From Nitrospirota bacterium (lineage in GTDB: Bacteria > Nitrospirota > Nitrospiria > Nitrospirales > Nitrospiraceae), in the NCBI GenBank assembly GCA_030645475.1, contig JAUSMA010000067.1, positions 1-64,000 on the forward strand: DNA of 64,000 bases, read 5' to 3'. Shown here piece by piece: positions 1 through 64,000 of this stretch (position 1 is its first letter; each line of letters opens with the position of its first letter). Made by a program: the position numbers and the translations under genes. The notes below the pieces were generated by a model. That model worked only from the letters and a program-made list of their open reading frames with translations. It did no database searches and was not told where the DNA came from.

Positions 1-44
1 TACGCGCAGCTCCCCCGTCTTGACCGAGACTATTCCGCTGTCGA

Positions 45-3000
45 CTACTTCATCGCCGTCGGAATAGCACGAGGCTCTGGCTGCACATCCGCACGCTTGG
101 CGCCCATTCCTTGAGCGCTCAGCGGTTGGATCCGTGAGTCACCGACCGGCAACACACGGAGGTAGCCCCATTGTCCGGACTGCGTGTAGGGCAGCCGCGC
201 ATTGGACCACACGAAGTCTCCCACCTGACGATACGGGCCGCCCGCACCGCCACGGAGGAACACATCGAGGATCTCGGACCCGGCATACTCCACCACGCTG
301 ATCATGTCGGCACCGGGCATGTAGGGCTCGATCGGCCATTCATGGCCTTCGACCGCAAACATCCCGTTCTGTTCGCTGTTCGCGCCGATCACATGGATGC
401 GAATCGCGTCACCGGCATGCGCCTCGATCAGAGGCGTGATCGGATCTTCGGGCTTGTCCACCACGCAGGGCTGGAAAATCTTGCCCAGCGAGCAGCCTTG
501 CTCCTCACGGAACTTATAGGGTTCCGCGCGATAGTTGACCGACGTCAACCCGGCGACGTTTTGCACATAGGGCATGAACGCGGTGCCGATGATGTTGTCC
601 TCATCTTGGAAGAAGAGGGCCACGTCACGGTAGTTCCGCTTGCCGACGTTCTCTGGCAGGCTGGCGTCCACAATGACGTCAGCTCTCCATGAATTCTTCT
701 GCGAGATATCGGCCCCGGTGACAGGGTCACGATACTGGGAGCCCTTCGGCCCGATGACCACCGCTCCGTACAATCCGTTGCGCGGATTGACGACGATGTT
801 GCCACCGTCCCACACCAGCGACGTCGTTTCCTTGTTGGAAGGATGCGCGTAGTAGGTATAGGTGCGGCTCTCGCCTGGGGCAATCGTCTGATCGCCAGGA
901 TTGTTCCCGACGTTCAGGCCCTGGCTGTCTCTCGGATCGAAAGCCAGGCCCGGCGCAAAGAATGACGCCCGGCTCGCCTTCATCTTGTTCTTCAGATGGA
1001 CCTTGATGCAGTCGCCAAGATTGGCACGCAACGTGAGAGGATTCGGCATCACATTGCCCGCCACCGTGGTCGCTTCTTCTTCCAGCGCGAAGATCTTGCC
1101 TTCCGGCACGGTCATTTCGATCTTGCGCTCAAAGTCGACTTCGATCACATCCGGCGCCTTCGGGTGGAGCTTCAACGGACGGTCCAAGGACACGACGTTG
1201 AAATTCTTCACCGGGGCATCGGACGGACAGACGGAACTCGGCGTGGCCGGAATCCCGAGAGGATTGGTTCCTCTGGGCAATGGCTTCAAGTCCGCCACTT
1301 CTTTATCGAGCACGCGCACGATACCCCATCCACCTTCGGCGAAGTGTGACGTTCTGCCGTTGAAGTGGATGTAGTCGCCCGGCATGCCCTGGAATCCGCC
1401 CGCTTTGCTCACGAGGTCATACCGCTCGGCGATCCCGACGTGAATCGAGTTCTTCCGATTGGCATCTGCCGCATACCGTTCCGTGAGGAAGGTATGGCCT
1501 GAAATGGTCCAGACGTGGGATTCGTTCATGAGCTGGTGCAACAGACGGAACACCATGGTGTCCCCAGTGTACGCCCGCAAGAGCGGCGTACCAGGATCGC
1601 CATGGATCGCGCTGTTGAACAGCTTGGACGTATCCGGATTGTTGGACAGACGTTGTGCAAACGGAGCCGCGCGGAAGTTGAACCCGCTACCGGTCGTATG
1701 CGTACCGCCGTTGATGTACTTGTTCGGAGAAGCCAGAATCTTATCCGGCATCTGGAACGAAATGGTCTTGCCTGCTTCCAACGCCACTTCGATGGGCTGT
1801 CCCGGAGGATTGCCCGCCTCGATGGTGTTCACCGTGTGCGGAACGGTGTCATGGATCGACACCATCAACTCACGGAAGCTGCCACTCACACCGGCACCGA
1901 TCGGCTCGTTGCTGTGAATATCGGCAATCGGACCGCTATACACCAGCTTGCCGTTCTTCGGATCGTGATAGGTGGACCCGAACGGCTCCACGATCGTCAC
2001 GCCGAACCCGCCATGCGGCCAGGTCGTCGCGCCGAACGCGTGGTCATGCCAGAACACGGTCCCCATATCGACGTCCACCCACCACCGGTACCGCACGAAC
2101 TCCGGCGACACGAGATCGCCCGCCGGATGGTTCTGCTTCAGTGGCTTGAAGAACGTCACGTTCTCGCCCTTGATCTCCTTGATCCTGGCGACTTCCTGAC
2201 AGCTCTTGTCCCGCGGCAATGAAGCCGTGGCATCGTGGCCCTTCTCCAAACAATCCATGCCCACCATCACTTCGGTGTTCACATGGAACGGCGTGGCACC
2301 CGGCGCCATCTGAATCTTCATGGACGCAGAACCAGCCTTCACGGCACCCGTCAGCTTACCGACCATCGGGGCCGGCAACCCATGCTTGGTCTTCTTGCCC
2401 CACATGGTGAACGGACGGACCGACATTTCATACTCGAACCCGGAGATGACACCATCCGAATTCCCCGTGTCGAACTGGAAGAAGTGGGGATGGATGTTGA
2501 TCTTGGACGACTGGAAATTCGTGTAATCGTCGTCGTCCCATTCGCTCGTCAACAACAAGTCCACGCAGTCATACACGTTGGCGCGAATGACCGCCGGAAG
2601 CTTGAGGTCGTCGTTCGCTCTGGTCAGGTTCTCCTCTTCATGGAGCACGTAGATCAGACCGTCCTTATCGACCATCGCCGGCTCTTTGCCCTGCTTCTTG
2701 GCTAGAGTAATCGGCATACGGACGAAATGGATGTTGTAATGCTTACGATTGGCATTGTCGGGGCAGAGGCTCCAACGGCCCTGCTCGCCCGGCTGTGCCG
2801 GCTCGGAAGTCCGCTCACCATTAGCGTCCTGGTGAATCGGTTCCAGCCATGGCGCACCGCTGTGGTTGGCAGAGAACGGTACCCGCTTGCCGAAGTGCGG
2901 CTTGAACAGAGGCCAGGACATCTTGGCCGTGGTCGGATCAAACAGGATGGCTGGTCTGGTGCTGTCATCCCACTTGGCTGCCGCCGGGTACTTCGGATTC

Positions 3001-4985
3001 TGGGCGGTGCTTTCACGCTCGCCCCTGGCAATGTTGCCATCCCACTTCCAATCCCACACGGTGGAATCGTAGGAGATGATCTGAGCCTTCTCATCGTTCG
3101 TGTGGCCTGGCTGACCGGCGGCCGGCACAAACATTTCGACCCAATCCTTGATGTTCACAATGACGGGATCGGACTTCCAGTTGGTCTTCTGGCTCTTGTC
3201 GACAATCTTGAAGACCTTCCCGAACCAATCGACGGTCGTCCCGATCAACTTATCGGACGACACGCCCTGCTTCATCCGGCCCTTCCGGTCCGGCAATTCC
3301 GCCAAGTCAGGCATCGTGTCCGTATGGGCCGCGCCGACTTGCAGCGTATTGTAGAAACGGCCGTACCCCCACATGCCCGCCACATAATGGTGCGCGACAT
3401 GGCAGTGATACAGGAATTCACCGGCCAGATGCTGGCAGCCACCGCCACCGCATTCCGGTTCGAGGTCCAAGGCTTCTGATGGCCCGATGACTTCCACGTC
3501 CACGCGATCGGACTTGGTCCGGACGACCGGATACTTCACAGGACCATCCTGACCCTTGTACCAATGTTCTTCCTGATCGGCACGCGGGCTGCGCTGCCAG
3601 CGGATCGTTCCGCTGTGCGGATGGTGGGAATGGAACACTTCCGATCCACCATGCACCAACCGCCACTTGACCGGATCGCCCAGATAGCCGCGGGCAATTG
3701 TGGTCGGCGTATCGCCGAACGTATAGGCGCTGTAGGCCATCGACTCATCTTCGAAACCGAAATACTCGTGCTGCAGATGCATTTCATCGATACCGAAGGG
3801 CTCGCTGCGATAGTTGATCGCACGGCCACCCGGACGATAGGCATCCGTCAGCGGATCGCGCTGCGGGAGGAAGTCGCCCTTCTTGTTCAACGGACGGAAG
3901 GCTTCATCGCCGATCTCGTGATAGAACAACACGAACTCGCGGAAGTCCGGTCCGGACCCGTTGTCGATGTTCACTTGCCAGCCGCTCGTGACCGGCTTAT
4001 CGGGGCCAGTCCCCAACGAATCGACATACGTCGATCCCTTCGGCTCCACAATGAGGGCACCGAAGAGACCCAGCACGGTCAACTCACGGTCGTGGCTGTA
4101 GGAGTGAAACTGCCGCACACCCTCCTGCATCTGGGGATGGATGTACCACTCGAACTCCTGCGACTTGCCAGGAGCCACGATGGACTCAGGATTCGTCGTC
4201 GTGGCCGGCTTGCCGGTCGCGCTGACGATCATGCTGGAGGCGCTGACGAACAGACTGCCGTCTTCACCTTCCATCTGATTGCGGAGGGTCATTTTCATGC
4301 AATCGCCCTGGTTGACGCGAAGCACCAGAGGCTGAATCATGTCGCCCTGCAACCCGGTGGTCACCGCTCCCGGATCGAAGCCATCCTTGTCGCGCGCGGC
4401 TTTGTTCTTGGCTTCTTCGGCCCGCACCTTGTCGACATCCTGGGCCAACACGTACATGTAGCCTGGATAGAAATCGAGCCAACGGTTCAACGTGATCTCG
4501 ACGTTGATCATCGACACGTCGTACTTCTTTACCGGCACACCGGCCGGACACTTCCCGCCCGACGTCATCACCGGCTCACCCTTGGTCCCATCCGACATCA
4601 GCAAGAAGCTGCTACCGTCCTGGCCCATGTACTGGTGCATCATCGACATCTCGTTGAAGGCACCGGACGTCTGCTGCGCCTTGGCATCTTTCTGCGCCTG
4701 CTGCTCGAGCTTCTCCATCAGGCGATGGTGCTGCATCTCCATCTTTTCTGCATTACCGGCACGACCCTCCATGGCATTTTCCACCACGGTCTGGCCCTTC
4801 AACTGCTGAGTCCATCCCGGCATGGCGACCGGAGTGGCATGCCCTTGATGGGACTCCTCTCCTGCTCCCGCCGCAAACAGCCCCGGTGTTGCCACCAGAC
4901 TGCCGGCCAGCAAGACGCTCTGCAGCATCAGCGCCAACCTCGTACGGCGCCGCTTGCGCGTTGGTTTACACACATCACCCCTCAT
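45..4985 (-). CDS. Giant secreted multicopper oxidase
   Basis: Predicted copper oxidase acting outside the cytoplasm. The N-terminus has a basic stretch and a hydrophobic segment (about residues 16-40), consistent with a signal peptide. A coiled, Met/Gln-rich linker (about 70-120) precedes three related two-domain cupredoxin units (about 145-550, 740-1230 and 1252-1615). Unit starts are marked by recurring CP-x4-VK or similar segments and by repeated EPKGSTY/EPFGSTY/GPKGSQY motifs. Copper ligands are visible: HxxHxH at 452-457, HCHxxxHxxxxM at 527-538 (type 1 Cys528), HPH at 832-834 and HDH at 980-982. The third unit has no ligand set. The HCH block lies before the two HxH blocks, the reverse of ordinary laccases. 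A sigma-54 promoter lies upstream. The substrate is unknown; Mn(II), Fe(II) or Cu(I) oxidation are possible. The family call is firm, the substrate is not. Confidence 0.93.
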   Translation of the reverse strand: MRGDVCKPTRKRRRTRLALMLQSVLLAGSLVATPGLFAAGAGEESHQGHATPVAMPGWTQQLKGQTVVENAMEGRAGNAEKMEMQHHRLMEKLEQQAQKDAKAQQTSGAFNEMSMMHQYMGQDGSSFLLMSDGTKGEPVMTSGGKCPAGVPVKKYDVSMINVEITLNRWLDFYPGYMYVLAQDVDKVRAEEAKNKAARDKDGFDPGAVTTGLQGDMIQPLVLRVNQGDCMKMTLRNQMEGEDGSLFVSASSMIVSATGKPATTTNPESIVAPGKSQEFEWYIHPQMQEGVRQFHSYSHDRELTVLGLFGALIVEPKGSTYVDSLGTGPDKPVTSGWQVNIDNGSGPDFREFVLFYHEIGDEAFRPLNKKGDFLPQRDPLTDAYRPGGRAINYRSEPFGIDEMHLQHEYFGFEDESMAYSAYTFGDTPTTIARGYLGDPVKWRLVHGGSEVFHSHHPHSGTIRWQRSPRADQEEHWYKGQDGPVKYPVVRTKSDRVDVEVIGPSEALDLEPECGGGGCQHLAGEFLYHCHVAHHYVAGMWGYGRFYNTLQVGAAHTDTMPDLAELPDRKGRMKQGVSSDKLIGTTVDWFGKVFKIVDKSQKTNWKSDPVIVNIKDWVEMFVPAAGQPGHTNDEKAQIISYDSTVWDWKWDGNIARGERESTAQNPKYPAAAKWDDSTRPAILFDPTTAKMSWPLFKPHFGKRVPFSANHSGAPWLEPIHQDANGERTSEPAQPGEQGRWSLCPDNANRKHYNIHFVRMPITLAKKQGKEPAMVDKDGLIYVLHEEENLTRANDDLKLPAVIRANVYDCVDLLLTSEWDDDDYTNFQSSKINIHPHFFQFDTGNSDGVISGFEYEMSVRPFTMWGKKTKHGLPAPMVGKLTGAVKAGSASMKIQMAPGATPFHVNTEVMVGMDCLEKGHDATASLPRDKSCQEVARIKEIKGENVTFFKPLKQNHPAGDLVSPEFVRYRWWVDVDMGTVFWHDHAFGATTWPHGGFGVTIVEPFGSTYHDPKNGKLVYSGPIADIHSNEPIGAGVSGSFRELMVSIHDTVPHTVNTIEAGNPPGQPIEVALEAGKTISFQMPDKILASPNKYINGGTHTTGSGFNFRAAPFAQRLSNNPDTSKLFNSAIHGDPGTPLLRAYTGDTMVFRLLHQLMNESHVWTISGHTFLTERYAADANRKNSIHVGIAERYDLVSKAGGFQGMPGDYIHFNGRTSHFAEGGWGIVRVLDKEVADLKPLPRGTNPLGIPATPSSVCPSDAPVKNFNVVSLDRPLKLHPKAPDVIEVDFERKIEMTVPEGKIFALEEEATTVAGNVMPNPLTLRANLGDCIKVHLKNKMKASRASFFAPGLAFDPRDSQGLNVGNNPGDQTIAPGESRTYTYYAHPSNKETTSLVWDGGNIVVNPRNGLYGAVVIGPKGSQYRDPVTGADISQKNSWRADVIVDASLPENVGKRNYRDVALFFQDEDNIIGTAFMPYVQNVAGLTSVNYRAEPYKFREEQGCSLGKIFQPCVVDKPEDPITPLIEAHAGDAIRIHVIGANSEQNGMFAVEGHEWPIEPYMPGADMISVVEYAGSEILDVFLRGGAGGPYRQVGDFVWSNARLPYTQSGQWGYLRVLPVGDSRIQPLSAQGMGAKRADVQPEPRAIPTAMK

Positions 4986-5061
4986 AGTACGGCCTCCCCC
5001 TGTTATGTCCGCCTTACCTGGCGGATGGTTGAATCCAACTTACGTGCGCTATCAGCTGTGA

Positions 5062-5104
5062 GCGATCGGCTTCAGTGTTCGATTTTCCCCTGCAAGCCGA
5101 TTGC
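5062..5104 (-). other. Inverted repeat in the oxidase mRNA leader
   Basis: Arms GCGATCGGCTT (5062-5072) and AAGCCGATTGC (5094-5104) match at 10 of 11 positions around a 21-base loop. It lies between the predicted transcription start near 5229 and the oxidase start codon, so it would form a stem-loop in the untranslated leader. Its role is unknown; mRNA stability or translational control is possible. Confidence 0.4.
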
Positions 5105-5240
5105 TGACGGCTGATCTCTTCCCTACTTTGCTTCCCTTGGCCTTCGTTAGGTGCTGGTGAAGGGTCCTCCTTACGGAGAAGAGGGTCATTCGGAGGCCGG
5201 TCCTAATCACCCAGACCTCCACCAGCAACGCTACGTATAC

Positions 5241-5254
5241 GCAGCTTGCGTGCC
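5241..5254 (-). promoter_or_regulatory. Sigma-54 (-24/-12) promoter of the multicopper oxidase
   Basis: Read on the minus strand, the sequence is AGGCACG-CAAG-CTGCG, matching the sigma-54 consensus TGGCACG-N4-TTGC at 9 of the 11 specified positions, with the obligatory GG-N10-GC spacing (GG at 5254-5253, GC at 5242-5241). The predicted start of transcription is near 5229, about 245 bases before the oxidase start codon. A sigma-54 activator is encoded next door at 5617-7002, which supports the call. Confidence 0.75.
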
Positions 5255-5416
5255 TCGACAGAGAAAGCGGGAGGAATGAGCAGCGAATCCGCTCCAGTCC
5301 TTACGATTCGCACAGGACGACTCTGTGAAATTCGTCCCGTCAACCGGAGAATCTTCTACAGAACTAGACAGTCTCTTCGTGCAGTAATTACAAATGCAGT
5401 AAATTCAAACAGATAG

Positions 5417-5438
5417 ACTGTCCAATTCATTGGACAGT
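5417..5438. promoter_or_regulatory. 22-bp perfect palindrome, likely enhancer for the oxidase promoter
   Basis: Arms ACTGTCCAAT and ATTGGACAGT flank a 2-base centre and match perfectly. The centre lies about 200 bp upstream of the predicted sigma-54 transcription start, a usual distance for a bacterial enhancer-binding protein. The half site GACAGT recurs near 5367. The neighbouring PAS/AAA/Fis protein is the most likely ligand, by inference. Confidence 0.65.
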
Positions 5439-5616
5439 TGCTATGGAAATGTGGGGCGGAAACGGGCAGTCGCTAGAGCCTTGCGAAGAAGAAATGGGGT
5501 ACGAACGAACGGATTGGCGGCACAAGAAAGGCGTCTTACTGAGTCAGCGGGAGCTGAGTCGAGGAGCACTAATAGGCGGAGACTGGAATGCAGTCGAAGG
5601 GGCCACCTCCCTCACG

Positions 5617-7002
5617 TCAGGCCTCACCCACTCCATAACTACGGAGCTTGTTATAGAGGCTCGCCCGGCTGATCTTGAGGAGCTTAGCGGCCTGCGCACG
5701 ATTATTCCCTGTTTGCTGGAGCGCTTGAAGAATCCGTGCATGCTCTGCCTGGCGGGTCGCCCCGCGGGCAACGGTACGGAGATCGTGTTCAACCGGTTTC
5801 GATCCCATTGCCACGATGTCCTTGCAATTCAACGTGGGACCAGTGGTGGTAACGACGGCCCGCTCTATATAGTGTTGAAGCTCCCGCACGTTGCCAGGCC
5901 ATGTGGCCTGGGTGAGCGCCTGCATCACATCCGGCGAGACCTGCCGGACTGGCTGCCGGTGGCGCTTGCAGGACGCCGCCACGAAATGCTGCACCAGGAG
6001 CGGGATATCTTCTCGCCGGTGACGGAGCGGAGGAAGAGACAACGGCAGCACCGCCAGCCGATAGTAGAGGTCTTGCCGAAAGCTCTTGGCCTTGACGAGC
6101 TCGACAAGATCCCTGTTCGTCGCAGACACGACCCGCACATCGATCTTGATCGGCTGATTGCCTCCGACCCGCTTGATCTCCCCTTCCTGAAGCACCCGCA
6201 GCAACTTGGATTGAAAGGTCGCAGTCGTATCGGCGATTTCGTCCAGGAAGATCGTCCCGCCATCCGCCTCTTCGAAGAGTCCACGTTTGGTGGCATGTGC
6301 GCCGGTGAAGGAGCCCTTCACATGGCCGAAGAGCTCACTCTCCAACAGCGTTTCAGGCAACGAACCGCAATCGACGACGACGAACGGTTTGTCCCGTCGA
6401 TAGCTGGTCTGATGAATCGTTTTCGCCACCAGTTCCTTCCCGGTGCCGCTCTCTCCCTGAATCAACACGGTAGCGCAACTGTCCGCCACGAGCCGGATCA
6501 TCTCGAGCACTTCTCGCATTGGCGCGCTCGAGCCGATCAACTCGCCCAGCTTCGCCCCCTGCTTCACGGCCGCATGCGCACCACTCGTCTGCATCTCGGC
6601 TTTCGGCAAGGCCTTGAACAGCACCAGTACCGACTCGACCTTGCCGCTGCTTGAAACAAGCGGAAACGCCTGATGCATCCCACAGGCCGTGCCATCCCCG
6701 CCGGACGCACAGGCCACGGACCGAACCTCAGGCGATTCGTACATCTTGGTCGCCGGGCAGGTGCCACAGGGATCGCTCCGGTGAGCAAAGGCCTGATAAC
6801 ACTTGGCTGAATGGCCCGATGACGTTGATGTGTCTTCAGACCATGCCGATTCGTTCGCGTAGATCACATTGAAGTCACGATCCACCACCGCCACCCGATC
6901 GGAAAACCCACCGGCTAACTGCTTGATGGCTTCCAGTCGAGCTGCAAGGATGGGATCGGTTAGGAAGGGGACAGACGAATGGTCTCGTTGAGATCCGGCC
7001 AT
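5617..7002 (-). CDS. PAS-domain sigma-54-dependent transcriptional activator
   Basis: Bacterial enhancer-binding protein. An N-terminal PAS domain is followed by an AAA+ sigma-54 interaction domain, with Walker A GESGTGKE, the sigma-54 contact loop GSFTGA and Walker B FLDEIAD, and a C-terminal Fis-type helix-turn-helix ending [13 protein letters not shown]. The PAS region carries CY-x8-PC-x2-C plus two further Cys, suggesting redox or metal sensing. The ATG at 7002 is preferred because an AGAGGTG ribosome site precedes it; an in-frame TTG at 7041 would add 13 residues. It lies just downstream of a receiver gene and upstream of the oxidase promoter, so it is the likely oxidase activator. There is no receiver domain, so activation is probably by ligand or redox change rather than phosphorylation. 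Confidence 0.92.
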
Positions 7003-7045
7003 CTCACACCTCTCACAAGCTAAAGAGTCGCTAGGGTACAAGGTC

Positions 7046-7441
7046 TCAGTCTATTTTTCCATTCAATGCCGGGCCTAAGAGGCGCCGGACGGTTCCCTTG
7101 AGTTCGCTCAGGCGAACCGGCTTGTCGAAATACGCCTCGACGCCGATAGCCAAGGCATCGGCTTTCGTCTTGGGGTCGCCAAATGACGTCAGCAGCACAA
7201 TAGGGACCCCGGGAGCAAAGGTCCGGAGCCTGGCAATATAATCTAAGCCCCCTGCCGGCATACGGAGATCCGTGAGAATCAATGTCGGACGAGCATCCAG
7301 CACCGACCGAAGCGCCTCATCCCCATCGGCCGCTTCCCGGATAGAGACCCCAAGATCCCATAACTCATCGCACAACAAACTTCGCATGTCCTGGTCATCT
7401 TCGGCAATGAGTAGGACCACTGGCGTCCGTTCCTGCAACAT
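7046..7441 (-). CDS. Single-domain response regulator (receiver)
   Basis: CheY-like receiver of 131 residues with no output domain. The acidic pair is in IAEDDQD, the phospho-acceptor Asp in LTDLRMP, the Thr/Ser in LLTSFG and the Lys in FDKPV, so it appears phosphorylatable. ATG 7441 follows a G-rich ribosome site (AGAGGGGGT); the GTG directly before it is a less likely start. It is the first gene of an operon with the PAS sigma-54 activator. A role as phosphate sink or as a partner of a nearby kinase is inferred. Confidence 0.88.
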   Translation of the reverse strand: MLQERTPVVLLIAEDDQDMRSLLCDELWDLGVSIREAADGDEALRSVLDARPTLILTDLRMPAGGLDYIARLRTFAPGVPIVLLTSFGDPKTKADALAIGVEAYFDKPVRLSELKGTVRRLLGPALNGKID

Positions 7442-7502
7442 CACGTACCCCCTCTACCTCCAGCCACTTGGCTTACGTGAAAGATAAGAATTCACAACCT
7501 AT

Positions 7503-7516
7503 GCCAACTTGCCTCC
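7503..7516 (-). promoter_or_regulatory. Possible weak sigma-54 promoter
   Basis: On the minus strand GG-N10-GC spacing is met (GGAGGCAAGTTGGC), but the bases after GG depart from the consensus. It would start transcription near 7491, 50 bases before the receiver gene, with the palindrome at 7643-7661 about 160 bp upstream as enhancer. It is supported mainly by that geometry. Confidence 0.3.
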
Positions 7517-7642
7517 TAGCAGTTGTGAGGCCATGGAGTCCGTAAGTACGCAAATCCGCTTGAAATTCCTACAGGCTCACATGACATATGGCGAGGAAAA
7601 CAGTTAGAGCTGGCGAGAATTGGGACAGGCGTCACCCCGCTC

Positions 7643-7661
7643 CTGTCGCAGATCGCGACAG
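7643..7661. promoter_or_regulatory. Palindromic operator copy 1 (CTGTCGC-N5-GCGACAG)
   Basis: Perfect 7-bp arms around a 5-base centre (AGATC). It lies about 200 bp upstream of the receiver/sigma-54 activator operon. The same arms, one base longer, occur at 10252-10272 upstream of the NtrC-type regulator, so both are probably sites for one regulator, most simply the NtrC-type protein itself. Confidence 0.6.
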
Positions 7662-7705
7662 AGAGGGCTCACCGACAATCGACTTACTTATGAGGGGCCT
7701 ATTAT

Positions 7706-8815
7706 TTATATTGATGGAGCTGATCGAGACGTACCAGCAGTCTGAGCCGAGTCAATAGGGAGTCGGATTGTAAAGGTCGTCCCCTTTTCGACTGCACTCT
7801 CCAGGGTAATGGTCCCGCCATGTTCCTCGATGATGCCTTTCACCACCGTGAGACCCAGGCCGGTTCCCTTTCCGAAATCTTTGGTGGTAAAAAAAGGATC
7901 GAAGATTTTTGTGCGGATCTCCTCCGGCATGCCATGTCCGGTATCGGCGACCTCAAGGCGCACATAATCGCCTTCACGCGCGAGGCCCAGCCTAAGACGC
8001 CCTCCCTCCGGCATGGCATGGAGACTGTTCATCACGAGATTGATGAGTACCTGGATGAGCTGGTCTTGATCGGCATGGACAAAGGGCAATGACGATTCAA
8101 TCGTCGTGTCGACCGTGATGTGACTGTGGGCGATCCGTTCCTGGAACATTTCCAGGCTATCGTCCACGATCTTCGCAAGATCGACGGCCCGCCGCTCCGG
8201 CGTCCTCCGCCGGGCAAAGGCCAGGAGTTGGTTCATCACCTTGGTGATGCGCTCGACCTGCGTGATGATGGTGGTCAGGCCCTTCTTCATCCCGTCATCG
8301 GCTGCGCGTTGGAGCAGGTATTCCGCACGCCCGAGGATCACGTTCATCGGCGTCCCGATTTCATGCGCCATACCGGAAGCCAATGTGCCCAACTCCGCCA
8401 ACCGCTCAGCCCGTCGGAGTTGCACCTCCAGACGTTTGCGCTCTGAAATATCCACGACCGACGCCACCACCCCCATCCCCTTGGCCGTCTGAATAGGCGT
8501 GAGTCCGATTTCCACCGCAAACTCGCTCCCGTCCTTCCGCAAACCGAACAACTCGCGCTGCCCCCCCATCGACCGTGCCTGGGGAGCCTTCATGAACCCG
8601 GCATGGTGCTGCCGATGATCGGATCGAAACGGTCCTGGAATAAGCATCTCGACCGACTGGCCGAGCAACTCGTCTCTCTCGTAGCCGAATTGGTGAAGAG
8701 CAGAGGTATTCACCATCACGATCGCTCCACGCTCATCAATGAGCAACATCCCATTGGGAGCGGCCTCTACAATAAGACGAAACTGCTGCTCGCTATCGAA
8801 CGACTCTGGACTCAC
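7706..8815 (-). CDS. Cytoplasmic PAS sensor histidine kinase
   Basis: Soluble 369-residue kinase with no membrane segment. A PAS domain (about 8-130) with a PAC tail ending in DISERKR is followed by HisKA with phospho-acceptor His in GMAHEIGTP, then HATPase_c with the N box NLVMNSLHAM, DTGHGM, FDPFFTTKD and GTGLGL. All catalytic motifs are present. Its start overlaps the stop of the NtrC-type regulator by 4 bases (ATGA), so the two form a translationally coupled two-component pair. The signal is unknown; the oxidase locus nearby suggests metal or redox. Confidence 0.92.
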   Translation of the reverse strand: MSPESFDSEQQFRLIVEAAPNGMLLIDERGAIVMVNTSALHQFGYERDELLGQSVEMLIPGPFRSDHRQHHAGFMKAPQARSMGGQRELFGLRKDGSEFAVEIGLTPIQTAKGMGVVASVVDISERKRLEVQLRRAERLAELGTLASGMAHEIGTPMNVILGRAEYLLQRAADDGMKKGLTTIITQVERITKVMNQLLAFARRRTPERRAVDLAKIVDDSLEMFQERIAHSHITVDTTIESSLPFVHADQDQLIQVLINLVMNSLHAMPEGGRLRLGLAREGDYVRLEVADTGHGMPEEIRTKIFDPFFTTKDFGKGTGLGLTVVKGIIEEHGGTITLESAVEKGTTFTIRLPIDSAQTAGTSRSAPSI

Positions 8816-10185
8816 GCTGGCGTCTTCCCTTCGATCTCGCCCAACTTCCGATAGAGCGTCTTGCGATCGATCCCAAGTACTTGCGCGGCCTGGTATTTAT
8901 TGCCGCCGGTCTTCTCGAGGATCTTGAGAATGTATTCTTTCTCCACTTGGTCCAGCGGGAGGGTCCGTTCAGCCGCATCATCGAGAAGTCGCCGGTCGCC
9001 ACGGGCGCCCTGAAGCGTCACCGGGAGGTCGTCCGGGACAATCTGTTCGCTCCGGCTGAGCGTGACGGCCCGTTCGATCACATTTTCCAATTCACGCACA
9101 TTGCCCGGCCAGGCATAATCCACCAGCATGGCCAGCGCAGACTCGCTCACGCCCTGTATCTGCTTCCCGCGGGACGCGGCACATTTCTTCATGAACGCAT
9201 CCACGAGCAACGGAATATCTTCGCGGCGCTCACGCAAGGGGGGAAGGCGTAGCTCGATCACGTTCAGCCGGTAATACAAATCCTCACGGAAATGTTTCGC
9301 CTTGACCTCTTCCGTCAGGTTGAGATTCGTCGCCGCAATGATGCGGACATCGACGGCGATCGGCTTGTTCGCTCCCACGCGACGAATTTCTTTCTCCTGG
9401 ATCGCGCGCAAAATCTTGGCCTGCAGCATCAATGGCAGTTCGCTGATCTCGTCGAGGAACAGCGTCCCCTTTTGCGCCTCTTCAAAGAGGCCCCGCTTAT
9501 CCACCTTGGCATCCGTGAATGAGCCACGCATATGGCCGAACAGCTCGCTTTCGAGCAGCTGTTCCGGGATGGCGGCGCAGTTGACGGGAATGAACGGCGC
9601 ATCCTTGCGGTCACTATTATAGTGGATGGCCTTGGCCACCAACTCTTTGCCGGTTCCGCTTTCGCCGGTGATCAGGAGATTCGTCGGGCTATTGGCCACC
9701 CGCCGGATCAGATCGAATATCTCCTGCATCGGCTTACTCTTGCCGATGATCTGATGAAAACTGTACTCCTTGTGCACCTCTCGCCGGAGCCGATTCACTT
9801 CCCGTCGTAACGCCGCTTCGCGAATCGCGCGCTCGACTACACGAACCAACTCCTCGTTTTTCACCGGCTTGGTCAAGTAGTCGCTGGCGCCCCGCTTCAT
9901 GGCTTCCACCGCGGTGTCCACCGACCCAAACGCGGTCATGAGAATGACCCCGATGTCCGGATAGAGGCGCCTGATCTCCGTTAACAACTCCGTCCCCAGC
10001 ATCCCTTTCATCCGCAAATCCGTCAGCACGACCGCGTGATCTTTCTCCTCCAATAGCTTGAGAGCCTCCGGTCCGCTCCCCGCCATCGTGATCTGATGCC
10101 CACGGTCCTTGAGGACATCATGGACAAGCTCCCGCATTTCCGCATCGTCATCGACGACGAGAATCGCACCCCACTCTTCGGTCAT
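8812..10185 (-). CDS. NtrC-family sigma-54 response regulator
   Basis: 457 residues: receiver (about 1-125; VVDDD acidic pocket, phospho-acceptor Asp in LTDLRMK, Lys in LTKPVK), AAA+ domain (about 145-375; Walker A GESGTGKE, Walker B FLDEISE) and a C-terminal Fis-type HTH (GIDRKTLYRKL). The sigma-54 contact loop reads GSFTDA, with Asp for the last Gly of the usual GAFTGA. It is the cognate partner of the overlapping kinase gene downstream. The palindrome at 10252-10272 lies 67 bases before the start codon, suggesting autoregulation. It is also a candidate regulator of the neighbouring activator operon and so, indirectly, of the oxidase. Confidence 0.93.
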   Translation of the reverse strand: MTEEWGAILVVDDDAEMRELVHDVLKDRGHQITMAGSGPEALKLLEEKDHAVVLTDLRMKGMLGTELLTEIRRLYPDIGVILMTAFGSVDTAVEAMKRGASDYLTKPVKNEELVRVVERAIREAALRREVNRLRREVHKEYSFHQIIGKSKPMQEIFDLIRRVANSPTNLLITGESGTGKELVAKAIHYNSDRKDAPFIPVNCAAIPEQLLESELFGHMRGSFTDAKVDKRGLFEEAQKGTLFLDEISELPLMLQAKILRAIQEKEIRRVGANKPIAVDVRIIAATNLNLTEEVKAKHFREDLYYRLNVIELRLPPLRERREDIPLLVDAFMKKCAASRGKQIQGVSESALAMLVDYAWPGNVRELENVIERAVTLSRSEQIVPDDLPVTLQGARGDRRLLDDAAERTLPLDQVEKEYILKILEKTGGNKYQAAQVLGIDRKTLYRKLGEIEGKTPA

Positions 10186-10251
10186 GCTTCACCCCTTCTC
10201 TGCTGACAGGAAATCAGACGCTAGCCCTTTGCTCCCAGGATGGTCAAGCCT

Positions 10252-10272
10252 CCTGTCGCGAAATGCGACAGG
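10252..10272. promoter_or_regulatory. Palindromic operator copy 2 (CCTGTCGC-N5-GCGACAGG)
   Basis: Perfect 8-bp arms around GAAAT, 67 bases upstream of the NtrC-type regulator start. It shares its arms with the site at 7643-7661. It could also fold as an RNA hairpin but lacks a following T run, and recurrence upstream of two regulator operons favours a protein-binding site. Confidence 0.6.
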
Positions 10273-10395
10273 CACAGACCTGCCTTTGGGGACAAACGCC
10301 TCAATGTTCCAGCTATTGCACCGGTTTTATCAACGTACAGGAATGAAAATGCAAGGGTGGGACCAACGGCTGACTGAACTGGTACGGAAGAACAG

Positions 10396-10429
10396 GCCCC
10401 TGACAGCGGTTATGCTCGCTGGCAGGGGC
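10396..10429 (-). terminator. Hairpin downstream of the secreted hypothetical gene
   Basis: Arms GCCCCTGACAGCG (10396-10408) and CGCTGGCAGGGGC (10417-10429) pair at 12 of 13 positions around an 8-base loop. It lies 19 bases after the stop of the gene at 10448-11119 and is followed on the minus strand by a short T-rich stretch, consistent with a factor-independent terminator. Confidence 0.6.
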
Positions 10430-10447
10430 AGGATTGAAGAGACCGAG

Positions 10448-11119
10448 CTACTTCACTTTGGAGAAATCAGCGGCGATTCTCGCCTCTTTTCCGTCCTGAA
10501 GATTCACGACGAACAGGGATGCCGCCTGAGGATCAAACTTTTCATATGCGAACAATGCGGTAAAGCGCGACCGGTAGGCCGGCCCACTGCCTTCATTCTT
10601 TCGGCCACGTTCGGCTTTGGCGATATCGATGGGCTTGATCTTCTTGGAGCCCTGTTGCAACTCGATCAGGGCGCCCTCTGCAAAGTACTCGTCATCGCCA
10701 CAGAGCTGAACTTCAATTTCCATATTGGGCATGTCCACGACTTTCTTGATGAATTCGTCGGGCATGCGCACATCCATCTTCCGCTTCTTGGACTCGGCCG
10801 CTTCCTGCCGGCCAAAGGCTTCAAGGCGATACCGCTTGGTCCTGAGGATGGCACTGGCTCCACAGGAATCTTTTTCTGGATCGGCGCCCACTCGCGTCAC
10901 CAGGGAAGCTTGCTGAAGGACTTTCTTGACGTCCTCCGGGCTGTTGGCCTTCTCCATCGGCGCCCGCCCGGCTTCCAAGGCCTTCTGCGCTTCTTCTGCG
11001 GATAATTTCACATCGATCGCCAGGACCGTCTGGGGACCGACGACCGTCAGCAGACCCACGACAACACAGGTAACAACGACACCAACCCGCGCCACTGATG
11101 TCAGGCATCGCACGCTCAT
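10448..11119 (-). CDS. Secreted hypothetical protein
   Basis: 223-residue protein with a clear signal peptide (hydrophobic about 8-34, ending near VLA). The mature part is charged and Lys/Glu-rich, with two widely spaced Cys (in DSCGAS and QLCGDD) that could form a disulfide. I do not recognise a family. ATG 11119 is chosen because a GGAGGAAG ribosome site precedes it; the ATG 18 bases upstream contains that site. It is followed by a hairpin terminator, so it is probably a single-gene unit. It sits between the regulator block and the Maf gene with no obvious functional tie. Confidence 0.8.
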   Translation of the reverse strand: MSVRCLTSVARVGVVVTCVVVGLLTVVGPQTVLAIDVKLSAEEAQKALEAGRAPMEKANSPEDVKKVLQQASLVTRVGADPEKDSCGASAILRTKRYRLEAFGRQEAAESKKRKMDVRMPDEFIKKVVDMPNMEIEVQLCGDDEYFAEGALIELQQGSKKIKPIDIAKAERGRKNEGSGPAYRSRFTALFAYEKFDPQAASLFVVNLQDGKEARIAADFSKVK

Positions 11120-11187
11120 AACTTCCTCCGTAAACAAGACAACAAATGATGGGGCGGCATTGTACGGAAACCCCTACCCCTTTGCAA

Positions 11188-11820
11188 TCAGACCGAGAAG
11201 CGAGCCCAGTTGGCATAGGGCTTGGCACCATACAGTTGCTCAAGATCGACCGGCATACTCACGCCGGCTTGCATCAGCAACTGGGCGACCAGACGAAGCG
11301 GCAGGCCAACCACGGTGGGGAAATCGCCGGTAATGGAATCGATCAGGTCTCCGCCTGCTCCCTGGATCGAATAGGCGCCGGCCTTCCCCAAACTTTCTCC
11401 GGTCCCCAGATAGCGCTCATGCGCTCGTTCATCGAAGGGCTTCATCCGAACAACCGCTGCGGATAGCGCAACAACGTCCATCGCACGAGCTGAACAGACC
11501 AGCGCGACCGCTGTGAGGACTCGATGGTCACGGCCGGCCAGGCGCCGGAGCATCGCTCGGGCCTCCGCAAGGTCAGCCGGCTTCCCGAGCACGTGATGAT
11601 CCAGCTCGATGACCGTGTCGCTCCCCAGCACGATCGCCTCCAGCTCGAGCCTCGCGACCGACTGAGCTTTTCCCTGCGCGAAGGACTGCACCTGCTCGAT
11701 CGCGGTCAGACCAGGCACCAGCCGCTCCTCGAACAATGGACTTATGACGACGAAGGGGATGCCCAGCAATGCGAGCAACTCGCGACGGCGCGGAGAGGTT
11801 GAAGCCAGAATGAGTGACAT
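11188..11820 (-). CDS. maf: Maf-type nucleoside triphosphate pyrophosphatase
   Basis: Hydrolyses non-canonical or modified nucleotides (dTTP/UTP or methylated pyrimidines in characterised members) to the monophosphate. The family signature SxSPRRRELL is at the N-terminus (ASTSPRRRELL), followed by EAIVLGSDTVIEL and GKAGAYSIQGAGG with SITGDFPTVVGLPL near the C-terminus. The length of 210 is a little above the usual 190-200. Its ATG follows the dus stop directly (TAGATG), so it is translationally coupled to the dihydrouridine synthase. Confidence 0.93.
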   Translation of the reverse strand: MSLILASTSPRRRELLALLGIPFVVISPLFEERLVPGLTAIEQVQSFAQGKAQSVARLELEAIVLGSDTVIELDHHVLGKPADLAEARAMLRRLAGRDHRVLTAVALVCSARAMDVVALSAAVVRMKPFDERAHERYLGTGESLGKAGAYSIQGAGGDLIDSITGDFPTVVGLPLRLVAQLLMQAGVSMPVDLEQLYGAKPYANWARFSV

Positions 11821-12996
11821 CTACAACGCCGAAGAGGGCTCAATAGAGGCCAGGGGTTCGAGCGAGATCTGCTCAGGGCCTTCCTCAAGATTCATACAGG
11901 TCATGCGAAAATCAGCGAGCACTTGCTCCACGTCGGCGACCGACGAGACTCGGACCATGTTGGCCCGGAGTGAGGCGGCATGAGGGAACCCTTTACAGTA
12001 CCACCCCAGGTGTTTACGCATCCGCCGAAACTGCCCCGTCCCGCTCACCGCTTCAAACCGTCTGGCATGATCGAGCAACATCTCGAAACGCACGTCGAGT
12101 GGCGGCACCACCGGCTCAGGCCCCCGGCCTGGCAGCTGCTGCTGAAGCAAGATTCGCGCGTCCTCTTTCTGCCGAAAGAACCAAGGGGCCCCGAGTACGG
12201 CTCGTCCGACCAACACCCCATCGACTCCGGTATCCCGCACACGACGGACCACGTCCTGGAGACTGTGCACGTCGCCGTTTCCAAACAGCAAGGTCCCGCT
12301 GCCCCGCGCAATCTCTGCCGCCCGCGCAATGGCGTCCCAATCTGCTTCCCCTCGATACATTTGTTCCAGGGTACGGCCATGCAGGGAGATCACGGCTGGC
12401 TGCTCCATGAGGAGATGTTCGATCCACCGATCGACGACGACGACGTCGTAGCCGAGGCGTGTCTTGACAGACAAAGGAATCGTCCGACGGACAAGCGGGC
12501 GAGCGTTCTGCCGCTGCTCGTTCATCCGCTCGAAGGCCGCCACTCTACTCTGCTTGAGTCCCGCACCCTCCAGGGTCTGACCGGCCGCCCAATCGGCAAT
12601 CCCTCGTCGAGCGGCCTGCATGATCGCATGGGCCACATCCGGCGTTCGAATCAGCCCCGCGCCTGAGCCGGATGAGGCGACACTGCGCGAGGGGCAACCC
12701 ATGTTGATATCCAATCCGTCGAACCCCAACTCACAGACTGCATGGGCAGCCTGATAGAAGAGGTCAGGGTCTTTCCCATAGAGCTGCGCGACGATCGGTC
12801 GTTCCGCCTCGTGATAGATGAGGGAATCCAACAAAAACTCCGGCCCACGGCAGACGTCATGCACATGCGTGAACTCCGTGAAGGAGACATCTGCATTGCC
12901 GTGTATCGCCACGGTATGGCGGAACGTGGCATCGGTGACCCCGTCCATTGGCGCCATCCCGATAACCGGTCCCGTGAGCGATTGCCAAAAGCTCAT
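11821..12996 (-). CDS. tRNA-dihydrouridine synthase (Dus family)
   Basis: FMN-dependent enzyme reducing uridine in tRNA D loops. TIM-barrel motifs: IGMAPMDGVTDATFR at the N-terminus, INMGCPSRSV with the catalytic Cys, LSVKTRLGY, ISLHGRTLEQMY (FMN site) and LFGNGDV followed by GVLVGRAVLGAPWFF. At 391 residues it is longer than the usual 320-350. The central region (about 145-175) has extra residues. It overlaps the DUF692 gene upstream by 4 bases and abuts maf downstream, giving a three-gene operon. The exact target uridine cannot be assigned. Confidence 0.94.
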   Translation of the reverse strand: MSFWQSLTGPVIGMAPMDGVTDATFRHTVAIHGNADVSFTEFTHVHDVCRGPEFLLDSLIYHEAERPIVAQLYGKDPDLFYQAAHAVCELGFDGLDINMGCPSRSVASSGSGAGLIRTPDVAHAIMQAARRGIADWAAGQTLEGAGLKQSRVAAFERMNEQRQNARPLVRRTIPLSVKTRLGYDVVVVDRWIEHLLMEQPAVISLHGRTLEQMYRGEADWDAIARAAEIARGSGTLLFGNGDVHSLQDVVRRVRDTGVDGVLVGRAVLGAPWFFRQKEDARILLQQQLPGRGPEPVVPPLDVRFEMLLDHARRFEAVSGTGQFRRMRKHLGWYCKGFPHAASLRANMVRVSSVADVEQVLADFRMTCMNLEEGPEQISLEPLASIEPSSAL

Positions 12997-14483
12997 GCGG
13001 ATGGCTCCATCTCCATCGCTCGTTCTCCTACTTCATTCGCCTGCGCATAGGCCAGCCGCAACTGATCGCCTTCCTGTTGGGCAGAGATCCGTACGTCCGG
13101 CGCAGATTCCGTCACAAATTCGAGAAACCGGTCGATCTTCAGGAGGAAGAAGTCATAGGACTGCGTGAGTGGGCGTGGCGCGCGAAACCAGAAGGCCACA
13201 AACTCAGTGAGGCAGACACCCCGCTCCGCGAGCACCTTACAGGTCTGGGGAAACATCTCGACGAGGTCTCCCCCCCAATGGAGAATCTCGTGGGGCAGAT
13301 AGGACGTCCGATAGGATGTGAGCCCTGCCTGATCCGCGGCCACGTCCTGCCATTCCTGACCTGTGGCGGGGATTTGTCCTGAGATGATTTGCGCATAACG
13401 CGCATAGTCGTCACGCAACTGTTGTCGGTCAGACTCGCTCATCGGCTTCGGAACTGAACATGAAGGACGCACCCCGGCGATCGGCCATGCAGCGGCCATT
13501 CCTCGGGCCATCGCCTGCTGAACGACGGGTGAGAAACGCCGAACGGCCTCCGCATATTCCTCCACAATCATCTCGATCGGCTTCGTATCCACTTCAAGCG
13601 CCACCGCCCTGAGGCTCACGAGGTTCGGATGGGCCAGAACCTGTTCGAGTATGGTGAAGAGGATCGAGGGAATCGGCGCAGCATGGGCGTCGATCCATTC
13701 AGGAAGCCCCTCCGCCCCCTCAGGTCCATCACTCGACTCATGGCAGGCCAACCCGGCCACGTGGATCTCGACCACCCGCTCCAGAGGAAATTCGTCGAGG
13801 AACTCCTTCGCGAATTGGGCAAGAGACGTTCGTCGACGGGCAGCCGTATAGCGATAGACCGTCCAGAGGTGCCCGATATCCAACACGAGACCGCAGGGCA
13901 CTCGCGCGGTGACGAGCCGGAAAAAGTGAGGGATAGGGATTGTACCAGGGGAAAAATATGTGAGCGGCGGCATCTCCAACAGGAAAAGTGGCGAGGTCCC
14001 GTCTACCCGACGACCCTGCCGATCAATCGTCCCCTGAATCGTCGCGATATTATCGGCCACCACCTCGGCGCTCAGCGGCGTATAGAGTGGCGGCACATAG
14101 GTGCCGAACGAGTAGCCCGCCATCTGCTTCATGGCACATTCATGATTCAGCCAGAGACTCTGAATGCTATTGAGCTGCGTGACCATCTCGCCGACATCCT
14201 GCTGAAAGAACGGAGAGGCCTGAACATCCGGCTGCGTGATCCACAGACCTTCCCCATGGTAGGCCAGCGACATCTCCGGCAGCGCCTGTCGAACCGTTGC
14301 CAGGGCAGTCGTGGTCGCCTTAAAGACTTCGAGATAGCCAGGCCGAAGGCCTCGCTCCTTAAGGCCTGTCACCAGCTCGAACACATCGGGAGAGTAGACG
14401 TCGACCGACAGCCCCATCCCCTGCGGAGAAATCGGCCTGAGGCGGCGGTGAAAGTCCTGAAAAACCAAATCGTGATCAACCAT
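12993..14483 (-). CDS. Divergent DUF692 (MNIO) family protein with C-terminal extension
   Basis: TIM-barrel protein related to the multinuclear non-heme iron oxidases (MbnB, TglH), which modify Cys or Asp in small peptides. Counting from the TTG three bases upstream, candidate metal ligands fall in family order: His77 in YHGEG, His115 in WLNHE, Glu171 in LLEMPP, Asp203/His206 in VLDIGHLW, His242 in EIHVAG, Asp266/His268 in DAHAAP and Glu298 in ALEVD. Residues 349-497 form an added domain I do not recognise. Typical members are about 280-300 residues and sit beside a precursor peptide and a partner protein; none is visible here. It overlaps dus by 4 bases (ATGA). ATG 14483 is preferred over the TTG at 14486. 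Confidence 0.65.
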   Translation of the reverse strand: MVDHDLVFQDFHRRLRPISPQGMGLSVDVYSPDVFELVTGLKERGLRPGYLEVFKATTTALATVRQALPEMSLAYHGEGLWITQPDVQASPFFQQDVGEMVTQLNSIQSLWLNHECAMKQMAGYSFGTYVPPLYTPLSAEVVADNIATIQGTIDRQGRRVDGTSPLFLLEMPPLTYFSPGTIPIPHFFRLVTARVPCGLVLDIGHLWTVYRYTAARRRTSLAQFAKEFLDEFPLERVVEIHVAGLACHESSDGPEGAEGLPEWIDAHAAPIPSILFTILEQVLAHPNLVSLRAVALEVDTKPIEMIVEEYAEAVRRFSPVVQQAMARGMAAAWPIAGVRPSCSVPKPMSESDRQQLRDDYARYAQIISGQIPATGQEWQDVAADQAGLTSYRTSYLPHEILHWGGDLVEMFPQTCKVLAERGVCLTEFVAFWFRAPRPLTQSYDFFLLKIDRFLEFVTESAPDVRISAQQEGDQLRLAYAQANEVGERAMEMEPSA

Positions 14484-14661
14484 CAATCTACCCTTGTGCT
14501 GCCGGGATAATTCGCCTAGTCTATTCGCTCAACCCCTTGTTTGACAAGGAAAGCCCTTGCCACGAACGAAGGCGTTCCGTCTGCTATACTTTGGCGTACG
14601 TCGCCGGGGGGCGAAACCCTCACGAATCGTGCAAGGACGAATCGGGGATGGTCTCGAACCC

Positions 14662-15438
14662 ATGTCGGACACCAATGATAAATCTGCCAAGACTACCAAT
14701 CCCTTATCAACTGTGATTGCCCATATGATGACGCCAGGAGTCGTGCAAATTCCCGGGGATATTTCCGTCAGTGAGGCGGCCCTATTACTCGAACGAGAAC
14801 AGGCCCCCTGCCTGCTGGTGAAGGATACCGACGCGCAATTCGGGCTGATGACGCCGACCGATATCGTCAAGAAAGTCGTCGCGCAGGGACTCGAACCGCA
14901 CGACATCGAAGTCCGAACGATCATGACACGCCCGGTGCAATTCATCGAATACGACCAGGCCTTAGCGGACGCCTCAGTCCTCATGATGGCGACGGGTGCA
15001 CCACTCTTGATTGTCACCAAACAGAACCAACCAGTTGGAGTCCTCACGGCACAAGACCTCATGCTCACGCCGGCCCGGCGTCGCACGAAGATCCCCTCAG
15101 TGGTGAGTGTGGTCGGACGCGCATCGGCTCAGGGGCTCAACTATAATGCCATGATCATCCAACTGAACCATGTCGGCGCATTGGTCGAATCAACCGCGAA
15201 AATCTCGACAGGAACGAACGTCGTACTGGCGTTTTCCATTTCCGGTCAAAACACTCCCCTGACGATTCGGGGGAAAGTGCTGGCCAGCGAGAGTCCCGAA
15301 ACTGAACCAGCTGAGACCTCGAGCGGCACCCACACCTGGCATGTCGATATTCAATTCACGGATCTCTCGTCGTCCGACCTCGCACGCATCAGGGCCTGGG
15401 CACTTCAGACCATGCCACCCTCCCCCGATCGTTTCTGA
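14662..15438 (+). CDS. CBS-pair protein with degenerate PilZ-like C-terminus
   Basis: Tandem CBS domains (VIAHMMTPGVVQIP through LMLTP, about residues 13-140) bind adenosyl ligands in known members. The C-terminal half (about 145-259) has the strand pattern of a PilZ domain (LNHVGALVES, then VDIQFTDLSSSDLARIR), but the c-di-GMP motifs RxxxR and DxSxxG are not clearly present. ATG 14662 is chosen because the CBS domain starts soon after; an in-frame ATG at 14557 would add 35 residues with no domain match. It is divergent from the DUF692 operon. Function unknown; probably regulatory. Confidence 0.75.
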   Translation: MSDTNDKSAKTTNPLSTVIAHMMTPGVVQIPGDISVSEAALLLEREQAPCLLVKDTDAQFGLMTPTDIVKKVVAQGLEPHDIEVRTIMTRPVQFIEYDQALADASVLMMATGAPLLIVTKQNQPVGVLTAQDLMLTPARRRTKIPSVVSVVGRASAQGLNYNAMIIQLNHVGALVESTAKISTGTNVVLAFSISGQNTPLTIRGKVLASESPETEPAETSSGTHTWHVDIQFTDLSSSDLARIRAWALQTMPPSPDRF

Positions 15439-15506
15439 CCTCACAGATATCCTCCATTCTTTTGACCAACCGGGAATCTCCTGATAATATTTTTTCTCGA
15501 CCGAGG

Positions 15507-16580
15507 ATGGAGCCATCACCACACATGGATAACCCAATGAAGACCTCCCAGACCCGTTCCCGCACCCTCCCTTCGAACGAGGAGTTGCTCGGCCAGATTC
15601 GCCTCCTGCTCGACAGTCCGGAAGACGACCTGCAAGCCGCAATTATGAAGGAACTCCTAGCCGGGACACTCCGGCTTCACGATGCCCATCTGGATGCCTT
15701 GGACCTCAAGATCGTGAACCGGGCCGTCAAAGAACTGCGCCACGCCTTCCGCGTCTTTCATGACTACCGTGATCGACGCAAGATCAGCATCTTCGGATCG
15801 GCCCGCACGGCCTCGGATGACCCCAACTATCAGATGGCCTTCCAATTTTCCCGTCAGATCGTCGAAGAAGGATTCATGGTCATTACCGGAGGGGCTGACG
15901 GGATTATGCGCGCATGTCAGGAGGGCGCCGGCCGCGAAAACAGCTTCGGGGTAAACATCATGTTGCCCTTCGAGCAGGGCCCGAATGCCACGATTGCCGA
16001 TGACCCAAAACTCGTCACATTCAAATACTTCTTCACGCGAAAACTGATCTTTCAAAAAGAGGCCAATGCGATTGCCTTGTTCCCGGGCGGCTTTGGCACG
16101 CATGACGAAGGCTTTGAGATTCTGACCCTCGCCCAAACCGGCAAGAGCGATCCTCAGCCGATCGTCTGCCTCCAGGCTCCCGGATGCGACTATTGGGACG
16201 ACTGGTACGGCTTCGTCACGCGCCAACTGCTGGCTCGTAAACTGATCAACCCTGAAGATCTCAGCCTCTTCAAAATCACCACATCCGTGGACGAGGCCAT
16301 TGAGGAAATCAAACACTTCTATCGCCGATTCCATTCCATCCGATATGTAGGACGCTTGTTGACCATGCGGTTAAAAACCGCCATCTCCCCCGAACAGGTG
16401 GCCGTCCTTCATGATACATTTGGCGATCTCTTGTCCGAGGGCACCTTTGAGTTGCGCGGTCCACTTCCCGAAGAACTTGACGAACCGGACCTGAGGAACT
16501 TGTCTCGTTTGACCTTCATTTCCAACCGCCGAAGCGCCAGCCGGCTGCGTCAGCTCATCGACCATCTCAACAACCTCTGA
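15507..16580 (+). CDS. LOG-family Rossmann protein
   Basis: Member of the lysine decarboxylase-like/LOG family, whose studied members cleave nucleoside 5'-monophosphates to base and ribose 5-phosphate. Motifs are SIFGSART, MVITGGADGIMRACQEGA and the PGGFGTHDE signature, with FFTRKLIFQKEA between. The C-terminal 120 residues and the N-terminal 75 are beyond the minimal domain, as in the longer TIGR00730-like subgroup. Start is uncertain: ATGs at 15507, 15525 and 15537 and a TTG at 15462 are in frame, none with a strong ribosome site. The substrate is not predictable. Confidence 0.82.
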   Translation: MEPSPHMDNPMKTSQTRSRTLPSNEELLGQIRLLLDSPEDDLQAAIMKELLAGTLRLHDAHLDALDLKIVNRAVKELRHAFRVFHDYRDRRKISIFGSARTASDDPNYQMAFQFSRQIVEEGFMVITGGADGIMRACQEGAGRENSFGVNIMLPFEQGPNATIADDPKLVTFKYFFTRKLIFQKEANAIALFPGGFGTHDEGFEILTLAQTGKSDPQPIVCLQAPGCDYWDDWYGFVTRQLLARKLINPEDLSLFKITTSVDEAIEEIKHFYRRFHSIRYVGRLLTMRLKTAISPEQVAVLHDTFGDLLSEGTFELRGPLPEELDEPDLRNLSRLTFISNRRSASRLRQLIDHLNNL

Positions 16581-16624
16581 TCGCACGGCATAAAGAGGCT
16601 TTAGTCTCGGCAAAGCCTCATGGT

Positions 16625-17515
16625 ATGCTCGCCACGATGATCGCATCCCGCATACAACACCCGTTCAGTGAGCCCCCCACGGTCGTGCTCTATCACGCCG
16701 AATGTGCCGATGGATTCGGCGCCGCCTGGGCGATTTGGAATCGATTCCCCACGGCCCGGTTCATTCCCGTCAAACACGGCAATCCTCCTCCTCCAGGGCT
16801 CCAGGGCCAACGAGTCGTCATCGTGGATTTTAGCTATGCCCGTGAAACGCTGGAAGCTATCGCCAAGGACGCGCAGGCCCTCCTCATACTGGATCACCAC
16901 ACCACCGCAGAAAAGGCCCTTGTCGGTTTGCCCTATGCGTACTTCGACATGAAAAGATCCGGTGCGGTCCTGGCCTGGGAATGGGCGCACGATCAGCCGG
17001 TGCCCTGGCTCCTCCAGTATATTCAAGACAAAGACCTCTGGACCTGGGCGCTCCCCTCCAGCCGGGAAATCAGTGCGGCTCTTGCCTCCTATCCATTCGA
17101 CTATCAGCTCTGGAGCAACTTCCAGCAGAAGGAGTTGGAGCAGGAGGGTCGAGCCATCCTCCGTTATGAAAATGAACTCGTGAGCAAACTCGCGGCACAA
17201 GCGATGTTGATCGACTTTCACGGAGCCATCATACCGTCGGTCCAAAGCGCAGTCTTGACCAGTCAGATCGGTGAACGCCTGTCTGCAGAACATCCGTTCT
17301 GCGTCATGTGGCACGATCGCGACGGACGCCGCTATTACAGCATGCGCTCGAGAGAGGACGGGACTGATGTGGGAGCCATTGCCGCTTCCTTCGGCGGTGG
17401 CGGCCATACTCATGCGGCCGGATTTTCAGTCCTGCTGGGCCCCGATGGCACCTTGCCGGATAACCCGGCACTGCCTCGATCGGTCATCGACCGTCGCCGC
17501 CCTCCCTCGCAATAA
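16625..17515 (+). CDS. DHH-family phosphoesterase
   Basis: Two-domain DHH/DHHA1 protein of about 296 residues. The N-terminal part holds YHAECADGFGAAW (first metal Asp), VIVDFSY and the LDHHTTA signature; the C-terminal part holds GGGGHTHAAGF. This pattern occurs in oligoribonuclease/pAp phosphatase-like and related phosphoesterases; the exact substrate is unclear. ATG 16625 or 16637 could be the start. The stop lies 7 bases before the rhomboid GTG, so the two are co-transcribed. Confidence 0.85.
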   Translation: MLATMIASRIQHPFSEPPTVVLYHAECADGFGAAWAIWNRFPTARFIPVKHGNPPPPGLQGQRVVIVDFSYARETLEAIAKDAQALLILDHHTTAEKALVGLPYAYFDMKRSGAVLAWEWAHDQPVPWLLQYIQDKDLWTWALPSSREISAALASYPFDYQLWSNFQQKELEQEGRAILRYENELVSKLAAQAMLIDFHGAIIPSVQSAVLTSQIGERLSAEHPFCVMWHDRDGRRYYSMRSREDGTDVGAIAASFGGGGHTHAAGFSVLLGPDGTLPDNPALPRSVIDRRRPPSQ

Positions 17516-17522
17516 GGGCACC

Positions 17523-18227
17523 GTGATCCCGCTGCACGACGATAACCCAACCGAGCTGACGCCGGTGGTCACGGTCATTACTATCGCGGCCTGCGTCCTC
17601 GTCTTTCTCTACCAGATCAGCCTTCCTGCCGGCCCTGACAATACCTTCGTCTTCCAGTACGGGGCGATTCCGGCTCTTGTATTCGGACAGGCAGGCCTCC
17701 CAGAAATGGATGTGGCCATTCCCGCCTATGCCACGTTGATCACGAGCATGTTTCTCCACGGTGGCTGGATGCACCTCATCGGCAATATGCTGTACCTCTG
17801 GGTCTTCGGGAATAACATCGAAGACGTCATGGGCCATACGAAATACGCTCTGTTCTACCTCTCATGCGGGACCCTCGCCGCCTTGAGTCACGCCGTAACC
17901 GATCCGTCTTCGACTGTTCCCATGGTCGGAGCCAGCGGCGCCATTTCCGGTGTCTTAGGCGCCTACGTGCTGCTATTTCCACGAGCCCGCGTGTTGGTGT
18001 TGATACCGGGCCTGGGCCTCACGAAGGTGGCGGCCGGCTTCGTCCTCGGCATGTGGTTCGTGATGCAACTCTTCAGCGGGGGGATGAGCTTCGGCAGTAA
18101 GGGCGGAGGAGTGGCCTTCTTTGCCCATATCGGCGGGTTTCTCGCTGGAATGGCGCTGATCGGTCTGTTCAAGCGCCCGAACGTGCCCTTCTTTGGCGCA
18201 AGAGACAGAGGCCGGCGGGAAAACTAG
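17523..18227 (+). CDS. Rhomboid-family intramembrane serine protease
   Basis: 234-residue membrane protein with at least six hydrophobic segments. Family motifs: HGGWMHLIGNMLYLWVFG (His and Asn of the oxyanion region), GASGAISGVLGAY (catalytic Ser) and FFAHIGGFLAGM (catalytic His). The start is GTG 17523, with ribosome site AAGGG four bases upstream and the family-typical IPLHDDNP opening. Co-transcribed with the DHH gene. Substrates cannot be inferred. Confidence 0.92.
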   Translation: MIPLHDDNPTELTPVVTVITIAACVLVFLYQISLPAGPDNTFVFQYGAIPALVFGQAGLPEMDVAIPAYATLITSMFLHGGWMHLIGNMLYLWVFGNNIEDVMGHTKYALFYLSCGTLAALSHAVTDPSSTVPMVGASGAISGVLGAYVLLFPRARVLVLIPGLGLTKVAAGFVLGMWFVMQLFSGGMSFGSKGGGVAFFAHIGGFLAGMALIGLFKRPNVPFFGARDRGRREN

Positions 18228-18241
18228 CAGGAGGCTAGTTT
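18221..18241 (+). terminator. Inverted repeat over the rhomboid stop codon
   Basis: AAACTAGC and GCTAGTTT pair perfectly around AGGAG, overlapping the TAG stop. The following sequence is not a clean T run, so this is only a possible terminator between the rhomboid gene and the convergent kinase gene. Confidence 0.4.
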
Positions 18242-18318
18242 CTCTAGTCTATTGGGGGTTGTCTCATGTGGTTGATTGAACCAAACTAGCCACATACACC
18301 CGCACAAGCAGCCGGGAC

Positions 18319-20175
18319 TCATGCATCTAGCAGTTCACGCACTTTTTCCACCAACCCAGTTTGTCGATAGGGGCGCCGCAAGAGATATTTCGGGTTGAGG
18401 CGATGAGACACCATCGCCTCGTCGTCATAACCAGAGACAAAGAGCGGTTTCATCATCGGATGTTGCGCCAGCAACCGTGTGGCTAAGTCACGCCCGCCAA
18501 TCTCCGGCATCATGAGATCGCTCACGGTCACATGGACGGCTCCAGGATGTTGCTGCGTGAGCAACAACGCTTCAACGGACGAGCTCGCCTCCAAAACTTG
18601 ATAGCGATGCCGTAGCAGCGTGGAGAGTGCGAGCTTGCGGTCAATTTCATTCGCATCCACCAAGAGAACCGTCTCCTGACCTTTGGCTGAAACCTGTGTC
18701 TGGAGTGATGGCGCGAGCGGCCGACCCTGTGGTGCACAGGGAAGCACCACCCGCACCACGGTGCCTTGGCCAGGCTGACTCACCACATCGACCTGACCTG
18801 CACTTTGTTTCACGATGCCATAGACTGCGGTAAGTCCAAGTCCCACATTCATTTCTTTTGTGGAGAAGAAGGGCTCAAACATGTGCGACTGGGTCTCGAG
18901 ACTCATCCCGCTTCCCGTATCGCTCACTTGAATCAGCACCTTGGACTGGTGCCCCCCCTTGCCACTCACCGATACACTCTCATGCCCACTGGACACGGGC
19001 TTCGCCTCAATCCGAAGCCGACCACCCTGTGGCATGGCCTCTCGTGCATTGACCGCAAGATGCAGCAGGACCTGTTCGAGACCTTCACGGTCAACCTCGA
19101 CATCCATCGATGCATTGTCGATAAGGAGGTCCAGCTCAATCGACGCAGGCAGCAACCCTCTGATCACTCCACGAATCTCCTCCAGCACGGCCTTGACCGA
19201 CAGCACCTGCCGAAAGTGGCCGTCATGGAGGCCCAGTCCGGACAATTGAGCCGTCAAGGCCGCGGCCTGACCTCCGCTTCGAAAGATGTCATCGACCGGC
19301 CGATACAGCGGGTCGCCCGCTTTGAGGGAGGATAGGACAACGCCCGTCTGCCGCCCGATCACGGAAACCAGATGACTGAGTTCGTCGGCAATCCCTCCGG
19401 CAACTCGACCAATCGCCTCCATCTTCTGCGCTTCAAGTAATTGCTTCTCCAGGCCTTGCCGTTCTTGCTGCTCCTGCCGAACTTGCTCATTCGCTCGTGA
19501 GAGATCCCCCTTGAGCGCCTTGATACGAACCTCCAACTGGTCACGCGAGGCTTGCAAGGCCTGCTCAGTTTCTTTCAAGGTCTCGATACTCTCCATCAAG
19601 AATGACTTCTGTTGCCGTTCGGCCCCAATCGTTTGCAACGCCAGTCCGTAGAATGTTGCCATCACCAATAACACCGGCACCCCCAACAGATGCCCGACCG
19701 TCAATGAACCAGTTTGGACGACCCCTTGATAGAGGGTGAATCCATATCCGGCACAAAGCAGCAGGGAAAAGGCGATGACGTGGGAGAGCCTCCGCACCGA
19801 AGCGGCAATGAGCATGAGCAGAAAATACGACAGATAGAGATCCGAGCGAGCATTACCGGACAGGTAGATTGTTGCAGTGACGAATACCGTATCGATCCCG
19901 ATCAGAGCTCCGCTGAACCATGAAGCCTGCAGAATTGAGATCGGCACCAATAACAGACAAAGAACCATCGCCGCCAACCCGCCGACCATCACTTCACTTG
20001 TCACTTGGCTTGCGAGAAGTCCCCCCCCTGATAATAGCTGGTAGGCCAACATGACCCCAACCAGCGACTGAAGCACGACGTATCGTGGACGTGAAATCGC
20101 ACTGTCGTACCGCGAGTCGTCCAACAGCGGCTCAGCACGATTCTCAGAAGGGAGAGTGCGACTGCTCATCTGCAT
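18319..20175 (-). CDS. Membrane hybrid histidine kinase lacking the phospho-acceptor His
   Basis: About 618 residues: six predicted membrane helices (about 30-180), a coiled coil (about 195-250), then kinase and receiver domains. The H box reads GRVAGGIADELSH, so Asp (GAC, 19384-19386) replaces the usual His. HATPase motifs look intact (NAREAM, DTGSGM, FEPFFSTKE, GLGLTAVYG). The receiver keeps its Asp (VSDLMMP) and Ser, but one of the acidic pair is Ala (LLVDANE) and the conserved Lys is Arg (LLRRPYR). ATG 20175 or 20169 follows an AGGAG site; an upstream in-frame ATG at 20337 gives an unlikely tail. It is single-gene, with no partner visible. Signalling may be allosteric rather than by phosphotransfer. 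Confidence 0.85.
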   Translation of the reverse strand: MQMSSRTLPSENRAEPLLDDSRYDSAISRPRYVVLQSLVGVMLAYQLLSGGGLLASQVTSEVMVGGLAAMVLCLLLVPISILQASWFSGALIGIDTVFVTATIYLSGNARSDLYLSYFLLMLIAASVRRLSHVIAFSLLLCAGYGFTLYQGVVQTGSLTVGHLLGVPVLLVMATFYGLALQTIGAERQQKSFLMESIETLKETEQALQASRDQLEVRIKALKGDLSRANEQVRQEQQERQGLEKQLLEAQKMEAIGRVAGGIADELSHLVSVIGRQTGVVLSSLKAGDPLYRPVDDIFRSGGQAAALTAQLSGLGLHDGHFRQVLSVKAVLEEIRGVIRGLLPASIELDLLIDNASMDVEVDREGLEQVLLHLAVNAREAMPQGGRLRIEAKPVSSGHESVSVSGKGGHQSKVLIQVSDTGSGMSLETQSHMFEPFFSTKEMNVGLGLTAVYGIVKQSAGQVDVVSQPGQGTVVRVVLPCAPQGRPLAPSLQTQVSAKGQETVLLVDANEIDRKLALSTLLRHRYQVLEASSSVEALLLTQQHPGAVHVTVSDLMMPEIGGRDLATRLLAQHPMMKPLFVSGYDDEAMVSHRLNPKYLLRRPYRQTGLVEKVRELLDA

Positions 20176-20521
20176 GATCTCCTGTTGGGCTACCAAAGAC
20201 TCGCAGGATGCTGAGCGAGTCGGTCGGTCGTGGCCTCTCGTGCCAACATCGTTTTCTTGCAACCGGCTCAGAGTGGAGCAAGTCCTGTACCGATACCCCA
20301 ACAGAGGAGAACCCCGCCATTCCCAGTAACTACGCACTGAGAAGGTGAACCGTTTTATCCATCTCCCTACAGCAGTTCACAAAATAGAACGGTACGTGAT
20401 GGCCAGAAAGTGGCTCACAGATTGGCTTTGCCTGATTACCTAGGCCGATAAAGTTGTCGCTCCCGCGGCAGCATCCTGTCGGTTGATGCCGGATAGGAAC
20501 CAGACACAAACATGAAAGTGT
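20176..20521. other. Intergenic region upstream of the hybrid kinase
   Basis: 346 bases between the kinase start and the purK stop. I see no convincing gene, RNA, strong hairpin or repeat; it presumably holds the kinase promoter. Confidence 0.5.
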
Positions 20522-21700
20522 TTATGCTAAAGGGAGGGAACCGTTCGCCAGGCCGTCACGAAACGGTTTCGCACGATCGAGAGCAAGACCGAGTGTCTCG
20601 CCGAGAAATGTGACATGTCCCATCTTGCGACGGGAACGAATCTCGCGTTTACCATAGAGGTGGAGCACTGCGCCAGGGATGTCCAGCAGGGCTCGACAAC
20701 CTGAGCCATGTGTAATAGCCGCGACATCATTCCCGATGAGATTCACCATGACGGCTGGGCTCAACAGACGCACTTCACCAAGCGGCATTCCACTAGCCGT
20801 ACGAACCTGTTGCTCAAACTGAGACACACTGCAGGCATCAAGCGTGTAATGGCCAGAATTATGGGGCCGAGGCGCGATTTCGTTGATGAGCAGTTCTCCG
20901 CTAGACAGCTGAAATAATTCGAGGCAGAAGACCCCAACCCCTTCCAGACGATCCACGACCTGACGTGCAAGAGCGGCCGCTCGTTCGGCCACAATGGGAG
21001 ATGCCAACGCCGGCACTATGGTGGTCCGAAGAATCCCCTCTTCATGTTCATTCTCAGCCAACGGATAGGTGCAGCTCTGTCCATCAGATCCGCGGACCAC
21101 CAGGATCGAAAGTTCACGTTCAAACGGCACATAGGCCTCCACGATCCATCGTATGCCTGGGCGGCCGGATTCCAATAATGCCCGTTCCACCTCCTGGACA
21201 TCGGACTCCTGGCCAATGCGCCACTGGCCTTTGCCGTCATAACCGGCCGTCGCCGTCTTACAAAATGCGGGATAGCCAACCTGTCGGACGGTTGCCGCCA
21301 ATTGATCGGGTGCTGTCAAGGTGACAAACGAAGGAACGGGAAATCCGTTGGAGGCCAAGAACCCCTTTTGTTCGAGGCGATCCTGAATCACGTTCAGGAC
21401 GGCACTCGACGGACGAACCGGTTTCTGCTGCTCCAACGCACGACAGAGCTCCGCAGGGATATTTTCCCATTCATAGGTCACGGCGCTGACCAGGTCGACA
21501 AACCGCACAAGACTGGGCTGATCGTTAAAGGGAACTGAAAAGTTGTATGTGGCTAAACGATGGGCAGGCGCCTCTGGATCGGGATCCCAAACGGCGACCT
21601 GATAGCCAAGACGGCGTGCTGCCAGGGTGAACATGGCGCCCAATTGTCCGCCACCCAGAACACCGAGAACAGACCCTGGTTCGATGACCTCTGCCTTCAC
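20522..21700 (-). CDS. purK: 5-(carboxyamino)imidazole ribonucleotide synthase
   Basis: ATP-grasp enzyme that carboxylates AIR to N5-CAIR in purine synthesis. The N-terminal GVLGGGQLGAMFTLAARRLGY motif and AVWDPDPEAPAHRLA are typical of PurK. ATP-grasp features follow (TATAGYDGKGQWRI, VEAYVPFERELS, NEIAPRPHNSGHYT). Length 392 is normal. It overlaps purE by 4 bases (ATGA), with purE first, so both steps are translated together. AIR/CAIR conversion therefore uses the two-enzyme bacterial route. Confidence 0.97.
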   Translation of the reverse strand: MKAEVIEPGSVLGVLGGGQLGAMFTLAARRLGYQVAVWDPDPEAPAHRLATYNFSVPFNDQPSLVRFVDLVSAVTYEWENIPAELCRALEQQKPVRPSSAVLNVIQDRLEQKGFLASNGFPVPSFVTLTAPDQLAATVRQVGYPAFCKTATAGYDGKGQWRIGQESDVQEVERALLESGRPGIRWIVEAYVPFERELSILVVRGSDGQSCTYPLAENEHEEGILRTTIVPALASPIVAERAAALARQVVDRLEGVGVFCLELFQLSSGELLINEIAPRPHNSGHYTLDACSVSQFEQQVRTASGMPLGEVRLLSPAVMVNLIGNDVAAITHGSGCRALLDIPGAVLHLYGKREIRSRRKMGHVTFLGETLGLALDRAKPFRDGLANGSLPLA

Positions 21701-22281
21701 GCTCGACGACTCGGGCGGCCTGGGCCTTTCGTTTTGGCCACCAAGCCCTTCGCCTCAGGAGAGTGGAGCACGCTGTCCGTCTGTGTTTGACGGAATAGTT
21801 TCACACGGTCGGCAATCGCTGGATACCGGCCTGCCAAGATTTGCGCCGCCAGCAAGCCGGCATTTTCCGCCCCGCCGATCGCCACGGTGGCGACGGGGAC
21901 CCCTCGTGGCATTTGGACGATGGAGAGGAGGGAGTCCAGTCCGCGAAGATTCTCCGTCGGGATCGGAACGCCAATGACCGGCAGATGCGTCTTCGCAGCC
22001 AGCATCCCGGGAAGATGGGCCGCCCCGCCAGCCCCGGCAATAATCACTTCGATCCCCCGGCCGGGAGCCTGTTCAGCATAGGTGAACAAGCGATCCGGAG
22101 TCCGATGCGCCGAGACGACCAGGAGTTCGCTTGGAATCCCCAGATCCGTCAGCATCGCCACGGCCTTCTCTAAGATCGGGAAATCGGATTTACTTCCACC
22201 CAACACCCCGACCAAGGGATGCGAGCGATCTACCTTTTTTCGTTGCGATAGTCGTAGGGGTCCTCTACTGAGACGAGGCAT
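21697..22281 (-). CDS. purE: N5-carboxyaminoimidazole ribonucleotide mutase
   Basis: Class I PurE, converting N5-CAIR to CAIR. Motifs: GVLGGSKSDFPILEKA, VVSAHRTPDRLF and IIAGAGGAAHLPGMLAA. The length of 194 exceeds the usual 160-170 owing to basic tails at both ends. It is the first gene of purE-purK, divergent from the exporter operon starting at 22480. Confidence 0.97.
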   Translation of the reverse strand: MPRLSRGPLRLSQRKKVDRSHPLVGVLGGSKSDFPILEKAVAMLTDLGIPSELLVVSAHRTPDRLFTYAEQAPGRGIEVIIAGAGGAAHLPGMLAAKTHLPVIGVPIPTENLRGLDSLLSIVQMPRGVPVATVAIGGAENAGLLAAQILAGRYPAIADRVKLFRQTQTDSVLHSPEAKGLVAKTKGPGRPSRRA

Positions 22282-22405
22282 ATTCGCGCGGGCCTTTCTC
22301 TCGTGGGTCTCTGGCTTATGGCTCTCAACGGAGCCCCCACCTTATCGACTCTCTGAAGGATGGTCAAGCAGGCCCTACCAGCAAAAGCCGATTCCCGCAG
22401 AGAAA

Positions 22406-22435
22406 TTGACCGGATGATCGGCTTTCCACTATGAT
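22406..22435 (+). promoter_or_regulatory. Sigma-70-type promoter of the HlyD/TolC/ABC operon
   Basis: TTGACC (22406-22411) and TATGAT (22430-22435), each 5 of 6 to consensus, are separated by 18 bases. Predicted start of transcription is near 22443, 37 bases before the first gene, which has a GAGGAG ribosome site. Confidence 0.6.
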
Positions 22436-22479
22436 GGAGCCGTAGTAGTCGTTTCTCTGCCTCTGTCGAGGAGAAGTCG

Positions 22480-23916
22480 GTGGCACGCTTCACACAGGAT
22501 TTGCGAAGCAAAGTTCGCTCCCTTGTCAGACGGGACACCGGCCTGGATGAGATCGCTATCGACGAACTTGCGACCTCCAGAAAGCTTCAGTCCTGGGAAG
22601 CGGTCCAAATCCCCGAACGTCTTCGATTTTCTTCGCGCCTCGCCATCAAACTCGTACTCCTGTTTCTCTTGATCATCGCCTTCGTTCCTTGGACACAGAC
22701 GATTACCGTCAGCGGACAACTCTCCGCCTATACGCCCTCCGAACGTCCGCAGGATATCGAAGCGCAGATCACCGGACGGATCAAGAAGTGGCACATCTTT
22801 GAAGGGGTGCGCGTCAAGCAAGGCGATCTTATTCTTGAGTTAGATGACTACGACCCCAATTTCATGTCTCCGGACCTCCTATCTTTCCTAGACCAACGAC
22901 GCAAGGCGCTGGATCAAAGTCGCAAGGCGGCGCTCGCCCGCGCCGAGCAATTGGATAAACGGATCAAGGAGATGCAGAACCTCGTGAAGTCCGCGGTCCC
23001 GTCCGCCCAGGCACGCGTAATCGAATCTGAGAATAAGGTCCGGGAAGCCTACCAGAAAGTCGAAGCAGCAAAAATTGCGGTCGCGACAGCCGAGTTGAAC
23101 GTGGACCGGCACAAACAGTTAGCCGAGCAGGGCCTCGTGTCGCAACGCGAACTCGAGTTGACCATTCAGTCAGCGCTTGCCACCAAAGCCGATCTGACCG
23201 GAGCACAGGCCAACCTTAAGGGAGCAGAACAGGCCATGAAGGCTCTCGGCTTCGGCCGCGACCAGGTCAGCGCCGAAGTCCTGCAACGATTGCTCGACGC
23301 AGAAGCGGCCCGTGAGGCCTCTATCGGCGAAGCGGCAAAAGCCACCGATCAACTGGCCGATGTCTCACTGCGCATGTCCAACGCGGAACAACGCCGGCTC
23401 GCCGGCCACATCCTCTCCCCGATCGATGGCACCGTGGTGAAGATGGCTCAAGCCGGTGCCGGTGAAACCGTCCGCCCCGGGGAAAAACTCGTGAAAATTT
23501 CTCCAGCGAGTGCCGACAAGGCCATCGAGATGCTGGCTGACGGAATGGACGCCCCGCTGCTCAACGTAGGCCGGAAGGTGCGTGTCTTGTTTTATGGGAT
23601 TCCGGCTATTCCCCTCCCGGCTTGGCCGGAGATCATGGCCGGCACCTATGGTGGCGTCATCAAGGTCATCGACCAAGTCGACGACGGCAAGGGGAACTTT
23701 CGTTTCTGGGTGGTCCCGGATCCCGACGATCGAACCTGGCCGCCACAAGAACATGTCCGCCAGGGAACCAAAGCCATGGGATGGGTCATCTTGAACCGAG
23801 TCCCCCTGTGGTACGAGCTCTGGCGGCGCTTCAACCTCTTTCCCCCAGATTACCAAGAGCGCCCACCAAGCCTCATCGACACTCTCTTGCCAAAAGCAGG
23901 GCGAGGTGCGAAATAA
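22480..23916 (+). CDS. HlyD-family membrane fusion protein
   Basis: Periplasmic adaptor of a type I secretion-like system. A cytoplasmic N-tail of about 60 residues precedes one membrane helix (about 63-80), then a biotinyl-lipoyl half-motif (IEAQITGRIKKWHIFEGVRVKQGDLI), a long alpha-helical hairpin (about 140-290), the second lipoyl half (GHILSPIDGTVVKMAQAGAGETVRPGEKL) and a beta-barrel C-terminus. Start is GTG 22480 behind GAGGAG. It is the first gene of a four-gene plus-strand operon with TolC-like, ABC and four-helix membrane proteins. The N-terminal extension and the trailing proline-rich tail are unusual for HlyD. Confidence 0.88.
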   Translation: MARFTQDLRSKVRSLVRRDTGLDEIAIDELATSRKLQSWEAVQIPERLRFSSRLAIKLVLLFLLIIAFVPWTQTITVSGQLSAYTPSERPQDIEAQITGRIKKWHIFEGVRVKQGDLILELDDYDPNFMSPDLLSFLDQRRKALDQSRKAALARAEQLDKRIKEMQNLVKSAVPSAQARVIESENKVREAYQKVEAAKIAVATAELNVDRHKQLAEQGLVSQRELELTIQSALATKADLTGAQANLKGAEQAMKALGFGRDQVSAEVLQRLLDAEAAREASIGEAAKATDQLADVSLRMSNAEQRRLAGHILSPIDGTVVKMAQAGAGETVRPGEKLVKISPASADKAIEMLADGMDAPLLNVGRKVRVLFYGIPAIPLPAWPEIMAGTYGGVIKVIDQVDDGKGNFRFWVVPDPDDRTWPPQEHVRQGTKAMGWVILNRVPLWYELWRRFNLFPPDYQERPPSLIDTLLPKAGRGAK

Positions 23917-24037
23917 GCGCAGCGCAGTACGTGTTACCTCGTCTCAATATGCCCGCACCACAAACGACATCACCTTTCCGCGCCTGGTCTAACCCTCGCC
24001 GCGGTCGCTCGCCTATCTGACGAAAGGAGTCTGTCTC

Positions 24038-25522
24038 ATGAATTCCCGTCACGCTCTCCCAGTCCTGCTGCTCCTGGGTTCGATCGGGCTCTGCCCCTCC
24101 CTCTCCTCTGCGGAAGAGCCGATGAAATCAAAATCGCTCCCGCCAATTCCCTTGAGTGTGGAAGAGATTCACGCCTGGATCGATCGCTCGCACCCACTCC
24201 TCAGGGGGGCCGGTACAGAGAAAACCATGGCACGAGGGAAAATGCTCAAAGCATTAGGCGCTTTTGAGCCAACCCTCATCAACGATACTGAGATCGAACG
24301 ATTCATCAAGAGTTCAGACCCCGGCAAAGGCACCCAAACAGCGGGATTCAACGACACACTCGTCGAAGCGCGCCACCCCTGGGGATTTCGCTACAGCGCA
24401 GGGGTACGGCATGCCATCGGCGATGCAACCATTCCCGATCTTTCATTCGGCGGGGGTAACAATCAAGTCCTCCTCGGAGGCTTCTTCCCGCTGCTCCGAG
24501 GCCTCATGATGAATCCAGAAAATGCTGAACTCCAGCGATCCGAATTGGCCAATCCAAAGGCGGAAGTGCAGATCTCTCAAACAAGACAGGACCTGTTCCT
24601 GGCGGCAGCCACACAGTTTTGGGATTGGGTCACCGCGGTGAAGCTTGCAGAGGTGCAGCGCCGAGCCGTAGGAGTGGCCGAAGACCGGTATCGACAGGTT
24701 GAAGGCCGCGCCAAGGCAGGAGCTGTCGCGCCGCTCGACGTGGTCGAGGCCAATCAGGAGGTGCAGCGCCGCCGCGAGGTGGCCATCGCCGTGCAACGGC
24801 TGGTAGAGCAAGAACAGCTGAAACTGTCCATGTTCCTCTGGGAGAATAACGCGCCCGTCTCGCCGCATCTGGAGCGAGCCCCAGACTTCCCGTCGGCCAT
24901 GCTGGTGCCGGCGCCTGACATCATCCAAGCCCATAAACTCCAAGCCAAAGTCGATCGGCCGGAGGTCAAAGAAGTCGGCATCGAAGCCAAACTCAACAAT
25001 ATCGATCTAGAGCTGGCCAAAAATAACCTCCTTCCCAGCCTGGATGCTGAAGCAGCGCCATCTCGCACGCCGGAGAAGTTCGTGCTGGGGCTCGGCTACC
25101 GCTTTGGGCTGGAACTCAAGATTCCGATCCTCCAGCGAAAGAGCCGCGGCGAAGTCCTGGAAGCGCAAGGCAAGGCAGATCGATTTGTCTTCATGCAGCA
25201 ATTCCGCGAGCAACAAGTGCTCATCGATGTCGACAATGCCCTCTCCGCCCTCGAACGTGCCAAGGAACGCGTCGCGGCGGCAGCCGAATCGCTCCGACTG
25301 GCTAAAACCCTTGAAGAAGGGGAACGTTTCCGGTTTAGCCTTGGAGCAACTAGTATCCTCTTCGTCAACTTACGGGAACGGAATTCAGTCGATTCGGAGA
25401 GCCAGGTCATCCGAGCCAAGGCGGACTATCAAAAGGCGCGAGCCTTGTACCAATGGGCCATCGGAGCCTGGGCCAGAACGACGCCGTTCGTAACTCCCGT
25501 TACCTATCGGGCAAGAGATTGA
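24038..25522 (+). CDS. TolC-like outer membrane efflux protein
   Basis: 494 residues with a signal peptide (about 1-25, ending LSSAEE). Two repeats of long alpha-helical and strand segments are typical of outer membrane efflux proteins: QTRQDLFLAAATQFWDWVTAVKLAEVQRRAV in the first half and LERAKERVAAAAESLRLAKTLEEGERFRFSLG in the second. An AAAG-GAG-like site (cgAAAGGAGt) precedes ATG 24038. It would supply the outer-membrane channel for the HlyD-type adaptor encoded 121 bases upstream. Confidence 0.88.
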   Translation: MNSRHALPVLLLLGSIGLCPSLSSAEEPMKSKSLPPIPLSVEEIHAWIDRSHPLLRGAGTEKTMARGKMLKALGAFEPTLINDTEIERFIKSSDPGKGTQTAGFNDTLVEARHPWGFRYSAGVRHAIGDATIPDLSFGGGNNQVLLGGFFPLLRGLMMNPENAELQRSELANPKAEVQISQTRQDLFLAAATQFWDWVTAVKLAEVQRRAVGVAEDRYRQVEGRAKAGAVAPLDVVEANQEVQRRREVAIAVQRLVEQEQLKLSMFLWENNAPVSPHLERAPDFPSAMLVPAPDIIQAHKLQAKVDRPEVKEVGIEAKLNNIDLELAKNNLLPSLDAEAAPSRTPEKFVLGLGYRFGLELKIPILQRKSRGEVLEAQGKADRFVFMQQFREQQVLIDVDNALSALERAKERVAAAAESLRLAKTLEEGERFRFSLGATSILFVNLRERNSVDSESQVIRAKADYQKARALYQWAIGAWARTTPFVTPVTYRARD

Positions 25523-25660
25523 TTGAGAAGAAGTGGCTTTTCTTTCACTGCTTTGATAGCGTGAGAGCATAACGCGCCTGTTCCCATACATCGGCTCACC
25601 CTGCCCCTCTAACGCAGTGCAACGAGAGGCAGGACCTCGCCGAGGAAGAAGGCGGATTTC

Positions 25661-27325
25661 GTGCAAAGTCAGGTCGGTCTCCAACAGAATCTGTTTCAAT
25701 CGATGCTTGCATGCCTGGGCGTCCTCTTCCGCTTGGAGCGGAAGATCCTTGCCCTGATCGTCTCGTATTCACTCGCCATCGGACTCTTCTCCCTCATTGT
25801 CCCTCTCACAGTCCAAGAGCTCGTCAACACGTTTGCCTTCGCCATTCAGCCCATCACCATTGTAACTCTCGCAGGGGTGATGGTGGCCGGGCTCATGTTC
25901 GTCGGAGCATTCCGAGCTTTGCAGTTCTACTCCGTCGAGGTGCTGGAGCGCCGGATCTTCGCTCGGGTCGCCCTCGGGATGGCCCAGCAGTTGCCCCAGT
26001 TGCAATTTTTAGGGTTTAAACCCCGCTATGCCAATTACTTCATGGAGACCGTCTTTGTGCAACGGGCGCTCTCCGTCCTCCTCGTTGACCTGATCAACGT
26101 CATCGTGGGCGGGGCGGTCGGCATGACCATCCTGGTTTTTTATCATCCCTACTTCTTGTTGTACAACGCATTGCTCATGGCAGGGTTTACCGTCGTCTTT
26201 TTTCTCATGTCGCATGGAGGGCTGAAGGCCACTATCGCCATGTCCCATGCAAAATATGACACCCTGCATTGGCTGCAGGAGATCTCGTTTAATCTGCTGC
26301 ACTTCAAAGCCACGGATAGCCAAGCCATACTGATGCGGAGGACCGATGAGTTAGTCCAGTCCTACGTCGAAACCAGACAAACTCGATTCGGCATCCTGAT
26401 TCGTCAATACCTGGGATCGGTCGGCTGGCAAGCCGTCGCCCATAGCGGGCTCCTTGCCACTGCCGGATGGCTGTTGTCCATCGGTCAATTGACGCTCGGG
26501 CAACTGGTCGCCGCCGAGGTTGTTGTCAGCGGACTCCTCCTGAGTTTCGATGCCGTCGTCAAACGCATGGGACACATTTATTACTTCCTCACCGGTTTGA
26601 ACGAACTCGATTTTCTCTTCTCGCTTCCGAAAGACCAAGCCTCCGCCACCCTGTCCGTCCCGCTGCCGGATCCCACAATTCACGGTATTCGCGTGACCTG
26701 CAAAGACCTCGCGGTCATCCACCCAGGCCTGCCGACGATCTTCGAACAGTTCAATCTTGAAGTCACACCCGGAGAAAAAATCGGCGTCTACGCCAGTACG
26801 GCGGCAGCCAAAACGGCGCTCGCACGTGTCTTGGCAGGCCTGGAAACTCCGACTGGCGGCGTCCTTCGCTACAACGGCGTAGACCTTCGCCACCTCGATC
26901 TTCAGGCGATCAATCGCTGTCGAGGGTTCATGATCGACTCCCAGCTCACTCTGTTCGAGGGCACGATCGAAGATAACATCGTGTTGGGACGATCCTATGT
27001 TCCTTATAGCGATATCCGGTGGGCATTGCGCTTCACCGAACTGGAAGAAGACGTCGACGCATTCCCGCAGGGAATCAAGACCCACATCCGGGCCCCGGGA
27101 AAAATTCTTGCTCCAACGCATATCCTGCGGATCTTGCTCGCACGCGCAATCCTCGCCCGTCCGCAAATTCTGATCTTTGACGGTATCATCCACAATATGC
27201 AGCCGGCCATGCGCGAGACCGTCTTACGACGGCTCTGCTCAAAAGACGAACCCTGGTCGGTGATCTTTATATCGAACGATCCGAATCTCACGCCGCACGT
27301 CGATCGACGAATCATTCTCGATTAA
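25661..27325 (+). CDS. ABC exporter-like protein with a degenerate ATPase domain
   Basis: 554 residues: a membrane domain with five or six helices (about 30-310), then a nucleotide-binding fold (about 335-554). The fold keeps its outline but has lost the catalytic motifs. Walker A is VYASTAAAKT (both Gly replaced by Ala, Lys384 kept). The Q-loop Gln is not where expected. The LSGGQ signature is replaced by LAPTH (483-487). Walker B is ILIFDG, with Gly508 for the catalytic Glu. The switch His is Asn539 (ISND). Start is GTG 25661. It lies between TolC-like and four-helix genes. ATP hydrolysis seems unlikely; a structural or regulatory role, or a partner ATPase elsewhere, is inferred. Confidence 0.85.
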   Translation: MQSQVGLQQNLFQSMLACLGVLFRLERKILALIVSYSLAIGLFSLIVPLTVQELVNTFAFAIQPITIVTLAGVMVAGLMFVGAFRALQFYSVEVLERRIFARVALGMAQQLPQLQFLGFKPRYANYFMETVFVQRALSVLLVDLINVIVGGAVGMTILVFYHPYFLLYNALLMAGFTVVFFLMSHGGLKATIAMSHAKYDTLHWLQEISFNLLHFKATDSQAILMRRTDELVQSYVETRQTRFGILIRQYLGSVGWQAVAHSGLLATAGWLLSIGQLTLGQLVAAEVVVSGLLLSFDAVVKRMGHIYYFLTGLNELDFLFSLPKDQASATLSVPLPDPTIHGIRVTCKDLAVIHPGLPTIFEQFNLEVTPGEKIGVYASTAAAKTALARVLAGLETPTGGVLRYNGVDLRHLDLQAINRCRGFMIDSQLTLFEGTIEDNIVLGRSYVPYSDIRWALRFTELEEDVDAFPQGIKTHIRAPGKILAPTHILRILLARAILARPQILIFDGIIHNMQPAMRETVLRRLCSKDEPWSVIFISNDPNLTPHVDRRIILD

Positions 27326-27338
27326 GTTAGGGGAACAA

Positions 27339-28133
27339 GTGAGACTGACAACCTTTATTCGATCATTTCAGCCGAGCGCCTCACAACTATTGATCAGCCT
27401 CCTGGTTGCCGGCCTTGGGTGGCTCAGCGGACAAGCCTTAAGCAGCGTCGACCAGGATTTACGCATTATGTATACCGAATACACGCTCGGGGCCACCGAT
27501 CTTGCCCATATTTCCGCAGACATCATGCGGTACAGAAACACCATCATCCGTGCCCTCGAAGCGGACAGCCAGAAGGACTTCGAGCGAATCACCGAATCCT
27601 TGCCCGCACAGCGCGCGAGAATTCAGCATGCCGTGGACCGGTATGCAGCCGCGGGGCTGCGCGTCTCACGGAGCGGGCGCAGTGAGCCTGAAGATATCGA
27701 GGCGGTCCGGCGCAGTCTCGATCAATATTTTTCCGTAGCCAGCACAACCGTACAACTCTTGACGCAGGAATGGACCGCCGTCTCTCTAACGGAAAGGGAA
27801 ACCATCAGGCGAAAGGCGGAAGAACATGCCTCCGACAACGCAGGCCCGAAAATGATTCAGGTTAGCCTCGCGCTGGACCGGCTGTTGGACACGGTGGCGG
27901 ATGTGGCAAAAGACATGCGGGATGAAGGCACCAAGGCGATCCAGCGCACAAGCCTGCTGCTCGTAGGTGGAAGTTTTTTTATCGCCTTTTTGAATCTGTT
28001 CTTCACCAGACAGCGTGGAGGAACCTCCCAGCACAATGATGGTCCGGACGAACGCGAGATCGATTCTGGCCACCGCCCCATCCCACGCCCATTGGCCAGT
28101 GACACCCCAGCGGCGATACTACGCCAGGAATAG
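27339..28133 (+). CDS. Membrane protein with four-helix-bundle sensor-like domain
   Basis: 264 residues: an N-terminal membrane helix (about 15-33), a periplasmic all-alpha segment (about 35-200) resembling the four-helix bundle of chemoreceptors and kinases (IMYTEYTLGATDLAHISADIMRYR and similar), and a C-terminal helix (about 205-222) with a short polar tail. There is no HAMP, kinase or methyl-accepting output domain. GTG 27339 follows an AGGGGA site, 13 bases after the ABC gene. It probably assists or senses for the secretion-like complex; the assignment is weak. Confidence 0.75.
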   Translation: MRLTTFIRSFQPSASQLLISLLVAGLGWLSGQALSSVDQDLRIMYTEYTLGATDLAHISADIMRYRNTIIRALEADSQKDFERITESLPAQRARIQHAVDRYAAAGLRVSRSGRSEPEDIEAVRRSLDQYFSVASTTVQLLTQEWTAVSLTERETIRRKAEEHASDNAGPKMIQVSLALDRLLDTVADVAKDMRDEGTKAIQRTSLLLVGGSFFIAFLNLFFTRQRGGTSQHNDGPDEREIDSGHRPIPRPLASDTPAAILRQE

Positions 28134-28149
28134 TTCGTTCTGGGTCAAC

Positions 28150-28878
28150 CTACCCGCTTATGCCGTGACTACTCCCTCGCCCCACAGCCTGAAAAAGCTG
28201 TGCACGCTCCTCGTCGGTGAGCGGCTTCCAGGCTCCGGAGGCTAATCCACCAAGCGTCAGATGCATGATCCTGACACGGTGCAACATGAGCACCCGATAC
28301 CCCAAGACTTGGCACATGCGCCGGATCTGTCGATTACGTCCTTCTGTGAGAATGATGCGGAACCGTGCGGGACCGAGTCGGTCAATCCGGCAGAGTTTGG
28401 TCGGACGGTCGAGAATGTCGACTCCCTGAGCCATACGGTCAACGAATGTCTGGTCAAACGGGCGATCGACTGATACCTCATATTCCCGCTCATGCCCATG
28501 CTCGGTTCGGAGAATCTCGTTCACGATATCTCCGTCGTTCGTGAGCAGGATGAGACCGGACGAGTCCTTATCGAGTCGGCCGATTGGAAAAATTCGCTCC
28601 GGGTGGCCGATCTCCGCAATGATGTTACGAGCCACATGCGACTCGCTGGTTGTTGTCACGCCGACAGGCTTGTGATACTTGATATAGACCGAGGCCGTTC
28701 CCCAGGGAATCACCTGTCCGTCTCGTGCGATGACGTCTTCAGGAGTAACCTTATCTCCCAATGAAGCCACCCGTTGATTGATGGTCACGCGACCGGACTC
28801 AATCAAGCGATCGGCCTCACGCCGAGAGCAAATGCCATGGTGTGTGAAAAACTTATTGATGCGAAGCTGGGCGGTCAC
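28150..28878 (-). CDS. rRNA pseudouridine synthase, RsuA/RluB family
   Basis: Converts uridine to pseudouridine in rRNA. An N-terminal S4 domain (INKFFTHHGICSRREADRLI) precedes the catalytic domain with the family signature GRLDKDSSGLILLTNDGD (catalytic Asp) and EGRNRQIRRMCQVLG. The start is GTG 28878, because the nearby ATG frame stops at once. 242 residues. It is the last gene of the minus-strand run with speB and the arginine decarboxylase (17-base gap). RluB, RluE or RsuA targets cannot be separated by eye. Confidence 0.93.
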   Translation of the reverse strand: MTAQLRINKFFTHHGICSRREADRLIESGRVTINQRVASLGDKVTPEDVIARDGQVIPWGTASVYIKYHKPVGVTTTSESHVARNIIAEIGHPERIFPIGRLDKDSSGLILLTNDGDIVNEILRTEHGHEREYEVSVDRPFDQTFVDRMAQGVDILDRPTKLCRIDRLGPARFRIILTEGRNRQIRRMCQVLGYRVLMLHRVRIMHLTLGGLASGAWKPLTDEERAQLFQAVGRGSSHGISG

Positions 28879-28895
28879 AGGGTAGGCATGCCGTT

Positions 28896-29828
28896 TTAGT
28901 GAACGCGACGGCCCGCTTTAATTCGCCCCAACATGCGGTAGATCAAGCGGGCGATACAAAACTGCGGAGCGACGAACCCTTCGATTGGAGCAATCTCGCT
29001 GATATCCATCCCGAGGATGCCAGGGCCGTTGGCCAACGCTGTGATGAGATTCAGCGTATCGTACCACCCCAATCCACCGGGCTCAGGAGTGCCGAGGGCG
29101 GGAACCAGCGAGGCATCAAGCCCGTCACAATCGAAGGTCAGATAGACCGGCCCGCGACAGGCCTTTACCACCTCAGGAACCCAGCGAGAGGCCTTGCCCT
29201 CGTAGGGTCCTGACGGGTCAAGAATATCGGCGGCAAAGAACGTAGAAATCCGATCGGTGCTCTGAATACGCTCAATTTCTTCTGGAGAAATTGACCGAAT
29301 CCCGACTTGAACCAACGGTAATCCGTCATCGACCACGCGAGCCATGACGCTGGCATGGCTGTAGGGGTTTCCCTGGTAGGCTTTCCGCAAGTCGCCGTGG
29401 GCATCGATTTGCACCACGCACAAGTCAGGATAGCGGCGTGCATGGGCTCTGATCGCCCCCAGCGCACCGGTATGTTCCCCGGTTAAGGTCACAACAAACC
29501 GACCGGTCCCGACATGAGGTGTGACGAAGGCATCGATGGCATCCACCGCTTGCCGATCGACTTTTCCGTCAAGGTCGAGCGAGCGGATGGTGGCGACCCC
29601 GCCCCATTCGCGATAGGGCTCACAACGCAGTGTTTCGTCGTATAACTCGACCTGTTGAGACGCCTCGATGATCGAGGATGGCCCTCGATCGGATCCCAAC
29701 ACGTAGCTGGAGGTATGTTCGTAGGGCGCAGGGAGGATATAGACGCCCGCCTGATCAGGATGGCACCAAGGCTCTTCGAGCCCGAGGAAGTTCTGGTCGA
29801 TACCTTCCCATCCGGCAGGAAGCGTCAT
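28896..29828 (-). CDS. speB: Agmatinase (ureohydrolase family)
   Basis: Predicted to split agmatine into putrescine and urea with two Mn ions. Metal-ligand motifs: TGEHTGALG, QIDAHGDLR and TFDCDGLDAS, plus DISEIAPIEG. The last site reads DCDGLDAS where most have DxDxxDP. 310 residues, typical length. It lies 23 bases downstream of pyruvoyl arginine decarboxylase, which makes its substrate, and the pair gives arginine to agmatine to putrescine. Arginase or guanidinobutyrase activity is less likely in this context. Confidence 0.9.
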   Translation of the reverse strand: MTLPAGWEGIDQNFLGLEEPWCHPDQAGVYILPAPYEHTSSYVLGSDRGPSSIIEASQQVELYDETLRCEPYREWGGVATIRSLDLDGKVDRQAVDAIDAFVTPHVGTGRFVVTLTGEHTGALGAIRAHARRYPDLCVVQIDAHGDLRKAYQGNPYSHASVMARVVDDGLPLVQVGIRSISPEEIERIQSTDRISTFFAADILDPSGPYEGKASRWVPEVVKACRGPVYLTFDCDGLDASLVPALGTPEPGGLGWYDTLNLITALANGPGILGMDISEIAPIEGFVAPQFCIARLIYRMLGRIKAGRRVH

Positions 29829-29851
29829 GGGCGTTCACTCATTCGACAGGG

Positions 29852-30418
29852 CTACCGACGCCGTTTTGGAATATTTTCTTCTGGAATGAACACGGCCAAC
29901 GCAATCACGGTCGTCCAGCGATTGGGTTTCCCAATAGCAGACTGGGTAATGTTGAGCGTCCGAACAATCTTGCCGGCCATCTTGAAGACTTGTTCCCGTT
30001 CTTTCCAGGCAATGTTCGGATCGAACTCAACGCCGAGCGTCGTGGCCAACATCTGTGCCGCCAAGTCTTCCGTATATTCACCCGTCTCTTCATCGGTTTC
30101 GCCATGTGCATGGTGCTCGGACAGATAGCCATAGGTCCGGCGATCCGTCGGGATCGCCAAGCCAATCGAGGCGGAGACCAGGCGATTCCGCTCATTCGTT
30201 TCCGATCGCGCCATCACACAGAACGTGATTTCACCGGGGTTCAGTAATTTCTCGCCGCGCGCACGCGGGATAATTTTGCAATTCGGCGGGAGAATCGACG
30301 ACACCGTGACGAGGTTACAATAGGCAACGCCAGCGCTACGCAAGGCTTGCTCGAAGGAGGCCAGCTTTTCTTTATGGACTCCAACGCCTCGCGTCAGAAA
30401 CATCTGCGTAGGTACCAT
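29852..30418 (-). CDS. pdaD: Pyruvoyl-dependent arginine decarboxylase
   Basis: Makes agmatine from arginine. The 188-residue proenzyme holds [12 protein letters not shown], where known members cleave between the two Ser to form the pyruvoyl group. Family features include [16 protein letters not shown] near the start and [19 protein letters not shown]. The start ATG has a GGAG ribosome site. First gene of pdaD-speB and the pseudouridine synthase gene. This family is common in archaea and chlamydiae and scattered in bacteria. Confidence 0.93.
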
Positions 30419-30566
30419 CGTCTCTTCTCCTTACGTTATCCAAGCAACTAGGTGACGGACGCATGGTCACGACATGCGCGCCCACAGTACGCCTCATAAT
30501 AAGCACAGGGTCGCTGTTGTACCAAGATTAGCGCCGCTTCGCAATATCCCGCGACGTTTTTTTCCC

Positions 30567-32006
30567 TTAGGCCCCAGCGGGCGGCCTGAGATTTAGCACC
30601 AGCATACGGGGCTCGGTCATATCCTCGATCGCGGCATGGACCCCTTCGCGGCCGATTCCCGAGTCCTTGACGCCCCCGTAGGGCATGTGATCGGCCCGGA
30701 ACGTCGGAATCTCGTTGGCCAGCACCGCCCCGACTTCAAGATGCCGAAATGCATGAAAAATCGCATTCACATTCTGCGTAAAGACCCCGGCTTGAAGCCC
30801 GTAGTCGGACTGGTTGAGCGCCGTGATCGCTTCGTCCAAGTGACGATAGGGGGTCACGGTCACCACCGGTCCAAATACTTCCTGACACGATACTTTCATC
30901 GTTGGCGTCACGTGGGAGAGCACCGTCGCCTCCACCACCGAGCCCATCCGTTTTCCGCCCAGCAGCACTCGCGCCCCCTGCGATACGGCTTCCTCTACCC
31001 AAGCCTCGACACGATGGGCCGCAGCCGAATCAATGAGTGGGCCAACCACCGTCGCCTGGTCGCTCGGATCGCCGGCTTTTAAACGCGCAACCTGTAACAG
31101 CAATTTCGTCGTGAACAGGTCCGCAATCGAATGATGGACAAAGATGCGCTGCACGGAAATACAGGTCTGACCGGCATAGCCGAACCCACCGGCTGCGCAA
31201 CGCTGTGCGGCAACCTCCAGCTCAGCATCGGGCTCCACGATCACGCCCGCGTTTCCGCCGAGCTCCAACACCACCTTCTTCTTCCCGCACTTGGCCTTCA
31301 ACATCCATCCCACGGCGGCACTCCCGGTAAAACTCAGGAGCTTGAACCGAGGATCGACGACGAGCTGTTCTGCCACTCGGTTGTCGCAGGGCAAGACGTT
31401 GAGTGCGCCAGGAGGAAGCCCGGATTCGAGCACGACTTCGCCCAGCAATAATGCGGTGAGGGGTGTCTGTGGCGCCGGCTTGATGAGAATGGAATTGCCT
31501 GCAGCCAGCGCTGGCGCGACCTTGTGGGCGACAAGATTCAGCGGAAAGTTAAAGGGTGTGATTCCGAGCACCGGACCGATCGGAACCCGGCGAAGAATGC
31601 CGAGATGGGAGTCCGTCCCCGGCGTCCAGTCGAGGGGGATCACCTCGCCCGGAATGCGCCTCGCCTCTTCAGCTGCAATGGTAAATGTCTGGACGGCCCG
31701 GCTCACCTCACGCGTCGCATCGGCGATCGGCTTGCCAGCTTCAGCCGTCATCAGCCTGGCAAATTCCTCACGTCGGGCATAGAGCCCGCCTGCGATTTTT
31801 TGTAGCGCCTGATAACGGGCATGGGACGGGAGGGCTGCCATCTCGACAGCGGCATCGACCGTCGATTGGATCGCGGCCTCGGCATCGACGGAACTCGCAG
31901 TCGAGATCTCGGCGAGCCGCTGCCCTGTATAGGGATTATTCACGGGAGCGACAGTCTCCCCCTGCCGCCACAGGCCTCCAATCAAAAATGGACGTGGTCC
32001 CTGCAC
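30567..32006 (-). CDS. NAD(P)-dependent aldehyde dehydrogenase
   Basis: 479-residue ALDH superfamily enzyme. Motifs: PFNFPLNLVAHKVAPALAAG (cofactor), VLELGGNAGVIV (catalytic Glu region), GYAGQTCISVQR (catalytic Cys) and EVFGPVVTV near the C-terminus. Sequence flavour is closest to lactaldehyde or glyceraldehyde-3-phosphate (non-phosphorylating) types, but the substrate is uncertain. It lies between the polyamine genes and the DsbA/deoxyhypusine-synthase-like genes on the same strand, so oxidation of an aminoaldehyde is a possible role. Confidence 0.9.
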   Translation of the reverse strand: MQGPRPFLIGGLWRQGETVAPVNNPYTGQRLAEISTASSVDAEAAIQSTVDAAVEMAALPSHARYQALQKIAGGLYARREEFARLMTAEAGKPIADATREVSRAVQTFTIAAEEARRIPGEVIPLDWTPGTDSHLGILRRVPIGPVLGITPFNFPLNLVAHKVAPALAAGNSILIKPAPQTPLTALLLGEVVLESGLPPGALNVLPCDNRVAEQLVVDPRFKLLSFTGSAAVGWMLKAKCGKKKVVLELGGNAGVIVEPDAELEVAAQRCAAGGFGYAGQTCISVQRIFVHHSIADLFTTKLLLQVARLKAGDPSDQATVVGPLIDSAAAHRVEAWVEEAVSQGARVLLGGKRMGSVVEATVLSHVTPTMKVSCQEVFGPVVTVTPYRHLDEAITALNQSDYGLQAGVFTQNVNAIFHAFRHLEVGAVLANEIPTFRADHMPYGGVKDSGIGREGVHAAIEDMTEPRMLVLNLRPPAGA

Positions 32007-32033
32007 GGGAAATGCTCCGAGGGTGGTGAAGAC

Positions 32034-32303
32034 TTAGTCGGCGGACTGACCCGATACTGTGGGGACAGGCTCAAGGCTGGCCGCCTGTTGGGCGATACCG
32101 GCCTTGGCAATCAGCTCCTCTGTGCCCCAATCGCGAATGGCTTCAAGCGTGAAGGCCTCATAGGTTGAGACCCCGTGACAAGTCGGGCAATCCGGCATCG
32201 GCACTTTGAGATAAAAGGCTTCTGACAAGCAGGACATACAGACCCAGTAGGCTGGCTCCCCTGCGCGCTGCGGAACAGACCAATACGATTGTGTAACAGA
32301 CAT
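32034..32303 (-). CDS. Small zinc-ribbon protein
   Basis: 89 residues with WVCMSCLSE and DCPTCHG, two CxxC pairs 15 residues apart, which would bind one Zn. The C-terminal half is Ala/Glu-rich and probably disordered. Not a family I can name. It is located between the DsbA-like and aldehyde dehydrogenase genes, 27 bases before the latter, and is probably co-transcribed. Confidence 0.65.
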   Translation of the reverse strand: MSVTQSYWSVPQRAGEPAYWVCMSCLSEAFYLKVPMPDCPTCHGVSTYEAFTLEAIRDWGTEELIAKAGIAQQAASLEPVPTVSGQSAD

Positions 32304-32379
32304 CTGGTAATCCTTCGTGAGTGATGGACTGATTGTTCTGTGTCACCGCCGTCATCCCATGAGGCTCCGTGGGAGCGCC

Positions 32380-33021
32380 CTAGGAACGTGGAGCAGTGGC
32401 CAACATGCGCTCAATCTCTTCGGCAAAATCCTCGAACGGAACTGCGCCTGGGATCGCGATAGCCGGCTCTTTCTCGGTCGGTCCACTGACCGTCCGAATC
32501 AGAATAAAACCGGGAGTACCGTGAAATCCCCACCGGTTCGCTTCTTGACGATCCTGAAAAATGGATTCAAGATATTGCCGCTCGTCGAAACACTTCGCAA
32601 ACGCCGTCTGCTCCAAGCCAATCGTCTTCGCGTAGCCTTTAAACAACCCCGAGTCCAACCGGCCTCCCTGGCTAAAGAGCCGGTCATGCATCGGCCAATA
32701 TTTTCCCTGGGCTCCGGCGCAACGTGACGCCACTGCCGCCTCGACACCGACCCCCTGATCCGCTCGTGGATAATCTCGATACAGGAAACGCACTTTGCCC
32801 GTATCGATATACTTGGCTTGCAACCGAGGCCACGTCGCCTGAAAGAACTTCACGCACCAGCCACAGGTAAAGTCGGAGTACTCGATCAAAGTGATCGGTG
32901 CGTCAGCGCGCCCTCTGGCTCGCCCATCCTCCGTGGCAGATCCGGCACCGACTTGAGTCGAGGACAAGAGTACCAACAGCGACAGAGCCGCGACTGTGCG
33001 AAAGAGATAGGCCTTCGTCAT
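32380..33021 (-). CDS. DsbA-like secreted thioredoxin-fold protein
   Basis: 213-residue protein with an N-terminal signal peptide (about 1-26, ending VGAGSA). The thioredoxin fold carries FTCGWCVKFF, an active CGWC motif, and a C-terminal cis-Pro region (HGTPGFILI). This matches DSBA-like thioredoxins (Thioredoxin_4 group). ATG 33021 overlaps the stop of the upstream gene by 4 bases (ATGA), which fixes the start; in-frame codons further upstream lie inside that gene. Likely a periplasmic disulfide oxidase or isomerase. Confidence 0.9.
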   Translation of the reverse strand: MTKAYLFRTVAALSLLVLLSSTQVGAGSATEDGRARGRADAPITLIEYSDFTCGWCVKFFQATWPRLQAKYIDTGKVRFLYRDYPRADQGVGVEAAVASRCAGAQGKYWPMHDRLFSQGGRLDSGLFKGYAKTIGLEQTAFAKCFDERQYLESIFQDRQEANRWGFHGTPGFILIRTVSGPTEKEPAIAIPGAVPFEDFAEEIERMLATAPRS

Positions 33022-34124
33022 GTGCGCAGCGCGCGTTTCGCTTTGGCACGCTCTAACAATGCCACCATGAGGAGTGGCCAAACGACCGTGGCATCGCTCA
33101 AGACTTCGGCAAAGCGCCCGCCTTCTTCCGGCGGCACAAACTTGCCCCAGGAAATACCTTCCTGGTAGGTACAGCCACTCAACCCGCCCCAATAGTCCGG
33201 CTCCGGACAGATACGCACACCGTACTGGAAGCGAGGCGGCTGAACATTGAGGCCAAGTCGCGAATTGCTGATCTCGATGTAGGGACCGACCTGTTGCGCC
33301 CAATTACGCGGCACGCCACCGCCAATCGTAAAGATCCCCAGTTTCTTCGCCGACACAATATGGCTCGCATAGCTGTTTAGATCGAGATAGGGATTGAAGA
33401 AGGGATAGGCGACATGAATCGCCCGCAGCACGTCAAGATCGCTGCTCCCTTGCAGCTTCGCGCGAGCCCGCTCAAGCTCACGGCCCATGGCCCACGTTCC
33501 GACATCCAGTCCCATCTCGGAGTCGGTAAAGGCAGGAATGAAGACGGGGACTTTTTTCACATAGGCGCTTTTGAGAATGCCCGCACCCTCATAATCTTCC
33601 GCAAGGGTTTGACCCAATTCACGCGTAAGAATCTCGGAAGAAATATTCTGGTCAGGCTTCACCCGCTTCATCGTCTGGGAGACGACCTGCTCCACATAAT
33701 TCAGGTTGGACTCCATCTCCAATGTGTCGTAGACCCGATTGTAGCCCTTCTTGAATAGTTCTTCGTCTGACATCGACGGATGGTGCCGATAATGCGTTTT
33801 ACCGACCGATTCACTCAACCCATGGGCGATCAACGCGCCGGTCGAAACAACACATTGCACCATCCCATGATCGATCATCGCGCTGATGATCTTGCCCATT
33901 TTGGCGATGGTCATCGCCCCCGACAGCGTCAACACGACGAAGCAGTCGGGATCCTCGATCATCGCCCAGAGCACTTCGTAGGCTTCGCCCAAGCGGCGGC
34001 CCCCGAAGGCGGTCTTTCGCATGGCGGTCAGAAGGCCGTCGAACGACCCGATCTGTTCGGGGTCGAGAGGCTCAAGCGCTTCGAGTCCATCTTGCGCCCC
34101 ATCACGGAATTCGCGTGCACCCAT
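33018..34124 (-). CDS. Deoxyhypusine synthase-like protein
   Basis: 368 residues matching the DHS family, which transfers an aminobutyl group from spermidine. Seen: LTLSGAMTIAKMGKIISAMIDHG, VVSTGALIAHGLSES, FTIGGGVPRNWAQQ and QEGISWGKF, where the Lys matches the catalytic Lys of DHS. Bacteria lack eIF5A, so protein hypusination is improbable; some bacterial DHS homologues are reported as homospermidine synthases. The polyamine genes nearby fit that. First gene of a minus-strand cluster, overlapping the DsbA-like gene by 4 bases. Confidence 0.88.
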   Translation of the reverse strand: MGAREFRDGAQDGLEALEPLDPEQIGSFDGLLTAMRKTAFGGRRLGEAYEVLWAMIEDPDCFVVLTLSGAMTIAKMGKIISAMIDHGMVQCVVSTGALIAHGLSESVGKTHYRHHPSMSDEELFKKGYNRVYDTLEMESNLNYVEQVVSQTMKRVKPDQNISSEILTRELGQTLAEDYEGAGILKSAYVKKVPVFIPAFTDSEMGLDVGTWAMGRELERARAKLQGSSDLDVLRAIHVAYPFFNPYLDLNSYASHIVSAKKLGIFTIGGGVPRNWAQQVGPYIEISNSRLGLNVQPPRFQYGVRICPEPDYWGGLSGCTYQEGISWGKFVPPEEGGRFAEVLSDATVVWPLLMVALLERAKAKRALRT

Positions 34125-34428
34125 AGAAGAGTCTACCTACCATAGAGATGAATAGAGGAAAGGCGCATTCTTTATACACAACCGGCGATAGAGGCGTCAA
34201 CGAAGTTGCGTCCCAGGAAGCCATTCCCGCATTCCACTGCATGAATCAATAACTCCTTACTCAGCGAACCACGAGGTGGGATGAGAGGGTCTGTCGAGCG
34301 CGGTGATCACGGGGCAGGAATCAGTTCAACGACTCCGAAGCACGTAACCGAAGAAAAGATCGTTCCGACTTGATCGATGTGTCCGCGCGCAGTCCGGCCT
34401 GCGGCTACGCGACAGGAGGGGTGTGGGT
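34125..34428. other. Intergenic region with no visible gene
   Basis: 304 bases between the DHS-like gene start and tRNA-Glu. No convincing gene, RNA or repeat was seen; it presumably holds the promoter of the DHS-like operon. Confidence 0.5.
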
Positions 34429-34506
34429 TGGTGGTCCCAACGGGATTTGAACCCGTGTTTAAGCCTTGAGAGGGCTCCGTCCTAGGCCAGGCTAGACGAT
34501 GGGACC
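34429..34506 (-). tRNA. tRNA-Glu (CTC)
   Basis: Cloverleaf on the minus strand: acceptor GGTCCCA with TGGGACC, T arm CGGGTTCAAATCCCG, anticodon loop CTCTCAA with anticodon CTC. CCA is encoded (34431-34429). Flanked by the DHS-like operon and an IS remnant. Confidence 0.95.
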
Positions 34507-34574
34507 AGATACCAATGACGTAAGATCGAGTCGGCACAGTAGCACAGGGGCTTTTGACTTTTCAATTCCTCGCA

Positions 34575-35479
34575 TTATTCTCCGTAAATATTCGACAGTC
34601 GATCCTCCTGGGTTGATAGAGCGGTAAGCGGTGGTCGCAGGGGCACCAATCCTAAGGGCGGGCGGTGGTAATGATAGCGGTCGAGAACCGTGTACACCGC
34701 CGGAATCAGGCGTGGCAGATCCTCGACGCGATCGGTCCCCCAGCCGAAGCATTCCTTGCGCAACGTCCGATTGAAGCGTTCAATCTAGGCCTGCTCAGGC
34801 TTCTTGTACGGACGGGCAATACGATGCCGGGCACAATAGGCACGGGCCGGTTGGGCAACGGGGCCCTTGAACTCCGGCCCCCCGTCAGCTTGTAGCCCGG
34901 CAACACGGCCCGTAAAGCGGTGGACCCTGGCGGTCTGCAAAAAGGCGGCGCCATCCTCCCTGGTTAGGGCGGGCCGCAGCATGACCTCGGCTTCCTTGGT
35001 GTCGAGGTCGATCCCGGTGAAGGCACACACGCCGCCAAAAACCACGGTATCCATTTGAAGGACGGCCCGAGGCCCGGAGGCCGTCGGCACGGCTCCCCGT
35101 TTCTGAGTCTTGTGCCACTTCGACCGGATCACGTATTTCTCCGCCAGGCTCTCAGAGATCTTGGGCACGGAGAGCCGAACCTGGTGCTCTCGCTCCAGAA
35201 AATAGGCGATCGTCTGGCCACAGCACTCGTGCTCACGGACACGCAGCGCCCAGATCAGTCGCTTGATCGTCGCCGAGACCTGCCGGGCTCGTCGGGCCCC
35301 TTCTTGGCCTGGGCATGGCGGGCGAGCAACCCGGCCAGCCCATCCGTCGCAATCCCCTTGAGCCAGAGCCCGATGGTCTCCCGGTGTCGCCCCAGATGCG
35401 CCGCAATCGTCGTCCGACTCAGGCCTTGCGCGGCAAGCTCATCGGCCAGCGTGATTTGGGTGGGTGTCGGCCTGTCCAT
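34575..35479 (-). pseudogene. Broken DDE transposase of the IS
   Basis: Three pieces. The N-terminal helix-turn-helix part (35255-35479: ITLADELAAQGLSRTTIAAHLGRH) is in one frame. The integrase core (34785-35168: LQMDTV, LQADGGPEFKG) is in another frame. The C-terminal part with the catalytic Glu (IERFNRTLRKECFGWG, to 34575) follows an in-frame TAG just after KPEQA, where intact relatives read through to IERFN. The last codons run through the left inverted repeat, and the final stop lies in flanking DNA. At least one frameshift and one nonsense change make it inactive. Confidence 0.85.
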
Positions 35480-35509
35480 AGGCCACTAGGGACTGTCGAA
35501 TATTTACGG
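34582..35509. mobile_element. Decayed insertion sequence with 19-bp terminal inverted repeats
   Basis: 928-bp element bounded by perfect 19-bp inverted repeats, CCGTAAATATTCGACAGTC at 34582-34600 and its complement at 35491-35509. Between them is a DDE (rve-type) transposase, broken by frameshift and stop. Size and gene organisation fit an IS481/IS3-like element. No clear target-site duplication flanks the ends, so the insertion is old or one edge has changed. Confidence 0.8.
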
Positions 35510-35689
35510 CAACATTGCGGTCCTCATGATTTGGAGCAGTATTCAGACTACTTCAACATGGCTTCACCTGCGACTTGACAGAGACGATGGCATAGCCTAC
35601 CTTGCGGAAAATACGTGCGGAGGGCCTCTGGGAAAGGGGATTCTTCGATCGTCGGCCCCCTCTTCCTCTCGACAGACTCATGGTGGAAC

Positions 35690-36223
35690 ATGAACAACCC
35701 GCTCCAAGCCAAAGCTAAATCTATCGGCATCACAGACTCCCCTGAACTGATCGACCTTGAGAAGCCTGAACAGGGCCTTGAGCTCCACCTCGGCTCGAAC
35801 GTGTTTCGAAACACGAACGGCGTCATCAAACTCCAAGGCAAGGAGCAGGTGGTGCTAGAGCTGCAGCCCGATCCCTTCACCCTGCTCCTGACCATGGACT
35901 TCTATGATGACCAGGGGACTCGGGTCGGTCACATCCGACGGAATGCATTGTCTGCGCATAGCGCAGCCCGCTTCACCGTTACCGTGAAGGTCGGCGACGA
36001 GACCAGCCCTCCTTCGGTCGCCGTCACAGACCGGACGACTGAACGCACGGTGTTCGAGGCCTGCCTCATACAGAAAAGAAAGATCCGCATTACCGTGGGC
36101 CACTTCAATGCTCATACCGGCGAATTAGTGACCGTCAGCCCGCACTACTGCCGCATCGGCACTGGCCTCACCCTATTTGGCAATGTCGCGGAAAGCCGCG
36201 GCGGCGCAGCCACAATCGGATAG
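35690..36223 (+). CDS. Hypothetical protein
   Basis: 177 residues from ATG 35690; a longer in-frame start at 35615 is possible. Predicted mixed beta-rich protein (VVLELQPDPFTLLLTMDFYDDQG, RFTVTVKVGD) with no signal peptide or membrane helix. I recognise no family. No good ribosome site precedes it, and it starts 180 bases from the IS end. Codon use resembles its neighbours. Confidence 0.6.
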   Translation: MNNPLQAKAKSIGITDSPELIDLEKPEQGLELHLGSNVFRNTNGVIKLQGKEQVVLELQPDPFTLLLTMDFYDDQGTRVGHIRRNALSAHSAARFTVTVKVGDETSPPSVAVTDRTTERTVFEACLIQKRKIRITVGHFNAHTGELVTVSPHYCRIGTGLTLFGNVAESRGGAATIG

Positions 36224-36365
36224 TCCCTTCCCCCATAACACAGCAGCCTCAACTCACACGTTTCCGCCCCCATCGATCAAGAACTGGACCACTCACACCA
36301 CCTTCATCGCTTGCTGAAACATACATCCTTTTTGACAAGCGAAAAAACTTCCGTACAATCAAGAC

Positions 36366-36779
36366 ATGTCGGATATCATGAAACCGAGCGTGCAAGCCTT
36401 CCTGGTCTGCGATCAGGTCATTGAGGACAGCGTCACCAGGAAAAAGAGCCTCATCGGCCTCTTCACCCACCTGCAGGCGGTGAGCTTTCCATTCCAACAT
36501 TCACAAATGGGGCTGTATTTCTGCCTCACCGACGCCGAAGGGACCTATCACTTCGACATCGATTTGATTTACCTCAACAACGAACAACTCGTCTGTCGGG
36601 CGGCCCTCCCGAACATTGCGATCGCTGACCGCCTTCAAATTTCAGACTTTGGAGTCAATATTCCATCCCTGGTCTTCCCTGCCCCTGGGCGTTATGAGTT
36701 TCGCCTACGCATGGAAGGGCATCTCATCGCGCAGAAAGACTTCAGTGTGATACAGATGCCCACTCACCAAACCGCATAG
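36366..36779 (+). CDS. Hypothetical protein resembling DUF6941
   Basis: 137 residues, soluble, opening MKPSVQAFLVCDQVI, with a beta-rich body (MGLYFCLTDAEGTYHFDIDLIY) and the segment FPAPGRYEFRLRMEGHLI near the end. It resembles the small DUF6941 group from memory; function unknown. Start could be ATG 36366 or 36378. It lies upstream of glnS in the same direction with a 120-base gap. Confidence 0.7.
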   Translation: MSDIMKPSVQAFLVCDQVIEDSVTRKKSLIGLFTHLQAVSFPFQHSQMGLYFCLTDAEGTYHFDIDLIYLNNEQLVCRAALPNIAIADRLQISDFGVNIPSLVFPAPGRYEFRLRMEGHLIAQKDFSVIQMPTHQTA

Positions 36780-36899
36780 GACACACCCACACCCCTCTCT
36801 TCCTGCCCAGGCGCGTGAGGCCTTCTCCCCTGTGCCGTTCTTATGGTAGAACAGCCGCGATGATTTATTCACGTATCTCCCAGGAGTCAATGACCTCGC

Positions 36900-38594
36900 A
36901 TGTCTGACCAGGCTGGTGCTTCGAACTTTATTCGCGAAATTGTGACCGCCGATCTCGCTGCCGGCAAACATGGCAACCGAGTGGTCACGCGCTTTCCACC
37001 TGAACCGAACGGTTATCTCCATATCGGCCATGCAAAATCTATTTGTCTGAACTTCGGTTTGGCACAGGATACCCCGAACGGCATTTGCCACCTGCGATTC
37101 GACGATACCAACCCGACCACCGAAGATCCTGAGTATGTCCAAGCCATTCAGGACGACGTCCGATGGCTGGGGTTCGACTGGCACGAGAAGATGTTTTTCG
37201 CCTCAGATTACTTCGAACGCCTCTACGAATTTGCCGTAAGACTGATCCAGAAAGACCTCGCCTACGTCGACACGTTGACGGCCGAAGACATGCGTGGTTA
37301 TCGAGGCACCCTCACAGAACCCGGCAAAAACAGCCCTTCTCGCACCCGCTCTGCCGAGGAAAACCTTGAGCTCTTTCGACGTATGCGAGCAGGAGAGTTC
37401 GCCGACGGAACCCATACCCTCCGAGCCAAAATCGACATGGCCTCGCCCAATATCAACCTGCGCGACCCAGTCCTCTACCGCATCAGACATGCGACGCATT
37501 ATCGAACCGGAAGCGCCTGGTGCCTGTACCCGGCCTACGACTATGCACATCCCCTCTCGGACGCACTTGAAGGGATCACGCACTCCATCTGCACCTTGGA
37601 GTTCGAAGATCACCGGCCGCTCTACAATTGGGTGGTCGAACAGGCTGATGCGCCGTGCCGACCACGGCAGATCGAATTTGCCCGTTTGAACCTGACCTAT
37701 ACCGTCATGAGTAAGCGGAAGCTGCTTGAGTTGGTCAGCAAAAAACTCGTGACCGGATGGGACGACCCACGATTGCCGACGATCAAAGGCCTCCGTCGCC
37801 GCGGCTATACGCCGGAAGCGATTCGGGCATTCTGTGACCATATCGGCGTCGCCAAGCGCGAGGCCACTGTCGAGATGCAGCTACTCGAGCACTTCGTTCG
37901 CGAAGACCTGAATACACGCTCGCCGAGAGTCATGGCGGTCTTGCGGCCGATCAAGATCATCCTCGACAACTACCCCGAGGACCAGTCCGAAGAGCTGGAG
38001 GCCATCAATAATCCGGAAGATTCTGCGGCAGGGACGAGGAAGGTTCCCTTTTCACGCGTCCTCTATATTGAGCAAGACGATTTCCGTGAAGATCCGCCCA
38101 AGCAATTTTTCCGGCTCGCGCCAGGACGCGAAGTACGGCTCCGGTACGCCTATATCATCAAATGCGTCGGGGTGACGAAAGATCCGCAGACCGGCGAGAT
38201 CACTGAACTCCATTGCACCTACGACCCTACCACCATGAGCGGTGCCTCCCAGGAACAGCGCAAAGTCAAAGCCACCATCCATTGGGTCTCCGCAGCCCAT
38301 GCCGTGAAGGCCGAAGTCCGTCTCTATAATTCTTTGTTGGTGACCGACCTGGCAAAAGTGCCGCCAGATCATGACTGGACGACCTATCTTAACCCCGCTT
38401 CATTGGAGCGAATCACAAACTGCCTCGTTGAGCCTAGTTTGCGACAGACAACGCCAGGCACTCGGTACCAATTCGAGCGTCTTGGATACTTCTGTACCGA
38501 CCTAGACTCAACTGCTGAGGCACCGATCTTTAATCGCACGGTGTCGCTAAAAGATGCCTGGGCCAAGATCGAAAAGGCGCAACCATCCCGGTAA
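36900..38594 (+). CDS. glnS: Glutaminyl-tRNA synthetase
   Basis: Class I synthetase charging tRNA-Gln with glutamine. HIGH motif at residues 41-44 ([15 protein letters not shown]), KMSKS-like [10 protein letters not shown], and the anticodon-binding beta-barrels in the C-terminal half. Length 564 is typical of bacterial GlnRS. Its presence implies direct charging of tRNA-Gln. Two tRNA-Gln genes and gltX lie within 6 kb downstream. Confidence 0.97.
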
Positions 38595-38749
38595 CAGGCA
38601 AGCAATTTCCCCCCTTCGTGAGAACCCTCCCTCGGACCTCTGCCATCACATTTCCATGATTTGCTTTACCACAGGTCGGGGCTTGCTACACTAGCCTGAG
38701 TACATCCTGGCAACCGTGATGAGGAACCACAGACCGGAAGGAGGCCCAC

Positions 38750-39085
38750 ATGATTGAGTGCCGCGAATATCCACGAGTCCCCGTTGACATGCAGGTCTTC
38801 TTCTCCAGCACCAACAAGACAGAAATCCGCGAAGGCACGATGTTTGACCTGTCTGCCAGAGGATGCGCCGTCACCAGCATGTCGTCGGTTCAGCGTGGAA
38901 TAGCCGTGCGAATCCTCATCAGAGCCACCGATCTAGGCTCACCGATCACGATCGAGTCCGCCGCAGTGCGTTGGAGTGAAGGCGGGGAGTTTGGCGTCGA
39001 ATTTCTCGGCCTCTCGGAAATCGATCAGCGCCGCTTGCACCGATTACTGCAAATCACCACCCCGCTCCAGATCCAACCGAGTTAA
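38750..39085 (+). CDS. PilZ-domain c-di-GMP-binding protein
   Basis: 111-residue single-domain protein. The c-di-GMP motifs are present: RxxxR (REYPR, residues 4-8) and DxSxxG (DLSARG), followed by the strands of the PilZ barrel (VRWSEGGEFGVEFLGL). A strong ribosome site (GGAAGGAGG) precedes ATG 38750. The effector partner is unknown. Confidence 0.9.
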   Translation: MIECREYPRVPVDMQVFFSSTNKTEIREGTMFDLSARGCAVTSMSSVQRGIAVRILIRATDLGSPITIESAAVRWSEGGEFGVEFLGLSEIDQRRLHRLLQITTPLQIQPS

Positions 39086-39127
39086 CCGCTGACCGATTCT
39101 CAGACTCGGCATGATATACTGCCGGAC

Positions 39128-39322
39128 ATGACCTGCCCCCTCTGTCACCAACCCACCATGTGGGAAGGCAATACCTGGCGCCCCTTCTGCTCTGAACGAT
39201 GCCAAATGACCGACCTCGGCGCCTGGGCAACCGACCGCTATCGCATACCAGGTCCCGACCTCACAATGGACGGCTCGCTTCCCGACTCGTTGGAGGAAGA
39301 GGACGACACCGACACACCGTAA
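39128..39322 (+). CDS. yacG: YacG-type zinc protein (DNA gyrase inhibitor family)
   Basis: 64 residues with the four-Cys zinc site CPLCHQP and FCSERCQMTDLGAWA, followed by RYRIPG and an acidic tail, as in YacG. The E. coli homologue binds GyrB and inhibits gyrase. It lies 42 bases downstream of the PilZ gene. Confidence 0.9.
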   Translation: MTCPLCHQPTMWEGNTWRPFCSERCQMTDLGAWATDRYRIPGPDLTMDGSLPDSLEEEDDTDTP

Positions 39323-39518
39323 AACCGTACAGGGACATAGTCCCGTGAGAAGTCACCCCTCTTCCCACAGCGCACATTCGGCAATCCCACCCCAATAGCT
39401 CCACTGACCGCGAGACACTGGTTGATGCCGCTCTCGTTCACTTATTTCATAGTTGGCAAGCCCACGGCATCTTGTTATGGTCACGGCCGGACTAGGCCTC
39501 TCACAAGGAGCACAAACC

Positions 39519-40562
39519 ATGTTGCCGACTAAAGGCTATGCCGCGTTGACCGCCAAGGCTGCCCTGCAACCCTTCTCTTTTACGCGACGAGATGTAGGCC
39601 CCCATGACGTACTCATCGCGATCACCCATTGCGGTATCTGCCATTCAGACATCCATCAAGCCCGCGACGAATGGGGCGGCTCGATGTTCCCCATGGTGCC
39701 GGGCCATGAAATTGTCGGCACGATCTCGCGGGTCGGGAGCATGGTCACGCGGTTCCATGTGGGTGAGACGGCTGGCGTCGGCTGTTTTGTGGATTCCTGC
39801 CGTACCTGTGGACCCTGTCGAGAAGGATCGGAGCAATACTGCGACGCCGGCATGCTCTTCACCTACAGCGGCCTGGATAAGAACGGCCAGGTCACTCAAG
39901 GCGGGTACTCCACACAGATCGTCGTGGATGAGCAATACGTGCTGCGGATTCCCTCAAACCTGTCGCCTGCCGGAGCGGCCCCGCTCTTGTGTGCTGGCAT
40001 TACGACGTACTCCCCGCTTCGCCACTGGGGCGTCGGTAAGTATCACAAGCTTGCTGTGGTGGGATTGGGTGGATTAGGTCATATGGCGGTGAAGATCGGC
40101 AAGGCGCTCGGAACCGACGTCACTGTGTTGAGCACTTCTGAACGGAAGCGAAACGATGCCGCACGGTTAGGCGCGACAGACTTTGCTCTTACATCAGATC
40201 CCAATACCTTCACACGACTACAACGGCGCTTTGATTTCATCCTCGATACCGTCTCAGCCCCGCACAACTACAACGACTATGTGAACTTGCTCAAAACCGA
40301 CGGAACCATGATTCTCGTGGGAGCGCCGGATAAACCGGCGCCGCTAGAGCCCTTTCCCCTGATTCTGCATCGCCGCCGGATCGCCGGATCGGTGATCGGA
40401 GGCATCCGAGAAACCCAGGAGATGCTCGAGTTCTGCGCCACGCACGGCATCGAATCTGATATTGAATTGATTCCGATCCAACAAGTGAATGAAGCCTATG
40501 AGAGAGTGCTTAAGGGGGATGTTAGATACAGATTCGTGATCGATCTGGCATCGCTGAAGTAG
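39519..40562 (+). CDS. Zinc-dependent NAD(P) alcohol dehydrogenase
   Basis: 347-residue medium-chain dehydrogenase of the YahK/cinnamyl alcohol type. Catalytic zinc ligands: HCGICHSDIH and PGHEIVG. Structural zinc: DSCRTCGPCREGSEQYC. Nucleotide fold: VVGLGGLGHMAVKIGKALG. ATG 39519 is chosen because AAGGAG lies 9 bases before it; an upstream in-frame TTG is rejected. Probably reduces a broad range of aldehydes with NADPH. Single-gene unit, followed by tRNA genes on the other strand. Confidence 0.93.
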   Translation: MLPTKGYAALTAKAALQPFSFTRRDVGPHDVLIAITHCGICHSDIHQARDEWGGSMFPMVPGHEIVGTISRVGSMVTRFHVGETAGVGCFVDSCRTCGPCREGSEQYCDAGMLFTYSGLDKNGQVTQGGYSTQIVVDEQYVLRIPSNLSPAGAAPLLCAGITTYSPLRHWGVGKYHKLAVVGLGGLGHMAVKIGKALGTDVTVLSTSERKRNDAARLGATDFALTSDPNTFTRLQRRFDFILDTVSAPHNYNDYVNLLKTDGTMILVGAPDKPAPLEPFPLILHRRRIAGSVIGGIRETQEMLEFCATHGIESDIELIPIQQVNEAYERVLKGDVRYRFVIDLASLK

Positions 40563-40584
40563 ATATCGAGGTGATCAAAGAAAA

Positions 40585-40658
40585 TGGCTGGGGGACTAGG
40601 AATCGAACCTAGGTAGCCGGCTCCAAAGGCCGGCGTCCTACCGCTAGACGATCCCCCA
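40585..40658 (-). tRNA. tRNA-Gln (TTG)
   Basis: Acceptor TGGGGGA with TCCCCCA, anticodon stem CCGGC/GCCGG, loop CTTTGGA with anticodon TTG, T arm CTAGG-TTCGATT-CCTAG, discriminator G, encoded CCA (40587-40585). One of a tandem pair. Confidence 0.96.
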
Positions 40659-40712
40659 GCGCGGTACGGAACCGAGTCATGGATCTGAAAGTTCAGGGCG
40701 GGAAAGAATTAT

Positions 40713-40786
40713 TGGCTGGGGGACTAGGAATCGAACCTAGGTAGTCAGATCCAGAAACTGACGTCCTACCGCTAGACGATCCCCCA
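40713..40786 (-). tRNA. tRNA-Gln (CTG)
   Basis: Nearly identical body to the neighbouring tRNA-Gln (TTG) 54 bases away. Anticodon loop TTCTGGA gives anticodon CTG. The anticodon stem TCAGT/TCTGA has a T-T opposition at its last pair (31-39). CCA encoded. Probably arose by local duplication. Confidence 0.95.
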
Positions 40787-40857
40787 ACCTTCGCTCACAA
40801 TAATATAAGGCTCTTGGCTTCGTCAAGATCGAGGCTGATTTAGTGACAAACGCAACC

Positions 40858-42273
40858 TCAGGCGCGGGATGCCCGGTCGATCCCCAGGCGGAGTCGAAAC
40901 AACGTCCGGTCTCGCCCCAACACTTCCATCACCTCGAAGAGACCAGGACTGGCCGTACGACCGGTCAGGGCCACACGAACTGGCTGAGCCAGCTGCCCCA
41001 TCTTCATCCCCTCCGCTTCGACCAGCTGCTTGAATGCCTCTTCCCATTGCTGCTTCGAAAAGGCAGGAAAGGCCTCGAAACAAGCTAGCAATTTACCGAG
41101 GACTGGCGCGATGGCAGGGGTTAAAAATTTCTTCGCGGCCTCTTCATCAAACGCCACAGCCTGCCCGAAATAGGGCCTCACCCACTCGACCATCTCTACC
41201 AGCGTTTTCGCCCGTTCCTTTACGAGAATGACGAGTTGCGCGAGCCAACCGGCCTGGACAGCCTTGACTTCGGCTGCAAGTCCCGCTGACTCCAAGAGGG
41301 GCACCAACGCCTGAGCGACCTGATCCGGCGGGCTGATCTTGATATATTCTGCGTTGACCCAGATGAGTTTCTCGGGATTAAACACGGCGGGGGACGTTTG
41401 CACGTTTCTCCAAGCGAACTTCTCGATCAGCTCCTGGCGGGTGAACAGTTCCTGGTCTCCGTGCGACCAGCCCAAGCGAACGAGATAGTTCACCATGGCA
41501 TCCGGCAGATAACCCATATCTCTATAAGCCATAATCGAGGTGGCCCCATGCCGCTTCGACAGACGAGCTTTGTCCGAACCCAGGATCATCGGCAGATGCC
41601 CAAATTGGGGGACGGGAAACCCGAGGGCTTGAAAGATCGGAACCTGCCGAGGCGTGTTGGTCAAATGATCGTCGCCACGCACTACGTGGGTAATTTTCAT
41701 GAGCGCATCATCGACCACGACTGAAAAATTGTACGTCGGGTAGCCATTCGACCGGAGGATGATCAGATCGTCCTGCACATTGTTGTCGAAGACAATCTTG
41801 CCCTTGATGAGGTCGTCGACCACCGTCTCCCCCTCTAGCGGGGCCTTAAAGCGCAATGCCGCATCGCCGGTCAAATTGGCCAGGCCACGGTCTCGGCACC
41901 GGCTGTCATATTTCGGCGATAATCCCTTGGCCTCTGCTTCCTTCCGCCTGGCTTCGAGTTCTTCCGCTTTGCAGGCGCACCAGTAGGCCTGCCCTTTCTC
42001 AAGCAGTTGCATCGCATAACTGCGATAGATGTCGATGCGCTCGGTCTGGCGGAACGGGCCTTCGTCCCAATCGAGCCCCACCCACTTCAACCCCTCAAGA
42101 ATGGCCTGAATCGACTCATCGGTCGAGCGGTCCTGATCCGTGTCTTCGATGCGAAGGACGAACACACCCTTCTGCTGGCGGGCAAACAACCAATTGAACA
42201 AAGCCGTACGAACACCACCGATGTGGAGAAAGCCCGTTGGGCTGGGCGCAAACCTAACTCTGACCTGACTCAT
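40858..42273 (-). CDS. gltX: Glutamyl-tRNA synthetase
   Basis: Class I synthetase of 471 residues. HIGH-type motif in APSPTGFLHIGGVRTAL (near residue 17), KMSKS-type KARLSKRHG (near residue 240) and an alpha-helical anticodon domain. A CxC pair (AYWCACKAEELEARR) marks a possible zinc site. Since glnS is present, a discriminating GluRS is expected, though this cannot be proved by eye. It lies downstream of the tRNA-Gln pair on the same strand. Confidence 0.97.
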   Translation of the reverse strand: MSQVRVRFAPSPTGFLHIGGVRTALFNWLFARQQKGVFVLRIEDTDQDRSTDESIQAILEGLKWVGLDWDEGPFRQTERIDIYRSYAMQLLEKGQAYWCACKAEELEARRKEAEAKGLSPKYDSRCRDRGLANLTGDAALRFKAPLEGETVVDDLIKGKIVFDNNVQDDLIILRSNGYPTYNFSVVVDDALMKITHVVRGDDHLTNTPRQVPIFQALGFPVPQFGHLPMILGSDKARLSKRHGATSIMAYRDMGYLPDAMVNYLVRLGWSHGDQELFTRQELIEKFAWRNVQTSPAVFNPEKLIWVNAEYIKISPPDQVAQALVPLLESAGLAAEVKAVQAGWLAQLVILVKERAKTLVEMVEWVRPYFGQAVAFDEEAAKKFLTPAIAPVLGKLLACFEAFPAFSKQQWEEAFKQLVEAEGMKMGQLAQPVRVALTGRTASPGLFEVMEVLGRDRTLFRLRLGIDRASRA

Positions 42274-42405
42274 GGGGATGAACCTCTGTCGCAGGATTAA
42301 CGGCCGGTATCTATAACACGTGAGGAAAAGTGTTGTACAGAATTGTGGGCTCTATCCCTTTCATCCGGGCTGGCCTTCTGATATGAGAGGGATACGGAGA
42401 TCGTG

Positions 42406-43110
42406 ATGGCGGAACGCACACAACCGGCGACGGTCCTCTCGATCACGGATCTTACGCCCCACGTTCGTCAGCTCGTACTCCTCCCTACTGTTCAGCACAT
42501 CGCTTTTCAGCCCGGTCAATGGGTCTCACTTAAATTGCCAGTCGGTGCCAAACCACCGCTGAATCGAGCCTACTCGATGGCGGCGCCTGGCACTCCATCT
42601 GGCGAGCTGACACTCATCTTCGACCGCATACCGGGCGGCATAGGATCCAACTACCTCTACCACCTCAAACCTGGCGATCGCACGGAACTCTCGGGCCCCT
42701 ATGGAAACTTCACCCTTCCGGTCTCACTCGATCGGGAATTGATCCTGATCGCCCGTTATACTGGCCTCGTCCCGATCCGCTGCATGTTGAAACATCTCTA
42801 TGCACAACGACAGACGGCAGCGATCCTCCTAATTGCCGTCGCTCCGGCGGAGGAAGAATTACTCTTTCACCAGGCGTTGCTCACGTTGGCCGTCACCCAT
42901 CCTCAGTTTCGCTACCTGCCCCTGGTGGCTGCCGGAGGGGAGCAGCAAGGCGTCGACCTCACGCTCTCTATGCTGAGGCCCTTGATTGAAGGGACTGCGA
43001 AAGTGACACCCCTACTGTGCGGCACGAAAGGATTTGTGCGGCCCCTGCGAGCCTATTTTGTCGAGGCGGGTTATGACCGGAAGGATGTTAAGACAGAAAC
43101 CTACGATTAG
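42406..43110 (+). CDS. Ferredoxin reductase-type FAD/NAD(P) oxidoreductase
   Basis: 234 residues. The FAD domain holds GQWVSLKLPVGAKPPLNRAYSMA (RxYS flavin motif) and the nucleotide domain begins ARYTGLVPIR. The usual Gly of the GTG-x-AP motif is Tyr, a departure from the family. GGAGA precedes ATG 42406. It converges with fdx, overlapping by 4 bases at the stops, so it is a plausible electron donor to the ISC ferredoxin, by inference. Confidence 0.82.
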   Translation: MAERTQPATVLSITDLTPHVRQLVLLPTVQHIAFQPGQWVSLKLPVGAKPPLNRAYSMAAPGTPSGELTLIFDRIPGGIGSNYLYHLKPGDRTELSGPYGNFTLPVSLDRELILIARYTGLVPIRCMLKHLYAQRQTAAILLIAVAPAEEELLFHQALLTLAVTHPQFRYLPLVAAGGEQQGVDLTLSMLRPLIEGTAKVTPLLCGTKGFVRPLRAYFVEAGYDRKDVKTETYD

Positions 43111-43523
43111 TGCCCTTCCCGCACGAGGTTCTTGTTCACGGACGGTATTTCGACCACAATGTCCTTCGTCCCATTCGGCACACATTGGCAGCCGAGTCGG
43201 GACTGCAACGTCGTAACCGGCGCTTGCTCCAACTCATCGAACTCGTCGTCCGTTCCTTCACTGCAGCTCTCCAGCCCCTGCTTCACAATGACGTGACAAG
43301 TCGAGCAGGCACAGACCCCCCCGCAGACATGTTCCAACGCAACCCCACTGCCCATCGCCACGTCCAAGAGACTCCCTGGAAGCCCGGTCGGACCATAGGG
43401 AATCTTGGCAGGATCGACCTCAACCTTCGTCACCACGCCATCAGGGGCGATAAATGTGACGGTGTAGGCTCGCTGAGGTAGCTCATACTCAGCTTTTTCA
43501 ATATAGGGATTGGTCCCGCCCAT
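43107..43523 (-). CDS. fdx: [2Fe-2S] ferredoxin of the ISC type
   Basis: 138-residue adrenodoxin-like ferredoxin. Cluster ligands: C-x5-C-x2-C in HVCGGVCACSTC plus the distal Cys in RLGCQC. It supplies electrons for cluster assembly on IscU in known systems. AAAGGA ribosome site before ATG 43523. Here it is divergent from the isc operon rather than between hscA and iscX, so it can share control through the region at 43524-43658. The extra N-terminal 20 residues are mostly polar. Confidence 0.93.
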   Translation of the reverse strand: MGGTNPYIEKAEYELPQRAYTVTFIAPDGVVTKVEVDPAKIPYGPTGLPGSLLDVAMGSGVALEHVCGGVCACSTCHVIVKQGLESCSEGTDDEFDELEQAPVTTLQSRLGCQCVPNGTKDIVVEIPSVNKNLVREGH

Positions 43524-43567
43524 ATGCTCGTTCCTTTCTCAGCCCAATTCAGCCTGATGTCTCGCTG

Positions 43568-43597
43568 TTGACAGCCCTGAAACCTGCATGCTATTGT
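43568..43597 (+). promoter_or_regulatory. Sigma-70 promoter of the isc operon
   Basis: TTGACA (43568-43573, perfect -35) and TATTGT (43592-43597, 4 of 6) with an 18-base spacer. The predicted start near 43604 falls inside the first of two operator-like repeats, consistent with repression by IscR. Confidence 0.65.
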
Positions 43598-43600
43598 TAG

Positions 43601-43650
43601 TCCGACCTTATTGATCGGAGATCATTATAGTCTCCGACCTAGAAGATCGG
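43601..43650. promoter_or_regulatory. Twin operator sites for the Rrf2/IscR regulator
   Basis: Two copies of TCCGACCT-N4-GATCGG at 43601-43618 and 43633-43650, offset 32 bp (about three helical turns). Each is a partial inverted repeat with CCGA and CGG ends. They overlap the predicted transcription start and leader of iscR, so autoregulation is likely. Confidence 0.65.
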
Positions 43651-43658
43651 CAATAGCA

Positions 43659-44132
43659 ATGTTGAAGATTTCAAAAAAAGCAGATTATGCCCTTATGGCG
43701 CTTCAGCATATCGCTGCGGCCCAGTTCGGTGACGTCACACCTGGGCGCGTGGTAAATACGAAGGAGATTGCGGAGGAATATAACATCCCCCTCGAACTCC
43801 TGGCCAAAGTGCTCCAGACTCTTTCCAAGAACGCATTGATCGAGAGTCACAATGGTCCCAAGGGTGGGTACGTCCTAGCCCGTCGCGCGCACCAGATTAC
43901 GATCGCGCAAATTCTCGAAAGTATCGAAGGCCCATTGGGTATCACCGATTGTTCGCACGAGAAAGACGGCGAGTTCTGCATGCAGCGGGGAAATTGCAAT
44001 ATCCGCACTCCGCTCTTGAAAGTCCAGGACAGCATCGCCCAATTGCTCAATAACATGACCCTGCAAGACATGATGGGTGGCACACCCCTCATTACGATTC
44101 AGTCTCCCACGGCACAAGGAGTCGAACGATGA
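43659..44132 (+). CDS. iscR: Rrf2-family regulator IscR
   Basis: 157 residues from ATG 43659. N-terminal winged HTH ([19 protein letters not shown]) and the three Cys expected for a [2Fe-2S] cluster ([10 protein letters not shown] and GNC; spacing C-x7-C-x5-C). ATG 43659 is chosen because Rrf2 proteins begin near MLKIS; an upstream ATG would lie within the operator. First gene of isc, overlapping iscS by 4 bases. It represses isc when cluster-loaded in known systems. Confidence 0.94.
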
Positions 44133-45346
44133 AACTGCCCATATTCTTAGACAACCATTCCACCACACCGATGGATCCACGCGTCTTGGAGACCATGCTC
44201 CCGTATTTCGTCGAAAAATTCGGGAACGCCGCCAGCCGCAACCATGCCTTCGGGTGGGCCGCGGAAGAAGCCGTCGAGAACGCCCGAAAGCAGATCGCGA
44301 AGCTGATCAAGGCTGATCCGAAAGAAATCGTCTTCACGAGCGGCGCCACTGAATCGGATAACCTCGCGATCAAGGGCGTGCTGGAGATGTATGGGGAAAA
44401 GGGCAACCATATCATTACGTCCGCCACCGAGCACCGCGCCGTGCTCGACACCGTCAAGGTATTAGAAGGCAAGGGCAAAGCGACCGCTACCTATCTCCCC
44501 GTCGATAAATGCGGAATGGTCAGCCCCGAGGATGTGCGGAATGCGATCACGGAGAAGACGATCCTCATCTCCGTCATGATGGCGAACAACGAAATCGGCA
44601 CGATCAACCCCATCAAAGAGATCGGCAAAATCGCCAAGGAAAAGGGCATCCTCTTCCACTGCGATGCGACACAGGGTGTCGGCAAGATCCCGGTCGACGT
44701 GCAGGACATGGGCATCGATCTGATGTCCTTCACCAGCCACAAGATGTACGGACCCAAGGGGGTTGGAGCGCTCTATGTGAGAAAGAAGAATCCTCGCGTT
44801 CGCATCGTCGCCCAGATTGACGGCGGCGGACACGAGCGCGGCATGCGCTCCGGGACACTTCCGGTGCCCCTCATCGTGGGATTCGGCAAGGCCTGCGAAC
44901 TCTGCGAGCAAGAGATGACCAAGGAGACGGCACGGTTGCTTGCGATGCGCGACCGGCTGGAGGTCAGTATCATGAAGGCCCTCGAAGAAAGTTATCTGAA
45001 CGGTCACCCGACCAACCGGCTCCCCGGCAACCTCAATATCTCCTTTGCCTATGTGGAGGGCGAGTCCTTGCTGATGGGCATGAAAGACATTGCCCTTTCA
45101 TCCGGCTCGGCCTGTACGTCGGCTACATTGGAGCCCTCCTACGTGCTCCGCGCATTGGGAGTTGGAACAGAGCTGGCACATTCCTCGATCCGTTTCGGCC
45201 TGGGTCGCTTCAACACGGATGACGAAATCGATTATACGATCAAAAAAGTGGTCGAAATCGTCACGAAGTTGCGCGAAATGTCCCCGCTCTATGAGATGGC
45301 AAAAGAAGGCGTCGATTTGAAATCAGTTCAATGGGCTGCCCACTGA
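44129..45346 (+). CDS. iscS: Cysteine desulfurase IscS
   Basis: PLP-dependent enzyme releasing sulfur from cysteine for cluster building. Motifs: [47 protein letters not shown] (PLP Lys) and [17 protein letters not shown] with the catalytic Cys of the IscS type. 405 residues, full length. Second gene of the operon. Confidence 0.97.
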
Positions 45347-45373
45347 CCAGGATAGTTAAGAGGAGGATGAACC

Positions 45374-45772
45374 ATGGCCTACAGTGACAAAGTCGTCGAT
45401 CATTTCAACAACCCCCGCAACATGGGATCTTTCAAGAAAGACGAAGAAGGGGTCGGCACCGGTATGGTCGGAGCCCCGGAGTGCGGTGACGTAATGAAGC
45501 TCCAGATCAAGGTGCAGAACGACATGATCGTGGACGCAAAGTTCAAGACCTTCGGCTGCGGATCCGCGATCGCCAGTTCAAGCCTCGCCACCGAGTGGCT
45601 CAAGGGCAAGACGATCGAGGAAGCGCAGAAAATCAAGAACACTGACATCGTGCAGGAGCTGAACTTGCCGCCCGTGAAGATCCATTGTTCCGTACTGGCT
45701 GAGGACGCCATCAAGGCCGCCCTCGCGGACTACCAAAAGAAAGCCGACGGCACCACGACTGCCGCGAAGTAA
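45374..45772 (+). CDS. iscU: Fe-S scaffold protein IscU
   Basis: 132 residues. Scaffold Cys in GAPECGDVMKLQ and FGCGSAIASSS, and in KIHCSVLAEDAI, with Asp in the first motif. The LPPVKIHCS segment matches the HscA-binding LPPVK motif. AGGAGG precedes the ATG. The C-terminus is slightly longer than E. coli IscU. Confidence 0.97.
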   Translation: MAYSDKVVDHFNNPRNMGSFKKDEEGVGTGMVGAPECGDVMKLQIKVQNDMIVDAKFKTFGCGSAIASSSLATEWLKGKTIEEAQKIKNTDIVQELNLPPVKIHCSVLAEDAIKAALADYQKKADGTTTAAK

Positions 45773-45793
45773 CGTCACTAAAGGGAGCACGCC

Positions 45794-46150
45794 ATGGATA
45801 CCACGAATGCAGAGACCCAGGCTCCGGTGATTACGCTCAGCGAGGCGGCCATGAAGGAAGTCAAACGCCTCATCAACGTGCAAGGCCTCACGGAAGGCGG
45901 GCTCCGCCTCGGTGTAAAGGGCGGCGGCTGCTCAGGCCTGAGCTACACGATCAACTTCGACGAAAAAATCGGTCCGCATGACCAAGTCCATGACATTGAT
46001 GGCGTAAAAGTGATTGTTGACGCCAAGAGCGCCATTTATCTTCAAGGCACGCAGCTGGACTTCCAGAAAGACTTGCTGGGCGGAAACTTCAAGTTCGTCA
46101 ATCCGAATGCCGACAAAACTTGCGGCTGTGGAGAGTCCTTCTCCGCGTAA
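45794..46150 (+). CDS. iscA: A-type Fe-S carrier IscA
   Basis: 118 residues with the three conserved Cys of A-type carriers: GGGCSGLSY and the C-terminal CGCGESF. The carrier role is known for the family. It follows iscU after 21 bases; a strong hairpin lies between it and hscB. Confidence 0.95.
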   Translation: MDTTNAETQAPVITLSEAAMKEVKRLINVQGLTEGGLRLGVKGGGCSGLSYTINFDEKIGPHDQVHDIDGVKVIVDAKSAIYLQGTQLDFQKDLLGGNFKFVNPNADKTCGCGESFSA

Positions 46151-46181
46151 CGTCTGCGATAGCCGGCGGGAAGCATCTTAC

Positions 46182-46208
46182 ACAGGCATGGCAAACCGCC
46201 ATGCCTGT
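46182..46208 (+). terminator. Hairpin between iscA and hscB
   Basis: ACAGGCATGGC (46182-46192) and GCCATGCCTGT (46198-46208) pair perfectly over 11 bp around AAACC. The following bases (CTTGTC) are only weakly T-rich. It may attenuate or process the isc transcript so that the chaperone genes are expressed less than iscRSUA. Confidence 0.55.
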
Positions 46209-46228
46209 CTTGTCAGAAGAGGTCGCGG

Positions 46229-46945
46229 ATGGACCATGAACATACCCACAGCTCAAACCCTCGTGAGCTCCAGATGGCCAGGAGCATGTGCTGGCACTGT
46301 CAGTCCGAGGTGTCCGGTGAATACTTCTGCGATCGCTGCGTCAAAGTCCAGCCGGTGTCGAAAGAGACCGATTACTTCACGTGCTTCGGATTCCCGAGGC
46401 GGCTGACCATCGACCCGGGTAAACTGGAAGCGAAGTTCTACGAACTCAGCCGTGCGTTTCACCCTGACTTCTATCAGAACAAGAGCGAAACGGAGCAAAG
46501 CATCAGCCTCGGCAATGCCGCGACGCTCAATTCAGCCTATCGTACGCTCCGCGATCCGATTCAGCGTGTCGAATATCTGCTCGATCTGGAAGCTGGCTCC
46601 GTGAAGGAGATCAGAAATTCGCCGCCAGCCGATCTCTTCGAGGAGATCCTCGAGCTGCAAGACACGCTCGACGAGTATCGGGCCTCCGATCGCACATCGG
46701 ATCCGGGGCAGCAGCTCCGCACAACACTCCAAGCTGAACAACAGACGCTGGAAGAACGCAAACGGGATATGGAGACCCAACTCCAGCAGCTCTTCACCGA
46801 TTGGGATCTTCTTCAAGATCGGGGTGAAGCGACCAGCCAAGCCCGATCAGAACGAGACAGTCTGCTGAAGCAGATGCGGGAAACTCTCTCCAACCGGACC
46901 TACGTCAAAAGTATCATCAACGACCTCGTTGCAACCATCGGATAA
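46229..46945 (+). CDS. hscB: Co-chaperone HscB with N-terminal zinc-like domain
   Basis: 238 residues. An N-terminal CWHC-x11-CDRC tetracysteine segment (about 18-36) resembles that of eukaryotic HSC20 and would bind Zn. The J domain follows with FHPDFYQ (HPD motif). A C-terminal helical IscU-binding domain is present, longer than in E. coli (171 residues). It stimulates HscA ATPase and delivers IscU in known systems. ATG 46229 is the start if the zinc segment is included, which is supported by conserved CxxC spacing. Confidence 0.93.
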   Translation: MDHEHTHSSNPRELQMARSMCWHCQSEVSGEYFCDRCVKVQPVSKETDYFTCFGFPRRLTIDPGKLEAKFYELSRAFHPDFYQNKSETEQSISLGNAATLNSAYRTLRDPIQRVEYLLDLEAGSVKEIRNSPPADLFEEILELQDTLDEYRASDRTSDPGQQLRTTLQAEQQTLEERKRDMETQLQQLFTDWDLLQDRGEATSQARSERDSLLKQMRETLSNRTYVKSIINDLVATIG

Positions 46946-46950
46946 CCATC

Positions 46951-48771
46951 ATGGCACGCATCGTCGGCATCGATCTCGGCACCACCAACTCGCTCGTCGC
47001 CTACATGGAGAACGGACGCCCGCGCGTCATCCCAGGTCGGAATGAACGGGCAATCGTGCCCTCCGTCGTGGCCATGACCGACAACGGGCTCATCGTGGGC
47101 GACGCCGCGAAGGAACACTTGACCCGCAATCCTGAGCGGACGGTCTACTCCGTGAAACGGTTCATGGGGAAAGGACTCGCGGACGTGCAGGGCGAGCTGG
47201 CCTACTTCCCCTACTCGCTCACCGAGCAAGGCGGGGTCATCCGCATTAAGCTCGGCGAGAAGACCTATTCGCCCCCGCAAATCTCCGCAATGATTTTAAA
47301 AGAACTGAAACAGCGGGCCGAAGCGCACCTCGGTGAAAGCATCACCAAAGCCGTCATCACGGTCCCCGCCTACTTCAACGATAGCCAGCGGCAAGCCACC
47401 AAAGACGCCGGCATGATCGCCGGGCTGGAAGTCCTGCGAATCATCAACGAACCAACTGCCGCCTCGCTTGCCTATGGACTCCAAGAAAAGACGCAAGGCA
47501 CGATCGCAGTGTACGATTTCGGCGGAGGCACCTTCGATATCTCCATCCTCAAGCTCAAGAATGGCATCTTCGAAGTGTTGGCCACCAACGGCGACACCCA
47601 CTTGGGCGGAGACGATATCGACCGCCGGATTGCCGACCTCTTCCTTACCGAAATCCGTAGCCGGCATGGAGCCGATTTCAGCACTCACCCGGACCACATG
47701 CAAACGATCCGGCTCGAAGCAGAACGGGCCAAGATCGGTCTGTCCGACGAACTAAAAATACAGGTATCGGTCGAGCTTCCGGACAACAAGGGACGCTTCA
47801 CGCGAGAGCTGACGCGGGACCAGCTCGAATCCCTGATCATAGAGATCATCGAACGGACCCTGACTCCCTGCCGGATGGCCTTGAAAGACGCGGGACTCAC
47901 CCCGGACGCGATCGACGAAGTCGTGCTGGTCGGTGGCTCCACCCGCATGCCGATCGTCCGGCAACGTGTTCAGGAACTGTTCGGAAAGACCCCGCACTGC
48001 GAGATCAATCCCGACGAAGTCGTGGCGCTCGGCGCAGCCGTGCAAGCGGACATTCTCAGCGGCGGCACGACGGATATGCTGTTGCTCGACGTCACGCCGC
48101 TCTCCCTGGGTATCGAAACTATGGGCGGAGTGATGAGCAGCCTGATTCGACGAAACACGACGATCCCCGCCAGTGCCAAGGAGATGTTCACCACCTATGT
48201 CGACGGGCAGACCGGCGTAGACATCCACATCCTCCAGGGCGAACGCGAACTGGCGAAAGACAATCGCAGCCTGGCAAAATTCAGACTGAAGGTTCCTCCA
48301 CTCCCGGCGGGCGTCCCTCGCATCGAAGTGACGTTCCTCATTGATGCCAATGGGATCTTGAGCGTGAAGGCCAGCGACATGCGAACCGGACTGAGCCAGT
48401 CCATCGAGGTAAAGCCGTCGTACGGGTTATCCGACCATGAAGTGGAGCAGATGATCGAGGACTCGTTCAAGTTCGCAAAAGATGACGTCAACGCCAGAAA
48501 ACTGATTGAGACGCGGCTCGACGCCGGCGCCTTGATCACGACGACGGAGAAATCACTGGGGGAGGGCCTGCACCTGATCGCCGAAGAAGATGTCGCAGCC
48601 ATTCGAGCAGCGCTCGCGGCCCTGGCAACCGCGCAGAAGGGCAACGACCCGCGCGCCATCCGCGCGCGCATCGCCGACCTCGAACAATCGGCGCAACGAC
48701 TGACCGTCGCGATGCTGAACGACTCGCTCAAACGAGGACTCCAAGGCAAGAAGGTCTCGGACCTCACGTAA
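46951..48771 (+). CDS. hscA: Hsp70-type chaperone HscA
   Basis: 606 residues. ATPase domain with GIDLGTTNSLVAYME, VPAYFNDSQRQATKDA, VYDFGGGTFDISIL and VGGSTRMPIVRQ, followed by the substrate-binding domain. Length and absence of a long C-terminal lid extension match HscA rather than DnaK. It acts on IscU via LPPVK. Starts 5 bases after hscB. Confidence 0.96.
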   Translation: MARIVGIDLGTTNSLVAYMENGRPRVIPGRNERAIVPSVVAMTDNGLIVGDAAKEHLTRNPERTVYSVKRFMGKGLADVQGELAYFPYSLTEQGGVIRIKLGEKTYSPPQISAMILKELKQRAEAHLGESITKAVITVPAYFNDSQRQATKDAGMIAGLEVLRIINEPTAASLAYGLQEKTQGTIAVYDFGGGTFDISILKLKNGIFEVLATNGDTHLGGDDIDRRIADLFLTEIRSRHGADFSTHPDHMQTIRLEAERAKIGLSDELKIQVSVELPDNKGRFTRELTRDQLESLIIEIIERTLTPCRMALKDAGLTPDAIDEVVLVGGSTRMPIVRQRVQELFGKTPHCEINPDEVVALGAAVQADILSGGTTDMLLLDVTPLSLGIETMGGVMSSLIRRNTTIPASAKEMFTTYVDGQTGVDIHILQGERELAKDNRSLAKFRLKVPPLPAGVPRIEVTFLIDANGILSVKASDMRTGLSQSIEVKPSYGLSDHEVEQMIEDSFKFAKDDVNARKLIETRLDAGALITTTEKSLGEGLHLIAEEDVAAIRAALAALATAQKGNDPRAIRARIADLEQSAQRLTVAMLNDSLKRGLQGKKVSDLT

Positions 48772-48821
48772 CACGTCATCCGCATCTTGCGTCACGAACG
48801 ACGAGAGACGAAGGAGTTCGC

Positions 48822-49034
48822 ATGGATTTGAAGTGGAACAACACTGAAGATATCGCGATTCGCCTGGTAGAAGAACATCCGGAATCGGATCCGCTCACCA
48901 TTCGCTTCACCGACATGCATGCCTGGATCGTCGCGCTCCCGGACTTCAAGGATGATCCCAAGAAATCGAACGAGAAAATTCTGGAGGCGATTCAGATGGC
49001 CTGGCACGAAGAATATCAGGACTCGAAGCCCTGA
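48822..49034 (+). CDS. iscX: IscX
   Basis: 70 residues with the IscX/YfhJ signature LKWNNTEDIAIRL, LTIRFTDMHAWIVALPDFKDDP and the C-terminal EAIQMAWHEEY. Binds IscS and iron and tunes cluster assembly in E. coli. Last gene of the isc operon. Confidence 0.96.
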   Translation: MDLKWNNTEDIAIRLVEEHPESDPLTIRFTDMHAWIVALPDFKDDPKKSNEKILEAIQMAWHEEYQDSKP

Positions 49035-49132
49035 GCTGAGAAGCATGACCTGCGAGACTGGCAAGAACCGCGCGACGTGGACAGATTAGACTCCTAGCTT
49101 CTCTCGTCCGGCTATCCTGCTAAATTGTTCTG

Positions 49133-51520
49133 CTACAGAGCCCCTTCGGGGATTTGATCCAGCTTATAGAAATCAATCGGGTCCAGTCGGCGCTGAGGCG
49201 CTTGGGTTGGCTCGCTGCCCTTAATAAAGATATCGACTGTGCCGGCCTGCCCCTCCTGCTCGCCATCGAGTAATCCCGTGGCTGGATCGACATTCACGAA
49301 TGTCACGCCTTCCGGAATGCTGAAGAACGCCACCGGTAGCGGCTTGAGCGCCTCCTTCATGAAATTGATCCAAATGGGCAGTGCGGCATGCGCCCCCGAC
49401 TCTGTCTCGCCGAGCGAACGGCGATCGTCAAAGCCCACATAGATGCCTGCCACCAAGTTTGGAGCGCCACCGATAAACCATGCGTTGATGAAATCATTGG
49501 TCGTTCCGGTCTTCCCGGCAAGCGGCCGGCCAATACCTTTGGCGGCCTGTCCGGTCCCCTTCTGAATCACATCTTCCATCATATTAGTGATCCCGTAGGC
49601 GGTTTCCTTGGAGATCACCGTCAGGGATTGCGACTCTGCCAACTCAAGCACCTTTCCCGCACTATCCTCCACCGACACAATCGCGTAGGGCTCCAATCGG
49701 CTCCCCTCATTGAGTAGCACCGCATACACAGAAGTCAGTTCCATGAGCCCCACAGAAGACGATCCTAATCCCAGCGACAAATCTGCGGCGAGTGGACTGG
49801 TAATTCCAACCGTTTTGGCAAACTCGATGACATTCCTGATCCCCACCTTGTCCAGCAACCGGACTGTCGCGAGGTTGTATGAATGAGCCAGCGCATCCCG
49901 CAAACTCACCATGCCATGGAACTTCTTCCCATAGTTCTCAGGCTTCCACGTTTTCTCCTCCAGCTCCTGCTCGTAGACAACCGGTGCATCGAGAATGACC
50001 GACGCAGGGCTCATCCCGTGATTCAGGGCCGCCGCATAGATGATCGGCTTGAAAGCAGACCCCGGCTGACGATGAGCCTGAACGGCACGATTATATTCAC
50101 TGCGCCCAAAATCGTACCCGCCGACCATGACCCGAATGGCACCCTTCGCCGGATCAAGCGCAATCAACCCTCCCTCGACCAGGGGTGTCTGCTCCAGCTG
50201 GACGTACAGGAGGTCCCGCTCGAGCTTCTTCACCATCACCTCGACGACGTCACCAGGCTTCAGTACCTGTTTGAGGTTTGGGTTGATGACGACATCTTTC
50301 GCCGTATCCGGTCCGGTCAAACGGCGCTTCGCCCAGGCCATATCGTCGAACAAAAGCCTCGCCACCGTTGATCCGACCTGCACCACAAAATGATCCTTCG
50401 CCACTTTCGTGACGAACCCCTCCCGGTAGTCCCCTGCCTTGAGAATCTGCCCAGCGGTCGCAGCAGCAGCGGGTGTAACCGGCGCATCCACGTCCACCGT
50501 TCGAAGCGGACCCCGCCACCCCTGCCGCTTGTCTAGTTCGCGCAAACCGGCCGCAAACGCCACTTCCGCAGCCTTCTGCATCTCCATGTTCAAGGTCGTA
50601 AAGACTTTCAGCCCGCCCTTATACACCAGCGCTTCGCCGTACTTGGCGATCAACATCTGCCTGACATATTCCACAAAGTAGGGCGCCGCCTGTTCACCGC
50701 CAGGACGCCGAAAATTGAGCGTTTCGGCCACCGCCGCTTCACGTTCTGCCGCGGTGAGGAACCCGGCCTCTTCCATCCGCGCCAATACATGTTCTTGTCG
50801 CTTTTTCGCTCGGTCGTAGGCTTTGAACGGCGAGTAATGGTTGGGAGATTTCGGAAGACCCGCCAGAAAAGCGGTCTCCGCAATCGTGAGAGCTGAAAGA
50901 TCTTTTCCGAAATAGGTTTGGGCCGCCGAGGCGATACCGTAGGCGCCTTGCCCGAAGTAAATCTGATTCAAATAGAGTTCGAGAATTTTATCCTTCGTCA
51001 GGACCAACTCCATCTTGTACGCCAGAATCAACTCGCGAACTTTGCGATCGAAGGTACGCTCGGATGAAAGAAACAGGGAGCGTGCCAGTTGCTGAGTTAT
51101 CGTACTAGCGCCTTCAACCTTGCTCCCTCGACGGAGGTTCGTCCAGGCCGCACGGAGCATGCCGATGTAGTCAAGTCCTGGATGCTCAAAGAACCGGACA
51201 TCCTCCACGGCGATGACTGCATGACGAAACCCTTCTGGAATTCCCGCCAGAGGGGTCTGGATGCGACGCTCAATAAAAAATTGACCGATGCGCTGCTGGT
51301 CGCTCGAATAGACCTGCGTGACCAGGCTGGGTTGATAGGTCTCCAGCTGGTCCAATGGGGGAAGGTCATTCGCGAGGTGCCATACGAAACCGCCGACGGC
51401 TAAGCCTCCCATCAAGGCCACCGCCCCTAAGCTGAGAAGTGCGATCTGCCACCACCACCATGACCGACGGGGCGCTGGGTGACGGGGCTCATACTGACTA
51501 GGAACCTGACGATCCATCAT
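49133..51520 (-). CDS. mrcA: Class A penicillin-binding protein (PBP1A)
   Basis: Bifunctional peptidoglycan synthase of 795 residues. Membrane anchor about 21-45. Glycosyltransferase domain: EDVRFFEHPGLDYIGM, GASTITQQLARSLF and KILELYLNQIYFGQGAYG. Transpeptidase motifs: SxxK (GSAFKPIIY), SxN (HSYNLATVRL) and KTG (GKTGTTNDF). Full length with an OB-like insert between domains. It is a single-gene unit divergent from the BipA gene. Confidence 0.96.
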   Translation of the reverse strand: MMDRQVPSQYEPRHPAPRRSWWWWQIALLSLGAVALMGGLAVGGFVWHLANDLPPLDQLETYQPSLVTQVYSSDQQRIGQFFIERRIQTPLAGIPEGFRHAVIAVEDVRFFEHPGLDYIGMLRAAWTNLRRGSKVEGASTITQQLARSLFLSSERTFDRKVRELILAYKMELVLTKDKILELYLNQIYFGQGAYGIASAAQTYFGKDLSALTIAETAFLAGLPKSPNHYSPFKAYDRAKKRQEHVLARMEEAGFLTAAEREAAVAETLNFRRPGGEQAAPYFVEYVRQMLIAKYGEALVYKGGLKVFTTLNMEMQKAAEVAFAAGLRELDKRQGWRGPLRTVDVDAPVTPAAAATAGQILKAGDYREGFVTKVAKDHFVVQVGSTVARLLFDDMAWAKRRLTGPDTAKDVVINPNLKQVLKPGDVVEVMVKKLERDLLYVQLEQTPLVEGGLIALDPAKGAIRVMVGGYDFGRSEYNRAVQAHRQPGSAFKPIIYAAALNHGMSPASVILDAPVVYEQELEEKTWKPENYGKKFHGMVSLRDALAHSYNLATVRLLDKVGIRNVIEFAKTVGITSPLAADLSLGLGSSSVGLMELTSVYAVLLNEGSRLEPYAIVSVEDSAGKVLELAESQSLTVISKETAYGITNMMEDVIQKGTGQAAKGIGRPLAGKTGTTNDFINAWFIGGAPNLVAGIYVGFDDRRSLGETESGAHAALPIWINFMKEALKPLPVAFFSIPEGVTFVNVDPATGLLDGEQEGQAGTVDIFIKGSEPTQAPQRRLDPIDFYKLDQIPEGAL

Positions 51521-51739
51521 AATTACGCGGGGTTATCTTGTGGAAACACTCGCCTCCCTGGGAAGGAGGCCGAAGTCACCATACCGTGGGGCCCCTCAAA
51601 ACTCAAGCCTGCGACGGCACCCCTTCCTCCCAGGCATCTTCTTCCCGGCATCGCTTGTACCGGACAGCATGCTTCGGGTATACTGTCCCACGGCGCCTGG
51701 ATTCCCGGGCGCTTTTTTTTGGAGCATGCAGCAATATCT

Positions 51740-53626
51740 ATGGATCAGACAGCCCCAACAGAGTCTCCCGTCGCAGCCGATATCGCTCCTAAGGGGCGTC
51801 GTAGCGACATTCGAAATATCGCCATTATTGCCCACGTCGACCATGGCAAAACGACCTTGGTTGACGCGGTGCTCCGACAGACCCACGTCCATCGCAAGAT
51901 CGACGACATGGGTGAGCGGATCATGGACTCGATGGACCAGGAGCGTGAACGCGGGATCACGATCCGGGCCAAAAACGCCAGCGTCATCTACAAGGGCGTA
52001 AAAATCAATATCGTCGACACCCCGGGCCATGCCGACTTCGGCGGTGAGGTCGAGCGGACCCTGCGCATGGTGGACGGCGTCCTCATCTTGATCGACGCAA
52101 AAGAAGGCCCTATGCCGCAAACGACTTTCGTATTGCGGAAAGCGCTTGCGCTCGGACACAAAGCCATCGTCGTCATCAACAAGATCGACCGGCCTGATGC
52201 CGTCATCGACGATGTGGTGAACCGGACCTTCGACTTGTTCGTCCATCTCGGAGCGACCGACGAGCAGCTGGATTTCCCCATTGTCTACACCGCCGCGATC
52301 AAGGGCACGGCAACCAACGACCTCGCGAAGCCCGGCACGGACATTTCGCCCCTCCTCGACACCGTCCTGGAGAAGATTCCCGCACCGGCGATCAATGCTG
52401 AGGCGCCATTGCAGATCCTGATTCTTTCCCTGATCCAGGACCTCTACAAAGGCAAGATGGGAGTGGGAAAGATTCAATCCGGCTCGATCGCCCGCCGACA
52501 GAATGTGGTCGTACTCGGCAAGGATGGCGCCAAGTTCCCAGGAAAAGTATCCGACCTCGCAGTCTACTCCGGCCTTGACCGGACGGATGTGGAACAGGCG
52601 GAAGCAGGAGAAATCGTCGCAGTGGCAGGTCTGGACGAGGTGAGCATCGGCGATACGATCGCCGACGCGGAGAACCCCGTCGCCTTGACTCGCGTGACGG
52701 TCGACGAGCCAACCGTCCAAATGACCTTTTCTGTGAACAATAGCCCGTTCGCCGGACGGGAAGGGAAGTACCTGACCTCGCGGCACTTGCGCGATCGGCT
52801 CTTCAGAGAACTCGAAACCAACGTGTCCTTGCGCGTCCAGGAAACGGATAGTGCGGATAAGTTCCTCGTGGCAGGCCGCGGCGAACTCCACCTCGGCGTC
52901 CTGATCGAAGCCATGCGCCGGGAAGGCTACGAACTGCAAGTCTCGCAACCGGAAGTCATCGTCCATCGGGACGGAGACAAGGTCCTCGAACCCTATGAGG
53001 AACTGACGATCCAGGTGCCGGAGACCTATCAAGGCGCCGTGATCGAAGAGCTGGGCAAACGACGTGGCGAATTGCGCCATATGCGGCTCATCCATTCCGA
53101 CGTCGGAACAAGCGAAATGCATCTCGAATATCATATCCCCACCCGCGGGATTATGGGACTCAAGAACCTCCTGGTCGCCAAGACGCGCGGCACCATCATC
53201 ATGCACCATGTCTTTGTCGCCTACGAGCCGCTGGAGCAGCGCGACCTCGCGGTGGCGACACATGGATCGCTCGTCGCCTGCGAAGACGGCACTAGCTCAG
53301 GGTATGCCATCTTCATGACCCAGGATCGGGGAACCATGTTCATCGGCCCTGTCGTGGATGTCTATCGCGGGATGGTCGTCGGCGAGAACAGCCGGGACGA
53401 AGACATGGACGTGAACGTCTGTAAAGAAAAGCAGCTGTCCAACATGCGTGCGTCGGGAACCGATGAGGCCTTGGTCCTCACGCCGCCACGGGAAATGGGC
53501 TTGGAGTTCGCACTCGAATATATCGGCCCGGACGAACTGATTGAGGTGACGCCGAAGAGCCTGCGTATTCGCAAAAAGATCCTCAACTCGGATGAACGCC
53601 GTCGGGCTAAGAAGTCCAGCAAATAG
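51740..53626 (+). CDS. typA: Ribosome-associated GTPase BipA/TypA
   Basis: 628 residues from ATG 51740. GTPase motifs: AHVDHGKTT (G1, residues 31-39), [11 protein letters not shown] (G2), [13 protein letters not shown] (G3) and NKIDRPDA (G4). EF-G-like domains follow, then the BipA-specific C-terminus. It acts in 50S assembly and stress adaptation in known bacteria. A short polar N-tail precedes the G domain. In-frame codons upstream reach back toward 51479 but lack domain support. Confidence 0.96.
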
Positions 53627-53639
53627 CCGCAGCGCCACG

Positions 53640-54395
53640 ATGAGGATCAAGAAGAAAACGCCAAAACCCTCGGCTCGCCGCCCTCCGCTCTACTTCATCG
53701 GCTATCGTGGAACGGCACCGGCTACCGACGAACTAAAGGTCTGGTACGACCGGGAATATGGTGGACCGCTGACTATTCGCCATGAGGCTGGCTCGGCAGA
53801 ATCCTGGCATGCGACTCACGGCCCCTGGTCGGCCCATGTCGTGATGCCTCTGCCGATGAGCCACGTGGCCGACGTGATGAAGCAGCTGGCCTGGGAACAC
53901 GACGTAATGGGAGCAGTCGCGCCCTCCCTTGCACCTCCGCGAGACATGCCGGATATGATTCTCTTTGCCGCGCGACTAGCCAGGGGGCTCACGCTCCTCA
54001 CGCAAGGCACAGCCCATGACATCACCACGAACCAGTATGTGAACCCGTCTGACTGGCAGAATCGTCCCCTCACCCACTTCGACGTGAGCGATCACATCCC
54101 AGTCTTGCAGGAAGACCATGAGCCGAGCCATCGGAGCCGGTGTTATACCCTCGGCCTCAGTAAGTTCGGGGTGGATGAACTTGAAATGTTTCTCTCCCCT
54201 GGTCTCCCAGACCAGCCTATCCGTGACCTCCTCCGTGAAACGGCAGATGAATTGACCAGGACCGGACAGTCTCCCAAGGTCGGAAGCCGCATCCGTATAG
54301 GACCATCTGGTCAGAATATTGAAATTGCCAACCACCGCACCGCCGCACCAGCCGGTCGTATGCTCAGCTTTCGAGAAGTCAGAACTTCGTTATAG
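53640..54395 (+). CDS. Hypothetical protein
   Basis: 251 residues from ATG 53640, 13 bases after bipA, so probably co-transcribed. A basic N-tail (RIKKKTPKPSARR) is followed by a soluble alpha/beta protein with WHATHGPWSAHVVMPLPMSHV and HITTNQYVNPSDWQN-like segments. I see no motif I can assign. The C-terminus is regular (GRMLSFREVRTSL). Function unknown. Confidence 0.7.
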   Translation: MRIKKKTPKPSARRPPLYFIGYRGTAPATDELKVWYDREYGGPLTIRHEAGSAESWHATHGPWSAHVVMPLPMSHVADVMKQLAWEHDVMGAVAPSLAPPRDMPDMILFAARLARGLTLLTQGTAHDITTNQYVNPSDWQNRPLTHFDVSDHIPVLQEDHEPSHRSRCYTLGLSKFGVDELEMFLSPGLPDQPIRDLLRETADELTRTGQSPKVGSRIRIGPSGQNIEIANHRTAAPAGRMLSFREVRTSL

Positions 54396-54540
54396 TTTTC
54401 CTGCTTTATCGAGCGCTTATAGGTCGCCATGGCCAACCATAGGCCTTCAGGACCGTTGACAAGGTTTCAAGCCGCACGGTACAAAAATACAGACGAATGT
54501 GTCAGAGGCCGGACTAAACCCAGTGAAGGAGGCATCCAGA

Positions 54541-55010
54541 TGAGCGACGTAGCAGCAGAAATTAAGGTTGGCGATACCGCACCGGATTTTGACTTAAAGG
54601 ATCAGGATCAGAAGGACGTGAAGCTGAGCGACTACCGCGGCAAGAAGAATGTCGTGCTCTGCTTCTATCCTCTGGATTGGAGCCCGGTCTGTCAGGGCGA
54701 GAACAAGTGCCTGACCGACGACTTCCCCAAGTTCCAATCAGCGAATGCAGAATTGTTCGGCATCAGCTGCGACAGCTTCTTTTCGCACAAGGCCTGGGCT
54801 GATTCTATGGACCTCAAGCACCGCCTCTTGTCGGACGTGCACCGGACCACGGCGAAGGCCTACGGCCTCTACTTTGAGCCGTTGAATTGCTCAAAGCGTG
54901 CAACCGTCATCGTGGACAAGAACGGCAAGGTCGCCTACGCGAAGGTACAGGAGATCAAAGTGGCGCGGGAAGACAAGGACATTCTCGCGGCCCTCGCGAA
55001 GCTGAGCTAA
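54541..55010 (+). CDS. Peroxiredoxin (AhpC/TSA family)
   Basis: 156 residues with [43 protein letters not shown] (peroxidatic Cys; typical TPVCTxE becomes SPVCQGE) and [12 protein letters not shown] further Cys at EPLNCSKR may be a resolving Cys. ATG 54541 follows GAAGGAGG. Reduces peroxides with thioredoxin in related proteins; a thioredoxin-like gene is next. Confidence 0.93.
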
Positions 55011-55021
55011 TTCGAATAGTC

Positions 55022-55079
55022 CTGAGTGCTGAGGGCCGAGATTTCGGCTGACTCAGCACTCAGAACTCAGCACTGAGTA
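55022..55079. repeat. Intergenic dyad repeat (CTGAGTGCTGAG / CTCAGCACTCAG)
   Basis: Perfect 12-bp arms at 55022-55033 and 55052-55063 enclose a smaller hairpin (GCCGA-GATT-TCGGC). A third, near-identical unit (CTCAGCACTGAG) follows at 55066-55077. It fills the gap between peroxiredoxin and the thioredoxin-like gene and is followed by TTTT, so it may terminate the former. It looks like a mobile intergenic palindrome unit. Confidence 0.6.
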
Positions 55080-55088
55080 CTTTTAATT

Positions 55089-55421
55089 ATGCCTGGAACA
55101 GTCGAAGACGTTAGAGACGAAAACTATAAGGAATTCACCGACGCGCCCGCTGCGATCGTCGCCTACGGCCTCGCGACCTGTGAACCCTGCAAGACCTACG
55201 ACCCAATCCTGGAAGAGACCGCCGCCAAGTTTCCCGGAGTAAAAGTCGGCAAAGCGAAGATGCATGTCCCTGGCCGATGCCGAGAGATTAAAAAGAGCCA
55301 TACCTTCGAAACCTACCCCACCACGCACTTCTTTGCACATGGCACGCTGCTCCTCACCCGCGAAGGTGTCGTCGAACCAGCAGAACTCGCCTCGTTGATT
55401 TCAGATCACCTGCTCAAGTAG
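55089..55421 (+). CDS. Thioredoxin-like protein
   Basis: 110 residues, soluble, thioredoxin fold with active CEPC (ATCEPCKTY) and a cis-Pro region ETYPTTHFF. The length is that of thioredoxin, but motif CEPC replaces CGPC, and VPGRCREIKKS carries an extra Cys. It may reduce the peroxiredoxin encoded upstream. Function beyond a redox role is not known. Confidence 0.85.
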   Translation: MPGTVEDVRDENYKEFTDAPAAIVAYGLATCEPCKTYDPILEETAAKFPGVKVGKAKMHVPGRCREIKKSHTFETYPTTHFFAHGTLLLTREGVVEPAELASLISDHLLK

Positions 55422-55568
55422 CCGCACCGTCTCTTCATCGAATTCAGCTCACGTCTTCCGAAAATCGTCGATCTTCTTGACTCACTCAGGACTTGTAGTA
55501 AGGTCGAGAGGCCGTGGTGACATGAGGCAAGAATCGCCTGCACCACCGCCTGTTTCGAGGTAGCGCGT

Positions 55569-57086
55569 ATGGAATCTCCATCACAGACGACCGATCGTCC
55601 GCGCTACGACCCGCAAGTCCTGCTGAACTCCCAACCGGTGATCGTTACGGTCATCGCCCCCTCGAATCATCAGGTCCAATTCCAGAATGACACAGGACTC
55701 AAACAGTTCGGCAATATCGCCGGAGCCTCCTGCTATGAGAAAATTGCCGGATGCGCCGCTCCCTGCCAATTCTGCCGGATGCCGGAGGCGCTAACGTCGA
55801 ACTCGGTCATTTCCAGCGAAGTCCCGCTCCCAGGGGATAAGTTTCTCCTCGTCCATTGGTCCAAAGCCTCCACCGCCGACGGGCAGACCCACGTGATCGA
55901 AACGATCGTCGATATCACCGAACACAAACGAACGGCCGCGGCACTGCACCAATCACAGAAGATGGAAGCGGTGGGACGATTGGCTGGCGGCATTGCACAT
56001 GACTTCAACAACCTGATGATGGTCGTGATCGGACATGCCCAACGATTGCTGCAGCAACTGGGAACCCACCCGGCCCATCAGGAGCTAGAGATGATCAGCC
56101 AAGCCGGGTTGCGGGCGGCAGCCCTGACCAAGAAGCTACTTACGTTTAGCAGGAGACAAGTGTTCGAGCCGAAAGAATTGCCTGTAAATCAGGCCATTCG
56201 AGAATTGGAGGATATTCTTCAGCGACTGATCGGAGAGCAGATTCAGATGGTCATCGTGCTCCATCCCCAGACCGGCCATGCGCTGGTCGATCCCGTACAA
56301 CTCGAGCAGGTGATCATGAACCTCGTCTTAAATGCCCGCGATGCCATGCCGGACGGTGGCCTCATCAATATCGAGACGGATAATATCGACTTAGACGAGC
56401 AATTCTCGAACTCGCACCCAGGCTCCACGCCTGGTCCCTACGTCAAGATTATGGTGCGGGATGCGGGATGCGGGATGGATAGGGAAACATTGACCCACAT
56501 TTTCGAACCATTTTTCACGACAAAAGGCCCGGGAAAAGGCACCGGGCTCGGGCTAGCCACCGTCTATGGCATCGTCAAGCAAAGCCAGGGCTATATCGAC
56601 GTCACGAGTGAACCGGGGCGAGGCTCACGTTTTACCCTGTACCTCCCGCGTATAGGACAGCCGGCCGTCGAGGCTGAGACGCCTCAGGCAGGAAAACCAA
56701 CCCTCGCGCCACAAGATACGATTCTCGTTGTAGAGGATGAGGAGGGCATCAGGAATTTGATTACGACGGTCCTGCAGGATCAAGGCTACCAGGTGCTGGC
56801 AGCAGGCGATGGGATTCAAGCCTTACAGGGCCTGCAAATGCTCAAAGGACAATGTTCCCTCGTCATTACCGACGTCATCATGCCTCGGATGAAAAGCTCC
56901 ACGTTTATCGAAGGGGTCCATGCGATGCGGCCAGAGGCCAAGGTGCTCTATATGTCAGGCTACGCAGGCGACACCCTTCTGGCTAACGGGGTACAGGACG
57001 ACATGCCCTTCCTGCCAAAGCCCTTCCTGCCTACCACGCTCATCGAGAAAGTCCGAGAACTCCTGCAAACAGCTCAGCCGCGCTGA
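55569..57086 (+). CDS. PAS hybrid histidine kinase with receiver
   Basis: 505 residues, soluble. The PAS domain (about 15-125) has CY-x8-PC-x2-C (CYEKIAGCAAPCQFC), matching the spacing in the sigma-54 activator at 5617-7002. HisKA: MEAVGRLAGGIAHDFNN with the phospho-acceptor His. HATPase: NLVLNARDAMPDG, DAGCGM, FEPFFTTKG and GTGLGLATVYG. The C-terminal receiver (about 383-505) has VVEDEEG, ITDVIMP (Asp) and LPKPF (Lys). It looks fully active. No output gene adjoins; the cysteine motif suggests metal or redox sensing. Confidence 0.92.
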   Translation: MESPSQTTDRPRYDPQVLLNSQPVIVTVIAPSNHQVQFQNDTGLKQFGNIAGASCYEKIAGCAAPCQFCRMPEALTSNSVISSEVPLPGDKFLLVHWSKASTADGQTHVIETIVDITEHKRTAAALHQSQKMEAVGRLAGGIAHDFNNLMMVVIGHAQRLLQQLGTHPAHQELEMISQAGLRAAALTKKLLTFSRRQVFEPKELPVNQAIRELEDILQRLIGEQIQMVIVLHPQTGHALVDPVQLEQVIMNLVLNARDAMPDGGLINIETDNIDLDEQFSNSHPGSTPGPYVKIMVRDAGCGMDRETLTHIFEPFFTTKGPGKGTGLGLATVYGIVKQSQGYIDVTSEPGRGSRFTLYLPRIGQPAVEAETPQAGKPTLAPQDTILVVEDEEGIRNLITTVLQDQGYQVLAAGDGIQALQGLQMLKGQCSLVITDVIMPRMKSSTFIEGVHAMRPEAKVLYMSGYAGDTLLANGVQDDMPFLPKPFLPTTLIEKVRELLQTAQPR

Positions 57087-57144
57087 TCGCCGGACCACAC
57101 CATTACACTTGAACGCAGTGGTCCCTCCCCTGCGCCCCGTCTCA

Positions 57145-57627
57145 TTACTTCCCGAATCCAGACCGTGTCTTCGAGCAATGCTCGTGGAAGATAAGCCACA
57201 GGGGGCCATCCTTGCGCAAGAGTGCGGTACATTGTCCGGAGTCCTGTGCTTCAAATTCGCCTTTTCTGATCGCCTGAAACACATAGTCATACGTCGCCCA
57301 GGCTGTCGAGCCGGTCAGTCGAACCTGTAAATTCGACACGGCGCCGATAAACCGCAGGGTACTGCCTTTGTCGAGTTCAGCCTCATAGTCCGACAGCCAC
57401 TTTTCGATAGAGGCACGGCCCTCCGTCTCGCCATCCTGAATACCGACATAGTCCTTGGTGTAGAGCTTCAAGACGGATTGCTTGTCTCTGGTTTCCGAGA
57501 AAGTCGCCGCGGCCATGGCGGCATCCTTGACGGTCCTCTCGATCGCCTCCGCTTCTTCGGCAGACCTGGAGACCGCAGGCCACAAGAGGCACAGCATCAA
57601 CAGCCCAAAGATCAGACCTGTCTTCAT
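57145..57627 (-). CDS. Secreted SnoaL/DUF4440-like protein
   Basis: 160 residues from ATG 57627 with a signal peptide (about 1-24, ending SRSAEEA). The mature part fits the NTF2-like fold of DUF4440 proteins: DKQSVLKLYTKDYVGIQDGE, STAWATYDYVF and LRKDGPLWLIFHEHCS. Ligand or enzyme role unknown. Last gene of a minus-strand run with the PTPS fusion, DUF3501 and the Fe-S oxidoreductase. Confidence 0.75.
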   Translation of the reverse strand: MKTGLIFGLLMLCLLWPAVSRSAEEAEAIERTVKDAAMAAATFSETRDKQSVLKLYTKDYVGIQDGETEGRASIEKWLSDYEAELDKGSTLRFIGAVSNLQVRLTGSTAWATYDYVFQAIRKGEFEAQDSGQCTALLRKDGPLWLIFHEHCSKTRSGFGK

Positions 57628-57658
57628 AGAACGCCCCAACCGCACGAGCGCAGCCCGG

Positions 57659-58411
57659 TCAACCTGCAAATTCGAAGAATAAGTCACGAGATTGCACGAG
57701 ACGCACGTTCGAAAGTCTGCCAGCTGAAAAAGAAGAGGCCAGTTGCTTCCAGATATGCTCGACCAGTTGCTCTCCGGTCACGACCTGAGTCCCGAGGACC
57801 TGACGAAGGTCCTGATGGTCAAGGGCCTGCACGACTTTCCCCTGGACCAAACGGTTGAGCGCCCCGATGTCGGTGACCATGCCGGTTACGGCATCGATGG
57901 CGCCATGGACCGTCACGAAACAGTCCCACTCGCGACCCTGGTTGCCATCCTGCACCGCCGTAAACGAGTAACGCCTGGTCACACTGGCGACGTCGAGCCC
58001 GGCCACGGCAGTCACCTCGGCATAGAGGTCTTCGTCCTCGTATAATCGAATCGTGTGGAGTGTGCCGATCTCCTTCTGCAGTTCCAATTTGGTCCAAAGA
58101 AGGCGTGCCAGGTTTTCTGACGTAGGAATCCGATCCGTAAAATACGACATGTCCAAATTCAGGTTCTTATGGTCGAACTCCTCCAGCACATCGAGCAAGA
58201 CCCGCTTCAAATCGAAGAGATTCACCACCATGCCGGTCTTCGGATCCACCTCACCCAAGACCGTCACCTCGACCATGTAGTTATGTCCATGCGCAGGCGG
58301 GTTGTAACAACGGCCGAACACCGCACGGTTCTTGGCCTCGTCCCACTCCGCTTTGATATACCGATGCGCCGCCGCAAACTCGATACGTTTCGTCAGCAAG
58401 ACAGATGGCAT
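57659..58411 (-). CDS. Tandem 6-pyruvoyl-tetrahydropterin synthase-like fusion
   Basis: 250 residues, two PTPS-fold repeats. The first (about 1-120) is intact: Zn ligands in AAAHRY and HGHNY, catalytic Cys in GRCYNPP, DHKNL and the conserved Glu in LYEDED. The second (about 140-250) keeps DHQDL and TGEQLVEHIW but lacks the HxH zinc ligands (WDCFVTVHG at that place), so it is probably inactive. Family members make tetrahydrobiopterin or a queuosine/folate intermediate. Sequence leans toward PTPS rather than QueD. Neighbours do not include other pterin genes. Confidence 0.88.
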   Translation of the reverse strand: MPSVLLTKRIEFAAAHRYIKAEWDEAKNRAVFGRCYNPPAHGHNYMVEVTVLGEVDPKTGMVVNLFDLKRVLLDVLEEFDHKNLNLDMSYFTDRIPTSENLARLLWTKLELQKEIGTLHTIRLYEDEDLYAEVTAVAGLDVASVTRRYSFTAVQDGNQGREWDCFVTVHGAIDAVTGMVTDIGALNRLVQGKVVQALDHQDLRQVLGTQVVTGEQLVEHIWKQLASSFSAGRLSNVRLVQSRDLFFEFAG

Positions 58412-58463
58412 CTTCTTATCCCTTTGCCTTATCCTTGAAACATGTTCTATTCAGCACTCGCGA

Positions 58464-59045
58464 CTACCGGAGATCCTTGAGCCATTCTTCACGCATACTC
58501 CCTGGAACAGACACGTCAGCCTGGTATTCGCGATGGTGGACCGTCAATGTGACCGGCACATGTAAATCGGCAAACGCCGCGATCATCGATGCGGCCGGTC
58601 TAAACCGCACGAAATGCACGGCGCTGATTTTCGTTTCATGGCTGTGCCCCCCCTCGAACTCCCCGAAGACATGCTCAGTCCCGGAGCGAATCGCGATTTT
58701 TTCACCGTGATCAAGCCCCATAAACATGTCGAGCCATTCCTTCATCCGATCCGGCTCCGTAATTTCGATCATTAAGGTGGCGCTCAACTCGCCGGCTCCC
58801 GGCATGAGGGCATTATAGACGTCCAATTCTTCTTGAACCTTGTGGGGATCGAGGATCTGTTCGACTCGAATCATTTCCTGAGTCTGAAACCGTAAGGTCT
58901 CGCGATTCTCAAAGACGAGTGTGATGAGCGGCCCGACAGAGATCCTGCGCCGCTGCTTGAGCGCGATGATCTGTGAACGGAACGGCTCCCGTTGCTGTTC
59001 ATAGGCCGCGGCAGGCAAAAGGTCTTGTGTCGTTAATAAGTTCAT
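58464..59045 (-). CDS. DUF3501 family protein
   Basis: 193 residues matching DUF3501: YEQQREPFRSQIIALKQRRRISVGP, FENRETLRFQTQEMIRVE, YNALMPGAGELSATLMIEI and HFVRF. The function is unknown. DUF3501 genes are commonly next to a heterodisulfide-reductase-like Fe-S protein and rubrerythrin, as here. Starts 3 bases after the Fe-S oxidoreductase stop, so translation is coupled. Confidence 0.9.
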   Translation of the reverse strand: MNLLTTQDLLPAAAYEQQREPFRSQIIALKQRRRISVGPLITLVFENRETLRFQTQEMIRVEQILDPHKVQEELDVYNALMPGAGELSATLMIEITEPDRMKEWLDMFMGLDHGEKIAIRSGTEHVFGEFEGGHSHETKISAVHFVRFRPAASMIAAFADLHVPVTLTVHHREYQADVSVPGSMREEWLKDLR

Positions 59046-59048
59046 ACT

Positions 59049-60329
59049 TTATTTCAACCCATAGGCATCGCGCACGATTTGAATCGGATGCTTCGTCGAT
59101 CTGCCACCGGCATGGGCCATCGCGCCTGCTTGATCCAGCTGCAACCCCGCCAACGGGCAATCGGTCGCGACCAGATCAGCCGGAGCCTCCTCAATCACAC
59201 GAACAGCCTTCTGCGCGATCAGCATCGATAGGGGGAAAAACTCCGTCTTGGCGGACCAGGAGCCATCGTGGCCGGAACATTTCTCAATTACCTCGACCTG
59301 CGCACCGACACATTCCATCAGTTCCTTGGATTTGAATCCGATGTTTTGATCCCGCAAATGGCACGGTATTTGGTAGGCGACTCGCCCGGGCTTCTGCTGA
59401 AAGTCGGTGGCCAATGCGCCCTCCCGCTTCATCTTCATGAGGTATTCGCAGACATCGAACGTCCGTTCCGCCACAAGCCGCACGTCAGGGCCACCGACGA
59501 TCTCCGGATATTCCCGCTTCCACATCAGACTGCAACTGGGCACCGGCACGACAATCTCGTACCCTTTCTCAACCCATGGCAGGAACGAGGCGACATTCAC
59601 CGAGGCGGCCTGCTGAATCGCAGCCGTATCGCCGATATCAAACGAGGGCATGCCGCAACAACGCTGTTCGGGAATCACGACATGGACACCGTTTTTTTCG
59701 AGAACTTGAATCGTCGCTTTCCCGACGTCGGTCGCTTGATAGTTGACCAGACAGCTCCCAAAGAGCGCGACCTTCCGCGGCGCGGAGGCAGGAACCTGTG
59801 CCGCCCCTCGGCGCTCCCACCAATGGGTAAAGGTCTCCGCAGCAAAGGGCAGGACCTGCCGATCCCGATGCACACCCACGAGCGGTTCCGTCGCGACCCG
59901 AAGAATCCGAAAGCCCAACAGCCAATTGGCAATCGGCGCCAGCAGACTCCCAAGGGTGCCGATGATATCCGTCTTGATCAAGAACCAATCGCGCCAGCTC
60001 ACCCCGCGCGTCGCGGCCAGATGCTTCTTCCAGGCGATCATCAAGCGGGGAAAGTCGAGTCCATACTGATGCGGCGGCGTATAGGGACAGTGGTTGTAAC
60101 AGAGCTTACAGTAATAACATTCGTCAACAATCCGGTTATGATCCGTGGACGTCAACTTCGCGACATCGCCCTCATACCGGTCGATGCCGTCCAGCAGTGT
60201 GTTGAAAGAGGGGCAGAGATTGAAACAGCGCCGGCAGCCATCGCAGACTTCGTAAATGCGCTGCGTGTCTTTCTGGAGCTGTGCAGGATCGATGGGGTTG
60301 AGCAGGCTCAGACCATTCACGGTGTGCAT
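59049..60329 (-). CDS. Heterodisulfide-reductase-like Fe-S oxidoreductase
   Basis: 426 residues, GlpC/HdrD-like. Two ferredoxin-type 4Fe-4S motifs near the N-terminus (CDGCRRCFNLCP about 30-41, CYYCKLCYNHCP about 74-85) and the C-terminal cysteine-rich CCG-type region (QRCCGMPSFD, later CSGHDG and CPLAGLQL). Probably an electron-transfer protein in oxidative defence with DUF3501 and rubrerythrin; exact partners unknown. A terminator-like hairpin precedes it, so it may be expressed separately from rubrerythrin. Confidence 0.9.
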   Translation of the reverse strand: MHTVNGLSLLNPIDPAQLQKDTQRIYEVCDGCRRCFNLCPSFNTLLDGIDRYEGDVAKLTSTDHNRIVDECYYCKLCYNHCPYTPPHQYGLDFPRLMIAWKKHLAATRGVSWRDWFLIKTDIIGTLGSLLAPIANWLLGFRILRVATEPLVGVHRDRQVLPFAAETFTHWWERRGAAQVPASAPRKVALFGSCLVNYQATDVGKATIQVLEKNGVHVVIPEQRCCGMPSFDIGDTAAIQQAASVNVASFLPWVEKGYEIVVPVPSCSLMWKREYPEIVGGPDVRLVAERTFDVCEYLMKMKREGALATDFQQKPGRVAYQIPCHLRDQNIGFKSKELMECVGAQVEVIEKCSGHDGSWSAKTEFFPLSMLIAQKAVRVIEEAPADLVATDCPLAGLQLDQAGAMAHAGGRSTKHPIQIVRDAYGLK

Positions 60330-60373
60330 TGTCTCCTGTGACGTCTTCTAATTACAAGATCGGAAAATACAAA

Positions 60374-60402
60374 GGGTGAGCTGGAATATTTCCAGCCCAC
60401 CC
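60374..60402 (-). terminator. Rubrerythrin terminator
   Basis: Arms 60374-60386 and 60390-60402 pair at 12 of 13 positions around TAT. On the minus strand a T-rich run (TTTGTATTTTCC) follows, as expected for a factor-independent terminator after rubrerythrin. Confidence 0.75.
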
Positions 60403-60427
60403 CCGTGATGTCGCACATGGAAAAATT

Positions 60428-60856
60428 CTAGAGCTGCTTCAGACTGTCGAGTCCCTTCGTGAAACGATTCGCATGGGACCGCTCCGCCTTGGCGAGGGTC
60501 TCGAACCATTCGGCCAGTTCAGGGAATCCCTCGTCCCGAGCCGTTTTAGCCATACCGGGATACATCTGGGTATACTCGTAAGTTTCGCCCTCAATCGCCG
60601 ACTTCAGATTAGCTTCGGTATTACCGATCGGCACCCCGGTCGCCGGATCTCCGACTTCCTTCAAGAAGTCGAGATGCCCAAAGGCATGGCCAGTTTCTGC
60701 CTCGGATGTATCGCGGAACAGACCTCCAATATCAGGAAAGCCCTCGATGTCCGCCCGCCGGGCGAAATAGAGATAGCGCCGATTGGCCTGAGACTCTCCT
60801 GCGAAAGCCCCCTTGAGATTATCGTGGCTCTTCGTTCCCTTCAAACTTTTCCCCAT
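60428..60856 (-). CDS. Rubrerythrin (ferritin-like, no rubredoxin domain)
   Basis: 142 residues from ATG 60856, behind GGAGGAGG. Di-iron ligands: [41 protein letters not shown] and [11 protein letters not shown]. The C-terminal rubredoxin domain of classic rubrerythrin is missing, so it depends on an external electron donor; the neighbouring Fe-S protein is a candidate. Reduces hydrogen peroxide in studied members. Confidence 0.93.
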
Positions 60857-61004
60857 CGTGTCCTCCTCCATATGCTAAGAAATCGAACCGTCACCGCAAT
60901 CGTACCACTCTCTCCTCGCTGAATAACATAGCGATCCTCGCAGGATCAATGGGCCACCATGTCATTTCATCCGACAGATCGATACCGAGACACGGTGAGC
61001 CCCA

Positions 61005-61412
61005 TCAACCAGACGCCGGCCTTTCGGGATCGACGATCTCAGGAGGATCAGGGTACAATCGCCCAAGCCGATCAATGAGCGGCTTCGCGGCCGGCGTGCT
61101 CTCGCGGGTCGGCTCACTCACCGGATGATCCCAGGTGAGGGTACGAATACCGGCGTCTGCCAGTAATGAACGGATCGTAGACAGGCAGGCTTCCAGCGTC
61201 AATTCGGTGCCTCCGCGGAGATCGAGCACACGCTCCTTGCGATCGGTCGGTGGCGCCTCCGTATGGATGAGCGACCAGCAACGGTCGAAAATCTCGGCTC
61301 GAAGCTCAGCGGGCACATTCAGCGTCGTGAGATCAGCCGTACAGAGGGCCGACACAAACAGGACGAATTGCAAATCCGGCATCCCGGGATTGTGGATATC
61401 GAGCGATGGCAT
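61005..61412 (-). CDS. Hypothetical protein
   Basis: 135 residues, soluble, with an acidic/polar C-terminus rich in Pro. The LDLRGGTELTLEACLSTIRSLL segment suggests an alpha/beta fold. No family recognised. It lies divergent from the MoaD-like gene. Confidence 0.6.
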   Translation of the reverse strand: MPSLDIHNPGMPDLQFVLFVSALCTADLTTLNVPAELRAEIFDRCWSLIHTEAPPTDRKERVLDLRGGTELTLEACLSTIRSLLADAGIRTLTWDHPVSEPTRESTPAAKPLIDRLGRLYPDPPEIVDPERPASG

Positions 61413-61511
61413 GGCCCAGCATTATCGATGGCAACCAGCATGGAGTCAACGGGCACAAGGCCCCCACCATAATAGACAGCTGTCTCGACTGAAGATGAGG
61501 AGTATCCGACC

Positions 61512-61784
61512 ATGATTACGATTTCACTGATGGGTCAGCTACAGACCGCCGATGGAGAACGGGACCTCGCATGTGAAGTGCCATCACCGATGTCTGTCCG
61601 CCAGGTGATCCAGCGACAGGGCATTCAGTTGCGCCATCTCCTCCAACTCATCCGCGAGAAGAAAGTGCTCGTGACCATCAATAAAAAGATCGCGAGCGAC
61701 GACTCACTGGTTCAGGACGGCGACGCTATCAGGCTGGTGGGACACGACGGGATGGGAGGGACCGGACTCGGCCCCTCGCTGTAA
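61512..61784 (+). CDS. MoaD/ThiS-like beta-grasp protein with extended C-terminus
   Basis: 90 residues with a ubiquitin-like (beta-grasp) pattern: ITISLMGQLQTADG, SVRQVIQRQGIQLRHLLQLI, VLVTINKKIASDDSLVQDGDAIRLV. MoaD and ThiS end in GG, which is activated as thiocarboxylate. Here GG (MGG, near residue 83) is followed by TGLGPSL, so activation would need processing. AGGAG precedes ATG 61512. No moa or thi genes adjoin. Either a sulfur carrier needing clipping or an inactive relative. Confidence 0.7.
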   Translation: MITISLMGQLQTADGERDLACEVPSPMSVRQVIQRQGIQLRHLLQLIREKKVLVTINKKIASDDSLVQDGDAIRLVGHDGMGGTGLGPSL

Positions 61785-61800
61785 CGAAACCACAAACTAC

Positions 61801-61832
61801 AGGGCCGACGCCCCTCTCGGGGCGTCGGCCCT
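61801..61832. terminator. Strong bidirectional hairpin
   Basis: AGGGCCGACGCCCC and its perfect complement (14 bp) flank TCTC, between the convergent MoaD-like and HU genes. Both genes end here, so it likely terminates both. Confidence 0.75.
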
Positions 61833-61905
61833 GCGATTCTTCATGCAGCACGAAAGAAGCTGACAGAAGGCGCGTGACGTCCGATCTACGCCGGACGGTC
61901 TTCGC

Positions 61906-62193
61906 TTACTTCTTGCCGAGGATCGCGTCCTTGGCGGCCTTGGCCACGCGGAACTTGACCACACGCTTAGCAGGAATCTTGATCGGCTCACCGGTCTGCG
62001 GGTTCCGTCCCATGCGGGCCTTGCGGTTTGCCAATACGAGCTTCCCGATCCCAGGAATCACGAATATGTTCTTCGCTTCCTTGTAGGCCAAGGCAGCAAA
62101 GTCATCCATGAGCTGGACGGACGCTTTCTTGGTCAGCCCGGTCTTCTGGGCCATATGTTCAGCAATCTGCGACTTGGTCATTGATTTAGCCAT
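61906..62193 (-). CDS. HU/IHF-family DNA-binding protein
   Basis: 95 residues: KSQIAEHMAQKTGLTKKASVQLMDDF, the beta-arm region FVIPGIGKLVLANRKARMGRNPQTGEPIKIPAKRVVKF (GRNPxTGE motif). Nucleoid-associated, DNA-bending. A perfect AAGGAGGT ribosome site precedes ATG 62193. HU versus IHF cannot be settled by eye. Confidence 0.95.
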   Translation of the reverse strand: MAKSMTKSQIAEHMAQKTGLTKKASVQLMDDFAALAYKEAKNIFVIPGIGKLVLANRKARMGRNPQTGEPIKIPAKRVVKFRVAKAAKDAILGKK

Positions 62194-62481
62194 GCAACCA
62201 ACCTCCTTAAAAAAACAAGATGGTGAACAACAACAAACTCGCCCCTATCTTGACCCCACTCAGACTCGATACACATTCGCAAACAAACAGTCGTGATATG
62301 CGCTGCAACGAAAACCAGCGGGAGTCTATCCAAGCGCTCGGAAGCTGTCAACCGGAAAAACACAGGCCAGACGTAGGGAAACGCCTCTACCGCCGCTTGC
62401 AGTTTCAAGACCAGCCAGCGTAAAGTGGAATATTGGATAGCATTTGTGTCTCAATAATGCCGCACACTCGGAGTTGCTAGC

Positions 62482-63039
62482 ATGGCAAAAGAACTACCTA
62501 TTCTGCCTTCGACGGCCCAACCGGCTGACGAGGCACAGGCAGAGTCGTTCCAGTATTCTCGCGTGTTTTGTCAAAAGGAAAACTCGCCCCCCCTTCGTCT
62601 GCTCCTGGAATTTCTCAAGTCCCGCGGTCAGACGCCGATTGCGCCGCCGGATATGGACGACACCATGTTGGATGAATGGGCCTGGGTCCAAGTGACGCTC
62701 GGATACGATCGCGACCGCAAACCGATCCAAGTACTCTGTGTCAGGGATCGAGGCACCTATCAAGACGTGTTCGACAAAGAAAAGGCCCAATTCCTGGACC
62801 TCGTCTCCGCTCACGACGATATCGAGGCAGGCCTCGTACGCGAGTACATCGAGCGCGCGCGATTCGTGCTCACCACTCGATTTGTACAAAACGACATCAC
62901 CGATGAGGGCTATGACTTCAACGGTTGGATTTTAGAGTTCTACCAAGAGCAATGTAACGGCATCGTCCAGATCGATAACCAAGGCTTCTACTCACCCAAA
63001 GGCGACCTGATCCTCGATCTCTCCGTTAAAGTGGAATAA
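62482..63039 (+). CDS. Hypothetical conserved protein
   Basis: 185 residues, soluble. A low-complexity N-tail (LPSTAQPADEAQAESFQ) precedes an alpha/beta body with WAWVQVTLGYDRDRKPIQVLCVRDRG and YDFNGWILEFYQEQCNG. I do not recognise a family. It is co-directional with the YkgJ-like gene (6-base gap) and likely co-transcribed. Confidence 0.75.
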   Translation: MAKELPILPSTAQPADEAQAESFQYSRVFCQKENSPPLRLLLEFLKSRGQTPIAPPDMDDTMLDEWAWVQVTLGYDRDRKPIQVLCVRDRGTYQDVFDKEKAQFLDLVSAHDDIEAGLVREYIERARFVLTTRFVQNDITDEGYDFNGWILEFYQEQCNGIVQIDNQGFYSPKGDLILDLSVKVE

Positions 63040-63045
63040 TCCGCC

Positions 63046-63675
63046 GTGGCAGGTCCAACTCCGCTTACCCCCGCTCCTCTCTACCAACACACCGCCCATT
63101 GGTTCGACCGGGCCACTGCCGCCCTGCTCGGTGAAGTACCCTGCCGACTCGGCTGCACCAACTGTTGCATCGGTCCATTTCCCATTACCCTCCTCGACGT
63201 CAAAACCATCCAACAGGGACTGCCCAGCCTCTCGCAGGATCAGCGCCTGCGCATCGAGCAGCGTGCCGTCGAACAGACTGCCGCAATGGAGGCCGCCTTC
63301 CCACAACTGACCCATACCGAGCTGCTCGACAATTGGCCAGACCTGGAAATCGACCGACTGGTCACAGAGTTTCATCACTATCCCTGTCCAGCACTCGAAC
63401 CGGACGGTCGTTGTGGCGTCTATCAATACCGCCCCCTGGTTTGCCGATCCATGGGCATCCCGACAGAAAGCCGCGGTCTAGCCCATGGCGCCTGCGAAGT
63501 CCAAACATTCATCCCGATTTTGCGACTCCCCTCTTCATTCCGGGAGGAGGAAAATCGCTTACTACAGGAGGAAACTCTCGCATTGGAGACCCTTCGTCTC
63601 GCGACAGAATCAGCAGGGGAAGAAATGCTCCTGCCCTACGGGTTCTTAGCTGGACATAGACAAGACGGTTCGTAA
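63046..63675 (+). CDS. YkgJ-family cysteine-cluster protein
   Basis: 209 residues from GTG 63046. Conserved Cys clusters: CRLGCTNCCIGPFPITLLD near the N-terminus and CPALEPDGRCGVYQYRPLVCRSMG. This pattern is described as a Zn/Fe-chelating domain. Cellular role unknown. It lies 6 bases downstream of the hypothetical gene. Confidence 0.88.
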   Translation: MAGPTPLTPAPLYQHTAHWFDRATAALLGEVPCRLGCTNCCIGPFPITLLDVKTIQQGLPSLSQDQRLRIEQRAVEQTAAMEAAFPQLTHTELLDNWPDLEIDRLVTEFHHYPCPALEPDGRCGVYQYRPLVCRSMGIPTESRGLAHGACEVQTFIPILRLPSSFREEENRLLQEETLALETLRLATESAGEEMLLPYGFLAGHRQDGS

Positions 63676-63734
63676 GACTACTGCTAGACAGAGGATAAAA
63701 CCCTGTGCTAATGTCTCAAACCTTGGTTGCGGGA

Positions 63735-63811
63735 GCGCCTGTAGCTCAGCTGGATAGAGCATCAGCCTCCGGAGCTGAGGGCCACAGGTTCAAATCCTGT
63801 CAGGCGCACCA
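63735..63811 (+). tRNA. tRNA-Arg (CCG)
   Basis: Acceptor GCGCCTG with CAGGCGC, anticodon stem TCAGC/GCTGA, loop CTCCGGA with anticodon CCG, T arm CACAG-GTTCAAATC-CTGT, discriminator A, encoded CCA (63809-63811). Confidence 0.96.
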
Positions 63812-63867
63812 GCAAACAGGCAAGGAACAGTCGCCGCACATAGATATCCGCCACGTACATACCCGGT

Positions 63868-63943
<76 letters not shown>

Positions 63944-64000
63944 AAACCTCCTCTCCACGCACTCTCTACTCCTCCTTGTCATTCGTCCAGGACCGCCGGT

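Follow-up and report, generated by a model that had tools for sequence, protein, structure and literature searches.

The window, a 64,000-nucleotide stretch of DNA from a 3.75 Mb genome of the Nitrospira group, carries four intact plus-strand open reading frames at positions 22480-28133, with purEK (minus strand) on one side and rluB (minus strand) on the other. The first gene (22480..23916, plus strand, GTG start) encodes an HlyD-type periplasmic adaptor of 478 aa (Pfam HlyD_3, 7.7e-9), and the second (24038..25522, plus strand) encodes a TolC/OEP-type outer-membrane channel of 494 aa (Pfam OEP, 6e-33). The third (25661..27325, plus strand) encodes a pseudo-ABC exporter of 554 aa, here called pABC, in which a six-helix membrane domain (residues ~1-335) is followed by a degenerate NBD (~336-554). 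The fourth (27339..28133, plus strand) encodes a 264-aa membrane protein with two TM helices and a periplasmic four-helix bundle of the chemoreceptor-sensor type (4HB_MCP_1, 1.3e-7). These genes, their order, and their coordinates had been described in an earlier note on the same DNA, as had the intact reading frame of pABC, and Pfam agrees with that description throughout. The HlyD gene is single copy in the genome, and the sole other genome match to the TolC-type channel is weak (23%). Gaps of 121 bp and 138 bp separate the HlyD gene from the TolC gene and the TolC gene from the ABC gene, respectively, and no plus-strand terminator-like sites were reported within them. A putative sigma-70-like box (TTGACC-18-TATGAT, 10/12; 22406..22435, plus strand) lies 5' of the operon, although such boxes are not enriched in the region, where three were found against 4.2 expected from shuffles, and the single sigma-70 promoter of the earlier note is thus at most a candidate.

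The AF2 model of pABC (pLDDT 75.7) has a type I exporter fold with an NBD, and among solved structures it comes closest to HlyB in the HlyB/D complex (8dck_A; Z 28.2, rmsd 2.6 A, 536 residues). Together with a Pfam ABC_tran match that lies near the 25-bit cut-off but above it (6.1e-8, 33.8 bits), the model places the protein in the ABC superfamily. The ATP site itself is heavily altered. In the Walker A region (E372-KIGVYASTAAAKT-385), A378, A381, and A383 replace all three glycines while K384 is kept; the former Walker A as a whole, residues 372-386 (EKIGVYASTAAAKTA), is encoded at 26774..26818 (plus strand). The sequence L-APTH (LAPTH) stands where LSGGQ is expected, the Q-loop Gln is also displaced, D507 is kept at the end of the former Walker B (27179..27184, plus strand) with Gly508 where the catalytic Glu would be, and S538-N539 stands at the site of the switch His, followed by D540-P541 (27272..27283, plus strand). 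Thus, only the Walker A Lys/Thr and the Walker B Asp are left of the motif set of an active ATPase. The motif alignment and the model agree with the earlier note on the loss of LSGGQ, of the catalytic Glu (Gly508), and of the switch His (Asn539), and on the retention of Lys384, the fold, and the membrane domain; the note was also right that Walker A glycines are lost, but it counted two where three are replaced by Ala.

The pABC family in Nitrospirota

The pABC family was found in 77 of the 295 sampled genomes of the phylum. Orthologues that are 77-97% identical, carried among others by Nitrospira MAGs and Candidatus Nitrospira defluvii, keep the same gene order through the genus and beyond, and synteny with purEK and rluB is seen among the Nitrospirota versions of the operon. 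The operon is missing from several genomes of the same genus and is therefore not essential. Among 118 distinct Nitrospirota proteins, the catalytic Glu, the signature, the first Walker A Gly, and the switch His each occur in none. Gly stands at position 508 of every readable Nitrospirota sequence except two, which have Ser, and the catalytic motifs are replaced by family-specific constants, among them DG..H, K[DE]EPW, and S[NT]DP. The pair K384-T385 is kept in the window pABC and in most relatives. Since GK[ST] is still present in basal clades (L053, L097, L099, and L102) and the Walker A Lys has gone in several other lineages (AR in cluster 2, GH in L016), erosion of the ATP site went on after the catalytic residues had been lost.

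The dN/dS values are low, amounting to 0.04-0.10 for the window pABC against six orthologues, 0.04-0.15 for whole pABC over all pairs, and up to 0.19 when the NBD is taken by itself, and they are similar for the TMD and the NBD. The NBD is thus under purifying selection in most species, which indicates that it still does something. Tandem pABC gene pairs are present in many Nitrospira, the tandem partners and paralogues being degenerate too, and broken pABC copies were seen in L018, L023, and one tandem member in G174. A search with the TMD alone over 245 genomes of the phylum recovered the family at E values of 1e-70 or better, no other protein down to 1e-8, and no intermediate possessing an intact motor. 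A search of viral_contigs recovered no relatives, and PADLOC gave no match to defence families. The argument of the earlier note that decay alone is insufficient is upheld by the low dN/dS and by the conservation of the same losses across relatives. Its suggestion of a working pseudo-ATPase is supported in so far as the subunit is maintained: different species, genera, and paralogues, and at least two further phyla, share the degenerate state of the altered residues. The check that it proposed, a comparison of gene order and an alignment of the ABC subunits in relatives, was carried out and turned up no relative with intact motifs. Judged from these sequences, loss of the ATP-site residues is family-wide and the protein is under purifying selection.

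NBD-less members, distant relatives, and the fourth gene

In three genomes (G226, G325, and G214) of a single genus, g3 (family f3, same order), pABC lacks an NBD altogether. These proteins of 337 or 346 aa come to a clean end past TM6, with identities of 92% for G325 and 80% for G214, and hlyD and/or oep lie 5' of the gene (only oep inside the fetched stretch of G325). Other genomes of family f3 encode full-length pABC (~550-609 aa) with a degenerate NBD. No NBD fragment was detected 3' of the short genes, where matches were scattered and reached E 0.02 at best. The free-standing NBDs of the three genomes resemble that of pABC no more closely than ordinary ABC proteins do. The three genomes are concordant on the gene end. 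Neither misassembly nor decay accounts for the NBD-less genes, as dN/dS among the three proteins is 0.21-0.27, a sign of continued purifying selection, and the same NuoL-like gene comes next in 3/3 genomes. The three genes probably reflect one loss event, and the whole NBD has been discarded in this lineage with the operon kept. Changes in ICL1+2 of the NBD-less proteins affect 8 of 19 sister-invariant positions, at first sight an enrichment (Fisher p 1.4e-4); relaxation of the coupling loops was nonetheless dropped as proof of true NBD loss, because NBD-bearing outgroups have changed at 6/19 each. As a separate observation, K216 is lost in all three NBD-less proteins and is kept by every other row of the ICL1+2 alignment.

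Outside Nitrospirota, sampling covered a plasmid collection only, in which the best relatives belong to Persicobacter, Aureibacter, and Riemerella (Bacteroidota) and to sphingomonads. Where annotated, these relatives are found in ABC-HlyD-TolC operons, and the HlyD proteins beside them are 27-34% identical to the window HlyD (E to 1e-78); the neighbourhoods place the HlyD/TolC operon context in three phyla. Each non-Nitrospirota relative is degenerate in its own way. The ATP-site motifs are all lost in sphingomonads, Novosphingobium pABC having APGVER-S and MLSPLYD in their place, and Aureibacter pABC has EKYNATEKN and VVNRS. A homologue of the window operon is carried on plasmid pNL2 of Novosphingobium aromaticivorans DSM 12444. 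The Riemerella protein keeps GKS and a Glu within the Walker B stretch, while the signature, the Walker B Asp, and the switch His are gone. Trees built from the full alignment and from the TMD alone separate all pABCs by a fully supported branch from the canonical exporters, which form a small sample (nine and five, respectively), and do not resolve the branching order among the pABC groups. In the catalytic-motif columns, likeness between phyla is no greater than likeness to canonical exporters, from which we infer that erosion may have proceeded in parallel from a common ancestor.

The protein encoded by the fourth gene scores 31.8 bits with Pfam 4HB_MCP_1 (cut-off 27) and has the build of a sensor, its periplasmic four-helix bundle being flanked by two TM helices. 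Its AF2 model, with a core pLDDT over 90, matches the Vc1313 ligand-binding domain (TMt 0.83, E 2.6e-3), and in the genomes that have it the protein is conserved (20 sequences, helix 1 largely invariant). However, the gene was not found beside pABC in Nitrospirota clusters 1 and 2, family f3, Bacteroidota, or sphingomonads, and it is absent next to the NBD-less versions. The idea in the earlier note that this protein replaces the ATPase is not supported, as only part of the family has it and it resembles a chemoreceptor ligand-binding domain; its distribution, including its absence beside NBD-less versions, led to the rejection of that role. Given that it does not accompany pABC in clusters 1 and 2, family f3, and the other phyla, it is at most an accessory sensor. 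Outside the operon, the window genome contains two further pABC genes. In one paralogue lineage, pABC is followed by a histidine kinase and a sigma-54 response regulator, an order shared by several genera, and the other lies 3' of a conserved protein of ~200 aa that has no Pfam match. With such neighbours, pABC-type proteins could have a signalling role.

Possible drive of the complex and rival explanations

The best explanation, which we consider likely, is that the operon encodes a trans-envelope complex of HlyD and TolC in which the inner-membrane position is taken by an ABC exporter that ceased to be an ATPase long ago. This complex probably works without an ATPase of its own, because the ATP-hydrolysis machinery is missing in every member examined and the domain has been dropped in one lineage. 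A homodimer of the membrane domain would dock the HlyD ring and, at the inner membrane, would serve the HlyD-TolC conduit as its gate or transporter without ATP hydrolysis. The pseudo-NBD, where present, may serve as a structural clamp or regulatory platform, and the four-helix-bundle protein in Nitrospira could be an optional periplasmic sensor or regulator. It is possible, as a weaker inference, that transport is powered by an ion gradient in a secondary-active manner. Secondary transporters also use HlyD-like adaptors, EmrAB being one example. An ion-gradient drive is favoured by analogy with such adaptors and with proton-coupled transport by NBD-less LmrA. The laboratory construct LmrA-MD, which has no NBD, was reported to perform ethidium-proton symport (PMC6155054). 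We tentatively propose, at somewhat short of an even chance, a cross-phylum group of natural tripartite exporters in which the NBD was eroded in parallel in several phyla and finally discarded in one genus, and in which an ion-driven or gated TMD feeds HlyD-TolC. A literature search that covered few subscription journals yielded no description of an all-degenerate ABC family linked to HlyD/TolC.

Degeneracy on one side is common in heterodimeric exporters (PMC7756269), and pABC could be the degenerate half of an ATP-driven heterodimer, an extreme case of TM287/288, BmrCD, or TmrAB, with a canonical ABC half-transporter encoded elsewhere. Canonical half-transporters are present in the window genome, and the two tandem pABC genes in many Nitrospira would suit a pairing of this kind. 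However, the tandem partners and paralogues are likewise degenerate, no canonical partner appears in the annotated operons of the other phyla or as a conserved Nitrospirota neighbour, and the Walker A Lys has gone in several lineages and the entire NBD in one, which together make such a heterodimer quite unlikely. Even so, the NBD-less versions too could in principle pair with an active ABC subunit from another locus, in line with the partner ATPase suggested in the earlier note. A complex that is still gated by residual nucleotide binding without hydrolysis would agree with the retention of K384-T385 in the window pABC and most relatives, the purifying selection on the NBD, and the GK[ST] of basal clades. 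We consider this decidedly unlikely, as the phosphate-wrapping glycines, Q-loop, signature, and switch His are lost, the Lys has become Arg or His in some lineages, and neither the sphingomonads nor the NBD-less genus have kept any of the site.

It is also conceivable that the complex is not a pump but a signalling or scaffold assembly, in which pABC would sense or anchor and would relay a signal from the periplasm or the membrane to partners such as the four-helix-bundle protein or, in the case of the paralogue, to the histidine kinase; BceAB-type sensing offers a comparison. The conserved gene order of that paralogue with the kinase and the sigma-54 response regulator in several genera speaks for such a role, as does the chemoreceptor-like sensor module encoded by the fourth gene. 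It is unlikely all the same, for HlyD and TolC adjoin the operon pABC in every lineage, pointing to a conduit, and the four-helix-bundle protein is not universal. Scarcely credible is a decaying pseudogene or an artefact of assembly or annotation: although the broken copies in L018, L023, and the G174 tandem indicate that loss does occur, dN/dS is far under 1 in many orthologues, the same losses are seen across phyla, and the three NBD-less genomes share the gene end and the type of the next gene.

Comparison with known systems

Type I secretion systems (HlyB-HlyD-TolC and PrtDEF) consist of the same three parts and have the same exporter fold as the window complex. An HlyD protein, a TolC-type channel, and an ABC exporter are all encoded here, whereas the ATPase of the window type is dead or absent by sequence, so that an ATP-hydrolysing subunit is apparently missing, and there is no C39-like domain. 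The NCBIfam type I models remain far under their cut-offs (TIGR03375, 111 vs 693 bits; TIGR01843, 78 vs 208.65), and no conserved linked substrate gene, including one of RTX type, was seen in the neighbourhoods. The exporters TM287/288, TmrAB, BmrCD, and CydDC resemble pABC in combining degenerate catalytic motifs with an otherwise intact exporter fold. However, they have one active site and keep both NBDs, while pABC, its tandem partners, and its paralogues are all degenerate, and no linked canonical partner subunit with a complete catalytic site was found in the neighbourhoods.

In EmrAB-TolC, an HlyD-like adaptor and TolC operate with a non-ATPase MFS transporter of the inner membrane. If transport by the window complex is driven by an ion gradient, the two would be functionally alike, although the inner-membrane part is an MFS protein there and an ABC membrane domain here; the EmrA/EmrK model matches the window HlyD at 4.6e-13, far under its cut-off. 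LmrA-MD is an NBD-less exporter membrane domain, as are the g3 versions, and was reported to be proton-coupled (PMC6155054), but it is an engineered, single-membrane, Gram-positive case, whereas NBD-less pABC occurs naturally and has HlyD and TolC linked to it. The SecA_DEAD/HlyD/M50 loci of PVC bacteria and Nitrospirae (PMC4452313) likewise combine HlyD with OEP genes and lack a functional ABC transporter; they contain no ABC-derived protein, however, and their gene set differs from that of the window operon.

The possibility of useful ATP-free work by the membrane domain of an ABC exporter has been argued from engineered LmrA and MsbA. The pABC family is widespread in Nitrospira, which make up a major group of nitrite oxidisers, and offers natural cases, NBD-less ones included, that are open to cloning and testing. 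Moreover, where an 'ABC transporter ATP-binding protein' is annotated beside HlyD/TolC in some Bacteroidota, sphingomonads, and Nitrospira, drive by ATP should not be assumed.

Finally, H162 (21/21), at the periplasmic TM3-TM4 turn of the predicted topology, and E286 (20/21), in the periplasmic half of TM6, are among the residues that are constant in pABC and not so in canonical exporters. Either could take part in docking or ion coupling, as a lead only. E286 was considered as the counterpart of LmrA E314 and rejected, since the positions differ by numbering; it stands as a conserved acidic TM6 residue of the pABC family that is at most suggestive of ion coupling.

Orphan pseudo-ABC genes and their neighbours

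Outside the operon, a paralogous gene for the degenerate ABC exporter (pABC) is followed by genes for a histidine kinase and a sigma-54 response regulator, and this order is constant across genomes of several genera (L003:2935-7478, numbered within the Nitrospirota locus; also L163, L186, L188, L190, and L198). The kinase possesses two transmembrane segments, a short periplasmic loop, and a PAS domain. It is possible that the paralogous pABC is an ABC-derived sensor serving this two-component system. A second orphan pABC lineage (L002:7933-10494; also L164, L191-L195, and L197) is preceded by a conserved, secreted-looking protein of ~200 aa with no Pfam match. Downstream, there are often genes for a Na/H exchanger, universal stress protein, and glycosyltransferase.

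Variation among the operons

Many Nitrospira harbor operons with two divergent tandem pABC genes, both of which are degenerate (L032-L052 and L093; e.g., L036:7902-11480). The second copy exhibits 51-54% identity with the window protein, and the pair may represent a pseudo-heterodimer. In one genome, a 2401-aa secreted-looking protein is encoded after pABC (L053:10052-17257); its start recurs in L054, the gene is not conserved elsewhere, and the protein may be an exported substrate. One lineage, represented by the cluster-1 loci among L063-L103 (e.g., L077), in which no four-helix-bundle gene was found beside pABC, has as many as three OEP/TolC genes in tandem ahead of pABC, with hlyD, purE, and purK lying downstream.

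Broken copies

Some genomes contain pABC copies that are fragmented or frameshifted (L018, L023, and L162:5382-7481), and loss of the gene therefore does occur.
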